DNA from: a virus | Direction: 5' to 3' (one strand) | IMG/VR virus record: IMGVR_UViG_3300028192_000006 | Span: 1-46,707 of that record | Length of the DNA: 46,707 nucleotides | Shown: piece by piece, positions 1 to 46,707 of the stretch | Layout of the letters: each line of letters begins with the position of its first letter | How positions within the stretch are numbered: the stretch's first letter is position 1 | The notes under the pieces: model-generated | What the model was told of the DNA's origin: nothing | The model's input: the letters and a program-made list of their open reading frames with translations, nothing else | Database searches by the model: none | Translations under genes and position numbers: made by a program

Positions 1-2
1 GT

Positions 3-56
3 TCACCATTAAAATTATTAGAAGAGGCTATATTGATTAATAATAAATTAAGATGA
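3..56 (+). CDS. 3' end of an upstream gene (partial)
   Basis: An open frame enters from the left edge and ends in TGA at 54-56, sharing ATGA with the next start. The last 17 residues are leucine- and glutamate-rich (LKLLEEAILINNKLR). In T4-like genomes the late sigma factor gene 55 is often upstream of 47, but too little remains to identify the gene. The coupling overlap is the main reason to accept it. Confidence 0.5.
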   Translation, partial: SPLKLLEEAILINNKLR

Positions 57-457
57 AAGTAGGATTTACATGTTCACCATTTGATTTATTACACGCCGGA
101 CATATAGAAATGTTACGTGAGTGTAAGAAGTATTGTGATTATCTTATATGTGGTATTAATACTGCACCGATTAAACGTAAAAGACGACCAGTTCAAAGTC
201 TTATGGAAAGACATATACAATTGTCAGGTGTTAAATATGTTGATGAGATTATACCATACGAAAATGAAGAGGATTTAATTAATCTCCTTCAGCTTAAAAA
301 ACCTGACGTAAGATTTGTTGGATCAGATTATCATGGTAAACCATTTACTGGTGATGACTTAGAAATAGAAATAGTTTATAACAATCGTGACCACCCATTT
401 TCCTCAAGGGAACTTAAAAATAGAATTATTCATTGGTCATTTGAAGGTAAAAAATGA
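53..457 (+). CDS. Small cytidylyltransferase-like nucleotidyltransferase
   Basis: The product has 134 residues and the HxGH nucleotidyltransferase signature at its N-terminus (FDLLHAGHIEML), as in glycerol-3-phosphate cytidylyltransferase (TagD) and the RfaE C-terminal domain. Members activate a phosphorylated alcohol or sugar with CTP or ATP. The length fits a single-domain TagD-type enzyme, and a late SSRE stretch (residues 119-122) could be the family's second phosphate-binding motif. It starts inside the upstream stop codon and ends overlapping gene 47. The substrate cannot be read from sequence. One use would be an activated precursor for surface or DNA decoration, which is inference. 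Confidence 0.8.
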   Translation: MKVGFTCSPFDLLHAGHIEMLRECKKYCDYLICGINTAPIKRKRRPVQSLMERHIQLSGVKYVDEIIPYENEEDLINLLQLKKPDVRFVGSDYHGKPFTGDDLEIEIVYNNRDHPFSSRELKNRIIHWSFEGKK

Positions 458-1518
458 AGATAGCTTTATTAAATGATACCCATGTAGGTGTTAGAAATTC
501 AGCTGAAGTATTCATAAATTTTCAAAAAAGATTTTATGAAGAAATATTTTTTCCCTATTGTAAGAATAATAATATAAAACAAATAATTCATTTAGGTGAT
601 TATTACGATCATCGTAAATTTGTAAACTTTAAAGCATTAAGAGAAAATAGAAGACATTTCCTTGAACCTATGAAACAAGCTGGTATGACTATGGATATTA
701 TTCCAGGTAACCATGATGTGTTTCATAAAAATACAAATGACCTTTGTTCTCTTAAAGAACTCTTAGGATATTATACAAGCAACATCAATATTATAATGAA
801 GCCTTCCACATTAAGTTATGATGGATTGGATATTCATTTATTACCGTGGATTAATCCAGAAAATTACGATCATTCCATGAAGTTTGTAAAAAAGAATAAT
901 GGTATATTATTTGCTCATTTAGAGTTGCAAGGATTTGAAATGATGAGAGGTATTAAACAACCAAAGGGAAATGGAATGGGTGTTGAACCTTTTAGTCATT
1001 ATGATTTGGTATTATCTGGTCATTATCATGCAAGTTCACAACAAGGTAATATAAGATACTTAGGATGTCAAATGGAATTCACATGGGCTGATGCTGGTGA
1101 CCAAAAATATTTTCATATATTTGACACAGATACCCAAGAAGTAGAAAGAATTGGTAATCCATTAACATTATTTCAGAAAATACAATATGATGATACTGAC
1201 ACAGATTATACAAATTACGATATAAATATACTTACAAACAAATTCGTTAAAGTCATAGTGGGTAATAAGTCGAACCCATTTATGTTTGATAAATTTATTG
1301 AACGAATATCAGAACTTAAGACGCATGATTTAAAAATTGCTGAAAATTTCTCTGAATTCTTAGGTGAGAATGTTCTTACTAATGTTGAGGATATAGAAAA
1401 TACGACTGACTTAATGGCAAGTTATATAGATGGTGTAAACACAGATTTAGATAAAGGGAAATTAAAAACTCTAATGAATAGTTTATATAATGATGCTTTA
1501 GATATGGAGATACAGTAA
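454..1518 (+). CDS. 47: gp47, SbcD/Mre11-like recombination nuclease subunit
   Basis: A calcineurin-type metallophosphoesterase of 354 residues (T4 gp47 has 339). Metal-binding motifs appear in order: NDTH at residues 7-10, GDYYDH from 48, GNHD at 85-88 and GHYH at 189-192. With gp46 it forms the Mre11-Rad50-type complex that resects DNA ends for recombination-dependent replication and degrades host DNA. It overlaps the preceding gene by 4 bp. Gene 46 follows after two membrane-protein genes rather than directly. Confidence 0.95.
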   Translation: MKIALLNDTHVGVRNSAEVFINFQKRFYEEIFFPYCKNNNIKQIIHLGDYYDHRKFVNFKALRENRRHFLEPMKQAGMTMDIIPGNHDVFHKNTNDLCSLKELLGYYTSNINIIMKPSTLSYDGLDIHLLPWINPENYDHSMKFVKKNNGILFAHLELQGFEMMRGIKQPKGNGMGVEPFSHYDLVLSGHYHASSQQGNIRYLGCQMEFTWADAGDQKYFHIFDTDTQEVERIGNPLTLFQKIQYDDTDTDYTNYDINILTNKFVKVIVGNKSNPFMFDKFIERISELKTHDLKIAENFSEFLGENVLTNVEDIENTTDLMASYIDGVNTDLDKGKLKTLMNSLYNDALDMEIQ

Positions 1519-1736
1519 TGCAAATGAAAAAAATTTCAAAAAGTAGATGGACAATACTAGCACTTGTGGTAGTAGGTCTTATAGTTTTATTTAATATAAC
1601 CGGCTGTGCAATGTTTGAAAAACAGATGACTACTATGAAAGGCTTAGTAGGCTTTGCTGGCGATAAAGATATTATAGTATGTGAGGGAACTGAATGCGTA
1701 GAGACACCGGTCGCGACCGAAGAAGTGAAAGGATAA
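1518..1736 (+). CDS. Small predicted lipoprotein
   Basis: 72 residues. A basic start (MQMKKISKSR) is followed by a hydrophobic stretch and the lipobox-like ITGC near residue 30, which fits signal peptidase II cleavage and lipidation in a Gram-negative envelope. The mature part is short and ends acidic. Its ATG overlaps the gp47 stop (TAATG), and its last 43 bp overlap the next gene in another frame. No family is recognised. A superinfection-exclusion or lysis role (o-spanin size) is possible but unsupported. Confidence 0.75.
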   Translation: MQMKKISKSRWTILALVVVGLIVLFNITGCAMFEKQMTTMKGLVGFAGDKDIIVCEGTECVETPVATEEVKG

Positions 1737-2251
1737 TAGACGAAGATAATAAAAGACTCCTTAAAGGAGTAATTCAATTTGCTTTTTTAGGAATTGTTTT
1801 ATTAATCTCATTGGCTGTTTTGAGTGAAGTCGAACAGGTATGGACTGACTTTAGTCCAGAAGTTGAAGAAGTTACTTATGCTGCTGTTGAAGAAACAGTA
1901 GTTGAAGTTTCAGATCCAAAAGATGATTTGGATAAAGAAAAATATAGAGCTTATTTTGAAGATAAGTCTCTTGTATTAATGGTGCTTGGTGGTCTAGAAT
2001 ATTGGAAATTAAATTGCGGAACACTATCAGGCACTGGTGATTACTTTATGAATTTGGCCGTTAAAAAACATAGTATAGATATAAATGAAATGAATATGGA
2101 TGCGAGTTTCCAAATGGGTCTTTTTGCAGCGACCTTATATAATGACTGTGACATATTTTTAGAACAAACAAATAGTATTGGTCTAGGAATGATGTTCAAA
2201 AAAACCCCTCAGGAGATTATACTTGATACAGTTCCAGAAACTAACATATAA
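1694..2251 (+). CDS. Single-pass membrane protein of unknown function
   Basis: 185 residues with a basic N-terminus, one transmembrane segment around residues 27-43 (FAFLGIVLLISLAVL) and an acidic extracytoplasmic part. The ATG at 1694 follows GAGGG with normal spacing and lies inside the lipoprotein gene, so the two may be translationally coupled. A GC-rich palindrome lies in the overlap. It ends 29 bp inside gene 46. Together with the lipoprotein it makes an envelope pair wedged between genes 47 and 46, which are usually adjacent or separated by soluble-protein genes. Confidence 0.75.
   Translation: MRRDTGRDRRSERIIDEDNKRLLKGVIQFAFLGIVLLISLAVLSEVEQVWTDFSPEVEEVTYAAVEETVVEVSDPKDDLDKEKYRAYFEDKSLVLMVLGGLEYWKLNCGTLSGTGDYFMNLAVKKHSIDINEMNMDASFQMGLFAATLYNDCDIFLEQTNSIGLGMMFKKTPQEIILDTVPETNI
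1708..1719. repeat. 12-bp GC-rich perfect palindrome
   Basis: CGGTCGCGACCG is self-complementary and lies 12 bp after the start codon of the 185-residue membrane protein, inside the overlap with the lipoprotein gene. In DNA this AT-rich it stands out. It could fold over the start region of the mRNA or be a protein or modification site. Confidence 0.6.
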
Positions 2252-3890
2252 GAACTTCCTCTCAACTGGCAACAACCCAATAACAATAGAACTTAATAAG
2301 AGTAAATCAACTCTTATTGTTGGTACTAATGGGTCTGGTAAGTCAACAATTCTTGATGCATTATCCTTTGCATTATTTGGTAAACCCCATCGTAATATTA
2401 ATAAAAATGGATTAGTAAATTCAGTTAATGGAAAATATTGTGAGGTAGAAGTAAAATTTGAAACAGCTGGTCATAGCTTTAGAGTAGTACGAGGAATAAG
2501 ACCAAATAAGTTTGAAGTATATCAAAATAATAAAATGATAGACCAACAAACAAACGTAAGGGACTATCAAAAGTTTTTAGAACAAAATATTCTTAAGCTA
2601 AATCATAAATCCTTTCACCAAATAGTAGTCTTAGGGTCATCTTCCTTTGTCCCTTTTATGCAATTAAAGTCTCATGATAGGCGTGATGTCATCGAAGACC
2701 TTCTAGATATTAACATATTTAGCAAGATGAAGTTCATATTACGTGAAAGAAACTCTAAAGCAAGGGAATTATCTAAAAATTCTAAAATAAAAGTGGATGG
2801 TCAAAGGGATAAAATTGGTTATCAGAAAAAACATATTAACCAATTAGAAGAAATAAATGAAGAAGCAAAAAAATCTTATGATTCAGAAATAGCAGAGGCA
2901 CAGGGGAAAATAGATGCGTTAAATAAAGAATTAGATGCATGTCCACCTCAATCAGGAATAGAGTTTAAATTAAAGACTATGAAAAAAGTAAAAGATGATT
3001 TAATTTCTGATAAAGGTAGATGTCAACATGAAATGAAGAGTCTAGAGGAGAGGCATAAATTCTTTGAGACATCTGTGGCATGCCCAATATGTTCACAAGC
3101 TATTTCCGAAGATTTAAAGAAATCTATGGAGAGTGATATTATGGCATCCGGTCTTGGAACTATGAATGAGTTAAGTCATACTAAAGCTAAACTAAAATCT
3201 GCAGAAGATGCTTTGGAAAGTGCACGAAATCATTTGTCAAATGTTCAAGTTATAAATGCTAAAATAGCTACACATACTAATGCAATGTCAAATTTAATAA
3301 ACAAACATGTTAATGAAGTTGATATGAATCAACCAACTACAGATTTGGTAGATATGACACTAGAGCTTGTTGATTTACAAGATACTTATACTACTTCAAC
3401 AAATGAGTTATTATATAATGATATAGCTGGAGAAATGCTTAAAGACACTGGTATTCGAACGAAAATTATTAAAGAATACTTACCAGCTATGAATGCTCTT
3501 ATAAATAATTACCTTCAAGTATTAGAATTTTTTGTATCATTCCATTTAGATGAAAATTTTCAAGAGACAATTAAATCGAGACATAGAGATGATTTTGTAT
3601 ATGATAATTTTTCTGAAGGTGAAAAAATGAGAATTGACTTATCATTATTATTTGCATGGCGTCAAATAGCTAAAATGAAAAACTCAACAAATACAAATTT
3701 ATTAATTCTTGATGAGACGTTTGATTCAAGTCTTGATGAGGATGGTGTGGATAATCTAATGAAAATCTTATTGACTTTGGAAGATGGAACGAATACATTT
3801 ATCATCTCACATAAACCAGATATGCTTGAAGGTAAGTTAAAAGATAAGATTGTGTTTATCAAAAAGAATAATTTTTCTCAAATTAGATAG
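2223..3890 (+). CDS. 46: gp46, SbcC/Rad50-like recombination ATPase subunit
   Basis: 555 residues (T4 gp46 has 560). Walker A GTNGSGKS is at residues 34-41, two coiled-coil arms flank a zinc hook CPIC at 287-290, and the ABC signature (FSEGEK) and Walker B (LLILDETFD) are near the C-terminus. The start is TTG at 2223: AGGAG at 2211-2215 has ideal spacing, and this start gives the family N-terminus (IQFQKLTYKNFLSTG). It overlaps the preceding gene by 29 bp. It works with gp47 in end resection. A gene-free stretch with promoters follows. Confidence 0.95.
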   Translation: MIQFQKLTYKNFLSTGNNPITIELNKSKSTLIVGTNGSGKSTILDALSFALFGKPHRNINKNGLVNSVNGKYCEVEVKFETAGHSFRVVRGIRPNKFEVYQNNKMIDQQTNVRDYQKFLEQNILKLNHKSFHQIVVLGSSSFVPFMQLKSHDRRDVIEDLLDINIFSKMKFILRERNSKARELSKNSKIKVDGQRDKIGYQKKHINQLEEINEEAKKSYDSEIAEAQGKIDALNKELDACPPQSGIEFKLKTMKKVKDDLISDKGRCQHEMKSLEERHKFFETSVACPICSQAISEDLKKSMESDIMASGLGTMNELSHTKAKLKSAEDALESARNHLSNVQVINAKIATHTNAMSNLINKHVNEVDMNQPTTDLVDMTLELVDLQDTYTTSTNELLYNDIAGEMLKDTGIRTKIIKEYLPAMNALINNYLQVLEFFVSFHLDENFQETIKSRHRDDFVYDNFSEGEKMRIDLSLLFAWRQIAKMKNSTNTNLLILDETFDSSLDEDGVDNLMKILLTLEDGTNTFIISHKPDMLEGKLKDKIVFIKKNNFSQIR

Positions 3891-3924
3891 AAAAATATTC
3901 TATACAACCCCTCTTTTATAGAAA

Positions 3925-3959
3925 AATAGTACTTTATGCGTTTTTTAGCTGCATAAAGT
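3925..3959 (+). promoter_or_regulatory. Upstream operator-like half site and 9-bp inverted repeat
   Basis: AATAGTACTTT (3925-3935) resembles the palindrome over the downstream promoter. It runs into ACTTTATGC (3931-3939), which pairs perfectly with GCATAAAGT (3951-3959) across an 11-nt T-rich loop. The hairpin follows gene 46 by about 40 bp and could be a weak terminator. The AATAGTACTTT element recurs at 42486, but the second hairpin arm does not. Confidence 0.5.
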
Positions 3960-3982
3960 TACACGAAACGGCTCACGTATGG

Positions 3983-3997
3983 TATAATAGTACTATT
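3983..3997 (+). promoter_or_regulatory. Extended -10 promoter overlapped by palindrome AATAGTACTATT (copy 1)
   Basis: TATGG plus TATAAT (3983-3988) forms an extended -10. A weak TTACAC lies 19 bp upstream. The perfect 12-bp palindrome AATAGTACTATT (3986-3997) covers the end of the -10 and the predicted start site, the classic place for an operator. It is followed by a purine-rich leader with AAGGAC and the small TTG-start gene at 4021. Confidence 0.75.
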
Positions 3998-4020
3998 AAA
4001 TAATAAAAAAAGGACTAAAC

Positions 4021-4200
4021 TTGATTACAAAAACTTATGATATCGACCCCAATACAACGGCTTGGGATTTATTGGATTTTCTTAAAACATTTAACGCTAA
4101 ATTAATAACATTAAATCCACAACCAAATTTACCATTACCATCAATTACGATTTCTTTTCCAAAAATTAATCAAAAATCAATTGAAAATATACTTAAATAA
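4021..4200 (+). CDS. Small unknown protein, TTG start
   Basis: 59 residues beginning ITKTYDIDPNTTAWDLLDFL after a TTG start, with AAGGAC 5 bp upstream. It has its own operator-type promoter and fills most of the gap between gene 46 and the AAA+ ATPase gene. The composition is ordinary for a soluble protein, with a proline-rich middle. No family is recognised. Its position matches the gene at 42569, which is also flanked by the two promoter types, but the proteins are not visibly related. Confidence 0.6.
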   Translation: MITKTYDIDPNTTAWDLLDFLKTFNAKLITLNPQPNLPLPSITISFPKINQKSIENILK

Positions 4201-4205
4201 CAAAA

Positions 4206-4306
4206 CACCTGGCCTACTGACTCGTTCGTTCTGGACCCATAAGTTCCCACACGAAACAGCCAAACTATGGTATAATAGTACTATTAAATAATAAAAAAAG
4301 GAAAAA
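4206..4306 (+). repeat. About 100-bp promoter repeat, copy 1 (second copy at 42866)
   Basis: The block begins CACCTGGCCTACTGACTCG and runs through ACCCATAAGTT, ACACGAAACAGC, TATGGTATAATAG and a poly-A/GGA leader. It is nearly identical to 42866-42966, with scattered substitutions. The copies lie almost 39 kb apart in front of unrelated genes. Confidence 0.85.
4271..4285 (+). promoter_or_regulatory. Extended -10 promoter with palindromic operator (copy 2), upstream of the AAA+ gene
   Basis: TATGG plus TATAAT at 4271-4276 with AATAGTACTATT at 4274-4285, the same arrangement as at 3983. The transcript would begin within the palindrome and have a leader of about 35 nt, with AAAGGA before the ATG at 4318. 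Confidence 0.75.
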
Positions 4307-4317
4307 AAATATATATT

Positions 4318-5490
4318 ATGAATAAAGCGATAGAAAAATTAATGAATGATTATCCTAACAAGGTACACTTCACAACAACTGAAATTAAAAAAGCAGCTTC
4401 TGATATTGGAGAAAATCCAAGGTCAGCTTATACGTTTGTTAAATATAGGGAAAAATGCCCAATAGTTAGCAGAGGTACTTATGATTTAACTAATTTAATG
4501 CCAAAATCTGCGGCTCCTAAAAAGGACCCTAAAATGTCTTATGCTTCTACAACAGCAGTTGCTTCAGTTTCTAATGATGAAGTTTTTGTTCCTGATTTTG
4601 ATGAAACATTTGTTGCTTGGGGTAACTTTACAGAACTTTTAAAAATCGTTAAGTCAAGAATGTTTTATCCAACATTTGTTTCTGGACTTTCTGGAAATGG
4701 TAAGACATTTATGATTGAACAGGCATGTGCAAAACTTAAACGTGAATATGTTAGAGTTCAGATTTCTCCTGAAACGGATGAAGATGATTTAATCGGTGGA
4801 TTCCGTCTTATTAAAGGTGAGACAGTTTTTCAAAAAGGACCAGTTATTAAAGCTATGGAAGCTGGAGCAATCTTAATGATTGACGAAATCGACCGTGGTA
4901 CTAATAAAGTTATGTGTTTACAAGGTGTTCTTGAAGGTAAGCCAGTTCTTATTAAAAAGACAGGTGAAGTCATTGAACCTAAAGACGGTTTTAATGTGAT
5001 TGCTACAGCTAACACAAAAGGTAAAGGTTCAGAAGATGGACGTTACTCAGCTGCTACAATTATTGATGATGCTTTCCTTGAAAGATTTACAATTACTCTT
5101 GAACAAACATTTCCTACTATTAAAGTAGAGGAAAAAATTGTTATGAAGCATATGAAAAAATTCGAAAAGATTGACGAAGAATTTGGTAAGCTTTTAGTTG
5201 GCTGGGCTGATGCAATTCGTAAGACTTTTTATGATGAAGGTATTGACGAAGTTATTTCAACTCGTAGATTATGCCACATCGTTCAGACTTATTCAATCTT
5301 TAACAAACGTGATAAAGCAATTGCTTTATGTGTAAATCGTTTTGATGAAGATACTAAGGCTGCTTTTATAGACCTTTATGAAAAAGTTGATGCTACTATT
5401 AATGCTCCTGAAACGGATAATGATAGTATTGAAACTCTTGAAGAAGAAACTGAATGGAATGAAGATCCAAACAATTGGGAGGACGTATAA
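4318..5490 (+). CDS. CobS/MoxR-like AAA+ ATPase
   Basis: 390 residues. An N-terminal helical region precedes an AAA+ domain with Walker A GLSGNGKT (123-130), Walker B ILMIDEID (185-192) and a sensor-1 region with IATANTKGKG. Proteins of this type are labelled CobS in T4-like cyanophages but are better viewed as MoxR-type chaperone ATPases acting with a VWA partner. That partner is encoded 2 bp downstream, strongly suggesting a two-part machine like CobS-CobT metal insertion or MoxR-VWA remodelling. The acidic C-terminus is typical of the phage branch. Cobalt chelation itself is not implied. Confidence 0.85.
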   Translation: MNKAIEKLMNDYPNKVHFTTTEIKKAASDIGENPRSAYTFVKYREKCPIVSRGTYDLTNLMPKSAAPKKDPKMSYASTTAVASVSNDEVFVPDFDETFVAWGNFTELLKIVKSRMFYPTFVSGLSGNGKTFMIEQACAKLKREYVRVQISPETDEDDLIGGFRLIKGETVFQKGPVIKAMEAGAILMIDEIDRGTNKVMCLQGVLEGKPVLIKKTGEVIEPKDGFNVIATANTKGKGSEDGRYSAATIIDDAFLERFTITLEQTFPTIKVEEKIVMKHMKKFEKIDEEFGKLLVGWADAIRKTFYDEGIDEVISTRRLCHIVQTYSIFNKRDKAIALCVNRFDEDTKAAFIDLYEKVDATINAPETDNDSIETLEEETEWNEDPNNWEDV

Positions 5491-5492
5491 TA

Positions 5493-7631
5493 ATGAATTT
5501 ATCAGCTCAAGAATATTTAGCAAAATTATTAGCCAAAGAGAACTTATCAGTTCAACATGGTAATTATTCAACAGCATCATTTGATGTTATGAATAGAGTT
5601 TTAAGATTACCACTTTGGGAAGACAAAGGTAAGGATGTTTATGACTTACTAGTTGGACATGAAGTTGGTCATGCTCTTTATACTCCAGCTGATGGATGGC
5701 ACGATTCTGAAAAGAAAATTGGTAAAATTCCAAGAGCTTATTTAAATATCGTTGAAGATATTCGAATTGAACGTATGATACAAGAGACATATCCTGGTAT
5801 CGTTCGTAGATTTAAAAATGGTTATAAAAGACTTTTTGATGATAACCTATTTGGTACAGATGATAGAGACATTAACAAAGCTGGTCTTATGGATAGGCTT
5901 AATGTTTCATCAAAAGGTAGAGGTTATGTTCCAGTTGAATTTTCTGATGAAGAGTCTCCTTTAGTTAAAGAAGCTATGGAAGTTAAAACTTGGGATGATG
6001 TTCTTAAAGTTTGTCAAAAACTATTTGATTGGGTTAATGAAAATGAGGAAGAAGAAGAAAAGCCTGAAGGTTCTGATGCTACTTTTCCTTCTAATGAAAT
6101 GGCCGGTGATGATGATGCTCAAGCTGAAAAGCCTGAAGGTTCTACTCCTCCAGAAGACGATGAGGAAATGGACGAAGAAGGTGAAGGTGAAGGTAGTGAA
6201 TCTGATTCTGAAAGTAAAGAAAAAGAAACTGAAGAAAAGAAATCTGATAAACATTCTCCTTGGACTGAAGAAAATTTTAGAAAAAATGAAAAAGATTTAC
6301 TTGAAACTAAAGAAGACAAATATGATAAAGAGACAAAACAGTCTACTTATTCTGCAGGTATTTCTGATGAAAACTTAGAAAAAATTGTATTTACTTATAA
6401 AGAAGCTGCAGCAAAAAGAATAGAATGGTGTGAAGAAAACCAAAGAGATATTGAATATAGTGCTTATGGTAATCCAGCAGTTACAGCAGACTGGGAAAAA
6501 TCAAAGCCAGGTTTAAACTCTACAGCTAATTTATTGGCTAAAGATTTTGAACGTAAGAAAGCAGCTTTTGAATATTCAAGAGCTCTTACTGCAAAGACTG
6601 GAAAACTTGACCCATTAAAGCTTCATGCTTATAAAACTTCTGAGGATATTTTCCTAACAACTACTCAATTAGCACAAGCTAAATCACATGGAATTATGAT
6701 GTTCGTAGATTATTCTGGTTCAATGTGTGATATCATAGAAGATGTAACTAACCAAGCAATTACGATTGCAATGTTTTGTAGAAAAGTTCATATACCATTT
6801 GAAGTATATTCATTTACTACTGCTGGATGGCATGGTAGAGATCTTCAAGACGAAATTGTAGTTAAAGGTAATGAAATAGATGACTTAACTAAAATAAAAG
6901 TTGTTGAAATGTTTTCTTCAAAAATGAATAATAAAACTTTTGAAGAAGCTTCTAAAGAAGCATTTGGTATAAGTAAAGCTCATTCATATAGACGTGATTC
7001 TACATATTATATAGCTGGTGGCCAGCTTCATACAATTGATGCAATGGGTTCAACTCCACTTATTCAAACTACGATTTTAGCAGCTAAACTTACTAAAGCT
7101 TTTCAAAGAAAGCATGCAATACAAAAAACAAATATTATGATACTTACTGATGGTTACCCTGATACAGTTGGAATTAATGATGATGAACATGCTGATGTTA
7201 AAACTCATCGTAATAATAAAATGATTAACTTTAATGGTAAAATTATTTCCGGTGAAAGTGCTAGAGAACTTTACACAAATTGTTTAATTAGACTTAAGGA
7301 AATTACTGGTGCTAAAATGTTTGGTTTTCATTTAGCAGTTGATGCTTCTTCTTTTGGTCAAGGTTATTGGGATGTTAAAGAAAAACAACATATAGAGTTT
7401 AAAGATGTTATGAAGAAATGGAGAAAAGAAGGTCACCTTGTTTGGAAAAAACAAAAAGGTTATGATGATTACTTTATAATTAAAGTTGGTCAAAAACATG
7501 TTGATGATGAATTTGAACCTCAAAAAACTGAAACAATTAGAGACATTAGGAATGAATTCAAAAAATTCAATAAAAACAAAAAACACACTAAGCAATTAGT
7601 TGCGAAAATAACTGACGCGGTAGCTGCATAA
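5493..7631 (+). CDS. CobT-like protein with HExxH motif and VWA domain
   Basis: 712 residues from ATG 5493; GGGAGGA lies 10 bp upstream, so the in-frame TTG at 5475 is not the start. The N-terminal part has a zincin-like HEVGH (56-60) followed by NIVEDIRIE, which could supply a third ligand. Residues about 180-255 are a Glu/Asp/Ser-rich linker with a repeated EKPEGS. A VWA domain follows with MIDAS motif DYSGS (406-410). VWA proteins partner MoxR/CobS ATPases, and the ATPase gene is directly upstream. The HExxH suggests protease activity gated by the ATPase, which is inference. The target is unknown. Confidence 0.85.
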   Translation: MNLSAQEYLAKLLAKENLSVQHGNYSTASFDVMNRVLRLPLWEDKGKDVYDLLVGHEVGHALYTPADGWHDSEKKIGKIPRAYLNIVEDIRIERMIQETYPGIVRRFKNGYKRLFDDNLFGTDDRDINKAGLMDRLNVSSKGRGYVPVEFSDEESPLVKEAMEVKTWDDVLKVCQKLFDWVNENEEEEEKPEGSDATFPSNEMAGDDDAQAEKPEGSTPPEDDEEMDEEGEGEGSESDSESKEKETEEKKSDKHSPWTEENFRKNEKDLLETKEDKYDKETKQSTYSAGISDENLEKIVFTYKEAAAKRIEWCEENQRDIEYSAYGNPAVTADWEKSKPGLNSTANLLAKDFERKKAAFEYSRALTAKTGKLDPLKLHAYKTSEDIFLTTTQLAQAKSHGIMMFVDYSGSMCDIIEDVTNQAITIAMFCRKVHIPFEVYSFTTAGWHGRDLQDEIVVKGNEIDDLTKIKVVEMFSSKMNNKTFEEASKEAFGISKAHSYRRDSTYYIAGGQLHTIDAMGSTPLIQTTILAAKLTKAFQRKHAIQKTNIMILTDGYPDTVGINDDEHADVKTHRNNKMINFNGKIISGESARELYTNCLIRLKEITGAKMFGFHLAVDASSFGQGYWDVKEKQHIEFKDVMKKWRKEGHLVWKKQKGYDDYFIIKVGQKHVDDEFEPQKTETIRDIRNEFKKFNKNKKHTKQLVAKITDAVAA

Positions 7632-8734
7632 TGAAAAAATTAATCTTATTATTCCTTGCTGTACAAACATCTGTATTAGCAAATACTAATACTTGGTATC
7701 AACCAGGAAGTTATCCCGATTGGAACCACCCGAATACTTTCGGACATGAAATTAAAGGTGCTCCTAATTATTATAAATTCGAATCAAATCTAGGAAAAGA
7801 TAACGATGTTTTAGATGAATTTAAAAATAATGACACAACAGGAATAATTAGTTACTTATTGTTTGAAGATAATAAAATTGTAATAGATGAAGTGGATATG
7901 CCACCTAAAATAATTAATGGCATGTTACCATCAAATTCTATGGGTAAAAGTTTAGTGTCTTATGTCACAGGTCACGCAATTTGTCTAGGATATATTAGTA
8001 GTGTCGATGAGGTAATGGATTGGGATTTACTTGATAATACTTTATATGAAGACCAAATATTAATTGATATATTAAATATGAGAGCAGGCGACCAAAGATA
8101 TATTGGAGACTATACTCGTCCATCGAATGATAATATGTGGAAAGCTAGCGGTGAAAATTTAAATATGACTTCATTAGAAACAATAGCAGAATCAAATTTA
8201 CAAGGTACTAAAAAAGGAAATCGTGTTTATAATTATAGTGCTTTAACTACTCACGTATTAATGAATTACGTAATTTATAAAGCTGGTGATAATTGGGAAA
8301 GATTATTACATAAAGTATTTAATGAAAAAGCTAAAGTTAAAAATAGTGTGTACTTTGAAAAAACTCGAAAAGGTGAAGGTTATTCAATACGATATAGCTT
8401 CTACGCAGATAGATATGATTATTTAAGAATTGCAAAAGCAATAATGGATGATTGGAATAGTGATGGATGTGTTGGTAATTATTTAAGAACAATACATGAT
8501 AGAAGAATTGCAAAAAATAAACGCTTTAAAGAAGCATTAGGTGTTCATAGTTATACAAAAACTTATGGAGGTCAATTCCACTTTGATGTTTATGGAATGC
8601 AAGATACTATTATTGGACTAGATGGATTTGCTGGTCAACAAATTTTGATTAATGTTAATGATGAAAGGATAGTAGTTATTAACTCAAAATATAAAAATTA
8701 TGATTGGGAAGAAATAGTTTATGAAAAAATTTAA
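7631..8734 (+). CDS. Secreted beta-lactamase-fold serine hydrolase
   Basis: 367 residues with a signal peptide (MKKLILLFLAVQTSVLANT). SMGK at 103-106 fits the SxxK nucleophile/base motif of class C beta-lactamases, EstB esterases and 6-aminohexanoate-dimer hydrolases. YNYSALTT around 200-207 fits the Tyr motif, though the usual YxN Asn is not obvious. GLDGFAGQQILIN near the C-terminus matches the family's third motif (usually HxG or GGFGG). The likely site of action is the periplasm. Its start overlaps the stop of the VWA gene and no Shine-Dalgarno is evident. It may cut peptidoglycan peptides, an ester or an amide; the substrate is not predictable. Confidence 0.8.
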   Translation: MKKLILLFLAVQTSVLANTNTWYQPGSYPDWNHPNTFGHEIKGAPNYYKFESNLGKDNDVLDEFKNNDTTGIISYLLFEDNKIVIDEVDMPPKIINGMLPSNSMGKSLVSYVTGHAICLGYISSVDEVMDWDLLDNTLYEDQILIDILNMRAGDQRYIGDYTRPSNDNMWKASGENLNMTSLETIAESNLQGTKKGNRVYNYSALTTHVLMNYVIYKAGDNWERLLHKVFNEKAKVKNSVYFEKTRKGEGYSIRYSFYADRYDYLRIAKAIMDDWNSDGCVGNYLRTIHDRRIAKNKRFKEALGVHSYTKTYGGQFHFDVYGMQDTIIGLDGFAGQQILINVNDERIVVINSKYKNYDWEEIVYEKI

Positions 8735-8754
8735 AAAGAATTTATTAAAAACTG

Positions 8755-8783
8755 TTTACTTTAGCCGGTTTTTATGATATAAT
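8755..8783 (+). promoter_or_regulatory. Sigma70-type promoter
   Basis: TTTACT (8755-8760), 17-bp spacer ending TATGA, TATAAT (8778-8783). The -35 is preceded by CTG, part of a motif (AGCTGTTTAC) shared with other promoters here. The mRNA would have a leader of about 20 nt with GGAG before ATG 8811, so it is not leaderless. Confidence 0.85.
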
Positions 8784-8810
8784 ATAACTATATTTAAATG
8801 GAGAAATAAA

Positions 8811-9269
8811 ATGATGAAAGAAAAAGTTAAACGTTTTGGGTGGTTTATGGCTGGCTTCCTATTTATGATGGGAACATATGCTATGGCTGGCACAATTACA
8901 CATAGTGCAGTAATAAAAGACAACTATCGTGAAGTTGTTTATTTACAACCATACTCAGTTGAAGTATGCCAAAACCAACAAGTAACAATAGGCAATAGTG
9001 CCGACATTGCGAATAGTGCATTTTGGGGAGCAATCTTCGGTGCAGTTGTTGGTGATGCAATAGATGATGAGCATGGTAAAGTACCAGGAGCAGTAATTGG
9101 CGCATTGATTGGTGCTGAAGAAGGACAAAATCAAGGTGCAACAACTACAGCTATGGTGTGTAAGACTGAGACACGTAAGAAGTCTACTGCATCAAATGAA
9201 TACTCACACTCAACTATTACATTTGATTACGAAGGTTCTTATTATGAAATCGACTTTATTAAAAGATAA
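8811..9269 (+). CDS. Exported glycine-zipper envelope protein
   Basis: 152 residues. A signal sequence is followed by a mature N-terminus near AGTITHSAV. Residues about 70-105 are glycine/alanine-rich with GxxxG spacing (GAIFGAVVGDAI, GAVIGALIGAEEG), as in glycine-zipper 2TM outer-membrane proteins of the 17-kDa antigen/SlyB type. Two cysteines flank the zipper. It has its own sigma70-type promoter and a GGAG site. Such proteins insert in or span the outer membrane, so a role in altering the infected envelope or blocking other phages is plausible but inferred. Confidence 0.75.
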   Translation: MMKEKVKRFGWFMAGFLFMMGTYAMAGTITHSAVIKDNYREVVYLQPYSVEVCQNQQVTIGNSADIANSAFWGAIFGAVVGDAIDDEHGKVPGAVIGALIGAEEGQNQGATTTAMVCKTETRKKSTASNEYSHSTITFDYEGSYYEIDFIKR

Positions 9270-9271
9270 AT

Positions 9272-9469
9272 ATGAAAGAAGGACCATTTAAGTCATCATT
9301 TGAAACAAGCACCAAAGGTGTTTTATATCAAGAATTAATTACATATAAAATTAATCTTAATGGTATGTTGACTAAAGAAACAGTTACACGAAGATTTAAA
9401 CATGATGGTAATTACCATGATACTTCACATCACTTACCTCTTATACAGATAAAAGATAATGAAATTTAA
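9272..9469 (+). CDS. Small unknown protein
   Basis: 65 residues (starts MKEGPFKSSFETSTKG), basic and beta-strand-like, with His-rich HDTSHH near the end. The ATG is 2 bp after the previous stop with no clear ribosome site, suggesting coupling. It overlaps the DUF3310 gene by 11 bp. No family is recognised. Confidence 0.6.
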   Translation: MKEGPFKSSFETSTKGVLYQELITYKINLNGMLTKETVTRRFKHDGNYHDTSHHLPLIQIKDNEI

Positions 9470-9728
9470 TGAATTAGAAAACATCAAAGAGTTGACTGAA
9501 TATGTTGAGAGTACTTATTCAAAACATTACGCATCAGAAAATGGTATTCAAAGTATGGATTTAATCTCAGCTTCTGGCTTAGGATTAGACTTTTGTCTTG
9601 GCAATGTATTAAAATATGCGTCAAGGTATGGTAAAAAGAATGGAGCTAATCGTGAAGATTTAATGAAAATCATGCATTATACTCTATTAGCAATTAATGA
9701 ACACGATTTAAAGGAAGAAAGTGGGTAA
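9459..9728 (+). CDS. DUF3310 protein (T7 gp1.7-related)
   Basis: 89 residues. The core GLDFCLGNVLKYASRYGKK followed by REDLMKIMHYTLLAI is the hallmark of DUF3310, found in many phages and related to the C-terminal part of T7 gp1.7, a nucleotide kinase. T7 gp1.7 phosphorylates dGMP and dTMP, but this short protein has only the DUF3310 segment, so kinase activity is uncertain. It lies just before the replication genes and overlaps the next gene by 8 bp. Confidence 0.75.
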   Translation: MKFNELENIKELTEYVESTYSKHYASENGIQSMDLISASGLGLDFCLGNVLKYASRYGKKNGANREDLMKIMHYTLLAINEHDLKEESG

Positions 9729-10461
9729 AAGAATTGACTTAAGAGGTTTAAAAGTAAGGCATGCAATTGACAGAAGAATGATAAGAGATTGCATAAGGAA
9801 TTATGGAGATTTTGAATTAAACGAAGATACAGTAGTTCTTGATTTAGGATGTAATGTTGGTGGATTCCAATATTGGTTAAAAGATTCTCCAATAAAACAA
9901 TACATTGGTATTGATGCTTATGAAGATAATATAAAATTTTATCGAGAAAATAATTTACCTGATAGGTCTAATTTCGAAATATTTCATGGTGCTGCAACTA
10001 CATCTGAAGACGATACACATTCATTTTGGGTTAGAGAAGATGTAGAACTAGGTAGTAGTAATGGTCAATCAAATCCAAGTAAACGTCAGATGAGATTAAG
10101 AAATGTTGAAATGAAAGTACGAAACTATAATATTGATAAATTAATTAAAAAATATAAGCCAACAATTTTAAAAATGGATATTAAAGGCACTGAAATGTTA
10201 TGGCTTGAAAAGAATGAAGGCATTATGCCATCATGTGTGAAACAATGGTTTGGTGAAATTTATACTAAAAAAGGTTCAATTGATTATGATAAATTATATT
10301 GGCCTATACAAAAAGAACAAGGTTTTAAAGTAACCTTCCTATTTCCAACTGAAAAATTTATTGGTATGGGAGATTGGTATAGTTTACCAAACTTAAATAA
10401 AGTTGATGTTAATGCACAGCTTTATGATTTAAATATTTTAATTAGCAGGAATGATATATAA
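9721..10461 (+). CDS. FkbM-like SAM-dependent methyltransferase
   Basis: 246 residues from a GTG start with AAGGAAG upstream. SAM-binding motif I is VVLDLGCNVGGFQYW (residues about 38-52), followed by acidic IGIDAYEDN. ILKMDIKGTEMLWLE (about 150-164) corresponds to the FkbM motif usually written K-x-D-x-E-G-x-E. FkbM enzymes O-methylate sugars or small molecules, and many phages carry one. The substrate may be a glycan or a modified nucleotide; the sequence does not decide. Confidence 0.8.
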   Translation: MGKRIDLRGLKVRHAIDRRMIRDCIRNYGDFELNEDTVVLDLGCNVGGFQYWLKDSPIKQYIGIDAYEDNIKFYRENNLPDRSNFEIFHGAATTSEDDTHSFWVREDVELGSSNGQSNPSKRQMRLRNVEMKVRNYNIDKLIKKYKPTILKMDIKGTEMLWLEKNEGIMPSCVKQWFGEIYTKKGSIDYDKLYWPIQKEQGFKVTFLFPTEKFIGMGDWYSLPNLNKVDVNAQLYDLNILISRNDI

Positions 10462-11159
10462 TGAAATTTAGTAATGAAATGAAAGAAGTATTGAGCAACT
10501 TCCAAACAATTAATAGTAATATTGCTCTTGGTGAAGATGGTATGATTAGATCAATGTCTACCTCAAAAACTCTTATGGCAAAAGCCAATATTGTACCAGA
10601 AGCACCGTACGAATGGCCTTATCAATTTGGTATTTATGACTTAGGTGAATTCTTAAGTTGTTTAAATATGTTCACAGATCCAACATTATCATTTGATGAA
10701 AATCAAAAATTTGTTAGAATTACAGATGGTATTACAACATTTAAATATCACTTCTCTGATATTAGTAGCTTAACAGTTCCAACAAATGATATTACTTTAC
10801 CATGCGAAGATTTAATTTTTACACTTACGCATGATGAACTATCACAACTACGTAAAGCTTCTGCTACACTTAAAGCTAATCAACTTTGTATACGCATGAG
10901 TTCAACTGGAAGTCAATTTATTGAATGTGTAGTTCTTGATAAACAGAATCCAACGTCTAATGAATATACATTAAACGTCTCAAATTGTAGTATAAATACT
11001 ACTGCAGAGTTTGATTTTGTATTTGATATAAACAATTTCAAATTCAAACCATCCGATGAATATATCTTCGGAATTGATAAGAAGCAAGTAGCTTCTGTAA
11101 AGGCTGGCAACACCAACTATTGGGTTGCTCTTGATAAAACAACAACATACAAGGAATAA
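10461..11159 (+). CDS. 45: gp45, DNA polymerase sliding clamp
   Basis: 232 residues against 228 in T4. The length, synteny ahead of genes 44-62-regA-43 and the two-domain clamp pattern identify it, e.g. NSNIALGEDGMIRSMS early and YIFGIDKKQVASVKAGNT late. A trimeric clamp tethers gp43 and, in T4, serves as the activator of late transcription with gp33/gp55, relevant to the ATAAATA promoters in this window. Its ATG overlaps the stop of the methyltransferase gene. Confidence 0.9.
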   Translation: MKFSNEMKEVLSNFQTINSNIALGEDGMIRSMSTSKTLMAKANIVPEAPYEWPYQFGIYDLGEFLSCLNMFTDPTLSFDENQKFVRITDGITTFKYHFSDISSLTVPTNDITLPCEDLIFTLTHDELSQLRKASATLKANQLCIRMSSTGSQFIECVVLDKQNPTSNEYTLNVSNCSINTTAEFDFVFDINNFKFKPSDEYIFGIDKKQVASVKAGNTNYWVALDKTTTYKE

Positions 11160-11165
11160 CTTATT

Positions 11166-11459
11166 ATGGCAAAGAAAAATGAAACTGAATCAACTGAAGA
11201 AGGTAAATTCAATAAAGAATTAGCTAGTTCAGTAGATACTCCAGTTCCTACAGCACCACCACCTACAGGTGATGGTTTAAACGTTAGTGACATTAGAGCA
11301 TGCGTTACAATTATTGATATTGTAACTAAGCGAGGTGCATTTGAAGGTGCTGAACTAGCAGATGTTGGTGCAGTACGTAATCGTTTAGAAAAGTTTTTAG
11401 TTGCTGCAGTTGCAGCACAAGAAGCTAAAGCTCCTACGACAGATGAAGTAGAAGCTTAA
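11166..11459 (+). CDS. Small unknown protein between clamp and clamp loader
   Basis: 97 residues: a low-complexity N-terminal third with Glu/Thr and Pro runs (VPTAPPPTGDG) and a helical part with NVSDIRACVTIIDIVTKRGA and an Ala-rich tail. Its place between 45 and 44 recurs in marine T4-like phages (from memory, unverified), so a link with the replisome is plausible. No domain is recognised. Confidence 0.8.
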   Translation: MAKKNETESTEEGKFNKELASSVDTPVPTAPPPTGDGLNVSDIRACVTIIDIVTKRGAFEGAELADVGAVRNRLEKFLVAAVAAQEAKAPTTDEVEA

Positions 11460-11485
11460 AAATTTAATTATATTATGAGGTATTT

Positions 11486-12415
11486 GTGGAAGAATTTTTA
11501 TTTGTAGAAAAGTATCGCCCAAAAACTATTGAAGAATGTATTCTCCCTGATGGATTAAAAGATACATTTCAAGAAATAGTTCAAAAGGGTAAATTACCCA
11601 ATATGATGTTCACTGGTTCGGCTGGAGTTGGAAAAACTACAGTCGCTCGAGCATTATGTAATGAAATGGGTTTAGACTATATGATGATTAATGGGTCCGA
11701 AGACGGAAACATTGATACTCTACGTGGTAAGATTAAACAATTCGCAAGTACTATATCATTACAAGGTGGACAAAAGGTAGTCATTCTCGATGAAGCTGAT
11801 TACCTCAATCCCCAATCTACTCAACCTGCATTACGTGGGTTCATTGAAGAATATTCAACAAATTGTAGGTTTATATTAACATGTAATTTTAAGAATCGTA
11901 TTATAGGTCCTCTTCATTCAAGATGTTCTATATATGAATTCAACATTGGAAACAAAAGTAAGATGGCAGGCCATTTTATGCAACGTCTTCAATTCATTCT
12001 TGATTCTGAAAACATTACATACGAAAATCAGGTTCTTGCTGAACTGATTATGAAATACATTCCAGATTGGAGACGTGTCATTAATGAGTGTCAAAGATAT
12101 GGAATGAGTGGCACCATTGATACCGGCATTCTTGTTACTCTATCTGAGTCAAGTGTAAAGGAATTAATGAGTGATCTTAAAGACAAAAACTTTAAGGGTA
12201 TGCGTAAATGGGTTACAGATAACATGGACGTAGAATCCGCAAAAATATTTAGAATGGTTTATGACAATATGATCTCATATGTCGAAGCTTCAAGTGTTCC
12301 ACAATTAGTGCTTATACTTGCTGATTATTCATATAAAGATAGTTTTGTTGCAGATCATGAATTAAATGTAGTGGCATGTATGACAGAAATAATGTCACAA
12401 ATTAAATTTAAATGA
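11486..12415 (+). CDS. 44: gp44, clamp-loader AAA+ subunit
   Basis: 309 residues from GTG 11486 (GAGG upstream). Walker A GSAGVGKT is at 44-51, Walker B VVILDEAD ends with the DEAD box at 102-105, and the SRC motif is present (LHSRCSIYEF). T4 gp44 has 319 residues. Four gp44 and one gp62 load the gp45 clamp using ATP. A shadow start ATG at 12412 overlaps its stop. Confidence 0.95.
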   Translation: MEEFLFVEKYRPKTIEECILPDGLKDTFQEIVQKGKLPNMMFTGSAGVGKTTVARALCNEMGLDYMMINGSEDGNIDTLRGKIKQFASTISLQGGQKVVILDEADYLNPQSTQPALRGFIEEYSTNCRFILTCNFKNRIIGPLHSRCSIYEFNIGNKSKMAGHFMQRLQFILDSENITYENQVLAELIMKYIPDWRRVINECQRYGMSGTIDTGILVTLSESSVKELMSDLKDKNFKGMRKWVTDNMDVESAKIFRMVYDNMISYVEASSVPQLVLILADYSYKDSFVADHELNVVACMTEIMSQIKFK

Positions 12416-12474
12416 TAATACTAATAGCAATTATTATTCCAATAGTGGTAATATTGTTATTAATATTTACTTAG
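12412..12474 (+). CDS. Possible 20-residue hydrophobic peptide
   Basis: An ATG overlapping the gp44 stop opens a frame of 20 residues that is entirely hydrophobic apart from one Pro and one Thr (IILIAIIIPIVVILLLIFT), ending at TAG. The only support is translational coupling and membrane-helix composition, since AT-rich DNA produces such runs easily. Similar peptides occur at 17237, 43230 and 43857. Confidence 0.35.
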   Translation: MIILIAIIIPIVVILLLIFT

Positions 12475-12483
12475 GAGACCAAG

Positions 12484-12630
12484 ATGGTTGAACAACTGGC
12501 AAGTTATGCATCTATTATTGTCGCATTGGCTATGGTTAATGTGGTGTGGCAATTAGATAAAGCAGCTAAATTATTACATAAGATGAGCAGACTTTTAGGT
12601 GAAGCAGTGGACGAACACGACAAACTGTGA
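12484..12630 (+). CDS. 48-residue protein between gp44 and gp62
   Basis: The ATG at 12484 has AGGAG at good spacing. The product begins MVEQLASYASIIVALAMVN, a likely N-terminal membrane helix, then a basic and acidic amphipathic tail (KLLHKMSRLLGEAVDEHDKL). Its TGA is inside GTGA, which starts gp62, so it is part of the clamp-loader operon. Unknown function. Confidence 0.7.
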   Translation: MVEQLASYASIIVALAMVNVVWQLDKAAKLLHKMSRLLGEAVDEHDKL

Positions 12631-12998
12631 ATCCATTTGAAATAATTAAAGCAATATCCTCTACTAAAAAGGATATATTGGAAAATGAGAAAGACTATAA
12701 TGGTTTTATGATTAATCGTGGGTTGTCTTATTTTCCTGATACGGTGATATTTGCAAATGAAATGAACAAATACCACCACTTAGATAACCGCCTGCAATTC
12801 GATTTTCTTATAAATATTGTTAGGAAGCGGAAACGTTTCTCCAAGTGGAATAAGTCTATTGAATCTGAAAATATCAGTGCTATAAAACAACATTATGGTT
12901 ATAGCAATGAAAAAGCTCGTGATGTACTTCCGCTTTTAAGTGATGAAAATCTTAAAACAATAAGAGGAAGAATACAGCATGGCGGAATTCAACGATGA
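12627..12998 (+). CDS. 62: gp62, clamp-loader small subunit
   Basis: 123 residues from a GTG start overlapping the previous stop. The N-terminus NPFEIIKAISSTKKDIL and the place between 44 and regA identify the phage clamp-loader A subunit. T4 gp62 has 187 residues; the short form is typical of marine relatives. It binds gp44 and has no ATPase motif of its own. It overlaps regA by 20 bp. Confidence 0.85.
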   Translation: MNPFEIIKAISSTKKDILENEKDYNGFMINRGLSYFPDTVIFANEMNKYHHLDNRLQFDFLINIVRKRKRFSKWNKSIESENISAIKQHYGYSNEKARDVLPLLSDENLKTIRGRIQHGGIQR

Positions 12999-13389
12999 AC
13001 TGGTTAATTGGAAACCAGATATGATGTTAGAAGTAATATTAGCAGAACCAGATGACTTTTTAAAAATACGTGAAACATTAACACGTATTGGTGTAGCTTC
13101 TAAAAAAGACGCTAAACTATATCAATCTTGCCATATACTTCATAAACAAGGAAGATATTTTATAACACATTTTAAAGAATTATTTTTATTAGATGGTAAG
13201 CCATCTAATCTTACAGAAAATGATTTAAAACGTAGGAATACAATTGTTAAATTAATGGACGATTGGGGACTACTTGAAGTAGTTACTCCTGTAGGAGAAA
13301 CAGCAGCTTTAAACCAAATTAAAATAATATCCCATAAAGACAAGTCTGATTGGGAATTATGCCCGAAATATAATATAGGAATTAAATGA
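12979..13389 (+). CDS. regA: RegA translational repressor
   Basis: 136 residues (T4 RegA 122). ETLTRIGVASKKDAKLYQSC, HFKELFLLDGK and a C-terminal PKYNIG match T4 RegA (ETLTRMGIANNKDKVLYQSC; PKYTIG). RegA binds the initiation regions of early mRNAs, including those of 44, 45 and 62, and shuts them off. The N-terminal extension of about ten residues precedes the T4 start. If gene 43 is read from a leaderless mRNA, RegA control there would have to work differently. Confidence 0.95.
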   Translation: MAEFNDELVNWKPDMMLEVILAEPDDFLKIRETLTRIGVASKKDAKLYQSCHILHKQGRYFITHFKELFLLDGKPSNLTENDLKRRNTIVKLMDDWGLLEVVTPVGETAALNQIKIISHKDKSDWELCPKYNIGIK

Positions 13390-13395
13390 AACCTG

Positions 13396-13403
13396 TATAA
13401 ATA
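13396..13403 (+). promoter_or_regulatory. T4-type late promoter before hsp20
   Basis: TATAAATA matches the T4 late -10 consensus and sits in the 100-bp gap between regA and hsp20, with no -35 needed. In AT-rich DNA this octamer can occur by chance, but several of the gaps examined here carry it. Confidence 0.6.
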
Positions 13404-13438
13404 AATTTGTAGGATGCCGAAAGGACCTGCAATAAACC

Positions 13439-13455
13439 GTAGTCATGGTGACTAC
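13439..13455 (+). repeat. 7-bp perfect stem-loop in the hsp20 leader
   Basis: GTAGTCA and TGACTAC flank a 3-nt TGG, 35 bp before the hsp20 start codon. It could be a leader hairpin or a protein site. There is no T-tract, so it is not an intrinsic terminator. A 20-codon frame (13414-13476, MPKGPAINRSHGDYTFNLAI) crosses it, but its ribosome site is weak. Confidence 0.5.
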
Positions 13456-13489
13456 ACTTTTAACCTTGCTATTTAATAGGAGGACAATT

Positions 13490-13945
13490 ATGTCAAACTT
13501 AGCATTTAACTTCCCAAGGGATACGTTCCTTGGATTCGATCAACTCTTTAACACATTAGCGGAAACAAATGTAACCGATGCTAGAGGCGTTGGATACCCA
13601 CCATACAATGTCATTAAAAGAGATGACGGTCACTTTTTAATTGAAATCGCTGTTGCAGGATTTAAAAAAGATGATATCGATTTAACCCTTGAAAAAGGAG
13701 TATTATCTATAACCGGTAAGAAACATTCTGGTGCAGATACTAGAGATTATACACATCGTGGTATTTCTCAAAGAGGGTTTGAGCGTTCATTCACATTATC
13801 AGAAACAATCAAAGTTGTTGGAGCTGATATAGTTGATGGACTACTTGTTGTTATTTTGGAGAACGATATTCCAGAAGCAGACAAGCCTCAAACTATTAAT
13901 TTAGGTGACCTGCCTAAGCACGCTAAAAAGCTGTTGCTAGGCTAA
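13490..13945 (+). CDS. hsp20: Hsp20 small heat-shock protein
   Basis: 151 residues from ATG 13490, preceded by TAGGAGGA; the earlier in-frame ATG at 13445 is in the leader. An alpha-crystallin domain spans about residues 35-130, with PYNVIKRDDGHFLIEIAVAGF, GVLSITGKK and the strand around GADIVDGLLVVILEND, ending in a short tail. T4-like cyanophages carry hsp20, where it is thought to help fold capsid or scaffold proteins. The late promoter upstream fits that use. Confidence 0.92.
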   Translation: MSNLAFNFPRDTFLGFDQLFNTLAETNVTDARGVGYPPYNVIKRDDGHFLIEIAVAGFKKDDIDLTLEKGVLSITGKKHSGADTRDYTHRGISQRGFERSFTLSETIKVVGADIVDGLLVVILENDIPEADKPQTINLGDLPKHAKKLLLG

Positions 13946-13951
13946 TAAATA
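13944..13951 (+). promoter_or_regulatory. Possible late promoter before iscU
   Basis: AATAAATA overlaps the hsp20 stop codon, 13 bp before the iscU start. It has the ATAAATA core of late promoters but not the leading T. A weak candidate. Confidence 0.35.
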
Positions 13952-13963
13952 CTAAGGAGCACT

Positions 13964-14353
13964 ATGGCATATTCAGACCAAGTTTTAGATCATTATAATA
14001 ATCCACGCAATGTGGGTAAGATGGATATAACTGACCCGAATGTCGGGACTGGTATGGTAGGTGCTCCTGCTTGTGGCGACGTTATGAAGCTACAAATTAA
14101 AGTTAAAGATGACATTATTGAAGATGCAAAATTCAAAGCATACGGATGTGGAAGTGCGATTGCTAGTTCTAGCATGGTTACAGAGTTGCTCAAAGGTATG
14201 TCATTAGACGAGGCAAAAAATATTAAGAATACTTCTATTGTAGAAGCTCTTAGTTTGCCACCAGTTAAGATACACTGCTCAGTCTTAGCTGAAGATTCAA
14301 TTAAAGCAGCAGTAAAAGATTATCAAAATAAACAACCAAAGGAACATAGATGA
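13964..14353 (+). CDS. iscU: IscU-type Fe-S cluster scaffold
   Basis: 129 residues, the length of bacterial IscU. The three cluster cysteines are present: PACGDVMKLQ (C37, with D39), GCGSAIASSS (C62) and KIHCSVLAEDSIKAA (about C104). The LPPVK chaperone-binding motif for HscA is intact. AAGGAG precedes the ATG, and AATAAATA at 13944-13951 may be a late promoter. It would take sulfur from host IscS and assemble [2Fe-2S] clusters. An A-type carrier at 37781 suggests the phage boosts cluster supply late in infection. The IscU call is secure; the role is inferred. Confidence 0.95.
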   Translation: MAYSDQVLDHYNNPRNVGKMDITDPNVGTGMVGAPACGDVMKLQIKVKDDIIEDAKFKAYGCGSAIASSSMVTELLKGMSLDEAKNIKNTSIVEALSLPPVKIHCSVLAEDSIKAAVKDYQNKQPKEHR

Positions 14354-14643
14354 ATGAAGAAATTAGATTAATACGTCTTACGACGGGTGAAGAAATATTA
14401 TGTGAAATATACGAACAAAATTCAACAAAAACAACTGTTAAAACCCCAGTATTATTAATACCAAACGAAGGTAAGATAGGCTTTATGCCTTATATGCCTT
14501 ATACTGAAATTGGTATATTTGGGCTTGAAATCAAAGAAGAACATATTATGTTTAATGTTCAACCAACTGATGAAATGATAGACAGTTATAATAAAATGAC
14601 TGACAGAATTATAAAACCATTAAAACCAAAAATAGTAACATAA
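14350..14643 (+). CDS. Small conserved T4-like protein, Sm-like strand pattern
   Basis: 97 residues: IRLIRLTTGEEILCEIYEQN followed by alternating beta strands with MPYMPYTEIG in the middle. The opening (an L-x-TGEEI turn between two strands) resembles Sm/Hfq-like barrels, but this is a pattern judgement only. It overlaps iscU by 4 bp and ends just before the gp43 promoter. Similar small proteins sit near gene 43 in marine myoviruses (from memory, unverified). Confidence 0.7.
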   Translation: MNEEIRLIRLTTGEEILCEIYEQNSTKTTVKTPVLLIPNEGKIGFMPYMPYTEIGIFGLEIKEEHIMFNVQPTDEMIDSYNKMTDRIIKPLKPKIVT

Positions 14644-14647
14644 GCTG

Positions 14648-14676
14648 TTTACTTTTAGTACAATTTATGGTATAAT
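14648..14676 (+). promoter_or_regulatory. Sigma70-type promoter of gene 43, predicted leaderless
   Basis: TTTACT (14648-14653), 17-bp spacer ending TATGG, TATAAT (14671-14676), preceded by AAGCTG. Only ATAACC separates the -10 from the ATG at 14683, so initiation 7 nt after the -10 places the first base of the mRNA at the start codon. No Shine-Dalgarno is present. Confidence 0.88.
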
Positions 14677-14682
14677 ATAACC

Positions 14683-17196
14683 ATGAATCAACAAACTTTC
14701 TATACGCACGCCTTCCGTCACGGTAAGGTAATCAAATATACAGGCTATGAGAATGGTGATAAAGTTTCATACACCATTCCATTTCGTCCTTCACTTTACG
14801 TCACAACCAAAAAAGAAGCTAAATGGCATGCGTTAAATGGCACACCAGTAGAACCAATACATTTTGGTAGTATGAGTGAAGCTACAGAATTTATGAAGCA
14901 ATATAAAGATGTTCCTAATTTTGACATATATGGAAATACTAATTATGTTGCTCAATACATTAATGAAGAATTTCCTGGCAATATTGAATGGGATCGTAGT
15001 CTTATTAATGTTACCTCTCTTGATATAGAATGTAAGTTTGGCGAAGGTTTTCCTGACCCAGCTCTTGCCGATCAGGAAGTAACAGCCATCACAACAAAAA
15101 ACAATATAGATGATGTTTATTATACATTTGGCTGCGGCGATTATGATAAAGAAAAATCTATAATGCAAACACATGAAGTTCGTTATATCAAATGTGGAAA
15201 CGAAAGAGAACTACTTCATAAGTTTTTATATCACATGGCAAAAACATCCCCTGATGTTCTCACTGGTTGGAATATAGAATTTTTTGATATACCATATCTT
15301 ATAAATCGTATAGCAAAAATCATTGGTGGGAATAAAGAGAAAATGTTATCACCTTGGCGAATGATCGACAAACGTGAAGTACAACAACCTTTTAGTAATA
15401 ATATGCGTGTTAAATATGACATAAAAGGTATTACATGTCTTGATTATCTTGCAATATTTAAAAAGTTTGCATTTACTTATGGTCCACAAGAATCATATAA
15501 ACTTGACAATATCGCTAATGTAGTTCTTGGTGAGAAGAAGCTTGACTTTGGTGAGGCCTCAGACTTAAATGAATTGCATGACACTGATTATCAGAAGTTT
15601 ATTGATTATAACATTAAAGATGTAGAGTTGATTGACAGAATGGAAGATAAGCTTGGTCTTATTACGTTATGTTTAACTATGGCTTATAAAGGTGGTGTTA
15701 ACTATGATTCAGTTCTAGGGACCGTGGCGATATGGGATTCATTAATCTATAGGGATCTCCATTCGAGAAATATAACAATACCACAAAACGAAGAATCAAC
15801 TAAGGGTGCTTATCCTGGTGGTTATGTAAAAGAACCACATGTTGGAATGCATGATTGGGTATGTTCATTTGACTTAAACTCTCTATATCCATCAATCATT
15901 ATGCAATATAATATGTCACCTGAAACTATATTACTTGACGATGAGTTAGGTGTTAATGTTGAATCTGTACTTAATAGTAAAGTCAAAAATACTCATCCAA
16001 ATACTGCTTTAGCTGTTAATGGTACTCGATTTGATACAAGTAAACCAGGTGTTCTTCCTCAAATTATTCAAGAAATTTATAATGAACGTGTTAAATTCAA
16101 ACAAAAACAAATTAAAGCTGAACAAGAATTAGAATTGTCCGGCAATAAATCAGAACAATATAATCTAGAAAAACGAATAGGCATTGCTAAAAATCAGCAG
16201 TTAGCTCTTAAGATTCTTCTTAATAGTTTATATGGAGCGATGGGTAATAAATGGTTCAGATATTTTGATATGAGAATTGCCGAAGGTATTACACTTACTG
16301 GCCAAGCAACTATCAAATGGGCTGAACAACATTTAAATAATTATCTTAATAAGACATTAAAAACTGATAAAGATTATGTAGTTGCTATTGATACAGACTC
16401 AGTATATGTCACACTTGATGAATTCGTTAAACGTTTTAAACCTGAAAATCCTGTTAACTTTTTAGATAAGTTATGTTCTACTGCATTAGAAAATACTCTT
16501 AAAGATTCTTTTAATGAACTATATATTAATCTTGGTGGTATAGAAAATAAAATGGTTATGGGAAGAGAAGTAATTGCTGATAGAGGTATATGGACAGCAA
16601 AGAAAAGATATATATTAAACGTGCATGACAATGAAGGTGTACGATATGCAAGTCCTAAATTAAAAATTATGGGTATTGAAGCTATTAAATCAAGTACTCC
16701 TGCGATATGTAGGCAAGCATTAAAAGATATGTTTAAAAGAATTATTGAAACTGATGAAGAAACAGTTCAAGCTGATATACAAAATTTTAAAAATATATTT
16801 TCTCAAGCATCAGCTGAGGAAGTATCATTTCCTCGTTCAGTTCAGAATATTCGTAAATGGACTGATAAAGAAACTATATATAAAAAAGGAACACCTATTC
16901 ATGTCCGTGGTGCACTAATGCATAATCATTTAATTGATGACCAAAAGCTACAGAAAAAAGTAGAAAAGATACATGGTGGCGATAAAGTAAAATTTACTTA
17001 TTTACGAAAGCCAAATCCAACTAAAGAAAATGTTATTGCATTTGTTGATTATTTACCACGTCAGTTTAAACTTGAGGATCATATTGATTATAATCTTCAA
17101 TTTGAAAAGACATTTTTAAGTGCAATTGAACCAGTTTTAACAGCAGTTGGTTGGGAAAGTGAAAGGAGTATTACATTAGAATCTTTTTTTACATAA
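14683..17196 (+). CDS. 43: gp43, family B DNA polymerase
   Basis: 837 residues (T4 898; marine relatives about 830). The exonuclease domain has ExoI DIE at 114-116 and the D-Y-N-I-K-D-V ExoIII region (FIDYNIKDVELIDRMED). Polymerase motif A FDLNSLYPS has D397, motif B is LKILLNSLYGAMGNKW, and motif C is IDTDSVY with D570 and D572. All catalytic residues expected are present, so it is a replicative, proofreading enzyme working with gp45. The promoter directly abuts the start codon. Confidence 0.97.
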   Translation: MNQQTFYTHAFRHGKVIKYTGYENGDKVSYTIPFRPSLYVTTKKEAKWHALNGTPVEPIHFGSMSEATEFMKQYKDVPNFDIYGNTNYVAQYINEEFPGNIEWDRSLINVTSLDIECKFGEGFPDPALADQEVTAITTKNNIDDVYYTFGCGDYDKEKSIMQTHEVRYIKCGNERELLHKFLYHMAKTSPDVLTGWNIEFFDIPYLINRIAKIIGGNKEKMLSPWRMIDKREVQQPFSNNMRVKYDIKGITCLDYLAIFKKFAFTYGPQESYKLDNIANVVLGEKKLDFGEASDLNELHDTDYQKFIDYNIKDVELIDRMEDKLGLITLCLTMAYKGGVNYDSVLGTVAIWDSLIYRDLHSRNITIPQNEESTKGAYPGGYVKEPHVGMHDWVCSFDLNSLYPSIIMQYNMSPETILLDDELGVNVESVLNSKVKNTHPNTALAVNGTRFDTSKPGVLPQIIQEIYNERVKFKQKQIKAEQELELSGNKSEQYNLEKRIGIAKNQQLALKILLNSLYGAMGNKWFRYFDMRIAEGITLTGQATIKWAEQHLNNYLNKTLKTDKDYVVAIDTDSVYVTLDEFVKRFKPENPVNFLDKLCSTALENTLKDSFNELYINLGGIENKMVMGREVIADRGIWTAKKRYILNVHDNEGVRYASPKLKIMGIEAIKSSTPAICRQALKDMFKRIIETDEETVQADIQNFKNIFSQASAEEVSFPRSVQNIRKWTDKETIYKKGTPIHVRGALMHNHLIDDQKLQKKVEKIHGGDKVKFTYLRKPNPTKENVIAFVDYLPRQFKLEDHIDYNLQFEKTFLSAIEPVLTAVGWESERSITLESFFT

Positions 17197-17200
17197 GCTA

Positions 17201-17229
17201 TTTACATTTACAGTAAACTATGATATAAT
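17201..17229 (+). promoter_or_regulatory. Sigma70-type promoter, predicted leaderless
   Basis: TTTACA (17201-17206), 17-bp spacer ending TATGA, TATAAT (17224-17229), preceded by AAGCTA. Seven nt (ATACTAT) separate it from the ATG at 17237, again predicting a transcript that begins at the start codon. Confidence 0.85.
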
Positions 17230-17236
17230 ATACTAT

Positions 17237-17314
17237 ATGAATAAATTAGACTACGTAATATTAATTCTTTTATTTCCGTACTGGTTTATTCGCTATTTAA
17301 AGGAGAAATTATGA
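17237..17314 (+). CDS. 25-residue hydrophobic leader-like peptide
   Basis: The ATG lies 7 nt after a -10 box. The peptide (MNKLDYVILILLFPYWFIRY plus LKEKL) is one short membrane helix with a basic end. Its TGA is part of ATGA shared with the next gene, whose ribosome site (AAGGAG) lies inside it. It may be a membrane microprotein or a translated leader that sets expression of the pyrophosphatase gene. Position and coupling support translation; function is unknown. Confidence 0.5.
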   Translation: MNKLDYVILILLFPYWFIRYLKEKL

Positions 17315-17955
17315 GCGCAGATTGGGTAAATGATATCAATCGTATGCAAAACAAATATGGTGTTAGGGAATGGATTAGCCATGCCACACCATTTGAACTT
17401 AAAAAATACTTAGAATTCCGATTAGATTTTATTAAAGAGGAATATGATGAAACAAAAGAAGCACTTATTATGGAAGACGCTGAAGAGATCGTTGATGGTC
17501 TTATTGATATTTGTGTTGTTGCTATTGGAACTTTAGATGCAATGGGTGTTAATGCGCACACAGCATGGGATGAAATATTTGATGCAAATATGAATAAAGA
17601 GGTTGGTATAAAAGAAGAACGACCAAATCCTTTAGGACTTCCTGATTTAATTAAACCAGAAGGTTGGGTAAACCCATCACACGAAAATAATCATGGCATT
17701 ATTCCAACAGCGTTTGAACCAGATGTTGATGAAGATTTAAATGAGCTTATTGCAGAGAATTTAAAAAAGAAAGCTATGGAAGCTAATGTAGCCAGAACTG
17801 AAATTTCTGGTAAATATAATACTAATTGGACACCAAACGCAAAGGATATATATTTTGATTCACTTCCAGATGTTGTTTCAAGTGAAGGCAAAGGTCGTTG
17901 GCATCCAGAACGTAAAATAGATTTATTTAAAAAACTAAAAACAAAGGAGAAATAA
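17311..17955 (+). CDS. All-alpha (MazG/dCTPase-like) NTP pyrophosphohydrolase
   Basis: 214 residues. FIKEEYDETKEA followed by EEIVDGLIDICVVAIGTLDA is the ExxE...ExxD magnesium-binding pattern of all-alpha NTP pyrophosphatases. An extra 100-residue C-terminal part (NPSHENNHGIIPTAF, then Lys-rich) is not part of that fold. T4 gp56, the dCTPase needed to keep unmodified cytosine out of DNA, belongs to the same superfamily. With a dCMP-hydroxymethylase-like gene 3 kb downstream, this is a candidate for that step, though MazG-type housecleaning is equally possible. Confidence 0.75.
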   Translation: MSADWVNDINRMQNKYGVREWISHATPFELKKYLEFRLDFIKEEYDETKEALIMEDAEEIVDGLIDICVVAIGTLDAMGVNAHTAWDEIFDANMNKEVGIKEERPNPLGLPDLIKPEGWVNPSHENNHGIIPTAFEPDVDEDLNELIAENLKKKAMEANVARTEISGKYNTNWTPNAKDIYFDSLPDVVSSEGKGRWHPERKIDLFKKLKTKEK

Positions 17956-18128
17956 TGTATAGTTGGAGTAAAGATTGGCCAACCTTAACCGAACTTTTTT
18001 TCGGTAAAGGTAATGGACCACAAGGAGCTTTAAATGGTATGACCAAAGAAGCACCTAAGAAAAAGGCAACGTTCGATGAACGTTTTACAACCTCTAAGAA
18101 AAAATCAGTAAAAAGTAAGGATAAATAA
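17955..18128 (+). CDS. 57-residue unknown protein, Lys-rich tail
   Basis: Begins MYSWSKDWPTLTELFFGKGN after AAGGAG and a TAATG overlap. It ends in a strongly basic tail (TTSKKKSVKSKDK). No domain is visible; the tail could bind nucleic acid. It sits in a run of four small coupled genes before the primase. Confidence 0.7.
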   Translation: MYSWSKDWPTLTELFFGKGNGPQGALNGMTKEAPKKKATFDERFTTSKKKSVKSKDK

Positions 18129-18322
18129 TGGATGAATTATATGAAAAGTTTGAAAAATTAGCTATAAGTAATGAACCATTAATGGCTGCAGGAATAATGA
18201 TGGCACAAGCAATGAAAATTTATAAAGCCATGTTATCTGCAGATGAATTTAAATTAATGACTGAACATATATTAGAAAGTAGAGATATGATTCAGACACC
18301 TGACATACCAAAACTACATTAA
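18128..18322 (+). CDS. 64-residue helical protein
   Basis: MDELYEKFEKLAISNEPLMA opens an acidic, Met-rich, almost wholly helical sequence. The ATG overlaps the preceding stop (TAATG) with AAGGAT upstream. Unknown; no motif recognised. Confidence 0.7.
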   Translation: MDELYEKFEKLAISNEPLMAAGIMMAQAMKIYKAMLSADEFKLMTEHILESRDMIQTPDIPKLH

Positions 18323-18324
18323 TT

Positions 18325-18495
18325 ATGGCTAAACAATCTTGGAATGATTGGATTTTTTCCAAAACACATACTTATGATTCATGGTTACAAAAGTATAAAG
18401 GTAAAACTGTTCATGCACTTACTCTTAATGAACATACTAAATTTTCAACAGAATATAAAAGATGGAAAGCAGGCAATATCGAAAAAATGACATGA
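18325..18495 (+). CDS. 56-residue Trp-rich basic protein
   Basis: MAKQSWNDWIFSKTHTYDSW and later KRWKAGNIEKMT: four Trp in 56 residues and a net positive charge. The ATG is 2 bp after the previous stop and the TGA is shared with the primase start. No Shine-Dalgarno is clear, so coupling is the likely mode of translation. Unknown. Confidence 0.6.
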   Translation: MAKQSWNDWIFSKTHTYDSWLQKYKGKTVHALTLNEHTKFSTEYKRWKAGNIEKMT

Positions 18496-19415
18496 AATCA
18501 TTAACACTGTTTAAATCAATATTTGATAATAAAACAAATAAGCAAATGGACTTTGAAGATTGGGTAGTGTTTGAAAAAATGTTATTTGATTTAGCTGAAT
18601 ATCCTCGTAAAGATAAAAAATCAGCACCTTTAATATCCCCTGCAATATATAAAGACAATACAACTCGTTCTAATGAAAGTGTCATTAGTTGGGCTGGTTG
18701 GTGTGCAGTAGATGTAGATGAACATCCATTTAGTGGTAATCTTGAACAAGAATTATTAGATGCTTATGGCAAATATAATCATGTAATTTATTCAACCGCG
18801 TCATCCACTACATCATATCCAAAATTTAGAGTTGTTTTTCCATTAAGTGTAGATGTTCCAAAAGAAAAAATTAAACATTTTTGGTTTGCTCTTAGTAAAG
18901 AGTTAGGTGATATAGTTGACCCTCAAACAAAAGATTTAAGTCGTATGTATTATGTACCTGGGAAATATGAAGGTGCATATAATTTTATATACAATAATTT
19001 CTGTGGTGAAACGATGGACCCTAATATTCTTATGCATAGGTATGATTATGTTGAGAAGTCAGGTTCTTTAATAGATAATTTACCTAAAGCTATTCGTGAA
19101 CAATTACTTGCTCATCGTAAAAATGAATTAACAAATACAAGTGTGACTTGGAATAATTATAGAGACTGTCCATTTGTTAATAATAAATTAGTTAAAGAGT
19201 ATAATGAAATAACTGATACGGGCTGGTATGCAAAGATGTATGCCATTATGGTTTCAATTGCTGGTAATGCGATACGTAGAAAATATCCTATTACTGCTCA
19301 AGAAATCACAACATTATGTAAGGAAATTGACTTTGAAAATGGTAATTGGTATAAGTCAAGACCCTTTGACAAGGAGGCAGATCGTGCAATCGAATACATC
19401 CACAGTAACAGTTGA
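18492..19415 (+). CDS. Archaeo-eukaryotic-type primase (PrimPol-like)
   Basis: 307 residues from ATG 18492 (ATGA overlap); an upstream in-frame ATG at 18462 is less likely. CAVDVDEHPF puts a DxD metal pair at residues 74-76. HVIYSTASSTTSYPKFRVVF and LSRMYYVPGKYEG match the AEP core (strand, Ser/Thr turn, K-x-R-V-V-x-P, D-x-S-R). The C-terminal ITAQEITTLCKEIDFENGNW looks like a PriCT-type helical module. T4 uses the DnaG-type gp61, which is not in this window, so this may be the replicative primase or a repair PrimPol. The AEP fold is well supported; the role is open. Confidence 0.7.
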   Translation: MKSLTLFKSIFDNKTNKQMDFEDWVVFEKMLFDLAEYPRKDKKSAPLISPAIYKDNTTRSNESVISWAGWCAVDVDEHPFSGNLEQELLDAYGKYNHVIYSTASSTTSYPKFRVVFPLSVDVPKEKIKHFWFALSKELGDIVDPQTKDLSRMYYVPGKYEGAYNFIYNNFCGETMDPNILMHRYDYVEKSGSLIDNLPKAIREQLLAHRKNELTNTSVTWNNYRDCPFVNNKLVKEYNEITDTGWYAKMYAIMVSIAGNAIRRKYPITAQEITTLCKEIDFENGNWYKSRPFDKEADRAIEYIHSNS

Positions 19416-19839
19416 TACAGGTGAAATAGGCGAACAATTAATAGAAGAATTTTTTCCTAAAGCAGAACGAACCGATGATTGGTTTGATTCTAAAAAAGAT
19501 GGTACTATAAGGGAAAAAACTTATGAAGTAAAAACATTTAGGTTAAATAATAAAGACCAAGGTTTCTGGGTTGATAGTTCTCAATTTCGTAAATTAGATA
19601 ATGTTGATATATTATACTTTGTTAAAATCCCTGAATCATTAGAAGAGGGTGCAACTATTTATGAATGTATGGACCATACAGGTGAGGATGCATATGAAGC
19701 TTTTAAGTTAGGACCAATCAAACAAATGAGATGTTATTTTCTTGATAATTGTAAAAAAATTACAAATATTAGAGATGAGAGAACTGATGTATTATATCAT
19801 AATTCAGTGGCTATGTCAAAGCATAAAAGATTTACATAA
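19384..19839 (+). CDS. PD-(D/E)XK-type nuclease candidate
   Basis: 151 residues from GTG 19384, which has AAGGAGG at 19370-19376; longer in-frame starts lie within the primase gene. GEIGEQLIEEFF, then FDSKKDGTIREKTYEVKTF gives the E...D...ExK core of restriction-endonuclease-like folds, followed by a strand with DILYFVKIPE. It overlaps the primase gene by 32 bp and ends before a promoter. The primase-nuclease pair suggests a task at replication or recombination intermediates. A related-looking fold occurs at 43950. Confidence 0.6.
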   Translation: MQSNTSTVTVDTGEIGEQLIEEFFPKAERTDDWFDSKKDGTIREKTYEVKTFRLNNKDQGFWVDSSQFRKLDNVDILYFVKIPESLEEGATIYECMDHTGEDAYEAFKLGPIKQMRCYFLDNCKKITNIRDERTDVLYHNSVAMSKHKRFT

Positions 19840-19843
19840 GCTG

Positions 19844-19872
19844 TTTACTTTAGCCTATAACTATGATATAAT
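19844..19872 (+). promoter_or_regulatory. Sigma70-type promoter of the modification island
   Basis: TTTACT (19844-19849), 17-bp spacer ending TATGA, TATAAT (19867-19872), preceded by AAGCTG. The transcript has a leader of about 20 nt with GGAG before ATG 19898. It would drive a run of overlapping genes to at least 24787. Confidence 0.87.
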
Positions 19873-19897
19873 ATAACTATATTTAATGGAGTAGTAT

Positions 19898-20245
19898 ATG
19901 AAAGAATCATTAAAAGTTTTACAGGCCGCTGCAGAACTTCAACAACAAAAATCAAACGATTATCAAAATCCTAATTCTAGGATTCGTCAAGCTGACTATT
20001 ATCCTCATGGATGTTCAACCATATTAGATACAATGCATGCAAAAATATTACGTATGCATTCAGTTATCGAAGCTATGGAATCTGATCCAAATTACACACC
20101 AAATTTTGAATCTCTTGAAGATTCATGTATTGATATTATAAATTATTGTTCATTTTTTGTAAGTTATTCACGTGGTAAAATGGAAGGACAAAGTCCTGAT
20201 CGTGACTTTTTAAATAGAATTATAAATCCGATAAATGCTGATTAG
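19898..20245 (+). CDS. Nmad1/DUF1599-like nucleotide-modification-associated protein
   Basis: 115 residues. KSNDYQNPNSRIRQADYY, followed by a helical core and EDSCIDIINYCSFF, fits DUF1599 (nucleotide modification associated domain 1), which occurs in phages beside thymidylate-synthase-type hydroxymethylases. The biochemical role of the domain is not settled in what I know. It overlaps the hydroxymethylase gene by 11 bp and opens the modification island, which supports the assignment. Confidence 0.7.
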   Translation: MKESLKVLQAAAELQQQKSNDYQNPNSRIRQADYYPHGCSTILDTMHAKILRMHSVIEAMESDPNYTPNFESLEDSCIDIINYCSFFVSYSRGKMEGQSPDRDFLNRIINPINAD

Positions 20246-20957
20246 ACCATATAGAGTAACAGATGTTCGTGACTATTTTGTTGGTGCAAAAGGTCATGAT
20301 TATGCTATGACTACAGATAAAACTGGTGTCAAATGTCTTGAACTTATTGGTGCATCATTCCTTGCAGATGAACCTGCAATATTTGGTACACCTAATATAG
20401 ACTATATTAAAAGAGAAATTGATTGGTATAAATCTATGTCTTTAAACGTTAAAGATATATATGGACCAAATAAACCACCACCAGAAGCTTGGCAATATGC
20501 AGCATCAAATAAAGGTTTTATTCATTCAAATTATGGTTATTTAATTTGGCATAAAGATAATCATTACCAATACGATAATGTCATACAAGAATTAAAAGCT
20601 AATCCTAATTCACGTAGAGCACTTATGGTTTATAATAGACCAGAAATATGGAATGAATATGATATGGATGGTGCTTCAGATTTTATATGTACTAATTCAG
20701 TAGCTTATTATATTCGTAATGGTAAATTACATTGTTCAGTATCAATGCGTAGTAATGATGTCGTATATGGATATAAAAACGATTATGCATGGCAACAATT
20801 TGTATTACATGATTTGGCTTATGATTTAGATTTAGAAGTAGGTAATATGATTTGGCAAGTACAAAATTTACATGTTTATGAAAAGCATTTTGACTTAATT
20901 AAACCATTAACATCAGCTGCTGCAATTGATAAAAGTTATAAAAGCGAGTGGAAATGA
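20235..20957 (+). CDS. 42: dCMP hydroxymethylase-type ThyA homologue (gp42-like)
   Basis: 240 residues (T4 gp42 246). The ThyA fold is clear: catalytic Cys152 in FICTNSVAYYI, then HCSVSMRSNDVVYGYKNDYAW. In E. coli thymidylate synthase Asn177 lies 31 residues after Cys146; here the residue 31 after Cys152 is Asp183. Asp at this place (Asp179 in T4 gp42) marks dCMP hydroxymethylases, which add a hydroxymethyl from methylene-tetrahydrofolate to dCMP. The alpha-glucosyltransferase homologue next door strengthens the call. An ordinary thymidylate synthase is the alternative, but the Asp argues against it. Confidence 0.8.
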   Translation: MLIRPYRVTDVRDYFVGAKGHDYAMTTDKTGVKCLELIGASFLADEPAIFGTPNIDYIKREIDWYKSMSLNVKDIYGPNKPPPEAWQYAASNKGFIHSNYGYLIWHKDNHYQYDNVIQELKANPNSRRALMVYNRPEIWNEYDMDGASDFICTNSVAYYIRNGKLHCSVSMRSNDVVYGYKNDYAWQQFVLHDLAYDLDLEVGNMIWQVQNLHVYEKHFDLIKPLTSAAAIDKSYKSEWK

Positions 20958-22225
20958 AGATAGGTGTAATATTAGGTAGAGGAGTTGAAGGCGTTGGTGT
21001 TACAAAGAACGTTGTAGAATTCCAAAAGCTTTTCCCTGGAGTAGAAATATTTGCTACAATAGATAAATTATGGCCTCGTAGAGAGTCTATGAATTTTCCA
21101 GTTACTTATTTTAGAGGTGCTGATTGGGATATGGTTAGTAAACCAGCTAAAAAGTTCCCTAATTTAATTGCTTCTAACGATGTAGTCCATAGGATTAATC
21201 AGCTTGATGCCTGTATCATTTGGAGCATACCTTCAAAGTCACATTCAGAAGAGTGTATAGACAATTTTATAAGACTATTAGCCAATATTAATGTTCGTAA
21301 AGGTCTTGTACAGGTTGACCATAAAATGGCATCTATAACTCGTAATGCTCGCCTTGCCGATGTTTGTAATAATGTAGATGTTTTAATGTGTCATTCAGTT
21401 GAGAATGATTTCGCAAGATGGACACGAAAAAATAATGTAAAGACACCATTGACTGACATGGGTGTTGGATTTAATTTTAATAAAGATTATTGGAAACCAG
21501 TCGAAGACCAAGATACACGCTATGTTCGTTGGGTTGGCCGTACAGCAATGTGGAAAGGACCAGATGTTATGATTGATATACATAATGATCATTTTCGTAA
21601 AGCAGGATTTATTACAGTACTTGAAGGTTTAGAAGCTTCAATACAATATCCATTGGTATTATATAAGAATTCAAAAGAATTAAAAGATCGTAGAGATGTT
21701 ATCAATTTCTTCAGGCCTGAAAAAGGTTTAGATATAAATGAAACTAGACATCCTGTGTATGGTTCAGAAGAAGAAGATATGGGTGCATATCTTTATTCAT
21801 CATATACACATTCTGAAATGATGGAACGTATGAGTCTTGGTGGATTTGGTTCAGATCTTATGTACTTTAAGAAAAATCTTTATGGGAACAATCTTGAATA
21901 TTGTCATACAGATTCATTTGCTGCAGGCGTTATACCAATATTCCATAAACATTTATGTGATAATGTAATACATCGTAAGCTTGATTGTCCAATTAGTCAA
22001 TGCGCAAATAATGGAACAATAGGTATTGACCATACTAACGCAGCTGAAATGACAGAATTAATGCTCCTATTAAGACATGAGAATAATATGCGAGCTGAAT
22101 GGAGAGAGCAAATGTTTGAATTTTGGAAAGACCATTGTAATGCAGACATTGTATATAATGACATTATAAATAAAACATTAAACTTTAACAAAACAGAAGA
22201 TGTTGGATTGGAGGCATTCTTTTGA
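20954..22225 (+). CDS. agt: DNA alpha-glucosyltransferase homologue (T4 Agt-like)
   Basis: 423 residues from ATG 20954 (ATGA overlap); T4 Agt has 400. Similarity to T4 Agt is visible throughout: MKIGVILGRGVEGVGVTK against MRICIFMARGLEGCGVTK; RWVGRTAMWKG against RWIGRTTTWKG; VLEGLEAS against VMEGLERS; SEMMERMSLGGFG against SEMLERMSKSGFG; AAGVIPIFHK against ACGTIPVFWK. Agt moves glucose from UDP-glucose to 5-hydroxymethylcytosine in DNA. It sits between the hydroxymethylase and an NDP-sugar epimerase, so this phage very likely makes glycosylated DNA. The sugar may differ from glucose. A 20-residue acidic insert (HPVYGSEEEDMG) is absent from T4 Agt as I recall it. Confidence 0.9.
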   Translation: MKIGVILGRGVEGVGVTKNVVEFQKLFPGVEIFATIDKLWPRRESMNFPVTYFRGADWDMVSKPAKKFPNLIASNDVVHRINQLDACIIWSIPSKSHSEECIDNFIRLLANINVRKGLVQVDHKMASITRNARLADVCNNVDVLMCHSVENDFARWTRKNNVKTPLTDMGVGFNFNKDYWKPVEDQDTRYVRWVGRTAMWKGPDVMIDIHNDHFRKAGFITVLEGLEASIQYPLVLYKNSKELKDRRDVINFFRPEKGLDINETRHPVYGSEEEDMGAYLYSSYTHSEMMERMSLGGFGSDLMYFKKNLYGNNLEYCHTDSFAAGVIPIFHKHLCDNVIHRKLDCPISQCANNGTIGIDHTNAAEMTELMLLLRHENNMRAEWREQMFEFWKDHCNADIVYNDIINKTLNFNKTEDVGLEAFF

Positions 22226-22764
22226 TACCATTTCCAAATAAAAAATATAAAACTATATATGCTGACCCTCCGTGGAATGAACAAGGAGGAGGCAAAATAA
22301 AAAGAGGTGCTGATAGGCATTATGATTTAATGAAAACTGAAGACATAAAAAATCTTCCAGTTCAAAATATAGCAGATGATGAGTGTTGGTTATATATGTG
22401 GGTCACTAATAATTTTTTAAAAGATGGTCTTGATATTATGGAACATTGGGGATTTAAATATATAACTAATCTAGTATGGGCAAAAAATACTATAGGTCTT
22501 GGATATTATTTTAGAGGTCAACATGAACTTTGTTTATTTGGCAAAAAGGGTAACTTAAAACCTTTAGTAAAAAATGAAAGTACTTTAGTTAAAGCTAATA
22601 AAGCTGAACATAGTAAGAAACCAATAGAATTTTATACTAAAATTGAAAATCAATCACATGGTCCTAGGATAGAATTATTTGCTAGGAATATAAGAAAAGG
22701 CTGGGATGCATGGGGTAATGAAGAATTAACAGAAGAAGTAACATTAGAGGAATATTTCGTATGA
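22222..22764 (+). CDS. MT-A70 family adenine-N6 methyltransferase
   Basis: 180 residues from a TTG start (22222) preceded by GGAGG and overlapping the previous stop as TTGA. The catalytic DPPW is at 15-18 and the MT-A70 order is followed: ADPPWNEQGGG, LYMWVTNNF, GFKYITNLVWAKN, RGQHELCLFGKKG, PRIELFARN. These single-domain phage enzymes methylate adenine in DNA. With cytosine glycosylation next door, it adds a second defence layer or marks replication origins or packaging sites. Confidence 0.88.
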   Translation: MIPFPNKKYKTIYADPPWNEQGGGKIKRGADRHYDLMKTEDIKNLPVQNIADDECWLYMWVTNNFLKDGLDIMEHWGFKYITNLVWAKNTIGLGYYFRGQHELCLFGKKGNLKPLVKNESTLVKANKAEHSKKPIEFYTKIENQSHGPRIELFARNIRKGWDAWGNEELTEEVTLEEYFV

Positions 22765-23525
22765 GAGTAGTAATTACAGGGTCACGTGGTTTTATAGGTG
22801 GACATTTAAAAAATAGATTAAAACAAGATGGGCATACCATTATTGAATGGGACCATAAGATTGAGAAAGCAATTGAAAATTTTAAATTAGATAATGCTGA
22901 TTATGTAGTACACATGGCAGCTTGGGCTGATGTTCGAGCAAGTATAAAAGACCCTAATAAATATTGGGAAAACAATGTGACTAATACTACTAATATACAA
23001 AGACAATGTAATGAATATAAAGTACCATTAATATATGCATCTTCTTCTTGTATTCATGAATGGCATAAATCACCTTATGGAATAAGTAAAAAAGTAAATG
23101 AGGAGACAGCATTCCCAGGACAAATTGCATTAAGATTTACTACAGTTTATGGTGGAGCTGGTGCTAATAGAGGTATGTTTATGGATAATCTTAAAGATGG
23201 TAGTCTTAAATGGGTAACAAATCATGTTCGTGATTTTGTACATATTGATGATGTATGTGATGCAATTATTCTTTTAATGTATTTAAGTAAAACAGATATG
23301 TCATCATATAAACTTGAACCTTCTCCTAAACTTTTACCAGCATATGATATTGGTACTGGTACTGGTTATGTAGTATCAGAATTAGCTCAAATGGGTGGGT
23401 ATGATGTTAAAGGAACACCAGGCGATGAATGCGAAGCACTAGACAATACTGCAGATATTACTGCAATGAAAGAATTGGGTTGGCGTCCATTAGTTAATGT
23501 AAAGAATTATATAAAAAACTTATGA
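22761..23525 (+). CDS. NAD-dependent NDP-sugar epimerase/dehydratase (extended SDR)
   Basis: 254 residues. The NAD(P)-binding GSRGFIGGHL is at 7-16, followed by HMAAWADVRASI, catalytic SSSCIH and YGISK (Y-x3-K), a substrate-binding region (RFTTVYGGAG) and VRDFVHIDDVCDAI. It resembles UDP-glucose 4-epimerase and GDP- or dTDP-sugar dehydratases and is somewhat shorter than GalE. Directly downstream of the DNA glycosyltransferase, it may alter the sugar donor. That would be unusual, since T4 uses host UDP-glucose. Confidence 0.85.
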   Translation: MRVVITGSRGFIGGHLKNRLKQDGHTIIEWDHKIEKAIENFKLDNADYVVHMAAWADVRASIKDPNKYWENNVTNTTNIQRQCNEYKVPLIYASSSCIHEWHKSPYGISKKVNEETAFPGQIALRFTTVYGGAGANRGMFMDNLKDGSLKWVTNHVRDFVHIDDVCDAIILLMYLSKTDMSSYKLEPSPKLLPAYDIGTGTGYVVSELAQMGGYDVKGTPGDECEALDNTADITAMKELGWRPLVNVKNYIKNL

Positions 23526-24787
23526 AGTGGGCAAGTATAGTACCTCTTATTGGAGGTGAAACAATAGCAATGGAAAAGGTCTTTGAGAAAAGACCAGCTT
23601 ATATGATGTCATATAACGAATTTGAAGCTAATGATGCTCATATAGTAGAACATTATAGAAAGCAATGTAGTGACCCTGAAGATGGTGCCAATTATGTTCC
23701 TTATTATATATTAGAAAATAAACGTAAGAATGGATTTATCTGGCATGGTCGACAACAAGGTGAAGGTCCCGAAGGCGAGATGAATGGAAGATATGTTGAT
23801 GTTGTTAATACTATATGTCCATGTGCTGGTCTTTCTTCATTAAATGTTAAACCATCTGGTGATGCAGAAGTAAATGATTATATGACCAAGACTGCTAAGT
23901 ATGTCTTAGAAGAAATAGGTCCAAAAGTATTATGGGGAGAAAATGCACCGCGATTAGCCACTAAATTAGGTGAGCCAGTTGTAAAAAAATTAAGAGCTTT
24001 AGCAAAAGAGAATGGATATACACTTTCTTTATATAAAACAAAAAGCTTATTACATGGATTAAGTCAAGTTAGAGACAGGTCATTTTATTTTTTCTGGAAA
24101 GGTGATAGTGTACCTATGTTTGATTGGTATGATAGGCCTAATGAAAAGATAGAAGATACAATTCGTAGGGTTAAAAGGGACCCGACAGACCCGATGTCTG
24201 CACTGGCTAATACCAAAACTCCAAGTAAGGATGACTTATATTATAAGTATGTGTTGGAAGTAATACATAATGGTATGAGTCATAATGATTTTCAAAAGAC
24301 ATTAGAAAAAAGTATTAATGTTCAAGGCTATATTGAAAAACATAGTAATTATAATGACTATGCAGATTGGCTAGAAACTTTTGGTGAAACCAAACAAGCA
24401 AAAAAAGCTAGAGCTATGCATAAGAAATTATCAGTTAAAGGTACTAATATAATGAGACGTACAAGTGAAATACCAGCTGATTATATAGGCGCATTCGTAG
24501 GTCATATGCCAATGAATTTGACTCATCCAGATGAGGATAGATATTTGACATATAGAGAATGTATGGAAATTATGAAATTACCAGAAGATTTTAATATGAT
24601 AGACCCAAAAAGAAATCTTAATCACTTATGTCAAAATGTTCCAGTGACTACTGCAATGGATATGGCATATAATATTAAAAGATTTTTATATGGTAGGTCA
24701 GAAATGATATATGATGATTTTGTTATACAATGTAATAAATCCCATTCAATTCAAACCACACCAAGCACTTTAGATAAATTCATGTAA
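23522..24787 (+). CDS. C5-cytosine methyltransferase-fold protein
   Basis: 421 residues. Motif I-like IVPLIGGETIAMEKVF and EFEANDAHIVEHY open the SAM fold. The catalytic PC loop is ICPCAGLSSL with Cys101, motif VI is ENA (140-142; usually ENV), motif VIII is LSQVRDRSFYFF, and motif X is CQNVPVTTAMDMAYNI. A long target-recognition region holds the Cys-free middle. C5 methylases act on unmodified cytosine; in a phage that hydroxymethylates C5, that position would be blocked. The protein may use residual dC, act on host DNA, or have a changed reaction. The fold is solid; the substrate is unclear. Confidence 0.8.
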   Translation: MKWASIVPLIGGETIAMEKVFEKRPAYMMSYNEFEANDAHIVEHYRKQCSDPEDGANYVPYYILENKRKNGFIWHGRQQGEGPEGEMNGRYVDVVNTICPCAGLSSLNVKPSGDAEVNDYMTKTAKYVLEEIGPKVLWGENAPRLATKLGEPVVKKLRALAKENGYTLSLYKTKSLLHGLSQVRDRSFYFFWKGDSVPMFDWYDRPNEKIEDTIRRVKRDPTDPMSALANTKTPSKDDLYYKYVLEVIHNGMSHNDFQKTLEKSINVQGYIEKHSNYNDYADWLETFGETKQAKKARAMHKKLSVKGTNIMRRTSEIPADYIGAFVGHMPMNLTHPDEDRYLTYRECMEIMKLPEDFNMIDPKRNLNHLCQNVPVTTAMDMAYNIKRFLYGRSEMIYDDFVIQCNKSHSIQTTPSTLDKFM

Positions 24788-24798
24788 AAGGAGAAAAT

Positions 24799-25833
24799 AT
24801 GGGAATAATGGATAAATTACAGAAGAATTCTAGGATTAAAGAGACAGCAACTCTCGATAAATCCAAGATTTTTTCTAACCAAGAGATGGTACCAACAAAG
24901 GTTCCAATGATTAATGTTGCTTTATCAGGCGACCCTGATGGTGGATTAACATCAGGACTAACTGTATTAGCAGGACCATCAAAGAATTTTAAAACATCAT
25001 TTGGATTATTAATAGCAGCAGCATACTTAGAAAAATATGATGATGCTATTTTATTATTCTATGATTCAGAATTTGGTTCACCCCAACAATACTTTAAGTC
25101 GTTCGGTATCGACACTTCAAGAGTACTCCACAGCCCAATTAAAAATGTCGAGGAACTGAAGTTTGATTTGATTAATCAATTAGAGAATATCGAACGCAAA
25201 GACAAAGTCATTATTATGATTGACTCTATTGGTAATCTTGCTTCTAAAAAAGAATTAGATGATACATTTGCAGAGAAATCTGTAGCAGATATGTCAAGAG
25301 CAAAAGCTCTTAAAGGTTTATTTAGAATGACCACACCATATTTGACAATGAGAGATATACCATTACTTGCTGTTAACCATACATACCAAGAGATTGGTTT
25401 ATTCCCTAGAGCTATTGTATCTGGAGGTACGGGTATCTATTATTCAAGTGATAATATCTGGATTCTCGGTAGACAACAAGAGAAAAAGGGTACAGAAATT
25501 ATGGGTTATCATTTTATTATTAACGTAGAGAAATCTAGATTTGTTAAAGAGAAATCTAAAATTCCTATTAGTGTTACATGGGAAGGTGGTATTGAACAAT
25601 ACTCTGGATTATTAGATTCAGCAATGGAAGGTGGATATGTAGTTAAACCTAGTGTAGGTTGGTATTCTAAAGTTGATAAAAAAACTGGTGAGATAGAAGA
25701 TAAAAAAGTTCGTCAAGCTGATACACTTAAAGAATCATTTTGGAAACCTATCTTTGCTAATACAGATTTTAAAGAATATCTTAAACGTAAATATGAAATA
25801 GGTCATGCGGAGATGATTAAGAGTGCAGATTGA
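24799..25833 (+). CDS. uvsX: UvsX RecA-like recombinase
   Basis: 344 residues (T4 UvsX 391). Walker A is GPSKNFKT (59-66), Walker B is KVIIMIDSIGNLASKKELDD, and an L2-like region follows at PLLAVNHTYQEIGLF. It begins after AAAGGAG and 11 bp past the previous gene, and ends 11 bp inside the helicase gene, the T4 order uvsX-41. It forms filaments on gp32-coated DNA with UvsY and starts recombination-dependent replication with gp46/47 resection. Confidence 0.95.
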   Translation: MGIMDKLQKNSRIKETATLDKSKIFSNQEMVPTKVPMINVALSGDPDGGLTSGLTVLAGPSKNFKTSFGLLIAAAYLEKYDDAILLFYDSEFGSPQQYFKSFGIDTSRVLHSPIKNVEELKFDLINQLENIERKDKVIIMIDSIGNLASKKELDDTFAEKSVADMSRAKALKGLFRMTTPYLTMRDIPLLAVNHTYQEIGLFPRAIVSGGTGIYYSSDNIWILGRQQEKKGTEIMGYHFIINVEKSRFVKEKSKIPISVTWEGGIEQYSGLLDSAMEGGYVVKPSVGWYSKVDKKTGEIEDKKVRQADTLKESFWKPIFANTDFKEYLKRKYEIGHAEMIKSAD

Positions 25834-27166
25834 AACATTAATCTTACGTAACTTAATGCTCAATGAGGATTATACTAGAAGTGTAATCCCTCATTTAAAA
25901 TTACGATATTTTGAAGAACCATATAGGGCAGTCTTTAATGAGATTATTAATTTTGTAACTAAATTTAATGCACTACCAAGTGCTGATGCATTATCAATTG
26001 AAATGAGGAATAATCCTAAGATTGGTTCTGATTCATTAGCTCTTATTCCTAAAATAAGTATTAAAGAAGGTGAACAAACTGTTGAATGGTTAACAGAAAA
26101 AACTGAGAAATGGTGTCAAGATAGAGCAATCTATTTGGCAATTATGGACTCTATTAATATTATTGAAGGTAGACATGATACGTTAGATAAAAATTCATTA
26201 CCTGAAGTATTAAGTGAAGCTCTTTCAGTTAGTTTTGATTTAAGAGTTGGGCATGATTATGTAGATGATTCTGATGCTCGTTATGAATTTTATCATAGAG
26301 CAGAAGAACACCTCCCATTTGATTTAAAAATGTTTAATAAAATTACCAAAGGTGGCTTAGTTAATAAGTCTCTTAATGTAGCTCTTGCAGGTACTGGCGT
26401 TGGTAAGTCATTATTTATGTGTCATGTAGCAGCAGGTGCTTTGACTCAAATGAAGAATGTATTATATATTACTATGGAGATGGCAGAAGAACGCATCGCA
26501 GAAAGAATAGATGCTAACCTTATGAACGTACCTCTTGACCAGTTAGAAAATTTGTCAAAAGATATGTTTGATAAGAAGATGCATAAGCTCACCGATAAAG
26601 GTGTAGGCAAATTAATTGTAAAAGAATATCCTACAGGAGCAGCAAGTACTATTCATTTTAGAGCATTACTTAAGGAATTAAAACTTAAACGTGACTTCAT
26701 ACCTAATCTAATTTGTATTGACTATTTAAATATATGTGCCTCTTCAAGAATGAAAGCAATGGGTGGTGCTATTAATTCATATACTTATGTGAAAGCAATT
26801 GCTGAAGAATTGCGTGGCATGGCAGTAGAGTTTAATTTACCTATTGTCACTGCCACACAAACTACTCGTTCAGGCTTTGGTAGTTCAGATGTTGGATTGA
26901 CAGATACATCAGAATCATTTGGTTTACCAGCCACAGCTGATTTAATGTTTGCTATTATATCTACTGATGAGTTAGAAGATTTAAATCAATTAATGATTAA
27001 ACAACTTAAGAATAGATATAATGACCCAACGGGTAAAAATAAAAAGTTTGTTATTGGAGTTGACAGGGCTAAAATGAGATTATATGATGTAGAAGATACT
27101 GCCCAAACTCTCAATGTAAGGGACGAACCACCTAAAGAAAATAAATATGAGGAGTTTAATGTATGA
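25823..27166 (+). CDS. 41: gp41, DnaB-like replicative helicase
   Basis: 447 residues from GTG 25823 (GGAG 10 bp before). An N-terminal helical domain precedes the RecA-like motor: Walker A GTGVGKS (190-196), the EMAEERIAERIDANLM helix, Walker B LICIDYLNIC and QTTRSGFGSSD near the arginine/sensor loop. T4 gp41 has 475 residues. It forms the hexamer that unwinds the fork with a primase; here the only primase seen is the AEP-type at 18492. Confidence 0.95.
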   Translation: MQIETLILRNLMLNEDYTRSVIPHLKLRYFEEPYRAVFNEIINFVTKFNALPSADALSIEMRNNPKIGSDSLALIPKISIKEGEQTVEWLTEKTEKWCQDRAIYLAIMDSINIIEGRHDTLDKNSLPEVLSEALSVSFDLRVGHDYVDDSDARYEFYHRAEEHLPFDLKMFNKITKGGLVNKSLNVALAGTGVGKSLFMCHVAAGALTQMKNVLYITMEMAEERIAERIDANLMNVPLDQLENLSKDMFDKKMHKLTDKGVGKLIVKEYPTGAASTIHFRALLKELKLKRDFIPNLICIDYLNICASSRMKAMGGAINSYTYVKAIAEELRGMAVEFNLPIVTATQTTRSGFGSSDVGLTDTSESFGLPATADLMFAIISTDELEDLNQLMIKQLKNRYNDPTGKNKKFVIGVDRAKMRLYDVEDTAQTLNVRDEPPKENKYEEFNV

Positions 27167-27630
27167 GTACTTTAATGCAAGGTAAAGCTTGGGGAGAAAA
27201 ATATATACACTTAGCTAAAGAAATATCTACATGGTCTAAAGACCCAAGCACTAAAGTTGGTGCTATAGTTGTAGGTTGTGATGGTCAAATATTATCACAA
27301 GGATTTAATGGTTTTCCAAGAGGAATAAAAGATTCTGATGAGAGACTTAATAACCGTGAGAGAAAATATGAATTAGTTGTCCATGCAGAAATGAATGCAA
27401 TATATAATGCATCTCTTAATGGAGTATCTTTAAAAGATTCTACGCTATATGTATATGGATTACCTATATGTAATGAATGTGCAAAAGGTATAATCCAAGT
27501 TGGTATTAAAAAGGTTGTTGCAATGAGGCCTACAGTATATAATACTAAATGGGATAAATCAAATAAGAATGCTGAAGCTATATTTAGAGAAGCCGAGGTT
27601 ATGTATTTAATAGATGTGGAAGAAGAATGA
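27163..27630 (+). CDS. cd: dCMP deaminase
   Basis: 155 residues. Zinc- and proton-shuttle motif HAEMNA and the second motif LPICNECAKGI (PxxxCxxC) mark a deoxycytidylate deaminase; the N-terminal STKVGAIVVG and GFNGFPRG match the same family (T4 cd, ComEB). It turns dCMP into dUMP for dTMP synthesis and competes with the hydroxymethylase for dCMP. The ATG overlaps the helicase stop, with GAGGAG 12 bp upstream. Confidence 0.93.
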   Translation: MSTLMQGKAWGEKYIHLAKEISTWSKDPSTKVGAIVVGCDGQILSQGFNGFPRGIKDSDERLNNRERKYELVVHAEMNAIYNASLNGVSLKDSTLYVYGLPICNECAKGIIQVGIKKVVAMRPTVYNTKWDKSNKNAEAIFREAEVMYLIDVEEE

Positions 27631-27923
27631 CAGAGAAAAAAATCCCATTTAAAAGATGGTCATTTGTAGACAAAAATAATTTAGATGACCAACATTGGTA
27701 TGTACGATTAGAAGGTGGTGAATACCATGGAGTTATCTATAGATACTTAGATGTAAAATTAAATGAAACTACTGAATCTATAAATTTTGATTATGAAATA
27801 GTAGAATATCCAACGAATAATCCTCATGGAATGCCTGCATTTAATTTAGCATTAGGTGATATATTAAAAAGTATATTAGATGATGCTATGGAAAAACAGG
27901 ACTATGTGCTAGGTAAAAAGTAA
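27627..27923 (+). CDS. Conserved small unknown protein
   Basis: 98 residues (MTEKKIPFKRWSFVDKNNLD) with beta-strand pattern, aromatic DQHWYVRLEGGEYHGVIYRY, and a helical acidic end (DILKSILDDAMEKQ). It is coupled by 4-bp and 1-bp overlaps to the deaminase and MazG-like genes, suggesting a nucleotide-pool context. No domain is recognised. Confidence 0.75.
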   Translation: MTEKKIPFKRWSFVDKNNLDDQHWYVRLEGGEYHGVIYRYLDVKLNETTESINFDYEIVEYPTNNPHGMPAFNLALGDILKSILDDAMEKQDYVLGKK

Positions 27924-28195
27924 TGAATATGAAAGAAACGCTGACAATTTTGTCAGAAGAGTGCGCAGAAGTAATACAAGCAAACTCTAAATTAATTAGA
28001 TTTGGCACATATGATGAAGACAATATAGCCGAGCTAGAAAAAGAAATAGCAGATGTTATAGCTGTGATATTAATTTTAGAACATTATGGCTATGTCAAGA
28101 TGGAAAATATACAAGAAGGTATAATTCCTAAGCTTCAAAAGCTAAAAAAATATAGCAAAATAAAAAACATTAATAAAATCATCAAGAATTTATAA
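27923..28195 (+). CDS. MazG-like nucleotide pyrophosphohydrolase
   Basis: 90 residues. LSEECAEVIQANSKLIRFG followed by ELEKEIADVIAVILILEHYG is the ExxE...ExxD pattern of the MazG family. The length equals a single MazG half. Phage MazG proteins are proposed to change (p)ppGpp or hydrolyse odd dNTPs. It is the second all-alpha NTP pyrophosphatase here (see 17311) and ends the early/middle run before a late promoter. Confidence 0.85.
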   Translation: MNMKETLTILSEECAEVIQANSKLIRFGTYDEDNIAELEKEIADVIAVILILEHYGYVKMENIQEGIIPKLQKLKKYSKIKNINKIIKNL

Positions 28196-28197
28196 CT

Positions 28198-28205
28198 TAT
28201 AAATA
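28198..28205 (+). promoter_or_regulatory. T4-type late promoter of the packaged-protein operon
   Basis: TATAAATA is just after the MazG-like stop, 33 bp before ATG 28238. The change from metabolic genes to genes with capsid-targeting N-termini occurs exactly here, which supports it as a late start point. Confidence 0.7.
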
Positions 28206-28237
28206 GTTCTATATTTATAACTAACTTAGGGTTTTTA

Positions 28238-30019
28238 ATGCACTCCTTCAAAAATCACGTAGACGAGGCCTCAGGTCTCAAATTTATTTCCTTGCTTCCT
28301 CCAAAGGTAAGACACGCTATAAAAAGATATGCTCACCAAGATAAGTATAAAGGTGCTTTAGCAATGTATCGTGAATTAAAAAAGAATAAAGATATTAAAA
28401 GTAGAAAGTTATCTAATAACAAAATAAAAAGTATTGCAGCTGACTATTTTAATTTAGATCATAAAGAGTTTGACAAAATACTTAATCGTAAGACAAGATA
28501 CGAAGAAGCTCCTCCAGGAATGTCAAACACAGTAAAAAAATTTAAAGCAGATGGCATGGATCCCGATAAAGCATTCGCTCTTGCTTGGTCTATATACAAT
28601 CAGAAAAAGAATGAAGCGGTAGAATATATAACAGAAGTTAATAATTTATCTAGATCTGTATTAGCAAGAAATCCAGTAAGATTAGATGCTTTTATTAAAA
28701 AAGTTAAAAAGGGTGATGGATTTAAATTAATTAATACTGATGATACAGTTGTATTGCATAAAGATATGATAGCTGGAATTACAGTAAATAGTAATCCAAC
28801 TACTGATATGCCAAATAAACCAAAAGATGTAGATGGTAATATACTTACTTGGGCAAGTTTAGAAAAGACTGCTGAATTTGGTGGACAAGGAGCAAGTAAA
28901 GAACCTACTGGTGCTGAATGGGAAGCACTTATATCTGTAGGTGTAAACAGAGCAGTACTAGGAAACTCATGGAAATTAGGTAGCGATGAATGGAATAATA
29001 TTGAAAAATTCTGGGATGACTATGGACCATTTGCAATGAAACTTGGTGAAGAATTTAAAACCCGTTATAAATTAAAAGGATTAAAACAATTAGGAGCTTC
29101 AACTGCCCCTACAAGTGCTGAATGGAAAAAAACAGGTGCAAATGATAGAACACCAAAAACTGATATGATAAATGATAAAGTTCATATATCTCTTAAAAAG
29201 TCTGGTGGTTCTCAATTAATGAGTGGTCAAGCTGCAGAAACTTTAAGTACCTTTAATGCTGCAATGGCTACATATTCAGGAAAAAATCCAAGAGGTCTAA
29301 TTAAACTTATGTCTAAAATAGAAACAGATATGGGTAAGATGACATCTAAAACAAGTATTACAGCTCTTAAAAAGATGAGAGATTCAGGTAAAAAATTAAG
29401 CCAAGCTGATGAAGATAAACTTACAGAGTTTAAAGGCCTTGATAAAATAGCTAAAGATTTGACTGCACAAATGAATAAAATATTTACAAGTGATGATTTC
29501 AAAAGTCATTTTTGTTGGGAAGCCGCAACAGGAGAAACAAAATTTGGAATAGGTGCTGATGCAACAGCAACTCATGTAGTAACATTTCATCCAAAAGGTT
29601 ATATAGAGGCTGACTTAATATTAGACTCTATACAAGGTGCTGGAATGACATTAGCAAAAAAGAATAGTTTTTATGTAGCATTTAAAGGTGGGGGTAGACC
29701 AGCTTTAGTTACAAGAGCAAAAAATGAATCATTTGCTGATATAGTTAAGTCAGAATGTGCAGAATTCTTAACTGAAGAGATGGAACAACTAGATGAGTTT
29801 GCATTATTTGACAGATTAAAAAAACAAGCTAGGAATGTAAGCAATGCAATAAAGAATCAAGCTGGAAAAATAATAGATCGTATTATGATTAGGGTTAGTC
29901 AAGCATTTAATGCTATGAAAAAAATGGGTGAAAAAATGATGGCAGGTTTACTTGAATTTTTTAATTTTGAAGTTGATAAGATTAAAGTTTCTGGCGGAGG
30001 AGATTTCCCATTAGTATGA
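28238..30019 (+). CDS. Large predicted head-packaged protein (nuclease-like middle?)
   Basis: 593 residues. The N-terminus MHSFKNHVDEASG resembles the T4 capsid-targeting sequence (MKTYQEFIAEA), cut by prohead protease after xxE. A basic helical part (YKGALAMYRELKKNK) and a DKAFALAWSIYNQKK segment follow. The middle has DMINDKVHISLKKSGGSQLM, which resembles the strand-(S/E)LK-turn of PD-(D/E)XK nucleases, though that reading is tentative. The C-terminus ends in amphipathic helices and a possible membrane-active stretch (MIRVSQAFNAMKKMGEKMMA). An internal virion protein injected with DNA is the best guess; its enzymatic role is unknown. Confidence 0.65.
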   Translation: MHSFKNHVDEASGLKFISLLPPKVRHAIKRYAHQDKYKGALAMYRELKKNKDIKSRKLSNNKIKSIAADYFNLDHKEFDKILNRKTRYEEAPPGMSNTVKKFKADGMDPDKAFALAWSIYNQKKNEAVEYITEVNNLSRSVLARNPVRLDAFIKKVKKGDGFKLINTDDTVVLHKDMIAGITVNSNPTTDMPNKPKDVDGNILTWASLEKTAEFGGQGASKEPTGAEWEALISVGVNRAVLGNSWKLGSDEWNNIEKFWDDYGPFAMKLGEEFKTRYKLKGLKQLGASTAPTSAEWKKTGANDRTPKTDMINDKVHISLKKSGGSQLMSGQAAETLSTFNAAMATYSGKNPRGLIKLMSKIETDMGKMTSKTSITALKKMRDSGKKLSQADEDKLTEFKGLDKIAKDLTAQMNKIFTSDDFKSHFCWEAATGETKFGIGADATATHVVTFHPKGYIEADLILDSIQGAGMTLAKKNSFYVAFKGGGRPALVTRAKNESFADIVKSECAEFLTEEMEQLDEFALFDRLKKQARNVSNAIKNQAGKIIDRIMIRVSQAFNAMKKMGEKMMAGLLEFFNFEVDKIKVSGGGDFPLV

Positions 30020-31245
30020 ATCTAAAGACACACATAGCAGAAGCAAAAAATACGCACATGACCCATATCGAAGATATGGTTATAGATGGTGGTGTACAAG
30101 GTGCACGCGGAGCTATTTTTGCTTTAAGAGATTTAAGAGATATGTTAGCTGGTCATACGAATGACACCAAACAAGTTACAGTCAAATGGGATGGAGCACC
30201 TGCCGTATTTGCTGGTATTGACCCATCTGATGGTAAATTCTTTGTAGCTAAAAAAGGTATATTTAATAAGAACCCAAAAGTATATAAGAGCGTTAAAGAA
30301 GTTAAAGCCGATACAAGAGGTGATTTAGCAGCAAAGCTTACAGTAGCATTTCAAGAATTAAGTAAACTTGGTATAAAAAAAGGAGTCTACCAAGGTGACA
30401 TTATGTTCACTAAAAAAGACCTCAAAAAACAAACAATTGATGGTGTGAAGTATGTAACTTTCCACCCTAATACTATAGTATATGCAGTACCATTATCAGC
30501 AGCGCAAGAGATTATGAGAGCGAAGATTGGAGTAGTGTGGCATACTTATTACTCAGGCGCAACCTTTGAAAATATGAGTGCATCCTTTGGTGTAACCATT
30601 GGTGCATTCAAAAATGTCAGAACGGTATGGCAGAAGTCTGCTAACCTACCAGACATATCTGGTTTAGCCACATTAACAAAAAAGGAAACAGATGAAATTA
30701 CGAAACACATATCAAACGCAGGAAAGCTCTTTCAGAAGATCGCCTCTACGACGCTTAATGACGTGGCTACAAATACGGATATTAATTTATTTTTCAATAC
30801 CTTTAGAAATACGAAGGTTAGAGCACAAGATGAAGTCACAGACTCATCAGCCTATGTACGAGAACTTATTGACTGGATTACTAACCGCTATAATACAGAA
30901 AAAGAGAGACTTAAAAGCGATGCTGGTAAGGATAGAAAGGAAGAAGCGAAGCTTGCAGCATTAGAATTCTTCTCAGATGACAATAAAGATGGCCTTATAA
31001 GTATGCTTGATATGCAAAATGAGTTAGTAATGGCCAAGAAAAAGCTATTAACACACTTGGATAGCATGGATAGTATAAATACATTTATAAAGACTAAAGA
31101 CGGGTTTAGGGTAACAGGCGCCGAAGGATATGTTGCTATTGACCATTTAACAAACGGTGCAGTTAAAATTGTAGACCGAATGGAATTCAGTTATAACAAC
31201 TTTAGCAAAGACATAATCAAAGGGTGGGAGTCCGAATCACGATGA
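30016..31245 (+). CDS. Ligase-like nucleotidyltransferase with capsid-targeting N-terminus
   Basis: 409 residues. The start MNLKTHIAEAKN contains I-A-E followed by A, the same as T4 internal proteins. VTVKWDGAPAVF holds KxDG, the lysine motif of ATP-dependent ligases and capping enzymes; VYQGDIMFTKKD and YVTFHPNTIVYAVP fit later motifs (motif III and the IV strand). Similar proteins in T4-like cyanophages are, I believe, filed as a DUF (possibly DUF6267; not checked). A ligase or adenylyl-transfer function is plausible, and the N-terminus predicts that it is carried in the head, perhaps to repair the injected genome. Confidence 0.7.
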   Translation: MNLKTHIAEAKNTHMTHIEDMVIDGGVQGARGAIFALRDLRDMLAGHTNDTKQVTVKWDGAPAVFAGIDPSDGKFFVAKKGIFNKNPKVYKSVKEVKADTRGDLAAKLTVAFQELSKLGIKKGVYQGDIMFTKKDLKKQTIDGVKYVTFHPNTIVYAVPLSAAQEIMRAKIGVVWHTYYSGATFENMSASFGVTIGAFKNVRTVWQKSANLPDISGLATLTKKETDEITKHISNAGKLFQKIASTTLNDVATNTDINLFFNTFRNTKVRAQDEVTDSSAYVRELIDWITNRYNTEKERLKSDAGKDRKEEAKLAALEFFSDDNKDGLISMLDMQNELVMAKKKLLTHLDSMDSINTFIKTKDGFRVTGAEGYVAIDHLTNGAVKIVDRMEFSYNNFSKDIIKGWESESR

Positions 31246-31580
31246 AATTAATAGACAAACTGGTAAAAGAATTTACCTCAATAAACGAAAGGGTTAGTGG
31301 CAGAGATACAGTCTGGGATAGCGATAAAGGAGAGGTAATAGATTACATGCTAAAAGATCGTAGATTTGGATTGCACGCAGCTAAATTTGGTTATGAAGAT
31401 AGTGAAGATATTTATTTTGATGACGATGCATTAGTATTTAACTCTACGACAGTTGCACGTACTAAAGCAAATACTACTGTTGATGATTTAATCAAATTAG
31501 TTTTAAAAAGAAAAGCATTGCCGAAGCATCCAGATTGGACACCAGCATTTGGAAAAGAATTAAAAAGGAAATACGGATGA
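31242..31580 (+). CDS. Small protein with capsid-targeting-like N-terminus
   Basis: 112 residues from ATG 31242 (ATGA overlap). MKLIDKLVKEFTSINER has LVKE and INE, weaker than its neighbours for prohead-protease cleavage because Ala does not follow. The rest is acidic then basic (FGYEDSEDIYFDDDALVF; VLKRKALPKHPDW). No domain recognised. It belongs to the packaged-protein operon by place and start. Confidence 0.6.
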   Translation: MKLIDKLVKEFTSINERVSGRDTVWDSDKGEVIDYMLKDRRFGLHAAKFGYEDSEDIYFDDDALVFNSTTVARTKANTTVDDLIKLVLKRKALPKHPDWTPAFGKELKRKYG

Positions 31581-31825
31581 TAAAAATAAAAGAATTAAGA
31601 GAAGCTGCTGGCCACCAAATTGAAGTCAATTGGGATATGGGTCGAGACTTTATGCATGTAGATGATTGGGCCGATGCTGGTGTATATGTAGATTCAGAAG
31701 ATAGTGGCAGCATTACCATTTCTGGAACTGACAAAAATCTTCTAAAATGGTTAGTCAATGATTATGGCATGGACAAAAAAGAAGCTCAATCAGAAATTAA
31801 AAAAGGAAAAAGGGTGAAGATATGA
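31577..31825 (+). CDS. Small protein with capsid-targeting N-terminus
   Basis: 82 residues from ATG 31577 (ATGA overlap). MIKIKELREAAG carries L-R-E followed by A, the prohead-protease cut pattern. The rest has a beta pattern, VNWDMGRDFMHVDDW, and a basic end (KKGKRVKI). Unknown function; candidate internal head protein. Confidence 0.65.
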   Translation: MIKIKELREAAGHQIEVNWDMGRDFMHVDDWADAGVYVDSEDSGSITISGTDKNLLKWLVNDYGMDKKEAQSEIKKGKRVKI

Positions 31826-32394
31826 AATCATTAAAAACACTAATAAACGAGGCCTTTAACGATAAGACTAAGATAAATCAAATGGGTGAACTTCAAACAA
31901 ATAGATATCTTAAAAAAGATCGTAAAGTAAAAAAAATCTTAGGTGGTAGAAGTTTATATTGGGATGATGTTGATTTAATTATAGGTAATGATGTTGTAAT
32001 ATCTGTTAAAGGTGATGGTAATGAAACAATGGGTGACTTAAAGAAAGCTATTTATAAAGCTAAACTTTCACCTATTCCACGCGATAAAAGTAAAGCTGCT
32101 GCGCCAGGTGAAACTAAAGTTGGCAAATTTAATATTAAATTACCTACAGAAATTGGTGGTAGTTATGGTGGTGATGCACATAAACTTGATAAACCACGTG
32201 CAATTGTTAAAACAGATGCTGCCAGCGCAAAAGAAATTCAAAAAGCTGTTAAGGGTCTAATGAAGCGTGGCCCCGAAGGTAAAGGTGTTAAGTTTCGTAT
32301 GATGAAACGTAAAGACCATGTTGCAGTATACCTTGACTTTGATGATGATAAAATAATGAAAAATGCACTCAAAAAAATAGCGGGGATAAGATAA
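31822..32394 (+). CDS. Basic protein with capsid-targeting N-terminus
   Basis: 190 residues starting MKSLKTLINEAFND (I-N-E then A). After removal the body is strongly basic with LYWDDVDLIIGNDVVISVKG, a D...VK pattern that could be a degenerate nuclease core but is not convincing. Repeated Lys/Gly segments (KRGPEGKGVKFRMMKRKDHV) could bind DNA. Good candidate for an internal head protein; role unknown. Confidence 0.65.
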   Translation: MKSLKTLINEAFNDKTKINQMGELQTNRYLKKDRKVKKILGGRSLYWDDVDLIIGNDVVISVKGDGNETMGDLKKAIYKAKLSPIPRDKSKAAAPGETKVGKFNIKLPTEIGGSYGGDAHKLDKPRAIVKTDAASAKEIQKAVKGLMKRGPEGKGVKFRMMKRKDHVAVYLDFDDDKIMKNALKKIAGIR

Positions 32395-32669
32395 TGGCAA
32401 TAAATGTACAAGCAGCATTACAAGAAATGCAAGAAGCAATAGAATTAAAAGAAAAATGGAATGAAAAGATGTCTATTAAAGGCCTTGGAGAATTCCGTAA
32501 AGCATATGAAACATTAAAGAAATCTGGAGTTGATAAAAGATTTGTGGCATCAATGGAAAAATTCTATGATGATTTAGTAATTGGCGGTCTGTATTCTTCT
32601 CGTTCGGCTGAAGATGCTGGTATCGTAAGAATAGACGGAAAAACCAAATACAAAAACGCTAATTGGTAA
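32394..32669 (+). CDS. Small helical unknown protein
   Basis: 91 residues (MAINVQAALQEMQEAIELKE), mostly helical with YDDLVIGGLYSSRSAEDAG near the end. It lies inside the packaged-protein operon with a 1-bp overlap at its start and direct abutment to the next gene, but its N-terminus is not capsid-targeting. It might serve the neighbours. Unknown. Confidence 0.7.
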   Translation: MAINVQAALQEMQEAIELKEKWNEKMSIKGLGEFRKAYETLKKSGVDKRFVASMEKFYDDLVIGGLYSSRSAEDAGIVRIDGKTKYKNANW

Positions 32670-33497
32670 ATGTCAAAATTATATACATTTAAAGAACACT
32701 TAATTAAAGAGGCCGCCGCTAAAACGGTCACTGTTAATTTTGGTCGTTTTAATCCTCCCACTATTGGTCATGAAAGACTCTTAGATATTAGTATGAAAAA
32801 AGGTACAGGCGATCATCGTGTGTATGCAACCCAAACTCAAAACGCTAAAAAGAACCCATTAGATTGGAAGACTAAAATTAAATACATGCGTAAGATGTTT
32901 CCTAAACACGCTAGACATGTTCTTATGGATAAAAAAGTTAAAGATATTTGGGATGTAGCAGTTACTTGTTATAAAGATGGATATACAGAATTTGAAATAT
33001 TTGTTGGTGATGATAGGCACCAAGAATTTGTTAAGCTTTTAGATGATTGGAATGGCATTAAAGGTAGACACGGGTTTTATGAATTTGATGTATTAGACGT
33101 TCAAAGTGCTGGTATAAGAGACCCAGATGCTGAAGGTGCAGAAGGTATGTCAGCTACTAAAATGAGAGCAGCTGCTGAAGACAATGACTTAATTGCATTT
33201 ACTAAAGGTGTACCAAAGAAATTTAAAGATGCCGAGGGACTAATGAAAGCAGTCCGTAGTGGTATGGGTTTAAGAGAAGAGAAATCTTTTAGACAAGATG
33301 TGAAATTGAAACGAGCCTCTCATTTAAGAGAAAAATTTGTGGCTGGTAATTTATTTAATGTGAATGATGACGTAGTAACACTTGATGGTGTTGAAGGTAC
33401 AATTAATAAACTAGGGAGTAATCACGTTGAGGTGAGACTGAAAGAATCAGAAAGATTTAAAAATTTCTGGTTATCAGATGTATGTTTAAATAATTAG
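32670..33497 (+). CDS. Cytidylyl/adenylyltransferase-like protein with capsid-targeting N-terminus
   Basis: 275 residues. MSKLYTFKEHLIKEAAAK has I-K-E followed by A, then VNFGRFNPPTIGHERLL gives the nucleotidyltransferase P-loop with TIGH (HxGH class). GMSATKMRAAAEDND matches the ISxTxxR motif of NMN adenylyltransferase and phosphopantetheine adenylyltransferase-like enzymes. A C-terminal extension with repeated REK follows. T4-like phages encode related NadV/NadM-like proteins. This one appears destined for the head, suggesting delivery into the cell with DNA, e.g. for NAD metabolism. Family strong; packaging inferred. Confidence 0.75.
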   Translation: MSKLYTFKEHLIKEAAAKTVTVNFGRFNPPTIGHERLLDISMKKGTGDHRVYATQTQNAKKNPLDWKTKIKYMRKMFPKHARHVLMDKKVKDIWDVAVTCYKDGYTEFEIFVGDDRHQEFVKLLDDWNGIKGRHGFYEFDVLDVQSAGIRDPDAEGAEGMSATKMRAAAEDNDLIAFTKGVPKKFKDAEGLMKAVRSGMGLREEKSFRQDVKLKRASHLREKFVAGNLFNVNDDVVTLDGVEGTINKLGSNHVEVRLKESERFKNFWLSDVCLNN

Positions 33498-33505
33498 GAG
33501 ATATT

Positions 33506-33781
33506 ATGAGTGGAGAAACAAAAAAGATGTTCCCAATTGGAACTAGTGCATCATTAGGTGGTTATATTTCACCAGGTGGTGAATTAATAATGGCAGTGAA
33601 TTTAACCCAGAAAGAAGTTAATGATTGGAATGGTGTTAAAGTTGATGAAGCTAAATCATATTCAAATAGGTCCTCAAAGGATGATTTAGAAGAGTATGGT
33701 AGAACCGTTGGAATAGAATTAGACAAACGGAAAAGTAAAAAAAGTTTATTGAGACAATTAAAAGAGTTCGTTAAAAAATAA
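33506..33781 (+). CDS. Small protein with SAP/HeH-like C-terminus
   Basis: 91 residues after GGAGA. The C-terminal SSKDDLEEYGRTVGIELDKR followed by KSKKSLLRQLKEF is a helix-extended-loop-helix of the SAP/HeH/Rho-N type, usually nucleic-acid binding. The N-terminal half is Gly-rich (SLGGYISPGGEL). Probably a DNA- or RNA-binding virion or scaffold-associated factor; unknown. Confidence 0.65.
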   Translation: MSGETKKMFPIGTSASLGGYISPGGELIMAVNLTQKEVNDWNGVKVDEAKSYSNRSSKDDLEEYGRTVGIELDKRKSKKSLLRQLKEFVKK

Positions 33782-33782
33782 C

Positions 33783-33790
33783 CATAAATA
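33783..33790 (+). promoter_or_regulatory. Possible late promoter
   Basis: CATAAATA sits in the 14-bp gap between the HeH-like gene and the next gene. The ATAAATA core fits a marine T4-like late promoter with a relaxed first base. Its short distance (6 bp) to the ATG at 33796 would again give almost no leader. Confidence 0.4.
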
Positions 33791-33795
33791 ATATT

Positions 33796-34152
33796 ATGGA
33801 ATTGACTAAAGATAACTTTGAGTTATACGCGGCCAAACATTATCAAAAAGATAAGTGGTCGACAGATGCAGATTTTAAGGAAGATATATCAAGATTTAAA
33901 TATATCAACCGGCTAATCAATAGATATTATCGTGATGATGACTTGAAAGAACGACTGATATTAAATCATATTATTATATTAGCTAATGTGTTAGGACCAG
34001 ATGTTTGTGCAGAAATCTTAATGTCTAAAACACATATAACTTTACGAAGTATTATTAAAACCTTCTTGGTATATTTAAATTATTTGCCAGAAGATAGTTA
34101 TGTTGAAGTCCCATTAGATTCAACTATTATAGATGTATTAAGGAAATTATAA
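33796..34152 (+). CDS. Conserved T4-like unknown protein
   Basis: 118 residues. ELTKDNFELYAAKHY, then FKYINRLINRYYRDDDLKER, and LNHIIILANVLGPDVC recall a conserved helical protein in marine T4-like phages (from memory, unverified). It abuts the next gene. No catalytic motif; a structural or assembly role is possible. Confidence 0.8.
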   Translation: MELTKDNFELYAAKHYQKDKWSTDADFKEDISRFKYINRLINRYYRDDDLKERLILNHIIILANVLGPDVCAEILMSKTHITLRSIIKTFLVYLNYLPEDSYVEVPLDSTIIDVLRKL

Positions 34153-34683
34153 ATGAGTAAATATTTAAACGAAGGTGCTGTAGATTTAATCATAACATTT
34201 AGATTTATTAAATTACTTGTGACGCCTTGGAAAAAAACACCTGCATTTAATGAAGGCGTAATTGACGCTGATGGGAAACTATTAGTTAAAGGCAAAGATC
34301 AAACCTCAGCTCAAAAGAAAACTTATACATCTTTCCATAAATTAGTCTTTAATATTAAAAGATTAATGGAAAAAGTTCCATTCGGAAGAACTCGAATAGC
34401 TTCTTATGCAGCAGCTCTTTATCTACTTAAAGAAGAGCATGGCATGGCTGAAGAAGATATACTTAAAGTATTAGAAGACTTAGGTCATAATACTGCAATT
34501 GACTTAGAGGAACGTATTAAAAACATTCAAGAAGGTCAACACATACTAAATGATAATATTTCAGATCATTCAAAAGGAAGTATTATTTATTTAGATTCTA
34601 TAAAGCCTGTAGATTATTTTGCAGGTGTTCCTATATATAAAACAAGAGAAAATATTCTTATATCTGCCGAAAATATTCTGTAA
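34153..34683 (+). CDS. Conserved T4-like unknown protein
   Basis: 176 residues. IITFRFIKLLVTPWKKTPAF, TSFHKLVFNIKRLMEKVPFG and SYAAALYLLKEEHGMAEEDI recall a T4-like protein always found near the preceding one (from memory, unverified). The start is directly after the previous stop. Mostly helical, no catalytic motif; function unknown but probably virion-related. Confidence 0.8.
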   Translation: MSKYLNEGAVDLIITFRFIKLLVTPWKKTPAFNEGVIDADGKLLVKGKDQTSAQKKTYTSFHKLVFNIKRLMEKVPFGRTRIASYAAALYLLKEEHGMAEEDILKVLEDLGHNTAIDLEERIKNIQEGQHILNDNISDHSKGSIIYLDSIKPVDYFAGVPIYKTRENILISAENIL

Positions 34684-34703
34684 CATAATTTAATTGGAGT
34701 GAA

Positions 34704-37004
34704 ATGACAACTGGACTTGTAACAAAGCGTAGTGGTGATACTGAACTATTTAATATTAATAAAATCCACCGCGTTCTTGACTGGGCTTGTAATGATTTAG
34801 TAGGTGTCTCTGTTTCTGAAATAGAAATGAGAGCCAATGTTCAAATATATGAAAAAATGGATTCAATTAAAATCCATGATCTTCTTATCAAATCCTCATC
34901 TGAACTCATAACTGAAAATACACCTAACTATCAATTTGTAGCAGCAAGGCTTATTAATTATAAGCTTAAGAAGTTAGTATATGGTGATAAAAACCCTTGG
35001 CCTCTTATTGATATTATAAATCATAATATTGAGGCTGGTGTATATGACTCAGATATATTAAATAAGTATTCAGAAGCTGAAATAGATTATATAAACAATT
35101 ATATAGTTAATCATTCTAGAGATGATGACTTCACATACGCTGGTATGGAACAAATGAGGTCAAAATATTTAGTACAAAATAGGTCAGATGGAACACTATA
35201 TGAAACACCACAAGTGCTTTATATAATGATTGCCATGACATTATTTGGACGATACAATGGTAGACGCATGAAGTTTATAAGAGAATTTTATAATGCTATA
35301 AGCCAGTTTTATATATCATTACCCACGCCAATCATGGCTGGTTGCCGAACTCCAACAAGACAATTTTCATCTTGTGTAGTACTTGAATCTAATGATTCAT
35401 TAAATTCTATTAATGCTACTGCAACATCAATTGTTTCATATATATCAAAAAAGGCTGGTTTAGGAATTAATGCTGGTAAAATTAGAGCAGTAGGTGCTAA
35501 TATTGGTGATGGTTCTATTGTACATACTGGATTAATACCATTCCTTAAATATTTCCAATCTGCAGTAAAATCTTGTAGTCAAGGTGGAGTACGTGGAGGT
35601 GCTGCAACAGTCTATTTACCTGTATGGCATTATGAATTTGAGGATTTAGTAGTATTAAAGAATAATAGAGGTACAGAAGAGACTCGTATACGTAATATGG
35701 ACTATGCCTTTCAATTTAATAAGCTTATGTATGAGAGATTATTAGAAGGTGGTAAGATAACATTCTTTAGTCCAGACGATGTTCCTGGATTATATGATGC
35801 ATTCTTTGAAGACCAAGATTTATTTAAAGAATTATATGAAAAATATGAAAGAGCATATTCAGTTAGAAAAAAATCTATGTCAGCCTTAGAAGTATTCTCT
35901 CAATTCTTAACAGAACGCAAAGAGACAGGCCGAATATATCTACAAAATGTAGACCATGCAAATACACATGGTGCATTTATAGAGAAGCAAGCGCCGATTC
36001 ATCAAAGTAATTTATGTTGTGAAATTGATTTACCTTCACATGGGTTAGAATCATATGACGATACAAATAAAGGTGAAATATCTTTATGTACATTAAGTGC
36101 AATTAACTGGGGATTAATAAATGACCCATCTCAATTTGAACATTATTGTGATTTAGCTGTACGTGCTTTAGACTCTTTATTAGATTATCAAAATTATCCT
36201 ATTGTTGCAGCACAAAGGTCAACAATAAATAGGAGACCATTAGGTGTTGGTATCATTAACCTTGCATATTTCCTAGCTAAGAGAGGTCTTAAATATAATG
36301 ATGAAGCCTTAGAAACTGTTGATGAATATGCAGAAGCTTGGTCATATTATCTAATTAAAGCCTCAGCAAATTTAGCAGAAGAGCAAGGATGTTGCTATAA
36401 AAACATGGAGACCAAATATGGTCACGGGATACTGCCGATAGACACTTATAAAAAAGAGGTTAATGAACTAATCAAACATAAAGAAAGAATGCCTTGGAAG
36501 CAGTTGAGAGTGCAGCTTAAGAAAAAAGGTATACGAAATTCCACTTTAATGGCCATTATGCCAGCTGAAACATCAGCTCAAATTGGTAATGCTACAAATG
36601 GTGTAGAACCACCAAGGGCTTTAGTGTCATATAAACAATCAAAAGATGGTATAATGGCACAAGTTGTACCACAAATATATAACCTAAAAAATAAATATGA
36701 TCTATTATGGGACCAAAATGGACCAGAAGGTTATTTAAAAATTATGGCTGTTTTGCAGAAATATGTTGACCAAGGAATATCTGTAAATACATCATATAAT
36801 CCAGCTCAATATGATGACAATAAAGTTCCAATGTCTGAAATGATGAAGGATTTAATTACATTTTATAAATATGGTGGTAAACAATTATACTATTTTAATA
36901 CAAATGATTTAACAATTGAAGATGAATCAACTGAAGATTTATCGAGAAAAGACTTTAATACACAGCAAGAATATGATGATTATTGTGAATCTTGTACCCT
37001 TTAG
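34704..37004 (+). CDS. nrdA: NrdA, class Ia ribonucleotide reductase large subunit
   Basis: 766 residues (T4 NrdA 754). An ATP-cone-like N-terminus (INKIHRVLDWA) is present. FSSCVVLESNDS holds the first redox cysteine, SNLCCE gives N436, C438 and E440 of the active site, and the C-terminus DDYCESCTL carries the mobile CxxC. It reduces NDPs to dNDPs with NrdB, supplying the phage DNA. GGAG is at good spacing. A sigma70-type promoter follows its stop. Confidence 0.96.
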   Translation: MTTGLVTKRSGDTELFNINKIHRVLDWACNDLVGVSVSEIEMRANVQIYEKMDSIKIHDLLIKSSSELITENTPNYQFVAARLINYKLKKLVYGDKNPWPLIDIINHNIEAGVYDSDILNKYSEAEIDYINNYIVNHSRDDDFTYAGMEQMRSKYLVQNRSDGTLYETPQVLYIMIAMTLFGRYNGRRMKFIREFYNAISQFYISLPTPIMAGCRTPTRQFSSCVVLESNDSLNSINATATSIVSYISKKAGLGINAGKIRAVGANIGDGSIVHTGLIPFLKYFQSAVKSCSQGGVRGGAATVYLPVWHYEFEDLVVLKNNRGTEETRIRNMDYAFQFNKLMYERLLEGGKITFFSPDDVPGLYDAFFEDQDLFKELYEKYERAYSVRKKSMSALEVFSQFLTERKETGRIYLQNVDHANTHGAFIEKQAPIHQSNLCCEIDLPSHGLESYDDTNKGEISLCTLSAINWGLINDPSQFEHYCDLAVRALDSLLDYQNYPIVAAQRSTINRRPLGVGIINLAYFLAKRGLKYNDEALETVDEYAEAWSYYLIKASANLAEEQGCCYKNMETKYGHGILPIDTYKKEVNELIKHKERMPWKQLRVQLKKKGIRNSTLMAIMPAETSAQIGNATNGVEPPRALVSYKQSKDGIMAQVVPQIYNLKNKYDLLWDQNGPEGYLKIMAVLQKYVDQGISVNTSYNPAQYDDNKVPMSEMMKDLITFYKYGGKQLYYFNTNDLTIEDESTEDLSRKDFNTQQEYDDYCESCTL

Positions 37005-37007
37005 CTG

Positions 37008-37036
37008 TTTACATTTGCCATAAACTATGGTATAAT
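37008..37036 (+). promoter_or_regulatory. Sigma70-type promoter after nrdA, predicted leaderless
   Basis: TTTACA (37008-37013), 17-bp spacer ending TATGG, TATAAT (37031-37036), preceded by TAGCTG. Seven nt (ATATAAT) separate it from ATG 37044. It overlaps the nrdA stop region and leads to the small membrane gene and possibly the tmRNA. Confidence 0.85.
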
Positions 37037-37043
37037 ATATAAT

Positions 37044-37094
37044 ATGGAAAATCAATTTTTTATATATATACTATATTCTGGGGAAACTGGATAA
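37044..37094 (+). CDS. Possible 16-residue leaderless peptide
   Basis: ATG 7 nt after the -10 box opens MENQFFIYILYSGETG and ends at TAA. The geometry equals that of gp43 and the genes at 17237 and 40069. The peptide is short and might be a leader or chance. If the region is an RNA gene instead, this ATG is meaningless. Confidence 0.3.
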   Translation: MENQFFIYILYSGETG

Positions 37095-37101
37095 CCAGAA
37101 T
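37075..37101 (+). ncRNA. Stem-loop in the leader after nrdA
   Basis: ATTCTGG (37075-37081) pairs with CCAGAAT (37095-37101) across a 13-nt loop. A weaker ATACC/GGTAT pair follows in the next 100 bp. The stretch 37095-37242 has no gene I can support and holds AT-rich runs. It may be a structured 5' leader of the membrane gene at 37243; nothing more can be said. Confidence 0.35.
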
Positions 37102-37242
37102 CATTTCATAATTGGTCAATCGACACGTAGAAAAAATATATATATAATAACATGAGAATTTTTTATACCGCAACACGGGTATGAAAATGATACACCTTCG
37201 AAATAAGGCTAAACTATTTTTTAAAACGACATAGGAGAATAT

Positions 37243-37470
37243 ATGTTAGATAAAATCACAAGCGGCGTAGCAGCTGCAACGGCTATTGGTATTTCACTAA
37301 TTAGCTTGGCTATCGTTTTACAGGTAGTCTTTGGCGGTAGTGTACCTTTCCTTGGCGGTGACGTCATTGGTACTATTATCGGCATAGTTCATCAGCTAGG
37401 AGACGCTGGTCTAGTGGGATTAATTGCTGCAGGAATTCTGTGGAAATTACTTTCATCTGATGATGCATAA
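37243..37470 (+). CDS. Small two-helix membrane protein
   Basis: 75 residues with two Gly/Ala/Ile-rich membrane segments (about residues 10-30 and 38-68), LISLAIVLQVVFGG and GLVGLIAAGILWKLL, and an acidic C-terminal SSDDA. GGAG is 7 nt before the ATG. Size and topology would suit a holin, antiholin or a small virion membrane component, but no lysis gene lies beside it. The late-promoter-like CATAAATA overlaps its stop codon. Confidence 0.8.
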   Translation: MLDKITSGVAAATAIGISLISLAIVLQVVFGGSVPFLGGDVIGTIIGIVHQLGDAGLVGLIAAGILWKLLSSDDA

Positions 37471-37473
37471 ATA
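37466..37473 (+). promoter_or_regulatory. Possible late promoter for the tmRNA
   Basis: CATAAATA overlaps the stop of the membrane gene, about 15-20 bp before the likely start of the tmRNA acceptor piece. The position would make the tmRNA a late transcript. Read-through from the promoter at 37008 is an alternative. Confidence 0.45.
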
Positions 37474-37487
37474 ACATTCATTCAAAA

Positions 37488-37727
37488 ATGAAGTGAGTTA
37501 TATAAAAACGACGTAAAGGTAAAAGTAGGAGCACTTAACACGTGGGTTCAATTCCCGCCTCCTCCACCAAATGGTATTATGTAGTACCATTTAGTGGGGG
37601 AGACCTAGGCTTCGATTAGGTAGCAGATCCGCTTGAGACTCGTCAGTCAACGAAGACTTTAAAATGAAAAATTTAATCGGCAAAAACGATTATCTGTTAG
37701 CTGCATAATAGCTAACTGAGGTTTTCT
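37488..37727 (+). ncRNA. ssrA: Permuted (two-piece) tmRNA, ssrA
   Basis: The acceptor piece comes first: T-arm GTGGG (37542-37546), 7-nt loop, CCCGC (37554-37558), acceptor strand CTCCTCC (37559-37565), A, and encoded CCA (37567-37569). A 26-nt spacer has the hairpin AATGGTA/TACCATT. The coding piece begins GGGGGAG (37596-37602), which pairs with CTCCTCC; its third pair is G-U, the alanine identity element. D-arm GACCTAGGCTTCGATT follows. P2 pairs TTAGGT (37616-37621) with ACTTAA (37533-37538). The tag frame is GGC AAA AAC GAT TAT CTG TTA GCT GCA TAA TAG (37679-37711): GKNDYLLAA. The stop codons sit in the loop of P5, GTTAGC/GCTAAC (37696-37716). It would rescue stalled ribosomes and tag products for proteolysis. 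The outer ends are approximate; the resume codon is inferred. Confidence 0.93.
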
Positions 37728-37765
37728 CCGGAGTTCCTTATCACCAAATACTCCGGTCCTTTTTT
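37728..37765 (+). terminator. Intrinsic terminator after tmRNA
   Basis: CCGGAGT (37728-37734) and ACTCCGG (37750-37756) form a 7-bp GC-rich stem with a 15-nt loop, followed by TCCTTTTTT. It is the clearest intrinsic terminator in the window, directly after the tag hairpin. Confidence 0.88.
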
Positions 37766-37780
37766 AATATACATATTGCT

Positions 37781-38092
37781 ATGATAAACTTAACCGACCT
37801 TGCTGTTGAAAAATTAGAAAAACTTCTACCGGGAAAGTTAATGCTTAGAGTATTAGTTAAGACCACAGGTTGTTCAGGCCTAGCCTACCATTTAGAGTAT
37901 TCCCTTTATAAAAATATTAATGACATTAAAGAAATGGTCAAAGGTATTCCTGTTGTTATTGACCCTAAATCATATGCATATGTTGATGGATGTGAGATAG
38001 ACTATAAATACGAAGGTCTTAATGAAGGATTTGAATTTTATAATCCAAAAGAAAAAGCCAGGTGTGGCTGTGGAGAAAGCTTTACGGTATGA
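37781..38092 (+). CDS. IscA/HesB-type iron-sulfur carrier
   Basis: 103 residues with the three conserved cysteines of A-type carriers: TTGCSGLAY (C31) and CGCGESF (C95, C97). A-type proteins (IscA, ErpA, SufA) take clusters from IscU and deliver them to targets. The gene lies directly before nrdB (4-bp overlap), and a phage IscU is at 13964. Phage NrdB uses a diiron-oxo centre, so iron delivery is a tempting link, but cluster transfer to a host or phage Fe-S enzyme is the ordinary role. No Shine-Dalgarno is obvious; only 15 nt follow the terminator. Confidence 0.9.
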   Translation: MINLTDLAVEKLEKLLPGKLMLRVLVKTTGCSGLAYHLEYSLYKNINDIKEMVKGIPVVIDPKSYAYVDGCEIDYKYEGLNEGFEFYNPKEKARCGCGESFTV

Positions 38093-39165
38093 AAAAAAGT
38101 GTATTTGAGATAAACACTAAACACCATTTAGAGAAAGATTTATTTTTTGATGAAGGTGTTGATATAGCACGATATGATGTGGTTAAATACCCAGCCTTAC
38201 AAAAGTTATATGAGAAAATGTTATCTTTTTATTGGACACCAGATGAGATTGATGTCACAAAAGACAAAATTGATTTTGGTAAATTAACAGAAAATGAAGA
38301 ACATATATTTACAGCAAATCTTAAGAGACAAATTCTTTTAGATAGTGTACAAGGTCGTAGTCCTGACTTAGCATTATTACCATTAGCAAGTAATCCAGAA
38401 TTAGAATTATGTATAGAAACATGGGCATTCTTTGAGACCATTCATTCACGGTCTTATACTCACTTAATCAGAAATGTTTATCCTAATCCATCTAAAGTAT
38501 TTGATGAGATTAAGTCTATTCCAGAAATATTAGATTGCGCAAAAGATATATCTGTACATTATGATAACCTAATTAATTGGAAAGGACCATACGGCAATTA
38601 TAAACATAAAAAATTATTATACTTATGCATGATTTCTATATATATGTTAGAAGGTATAAGATTCTATGCGAGTTTTGCATGCTCATGGGCATTCGCAGAA
38701 TTAAAACAAATGGAAGGAAATGCAAAAATTATTAAATTAATAGCAAGGGATGAGAATTTACACCTCGCAGCAAGCCTTAATATAATTAGAGCTCTTATTA
38801 AAGATGATAAAGATTTTGTAAAAATTAAAGAAGAAACACATGACGAAGTAATGAAAATGTTTGATAGATGCTTAAAGCAAGAAGAGGAATGGTGTGATTA
38901 TCTATTTGGTAATGGTTCAATGATTGGTTTAAATGGTGAGCTCCTTAAAGAATATGTAAGGTGGATATCAGCAAAAAGAATTAAGAGTCTTGGTTATCAT
39001 GTTCCATTCACAGTACACCAACATAACCCATTACCTTGGACAGAGAAATGGATTAGTGGTGGAGCAGTTCAAGTAGCTCCACAAGAAACAGAAATAACGT
39101 CATATGTTTTAGGTGGCGTTAAACAAGATGTTAATAAGAAATCATTCGAGGGATTAAGTTTATGA
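38089..39165 (+). CDS. nrdB: NrdB, class Ia ribonucleotide reductase small subunit
   Basis: 358 residues from ATG 38089 (ATGA overlap); T4 NrdB has 388. LLDSVQGRSPDLALLPL provides the first metal ligand Asp, AFFETIHSRSYTHL supplies the Glu, His and radical Tyr, EGIRFYASFACS and ARDENLHLA the other ligands. All diiron and radical residues expected of E. coli NrdB are there, so it is an active tyrosyl-radical protein. It pairs with NrdA 1 kb upstream; the tmRNA and IscA lie in between. Confidence 0.96.
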   Translation: MKKSVFEINTKHHLEKDLFFDEGVDIARYDVVKYPALQKLYEKMLSFYWTPDEIDVTKDKIDFGKLTENEEHIFTANLKRQILLDSVQGRSPDLALLPLASNPELELCIETWAFFETIHSRSYTHLIRNVYPNPSKVFDEIKSIPEILDCAKDISVHYDNLINWKGPYGNYKHKKLLYLCMISIYMLEGIRFYASFACSWAFAELKQMEGNAKIIKLIARDENLHLAASLNIIRALIKDDKDFVKIKEETHDEVMKMFDRCLKQEEEWCDYLFGNGSMIGLNGELLKEYVRWISAKRIKSLGYHVPFTVHQHNPLPWTEKWISGGAVQVAPQETEITSYVLGGVKQDVNKKSFEGLSL

Positions 39166-39410
39166 GAGCAGTTATATGGAGTAAGAACAATTGTGCTATT
39201 TGCGAAAGAGCAAAAGCATTCCTCTTACATAAAGGAATTAGTTATGAAGAGAGAAATATTGAAGATGAGTTCAGTCCTTGGACTCCTGAAGATTTTTTTA
39301 AAGCAGTACCAAATGCTAGGACATTCCCTCAAATAGAAATTGATGGAAAAATGATTGGTGGATTTGATATGCTAATGACTCATATGCAATTAGGAGAATT
39401 AAGTTTATGA
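39162..39410 (+). CDS. nrdC: Glutaredoxin (NrdC-like)
   Basis: 82 residues: SKNNCAICERAKAFL gives the CxxC redox motif near residue 11, and TFPQIEIDGKMIGGFD the cis-Pro and glutathione site. It reduces NrdA during turnover. It overlaps nrdB and the next gene by 4 bp each. T4 keeps nrdC apart from nrdAB; here it follows nrdB directly. Confidence 0.93.
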   Translation: MRAVIWSKNNCAICERAKAFLLHKGISYEERNIEDEFSPWTPEDFFKAVPNARTFPQIEIDGKMIGGFDMLMTHMQLGELSL

Positions 39411-39595
39411 TATGTAATAATTGTAATAGCCAACCTTTTGAGGTTATGGTTAAGGATGAAATGGGATTTGCTACTGAATCAATTGAGTTGGATGCACCAG
39501 CTACTCATTGTCCATTTTGTGGGTCAAATTTAGAATGGGCACAACGTGGAGGATTTGATGCAGGCGAATATGATGAAGACCGATTGGATATATAA
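39407..39595 (+). CDS. Small zinc-ribbon protein
   Basis: 62 residues with two CxxC pairs, MICNNCNS (residues 3, 6) and THCPFCGS (about 34, 37), followed by an acidic tail. This fits a single structural zinc site. It may bind nucleic acid or protein. It is coupled to glutaredoxin and overlaps the GIY-YIG gene by 23 bp. Confidence 0.78.
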   Translation: MICNNCNSQPFEVMVKDEMGFATESIELDAPATHCPFCGSNLEWAQRGGFDAGEYDEDRLDI

Positions 39596-40055
39596 TGAAC
39601 GACAATTTACTTCTGATGATATTGGTGATTTTTATGGTTTTGTGTATCGCATTACCAACTTGGTCAATGGATATGATTACGTTGGTCGTAAATACTTTAA
39701 TACCGTCAGGAAGCTAAATCCTTTAAAAGGTTTTAAAAGAAAACGTAAGGTCACAAAAGAAACAGATTGGCAAGAATATTGGGGATCGAGCAAAAGATTA
39801 TTAGAAGATATTGAAAAACACGGAAAACACAACTTTAAGCGCGAAATCATTTTTCTCTGTTCTTCCCGCGGTCAGACGAATTATATGGAGGCTAAAATCC
39901 AATTTGAAGAAGATGTACTGATTAAAGAAAATAATTATAATGGAATTATAGCTATCAAACTAGGTGGTGGTTCTATAAAAAATTTATCAGAAGATTATTA
40001 TAAATCAAAATGGTTAAATTTAAAAAAAACTATGTACAATCAACCTAAAATATGA
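39573..40055 (+). CDS. GIY-YIG-type endonuclease-like protein
   Basis: 160 residues from ATG 39573 (ATG 39570 and an upstream GTG are in frame). YGFVYRITNLVNGYDYVGRK fits the GIY-YIG core (Y-x-F-V-Y...Y-V-G), and YWGSSKRLLEDIEKHGKHNF with REIIF the second half, as in Seg-type and other phage endonucleases. Related genes in marine T4-like phages are widespread and probably not free-standing homing enzymes only. Whether this one is mobile is unknown. Confidence 0.75.
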   Translation: MKTDWIYNERQFTSDDIGDFYGFVYRITNLVNGYDYVGRKYFNTVRKLNPLKGFKRKRKVTKETDWQEYWGSSKRLLEDIEKHGKHNFKREIIFLCSSRGQTNYMEAKIQFEEDVLIKENNYNGIIAIKLGGGSIKNLSEDYYKSKWLNLKKTMYNQPKI

Positions 40056-40061
40056 TATAAT
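40033..40061 (+). promoter_or_regulatory. Sigma70-type promoter of rnh, predicted leaderless
   Basis: TGTACA (40033-40038), 17-bp spacer ending TATGA, TATAAT (40056-40061). It overlaps the end of the GIY-YIG gene. The ATG at 40069 is 7 nt after the -10 box, so the mRNA probably starts at its start codon; no Shine-Dalgarno is present. Confidence 0.8.
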
Positions 40062-40068
40062 ATAGATT

Positions 40069-40926
40069 ATGGTATTAGTAGACTTCAATGGTTTAGCAAT
40101 TGGTTCAATAATGGGTTCTTTAAATAGAGGTGAAGGACTCTCTGAAAGTTTAGTTAAACATATTATTCTGAATAACCTTAGGTTATATAGGAAAAAATAT
40201 TCTATAAGTAAGTATGGCAAAATAGTAATATGTTGCGATAGTCCATCTTGGCGTAGAGATGTATATCCAGAATATAAAGCAAATCGTAAAACTGGTAGAG
40301 AAAAGGATAAACATGATTGGGCTGCAATTTTTGATTTAATTGATTCAACATTAAATGACATAAGGGAGAACTTCCCATACGCAGTTATTAAAATAGATAA
40401 AGCAGAAGCAGATGATATTATTGGTGCTTTAACTATTCATAAAGCATGTCCTCTTGTAGGAGAAGATGTAGTGATTATATCCGCAGACAAAGATTTTATT
40501 CAATTACAGAAGCATGGCCACGTTATTCAATGGTCACCTTTATTTAATAAAATGGTAAAGGACACTAATCCAACAAAATATTTATTTGAACATCTTTTAA
40601 AAGGTGACTCAGGTGATGGTGTTCCTAATGTATTAAGTCCAGACAATTGTTTAGTAAATCATATTAGGCAAAGTCCTATGACTAAAAAGAAAATGGCAGA
40701 ATGGTGGAATAATAAAGAAAAACTTAAAGAAGTTATGCCACAAGAAGTATTTAGAAATTACATACGTAATAGAGAAATGATTGATTTAAATAGAACACCT
40801 GAAGCAATTAAAAAGGAATCTATTGACCAGTATGAAAACTATAAATACCCTCAAAGAAGTAATATATTAACTTACTTAATAGAGAATAGAATGAAAATGT
40901 TAATTGAAAATGCAGGAGAGTTTTAA
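40069..40926 (+). CDS. rnh: RNase H / flap 5'-3' exonuclease
   Basis: 285 residues (T4 Rnh 305). FEN-type acidic residues occur in order: MVLVDFNGLAIG, VICCDSPSWRRDVYPEYKAN, KAEADDIIGAL, ISADKDFIQLQ, KGDSGDGVPNVL with the helix-hairpin-helix region. It removes RNA primers on the lagging strand. The C-terminal part is shorter than in T4. Leaderless promoter as above; a conserved small gene follows by 1-bp overlap. Confidence 0.92.
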   Translation: MVLVDFNGLAIGSIMGSLNRGEGLSESLVKHIILNNLRLYRKKYSISKYGKIVICCDSPSWRRDVYPEYKANRKTGREKDKHDWAAIFDLIDSTLNDIRENFPYAVIKIDKAEADDIIGALTIHKACPLVGEDVVIISADKDFIQLQKHGHVIQWSPLFNKMVKDTNPTKYLFEHLLKGDSGDGVPNVLSPDNCLVNHIRQSPMTKKKMAEWWNNKEKLKEVMPQEVFRNYIRNREMIDLNRTPEAIKKESIDQYENYKYPQRSNILTYLIENRMKMLIENAGEF

Positions 40927-41321
40927 TGTTAGAAATACATGAAGTTTTTACAACCCTTGGTAGAGCTAATAAGCCTGAAGAAAAGGCTAAAGCATTATTA
41001 GACAATGATAGTGTAGGATTAAGAACACTTATGCGTTTGAATTTTGATCCTACAATTAAATTAAATGTAAATGATGAAATAGAGTATGAAGAAGCAGAAG
41101 AAGCTAAAACAACGTTACATAAAGAAACTAGGAATTATGCAAGTTTAACTGATGAACGTACATCTAAGGATCGTAATTCAAATCAATTTAAAGATATATT
41201 AGAATCTCTTGACCCAAGAGAAGCTAGAATTTTAAATGCAGCAAAAAATAAAGAATTAAAGATGCGAGGTTTATCAAGAAAACTTGCAGTTGAAGTTTGG
41301 GGTAATAGGATATTTCGATGA
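40926..41321 (+). CDS. Conserved T4-like protein (DUF6433-like)
   Basis: 131 residues. EEKAKALLDNDSVGLRTLMR followed by LNFDPTIKL matches the start of a family filed, as I recall, as DUF6433 in T4-like marine phages, just after rnh; its acidic middle and basic C-terminal RGLSRKLAVEVWGNRIF suit a nucleic-acid or replisome-binding adaptor. In T4 the genes next to rnh include dsbA, 33 and 59, so an equivalent role is possible but not shown. Confidence 0.65.
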   Translation: MLEIHEVFTTLGRANKPEEKAKALLDNDSVGLRTLMRLNFDPTIKLNVNDEIEYEEAEEAKTTLHKETRNYASLTDERTSKDRNSNQFKDILESLDPREARILNAAKNKELKMRGLSRKLAVEVWGNRIFR

Positions 41322-41452
41322 GTAAAACAATGATACCGTATGTTATACGGAAAAGAGATGCTAATAAAAATGTATTATCTAAAAAAATTATGAGTCATGG
41401 AACATTTAGGTGTAAACGTCATCCAAACAGTAAAAGGTGTCAACAACCTTGA
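41318..41452 (+). CDS. 44-residue basic protein
   Basis: ATGA overlap with the previous gene. MSKTMIPYVIRKRDANKNV then two Cys (FRCKRHPNSKRCQQP). Very basic, and two cysteines with a His between could bind zinc. Its stop overlaps the next TTG. Not recognised. Confidence 0.55.
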   Translation: MSKTMIPYVIRKRDANKNVLSKKIMSHGTFRCKRHPNSKRCQQP

Positions 41453-41601
41453 ATGATGAAGAGTTAAAAGAATTTATTGAATATTTTAAAGATGAATTAC
41501 CAAACCCAGACCATCATCCATTGAAAGTAATGTGGTTATATAGATGGTGGAAAAGTATAGTCATAAGGAATAGAGATGCCAACTTATACATTCAAAAGTA
41601 A
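41449..41601 (+). CDS. Possible 50-residue protein, TTG start
   Basis: TTG 41449 (TTGA with the previous stop) opens a 50-codon frame: MNDEELKEFIEYFKDELPNP then HHPLKVMWLYRWWKS. Strong Trp/Tyr content at the end. AAAAGG lies 10 bp before. It overlaps the next gene by 26 bp. Coding is likely from composition, not proven. Confidence 0.5.
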   Translation: MNDEELKEFIEYFKDELPNPDHHPLKVMWLYRWWKSIVIRNRDANLYIQK

Positions 41602-41815
41602 TAAAACTGGGAAAGAATGGGATGATGTAATGTCTTATAAAGAACTTGATAATTATTATGTAAAGCACGATTGTGAACAAGTAATAGGATTACCTACGAC
41701 AATATCAGGAACTGGTGATATTAGACATAAACATTCTGATGATTTTAATGATAGACTTAAAGAAATTCATAAACATGCTGGTAGGCATTCAACAATGAGT
41801 GATACAATTAAATGA
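41576..41815 (+). CDS. Small FmdB-like phage protein
   Basis: 79 residues starting MPTYTFKSNKTGKEWDDVMS, similar to the conserved phage 'putative regulatory FmdB' start, but with only one Cys (HDCEQV) instead of a zinc ribbon. The middle has LPTTISGTGDIRHKH. AAGGAAT lies 6 bp before the ATG. It overlaps the exonuclease gene by 4 bp. Unknown role. Confidence 0.7.
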   Translation: MPTYTFKSNKTGKEWDDVMSYKELDNYYVKHDCEQVIGLPTTISGTGDIRHKHSDDFNDRLKEIHKHAGRHSTMSDTIK

Positions 41816-42468
41816 TATTTAAACACGAACCAGTTAACTTAGGTTATAAAGACCTCAAATCAGTTACCAAAACTAGTGGAAGGAAATACTCTACACCTAA
41901 AGGTGACTACCCATCAATAACAACAATTCTTGGTCAATTAAGTAAAGCTGCTATTATGGCTTGGCGAGATAGAATTGGTCATGAAGAAGCTAATAAAATT
42001 TCAAGACAAGCTGCTGGTCGTGGTACAGCAGTTCATGCTATATGTGAGAGATATGTTAATAATGACCCTGATTATGCAAAGGGTGTAATGCCTAATATCC
42101 TATTTGATTTTAATAGAATTAAAAATATATTAGATGATCGTATAGGAACAGTATATGGACAAGAATTACCACTATATTCTGACCATTTAGGAGTGGCTGG
42201 GAGAGTGGATTGTATAGCAGAATTCGATGGTAAATTATCAGTCATTGATTATAAAACCTCACGTAAGACAAAAAAGAAAGAATGGATTGAATCATATTTC
42301 ATGCAAGAATGTTTTTATGCAATTGCTTGGGAAGAAAGAACTGGTCAACCAATAACACAATTAGTAACAATCATCTCAGTAGATGATGCTCCAGCTCAAA
42401 TCTTTATCGAACATCGTGACGATTGGGATAAAAAGCTAGTAGAAGTAATAGAAAAATATTCTACATAA
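41812..42468 (+). CDS. PD-(D/E)XK exonuclease, MGME1/RecB-like
   Basis: 218 residues. PSITTILGQLSKAAIMAWRD, RGTAVHAICERYV and GVAGRVDCIAEFDGK followed by LSVIDYKTSRK show the RecB-type nuclease core (G..D...D-x-K). The QECFYAIAWEE motif downstream is the QxxxY motif of this family. T4-like cyanophages carry it next to rnh. It likely trims DNA ends or host DNA. Ends right before a promoter region. Confidence 0.88.
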   Translation: MIFKHEPVNLGYKDLKSVTKTSGRKYSTPKGDYPSITTILGQLSKAAIMAWRDRIGHEEANKISRQAAGRGTAVHAICERYVNNDPDYAKGVMPNILFDFNRIKNILDDRIGTVYGQELPLYSDHLGVAGRVDCIAEFDGKLSVIDYKTSRKTKKKEWIESYFMQECFYAIAWEERTGQPITQLVTIISVDDAPAQIFIEHRDDWDKKLVEVIEKYST

Positions 42469-42485
42469 TCCCCTTTTAAAAGAAA

Positions 42486-42547
42486 AATAGTACTTTATGC
42501 GAAAATAGTTACACGCGGGCTGTAAACTATGGTATAATAGTACTATT
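42486..42547 (+). promoter_or_regulatory. Operator-type promoter, copy 3
   Basis: AATAGTACTTT (42486-42496), then TTACAC, an extended -10 TATGG with TATAAT (42533-42538), and the palindrome AATAGTACTATT (42536-42547). It matches the cassette at 3925-3997 except for the hairpin arm. It precedes the gene at 42569. Confidence 0.75.
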
Positions 42548-42568
42548 AAAATGAAAAAAGGAAAAATT

Positions 42569-42859
42569 ATGACAGTTACAGAATTAATATACAGGTTAGT
42601 CCAACGATCAGATGGTCAATGGCATGACAGAACGGATGATACTTTACACATAGGTTATTCTGGCTGGGAAACTAGGCGAGAAACTGAACGTTCAATACTA
42701 CAACAAAGTGGTGTTCGATTAAGTGAAGTTCGTAGATTGCAGGACGAAGGTGTTGTTACATCTTGTGTCTTAGATGATTATCATGTTGGACTTACGCTCG
42801 ATATAGACCAAGTTTTAAGATATACAGATTGGTCACTTCAACAATTGGAGCTTTGGTAA
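42569..42859 (+). CDS. 96-residue unknown protein behind an operator promoter
   Basis: ATG 42569 follows AAAAAAGGA; an in-frame ATG at 42551 lies before that ribosome site and is rejected. The protein begins MTVTELIYRLVQRSDGQWHD and has SILQQSGVRLSEVRRLQDEG, a helix-turn-helix-like pair of helices, and TLDIDQVLRYTDWSLQQLEL. A small DNA-binding protein is possible, for instance the regulator of the palindromic promoters beside it. No family is recognised. Confidence 0.65.
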   Translation: MTVTELIYRLVQRSDGQWHDRTDDTLHIGYSGWETRRETERSILQQSGVRLSEVRRLQDEGVVTSCVLDDYHVGLTLDIDQVLRYTDWSLQQLELW

Positions 42860-42865
42860 TAAAAT

Positions 42866-42966
42866 CACCTGGCCTACTGACTCGTTCACTCTGGACCCAT
42901 AAGTTCTTACACGAAACAGCTCACGTATGGTATAATAGTACTATTAGATAATAAAAAAGGAAAAAA
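42866..42966 (+). repeat. About 100-bp promoter repeat, copy 2
   Basis: Second copy of 4206-4306: CACCTGGCCTACTGACTCG, then CTCTGGACCCATAAGTT, ACACGAAACAGC, the same -10 and palindrome, with a few differences (e.g. TTCACT for TTCGTT, CTTAC for CCCAC). Confidence 0.85.
42931..42945 (+). promoter_or_regulatory. Operator-type promoter, copy 4
   Basis: Extended -10 TATGG with TATAAT (42931-42936) and palindrome AATAGTACTATT (42934-42945). It precedes ATG 42973 with the leader AAAAAAGGAAAAA. Confidence 0.75.
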
Positions 42967-42972
42967 TAAATT

Positions 42973-43230
42973 ATGAATAACATTGATAAAATCGCAAAAT
43001 TAATCGCAACATTAGATAATGATGGTTTGAATAAAATTATCCCTATCTTTAAACAACATCGCAAGACATTAGCTCATGCAACCAAAATGGATTTAAAGGT
43101 TGGCATGAAAGTTTCTTGGGGTGCAATGGGACACGGGGTGGTTGATAAAATTAATCGCACTAAATGTGTTTGTACTAGGAATGATGGTCAAAAATGGACT
43201 ATTCCTATGACAATGTTGAGGATTCAATAA
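42973..43230 (+). CDS. Small KOW-like protein
   Basis: 85 residues. After a helical start (NNIDKIAKLIATLDNDGLNK), DLKVGMKVSWGAMGHGVVDK then TKCVCTRNDGQKWTIPMTML is a beta-rich unit of KOW/SH3-like type (hydrophobic, Gly turn). Phages have many conserved proteins of this kind with unknown role. It stands behind an operator-type promoter and its stop overlaps the next small ATG. Confidence 0.7.
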   Translation: MNNIDKIAKLIATLDNDGLNKIIPIFKQHRKTLAHATKMDLKVGMKVSWGAMGHGVVDKINRTKCVCTRNDGQKWTIPMTMLRIQ

Positions 43231-43304
43231 TGGAAAGCGAAATTATAGTATTTTTAGTTTTATTAGGAAATTTATTTTTACATATATCTTTAGGGAGATT
43301 TTAA
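43230..43304 (+). CDS. 24-residue membrane peptide
   Basis: TAATG overlap; MESEIIVFLVLLGNLFLHIS plus LGRF is a single hydrophobic helix. AGGGAG for the next gene lies inside it. Like the peptide at 43857 it seems to be a coupled membrane microprotein. Coding supported by context only. Confidence 0.45.
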   Translation: MESEIIVFLVLLGNLFLHISLGRF

Positions 43305-43305
43305 A

Positions 43306-43587
43306 ATGGTAGTAAACGGATTAGAAGCAAGATGGGATGACTTAGTTGACTTTAAACAAAAAGGTCGATGGTTATGTATTTACCAAAAAGGTACAGATGG
43401 TCTTCAAGATAAAATAAAAGGCCGCGGCCCTTGGTATACATATAAAACCCAAGAATGGTCAAATGAAAAACAATGTTGGGAATCAATTCCTAAGATTACA
43501 TACACATGGACTGCAGATATGGTCCGTGAATTTTATAATGAACGCATGAAAGAATCATGGGTTATGTCACATGCTTGTGACTTTTAA
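43306..43587 (+). CDS. Unknown small protein, Trp-rich
   Basis: 93 residues from ATG after GGGAG. MVVNGLEARWDDLVDFKQKG, WLCIYQKGTDGLQDK, RGPWYTYKTQEWS. Many Trp and Lys, beta-like. No domain recognised. Confidence 0.7.
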   Translation: MVVNGLEARWDDLVDFKQKGRWLCIYQKGTDGLQDKIKGRGPWYTYKTQEWSNEKQCWESIPKITYTWTADMVREFYNERMKESWVMSHACDF

Positions 43588-43596
43588 GGAGATAAT

Positions 43597-43860
43597 ATGA
43601 CACTAGATGAATTAATGATTAAATATGAAAGCCCAGACAATGAAACAAGTTTGGCAAAGGGAATACCAATAAAATTACTTTCTTGGGTTCAAGGTGAATT
43701 TAATAATCCTTCACGAAGAAAAGTAAGGTATGTGTTTAGGGGTGTATCAGGTGGCTGGCGTTTTGGTGTTTGGTATAAACGACCACAATCATTTTGTCAT
43801 AAAGGTATGGCAGATACATTTGCAATTTATAAACGTTCTAAAGTGTGGTATTCAGCATGA
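43597..43860 (+). CDS. Unknown small protein
   Basis: 87 residues after AAGGAGATA. MTLDELMIKYESPDNETSLA, then basic, aromatic YVFRGVSGGWRFGVWYKRPQ. One Cys-His near the end. No motif identified; it shares codon use and style with its neighbours. Confidence 0.7.
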   Translation: MTLDELMIKYESPDNETSLAKGIPIKLLSWVQGEFNNPSRRKVRYVFRGVSGGWRFGVWYKRPQSFCHKGMADTFAIYKRSKVWYSA

Positions 43861-43943
43861 CACTTGAAAATATATTAGTAGTCACATTAGCAATTGCTAA
43901 TGTCATTGTTTGGACTTGGGTAGGGATAATTATATATGCGTGA
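43857..43943 (+). CDS. 28-residue membrane peptide
   Basis: ATGA overlap. MTLENILVVTLAIANVIVWT plus WVGIIIYA forms one membrane helix. It is the fourth such microprotein candidate coupled to its neighbour. Confidence 0.45.
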   Translation: MTLENILVVTLAIANVIVWTWVGIIIYA

Positions 43944-43949
43944 TTTATT

Positions 43950-44492
43950 ATGAATGAAACAATGGGACAAGTTGAGAAAAAACCATTGCTTGGATTAATT
44001 GCAAATTATTTACGTGAAGAAACTTCAATTGCAATTTATAATAATCCTGATAAATTAAGGCATGTATTTGCTAGTCAAGGTGAGAAATTAATTAGGAATT
44101 ACTTTAAAGGTAATATTCGTTCAGCTGGAAATAGCTATGATATTGATGCTGAGATAGGAACTATTGAAGTAAAATCAACAGGTGGAGGTGTTGTTAATGG
44201 AATTCGAGCTAAATATAAAGCAGTTGGCAATTTACATCCTAAAAAAGATAAGTGTGATTGGATTGCTATTGTTGATTTTGAATCTCAACGAGTTTCAGTT
44301 ATACCAAACAAAGTATTTTATAAACGTGCCAAGTTAACTGAAAAAGCACATAAAGGTTCATTTACTTGGGCTGCAGATTATGGACAAAGACTACCCGGCA
44401 CAAATGTTCATTTAAACACAGAATTGTTTAAAGAATATGAAATCGATGCAAACAAAGAATTTAACAAAATAGGAATGGGAGACAAATTATGA
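43950..44492 (+). CDS. PD-(D/E)XK-like protein
   Basis: 180 residues. FASQGEKLIRNYFKGNIRSA, then SYDIDAEIGTIEVKSTGGG gives the E...D...E-V-K core of restriction-like nucleases, followed by DKCDWIAIVDFESQRVSVIP. Compare the GEIGE...YEVKT protein at 19384, which has the same order and length. The ATG at 43950 lacks a strong Shine-Dalgarno. It may be a small DNA nuclease; function unknown. Confidence 0.6.
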   Translation: MNETMGQVEKKPLLGLIANYLREETSIAIYNNPDKLRHVFASQGEKLIRNYFKGNIRSAGNSYDIDAEIGTIEVKSTGGGVVNGIRAKYKAVGNLHPKKDKCDWIAIVDFESQRVSVIPNKVFYKRAKLTEKAHKGSFTWAADYGQRLPGTNVHLNTELFKEYEIDANKEFNKIGMGDKL

Positions 44493-44725
44493 GATGGGCT
44501 GAAGCCACAATTGAAAAACGCAAGTTGGAAGGTGTTCGATTACGTTCTTGCCGATTATGGTTAGACGAAAAAGGATTTCATCCATTTCTTGACCAAGACG
44601 AATTATTAAGACCAGATATGCAAAAAAGCATGAGCTGTAAATATAATGAATTGCCTAAAGAGGCATGGGATTTAATGGATAAATATGATGCTGAAAAAGC
44701 AAGGAAAAGTAGATATGCTACGTGA
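44489..44725 (+). CDS. Small basic unknown protein
   Basis: 78 residues, ATGA overlap with the previous gene. MRWAEATIEKRKLEGVRLRS, CRLWLDEKGFHPFLDQDE and a basic end. It overlaps the HAD gene by 11 bp. No domain recognised. Confidence 0.7.
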   Translation: MRWAEATIEKRKLEGVRLRSCRLWLDEKGFHPFLDQDELLRPDMQKSMSCKYNELPKEAWDLMDKYDAEKARKSRYAT

Positions 44726-45317
44726 TTCGAAAGTATTAAGGAGTGTTCGAGACAAAGTTATATTAACTGACTGTGATGGAGTTCTATTAGATTGGGAGTA
44801 CCATTTCTATAAGTGGGTTTTGGAGACTCATGGTTTAGAGCAAAAAACAGCTTTATATAGCGTTGCAAAAGCTTTAGACATTCCGTGGAAAGATGGTGCT
44901 AAATTAATTCAAACATTTAATAAGTCTGAAATGATGAAGTCATTATCACCTCTTCGTGATGCTGTTAAATATGTTCGTAAATTACATGAGGAGCATGGAT
45001 ATATATTCCATGTGATTACCTCACAAACTGATGACCAACTTGGTCAAGCATATAGGAAAGAGAATTTAAGAAATGTCTTTGGTGATGTTTTTGATGGGTT
45101 TACTATACTTAAAACTGGACAAAATAAAGACAAAGTTCTTGCTAAGTGGGAAGGCACTGAATGCTACTGGATTGAAGACAAAGTATCAAATATTAAGATG
45201 GGAAATGATGCTGGTCTTGAAGGAATTCTAATAGAACATCATTGGAATGATGATTGTCATGACGAGAGAAAAGTCAAGACATGGAAAGAAATTTATAATA
45301 TTATTACAGGAGAATAG
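44715..45317 (+). CDS. HAD-superfamily phosphatase
   Basis: 200 residues from ATG 44715 with AAGGAA upstream. VILTDCDGVLLDWEYHFYKW holds the nucleophile motif DxDGV, FHVITSQTDDQLGQAYRKEN has the Ser/Thr motif II, and TGQNKDKVLAKWEGTE with CYWIEDKVSNIKMGNDAG the Lys and D-x(4)-D motifs. Size and motifs resemble 5'-nucleotidases and phage-encoded phosphatases. Substrate (a nucleotide, or 3'-phosphate ends) is not determined. Confidence 0.8.
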   Translation: MLRDSKVLRSVRDKVILTDCDGVLLDWEYHFYKWVLETHGLEQKTALYSVAKALDIPWKDGAKLIQTFNKSEMMKSLSPLRDAVKYVRKLHEEHGYIFHVITSQTDDQLGQAYRKENLRNVFGDVFDGFTILKTGQNKDKVLAKWEGTECYWIEDKVSNIKMGNDAGLEGILIEHHWNDDCHDERKVKTWKEIYNIITGE

Positions 45318-45557
45318 ATGGTTGATAGTGGTAAAGGATGGTCAGAGGAAATATACGGGATATATTTTAATTATGGCAGTTTTGGTCGTACTCAAAATAG
45401 AGCACAACGAGGAAAAAACTTTGCTAAATGTGTAACATTATTAGCTAGCTTAAATGCTTTAGAGCTTAAAGAAGCAATTTCTGAAGCAACGTTAATGCAA
45501 AGAGTTATTTTAAATAAAAAAATGGAGAAGATAAATGGTAAATTTAGTAACCAATAA
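45318..45557 (+). CDS. Unknown small protein
   Basis: 79 residues directly after the HAD gene with AGGAG upstream. MVDSGKGWSEEIYGIYFNYG then Arg-rich GRTQNRAQRGKNFAKCV, ending in helices. No match recognised. Confidence 0.65.
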   Translation: MVDSGKGWSEEIYGIYFNYGSFGRTQNRAQRGKNFAKCVTLLASLNALELKEAISEATLMQRVILNKKMEKINGKFSNQ

Positions 45558-45753
45558 AGCTGAAGAAACTACACACTTACGTAGCAAATCTAAGTTTTAT
45601 ATTGCTGGTTGGGTTGCAAATCGTGAATGCGAAAACCCACAAAAATTACCTGAGTCTTGTAAAGGTGATATTGTTGTTGAAAGATGGCATGAAGAATACC
45701 TTACAGGCTACGGCGATTTTTTAGCAAATGGGGAATGTCTAATGAATAGATAG
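45535..45753 (+). CDS. Unknown small protein
   Basis: 72 residues, overlapping the previous gene by 23 bp, with GGAG 8 nt before the ATG. FYIAGWVANRECENPQKLPE with two Cys and a late GECLMNR. Stop is adjacent to a TATAAATA site. Confidence 0.65.
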   Translation: MVNLVTNKAEETTHLRSKSKFYIAGWVANRECENPQKLPESCKGDIVVERWHEEYLTGYGDFLANGECLMNR

Positions 45754-45761
45754 TATAAATA
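45754..45761 (+). promoter_or_regulatory. T4-type late promoter
   Basis: TATAAATAACTC begins directly after the stop of the previous gene, 26 bp before the ATG at 45788. The same 12-mer is at 46260, so the two are a conserved pair. Confidence 0.65.
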
Positions 45762-45787
45762 ACTCTATATCACAACAGTTAAATCTG

Positions 45788-45958
45788 ATGACAGATCAAG
45801 AGTTATTCTTGAATGTACAAAATAAATTGCATCACATCGGTATGATGGGGCAGTGGTACCAACGGTACGATATTTCAAAATCTGCAGAAGAAGCTAAAAA
45901 AATAATTGATGAACTAAAAATGAGAAATGATGAACCATGTGGTATGAGTAGAAAATAA
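45788..45958 (+). CDS. 56-residue helical protein
   Basis: MTDQELFLNVQNKLHHIGMM, then GQWYQRYDISKSAEEAKKII. The ATG comes 26 bp after a late promoter and its TAA overlaps the next ATG. No clear Shine-Dalgarno. Mostly helical; unknown. Confidence 0.6.
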   Translation: MTDQELFLNVQNKLHHIGMMGQWYQRYDISKSAEEAKKIIDELKMRNDEPCGMSRK

Positions 45959-45969
45959 TGGAGGTAACT

Positions 45970-46275
45970 ATGGCGTTACTTGAAGATATAGTTGATTTTT
46001 GTAAAACAGAATTGGACATCCCTCAGGATGTTTTAGTGTCAGTTGAGCGCGAAGATATATCAGAAGACAATGTTAAAGGTTGGACCACCGATTCTGCTGA
46101 AGATGATGAGTACGATATTGAAATAGATTCACGCCTTGGTTTCAAAGAAACTATCATAACCGTATGCCATGAAATGGTGCACGTTCTCCAATTACACGAA
46201 AATCGTGAGCTTGATGAAAATGAAGCTTACGAAAAAGAGGAAGGTTTATATAGAAAGTATATAAATAACTCCTAG
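45970..46275 (+). CDS. Small zincin-like metalloprotease
   Basis: 101 residues from ATG 45970 (GGAGG at 45959-45964 lies between it and an in-frame ATG at 45958). VCHEMVHVLQLHENRELDEN carries HExxH with a following acidic E-x-E-A, resembling SprT-like or similar short zincins. Substrates are unknown; some phage short zincins are linked to peptidoglycan or assembly. It sits between two late promoters, so late expression is likely. Confidence 0.75.
   Translation: MALLEDIVDFCKTELDIPQDVLVSVEREDISEDNVKGWTTDSAEDDEYDIEIDSRLGFKETIITVCHEMVHVLQLHENRELDENEAYEKEEGLYRKYINNS
46260..46267 (+). promoter_or_regulatory. T4-type late promoter of the porin-like gene
   Basis: TATAAATAACTC overlaps the end of the zincin gene, 62 bp before ATG 46330. 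It is the same 12-mer as at 45754. Confidence 0.65.
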
Positions 46276-46329
46276 TAGCCATCCCTACTTAAAAAAGGAT
46301 TTTTTTGTTTAAATAAAAAAGGAAATAAT

Positions 46330-46707
46330 ATGTTTAAAAAACTACTAGTCGCGACGGCGGCAATGGCGTTTTCAGCAGTTACATTTGCTGGAATAGCGCT
46401 AACGGGTTTGTATGAGGGAACACTAGATTCACACGGTGCTTATACTCAAGACATAACAACTACAATGAAAGGTTCGGCAGGCAACTCAAGTGTTACTGTT
46501 GTTTTAGACGGAGCTTTTGATGTACACGATATGTATGTAGAAACAACTTCTGGTCCTCTAACATTTACGTTAGGTGACAAATCTGGGGATGACCCGGATT
46601 CAGTATCTATTGGTGTTACAGCAACATCAGGTGGATTTACTGTAGGATTAAATCAAGTCTCAGGTGGCTCAACAACAATCGATGTTGGTGGTGCACTTGC
46701 AGGTATT
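46330..46707 (+). CDS. Secreted porin-like beta protein (partial, runs off the end)
   Basis: At least 126 residues, cut by the window end. MFKKLLVATAAMAFSAVTFA is a clear signal peptide with an A-x-A site. Then GIALTGLYEGTLDSHGAYTQ and further Gly/Ser/Thr-rich alternating strands (LTFTLGDKSGDDPDSVSIGV), like Gram-negative trimeric porins. The first codons use GC-rich triplets (GTCGCGACGGCGGCAATGGC), unlike neighbouring genes, possibly a sign of host origin. It would sit in the outer membrane. The C-terminal half must be seen to settle this. Confidence 0.7.
   Translation, partial: MFKKLLVATAAMAFSAVTFAGIALTGLYEGTLDSHGAYTQDITTTMKGSAGNSSVTVVLDGAFDVHDMYVETTSGPLTFTLGDKSGDDPDSVSIGVTATSGGFTVGLNQVSGGSTTIDVGGALAGI

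Follow-up and report, generated by a model that had tools for sequence, protein, structure and literature searches.

Cells use tmRNA to free stuck ribosomes and to tag the unfinished protein. The question raised by the locus studied here is whether an uncultured T4-like marine phage owns a working RNA of this kind, split into two pieces, and what it would do for the virus. The window (the whole 46.7-kb stretch of DNA that was analysed, an IMG/VR virus record) had been read in an earlier note as the carrier of a phage tmRNA gene that is circularly permuted and has a tag and a terminator of its own.

Identification and anatomy of the tmRNA gene

We searched the window with the Rfam models and obtained a single match above a curated cut-off across its whole length: RF04321 (tmRNA_permuted) on the plus strand at 37509-37708, with 67.4 bits against a gathering cut-off of 47 and an E value of 5.9e-11. 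ARAGORN independently recovered the same gene as a permuted tmRNA at 37477-37799, with GKNDYLLAA as its tag and two stops behind it, and detected no tRNA-like gene besides it in the 46.7 kb. The acceptor (3') piece is encoded ahead of the coding (5') piece in the RF04321 match, which is the permuted order. The observation of a complete circularly permuted phage tmRNA is hence confirmed, with its own tag and terminator as proposed. The parts that the note had listed, namely the acceptor piece, CCA, T-arm, spacer hairpin, GGGGGAG, P2, tag, P5 stops and terminator, were all located (Table 1). The one part that did not stand is the D-arm: a proper D-stem is absent, and GGGGGAG is followed by just the usual D-loop region of tmRNAs and then by the second P2 strands. 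The interpretation as a whole is partly supported; the points that did not hold are given below.

Table 1. Features of the tmRNA locus in the window
Feature	Position	Strand	Remarks
nrdA, ribonucleotide reductase large subunit	34704-37004	+	Pfam PF02867; conserved order
Candidate sigma-70 type promoter TTTACA-17-TATAAT, extended -10 (TG)	37008-37036	+	11/12 consensus matches
Leader element: CCTTCGAAATAAGG hairpin, then CTAAACTA..CGACATAGGAG with ribosome binding site	37195-37242	+	
Gene for small hydrophobic protein, 75 aa	37243-37470	+	Upstream of tmRNA in 26/26 strict-match contigs
Acceptor piece: P2 5' strands, T-arm, acceptor 3' strand, encoded CCA	37509-37569	+	RF04321
T-arm GUGGG-UUCAAUU-CCCGC	37542-37558	+	Second pair covaries U-G / U-A / C-G
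Acceptor stem 3' strand CUCCUCC	37559-37565	+	Pairs 7/7 with 37596-37602, G-U third pair; ACCA directly 3'
Encoded CCA	37567-37569	+	
Spacer between the pieces, 26 nt, AAUGGUA hairpin	37570-37595	+	Hairpin at 37570-37591; 4/7 pairs change on both sides
Acceptor stem 5' strand GGGGGAG, opens coding piece	37596-37602	+	Invariant; RF04321
P2 3' strands UUAGGU, UCC, CUU, CGUC	37616-37644	+	Compensatory changes
Short 4-bp hairpin AGUC-AACGAA-GACU after P2	37645-37658	+	U-A to C-G covariation in 5 sequences
Tag frame GGC AAA AAC GAT TAT CTG TTA GCT GCA TAA TAG	37679-37711	+	GKNDYLLAA and two stops; coding part 37679-37705, tandem stops then in P5 loop; ARAGORN
P5 hairpin GUUAGCU/AGCUAAC around the stop codons, 7 bp	37696-37716	+	Two-sided changes in 3/7 pairs
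Terminator-like hairpin CCGGAGU...ACUCCGG and T-run	37728-37766	+	Stem and loop 92-100% identical in 17 orthologues
iscA-like Fe-S carrier	37781-38092	+	Pfam PF01521; conserved order
nrdB, ribonucleotide reductase small subunit	38089-39165	+	Pfam PF00268

Comparative evidence for structure and tag

A strict scan of IMG/VR with the T-arm/acceptor signature yielded 26 contigs, from which a structural alignment of 17 distinct orthologous sequences was prepared with a 53-pair structure written by hand. In this structure 98.6% of the paired cells are occupied by pairs, as against 93.7% in shuffles; all the helices are kept, and 12 pairs change on both sides. The covariation score of 0.186 was reached by none of 500 shuffles, and sliding the partner columns lowered it to 0.008-0.058. 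The 7-bp acceptor stem with its G-U third pair and CCA end is invariant in the 17 sequences. Both the T-arm and the long P2 helix covary, the latter by compensatory changes of the type AAG/CUU, AGG/CCU and GGG/CCC and by a change from C-G to A-U at its top, and P5 shows G-C/A-U and U-A/C-G exchanges. The mean pairwise identity is 95% in the acceptor piece; the spacer, with a mean of 56%, is the least conserved stretch save the P5 loop and would be removed in maturation.

The tag frame, which probably would be entered at UUAAUC-GGC when translation resumes, is likewise kept in the 17 sequences: changes fall mostly at silent positions, and length differs by exactly three bases. The variants are GKNDYLLAA, GNNDYLLAA, GNQNDYLLAA, GNQSDYLLAA, GNQSDYALAA, GNQIDYALAA, GNDSVYALAA and GNQSVYALAA, all of which end in [LA]LAA, and the degradation-signal end is followed by stops in a hairpin loop. 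The terminator-like stem-loop is also kept in all the relatives; its 15-nt loop is above the limit of the simple terminator scan, which hence did not list it. This loop (UUCCUUAUCACC / TCCTTATCACCAAAT, 37735-37749) is 92% conserved and thereby greatly exceeds the spacer, so that it may have another function in addition to termination.

In a tmRNA tree, which was computed without isolates and nearly all bacterial rows and speaks to the clade only and not to its origin, the window group forms one clade with a support of 0.999. A nucleotide search with the tmRNA against isolate phages returned only tRNA T-arm fragments, and no match to the exact T-arm/acceptor DNA signature turned up among 84,980 species genomes of bacteria and archaea. 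A looser signature retrieved distant or tRNA-like matches along with the permuted tmRNAs of some alphaproteobacteria.

Affinities of the tmRNA

Among the clade-specific models, beta_tmRNA (RF01850) was the best, aligning end to end with 66.5 bits, whereas alpha_tmRNA (RF01849) gave 26.1 bits; the respective cut-offs are 84 and 50, and the window lies below both. The same pattern holds for its orthologues, with 58-89 bits for beta_tmRNA and about 31-38 (30.6-38.3) for alpha_tmRNA; a syntenic orthologue (L115), with 88.9 bits, is the sole one to exceed the beta cut-off. The T-loop is UUCAAUU in the window and the canonical UUCAANU in the group, in contrast to the alphaproteobacterial genes examined, in which the loop is of the GGTA type. 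On the Rfam models and the canonical T-loop, we call this tmRNA beta-like, by analogy and not as a member, since its score falls short of the beta cut-off. A link to alphaproteobacteria and SAR11, to which the earlier note had pointed, is not supported by the same scores and loop.

Genomic context and distribution

The small membrane-protein ORF lies 5' of the tmRNA throughout the strict-match contigs, and wherever these extend far enough nrdA is found upstream, and iscA, nrdB and a glutaredoxin gene 3' of the tmRNA. The 75-aa hydrophobic protein is highly conserved within the clade and had no match in Pfam, PHROG or isolate phages. The IscA resembles gamma/beta-type versions on records of a plasmid collection, a weak indication of the host. 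The window carries an Fe-S pair, with an IscU/NifU-like scaffold at 13964-14353 in addition to the IscA-like carrier adjoining nrdB.

A search with the small ORF recovered 80 loci, 77 of which extend far enough to be judged. The tmRNA is present in 64 of these and undetected in 13, the former number being the union of two counts, as the strict pattern missed variant T-loops and the second count missed others. Most loci of the clade, though not all, therefore have the tmRNA, and it appears to be dispensable in some relatives, given the 13 related loci without a detectable copy. Four contigs (L280, L281, L287 and L288) have the small ORF at 93% identity, no tmRNA and a different terminator after the ORF, which suggests loss or absence of the tmRNA. 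In a 140-kb relative (G002), no tRNA gene was found in the ~134 kb covered; thus, the tmRNA does not belong to an array of tRNA genes. No SmpB gene was detected in ten phage records (six virus records of the clade and four isolate phages) by a search that was positive in 10 of 14 control genomes, and the phage tmRNA therefore presumably uses the SmpB of the host.

Transcription

A candidate promoter, of the form T[GT]TACA-17-TATnnTATAAT, recurs at the same place in most relatives, about 200 nt 5' of the small membrane-protein ORF, and likely drives a unit of this ORF and the tmRNA. A single transcription unit of promoter, leader, small membrane-protein ORF, tmRNA and terminator would be the simplest reading. 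The 48-nt leader (CCTTCGAAATAAGGCTAAACTA...CGACATAGGAG) is near-invariant in 16 of 16 distinct relatives, next to upstream DNA that is not alignable, and looks like a candidate regulatory RNA or protein-binding site.

The earlier note had suggested late transcription from a T4-like late promoter, CATAAATA at 37466. The octamer is indeed there, such promoters occur in phages of this type, and several relatives have TATAAATA 5' of the small ORF, which would fit late expression of the whole unit. However, CATAAATA contains the TAA stop codon of the preceding small ORF, gives way to CATAACA or TTAATAA in the majority of relatives (reading GCATAACATTC or GCTTAATAAC) and is unenriched, with 6 occurrences in the window against 7.6 expected; no enrichment of either TATAAATA or CATAAATA was seen in the window. 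We accordingly regard late transcription from CATAAATA as quite improbable, and the conserved sigma-70 promoter upstream as the likelier source of the transcript.

Proposed function and alternatives

The reading that we consider very probable is that of a working, phage-owned two-piece tmRNA of a canonical-T-loop, beta-like kind, vertically inherited in uncultured T4-like marine phages, which would tag proteins and rescue ribosomes as had been proposed. From the biology of tmRNAs we strongly infer the two-piece mature form and the rescue of ribosomes. The small membrane-protein gene and the tmRNA would be co-transcribed from the promoter at 37008 and transcription stopped at the terminator at 37728. 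Host RNase P would cut before GGGGGAG, and host nucleases would trim the 3' end back to CCA and eliminate the spacer; pairing in the acceptor stem and P2 would hold the two pieces together. Given the G-U third pair, host alanyl-tRNA synthetase would be expected to charge the RNA, which with host SmpB could then enter ribosomes stalled on broken mRNA. Addition of A-GKNDYLLAA would free the ribosome and mark the fragment for host proteases of the ClpXP type. The tag, which according to the earlier note may redirect proteolysis, has kept the usual LAA end. With less support, the benefit would probably lie in a supply of free ribosomes at the stage of infection when mRNAs of both host and phage are being cleaved.

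The same gene might be a tagger that serves chiefly to destroy host proteins or to recycle amino acids early in infection, instead of rescuing ribosomes. This idea has been put forward for the Melnitz phage in PMC9004378, and the early-type promoter agrees with it; nevertheless, a tmRNA acts on stalled ribosomes and not on chosen finished proteins, and the tag retains only the generic LAA end, so that we judge this to be unlikely. The want of a phage SmpB would also suit a decoy RNA that occupies SmpB, EF-Tu or ribosomes of the host and blunts its trans-translation, which we nonetheless hold to be highly improbable: selection has maintained the tag frame together with its stops and P5, and a decoy needs no LAA-ending tag.

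Lastly, tmRNA genes are common integration sites, according to PMC9004378 and PMC11915505, and a phage copy could be a functionless remnant of a host tmRNA gene, or its copy at an att site, acquired through imprecise prophage excision. What is found at this locus is instead a complete gene, embedded in a conserved phage gene order, at one and the same position between phage genes across 26 contigs, and constrained in covariation and tag, not a partial gene or host copy next to an integrase; no integrase was seen among the window proteins examined, and the T-arm/acceptor signature is without an exact match in the bacterial and archaeal species genomes mentioned above. This origin is scarcely credible.

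Protein genes in the spacers of related tmRNAs

Five contigs with the gene order of the window (L293, L327, L331, L338 and L361) have a spacer of 133 nt instead of 26 nt; another (L332/L451) also fits this set, giving five or six sister contigs, and L425 and L442 are the same contigs as two of the set and carry the same ORF. The 133-nt spacer encodes a 50-aa zinc-ribbon-like protein, MKEIIWHFSCK.C.GWWSIAV.D.W.PKKLFCPHCGKPY.YDGGD.ASI(R/K), the last codons and stop of which lie within the coding piece of the tmRNA; therefore, cutting of the precursor would cut the mRNA before its stop. A 74% identical protein is encoded as a free-standing gene after iscA in a contig with an ordinary spacer (L259), and there are further homologues in other phages (L493-L496).

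Scanning for spacers of 120-150 nt and of neighbouring lengths revealed more cases. An ATG ORF covers at least 75% of the spacer in 37 of 110 instances as against 9.2 expected from shuffles, where each of the 110 is distinct, measures 80 nt or more and has a tmRNA-like coding start behind it. In the five best clusters pN/pS of the ATG frame is 0.18, 0.12, 0.34, 0.49 and 0.21 (the last two with three sequences each), compared to 0.73-2.0 for the other frames where computable, and the spacer ORFs in several phage groups are under purifying selection. Other groups with such genes include L421, L428, L463, L454, L468, L605 and L570, and the families are several and unrelated, among them zinc-ribbon-like and small membrane proteins. 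The tmRNAs around them score 65-144 bits with Rfam models in nine examples, and the genes next to them are those of phages (PhoH, PDDEXK-type exonuclease, endolysin) in most of the spacer-gene contigs tested. The isolate Melnitz EXVC044M (L122:6076-6270) likewise has a spacer of ~143 nt with a 54-aa ORF, MFKWLSKTRLVVITRDYFRERNRKADAKIPKYLSGTRSVYDGGELGSTGRNRKV, where the annotation of the record lists no gene. Spacers of bacterial permuted tmRNAs measure 4-74 nt with a median of 31 (n=32, chosen by score, which favours short ones).

It is likely, in our assessment, that phages with a permuted tmRNA use its spacer to accommodate small protein genes, with one transcript serving either as tmRNA precursor or as mRNA, which would link the two. 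No description of this arrangement was found in the literature searched. To a specialist, these spacer genes of the related phages would come as a surprise; if expressed, they would constitute a new arrangement, in which a structured RNA harbours a protein gene inside the segment that is cut out and the two have bases in common.

Comparison with known systems

Permuted phage tmRNAs as a kind are already known. PMC9004378 (2022) reports two-piece tmRNAs, with 53 from genomes of phages and 17 among 47 related contigs; it describes that of Melnitz with a glutamine riboswitch and discusses function. PMC11915505 (2025) gives 79 phage tmRNA sequences and introduces RF04321. That such genes are rare is not supported: to these 53 the present scans add many more. 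The present case contributes the beta-like subtype, its fixed place among the nrd/isc genes and the clade itself, of which no earlier description was found in the texts searched. Other phage-encoded genes for ribosome-rescue RNAs are those of one-piece tmRNAs and, in mycobacteriophage DS6A, of a CDS-less tmRNA (PMC11915505), but these are not permuted, and DS6A lacks a tag frame.

Melnitz (a Methylophilales phage) and the Pelagibacter phages HTVC008M and Mosig (Kyanoviridae) are likewise T4-like marine phages with a permuted tmRNA. They share with the window a short tag ending in LAA (theirs in ALAA) and the lack of a phage SmpB; the tags of HTVC008M (L126, NC_020484 at 145161) and Mosig (L185, MT647606 at 111558) are ANFNEYALAA and GEDNFALAA. 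However, Melnitz, HTVC008M and Mosig are of the alpha_tmRNA type, with 107, 84 and 68 bits (67.6-106.7, above the cut-off of 50) for this model and 25, 56 and 51 for beta_tmRNA, in contrast to the beta-like RNA of the window. The Melnitz tmRNA follows a PDDEXK nuclease gene and has the glutamine riboswitch, whereas that of the window lies in the nrdA-iscA-nrdB region, and an Rfam search found no glutamine riboswitch near it. The major capsid protein of the window is about 52% identical to those of this group.

As for the RNA models, the window matches RF04321 over its full length and above the curated cut-off, yet with 67 bits as opposed to 155-167 for the best alphaproteobacterial genes, and is thus a diverged member. 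It differs from RF01850 in that the beta model has a sigma-70 promoter directly before the gene and a tag beginning with Ala, whereas the window has no promoter in that place and a tag beginning with Gly. Together, the alpha-type isolates and the beta-like RNAs described here suggest that phages acquired permuted tmRNA on two or more occasions, from sources that look different. Moreover, selection on both structure and tag, with SmpB apparently left to the host, points to ribosome rescue as a function worth carrying for AT-rich marine T4-like phages.
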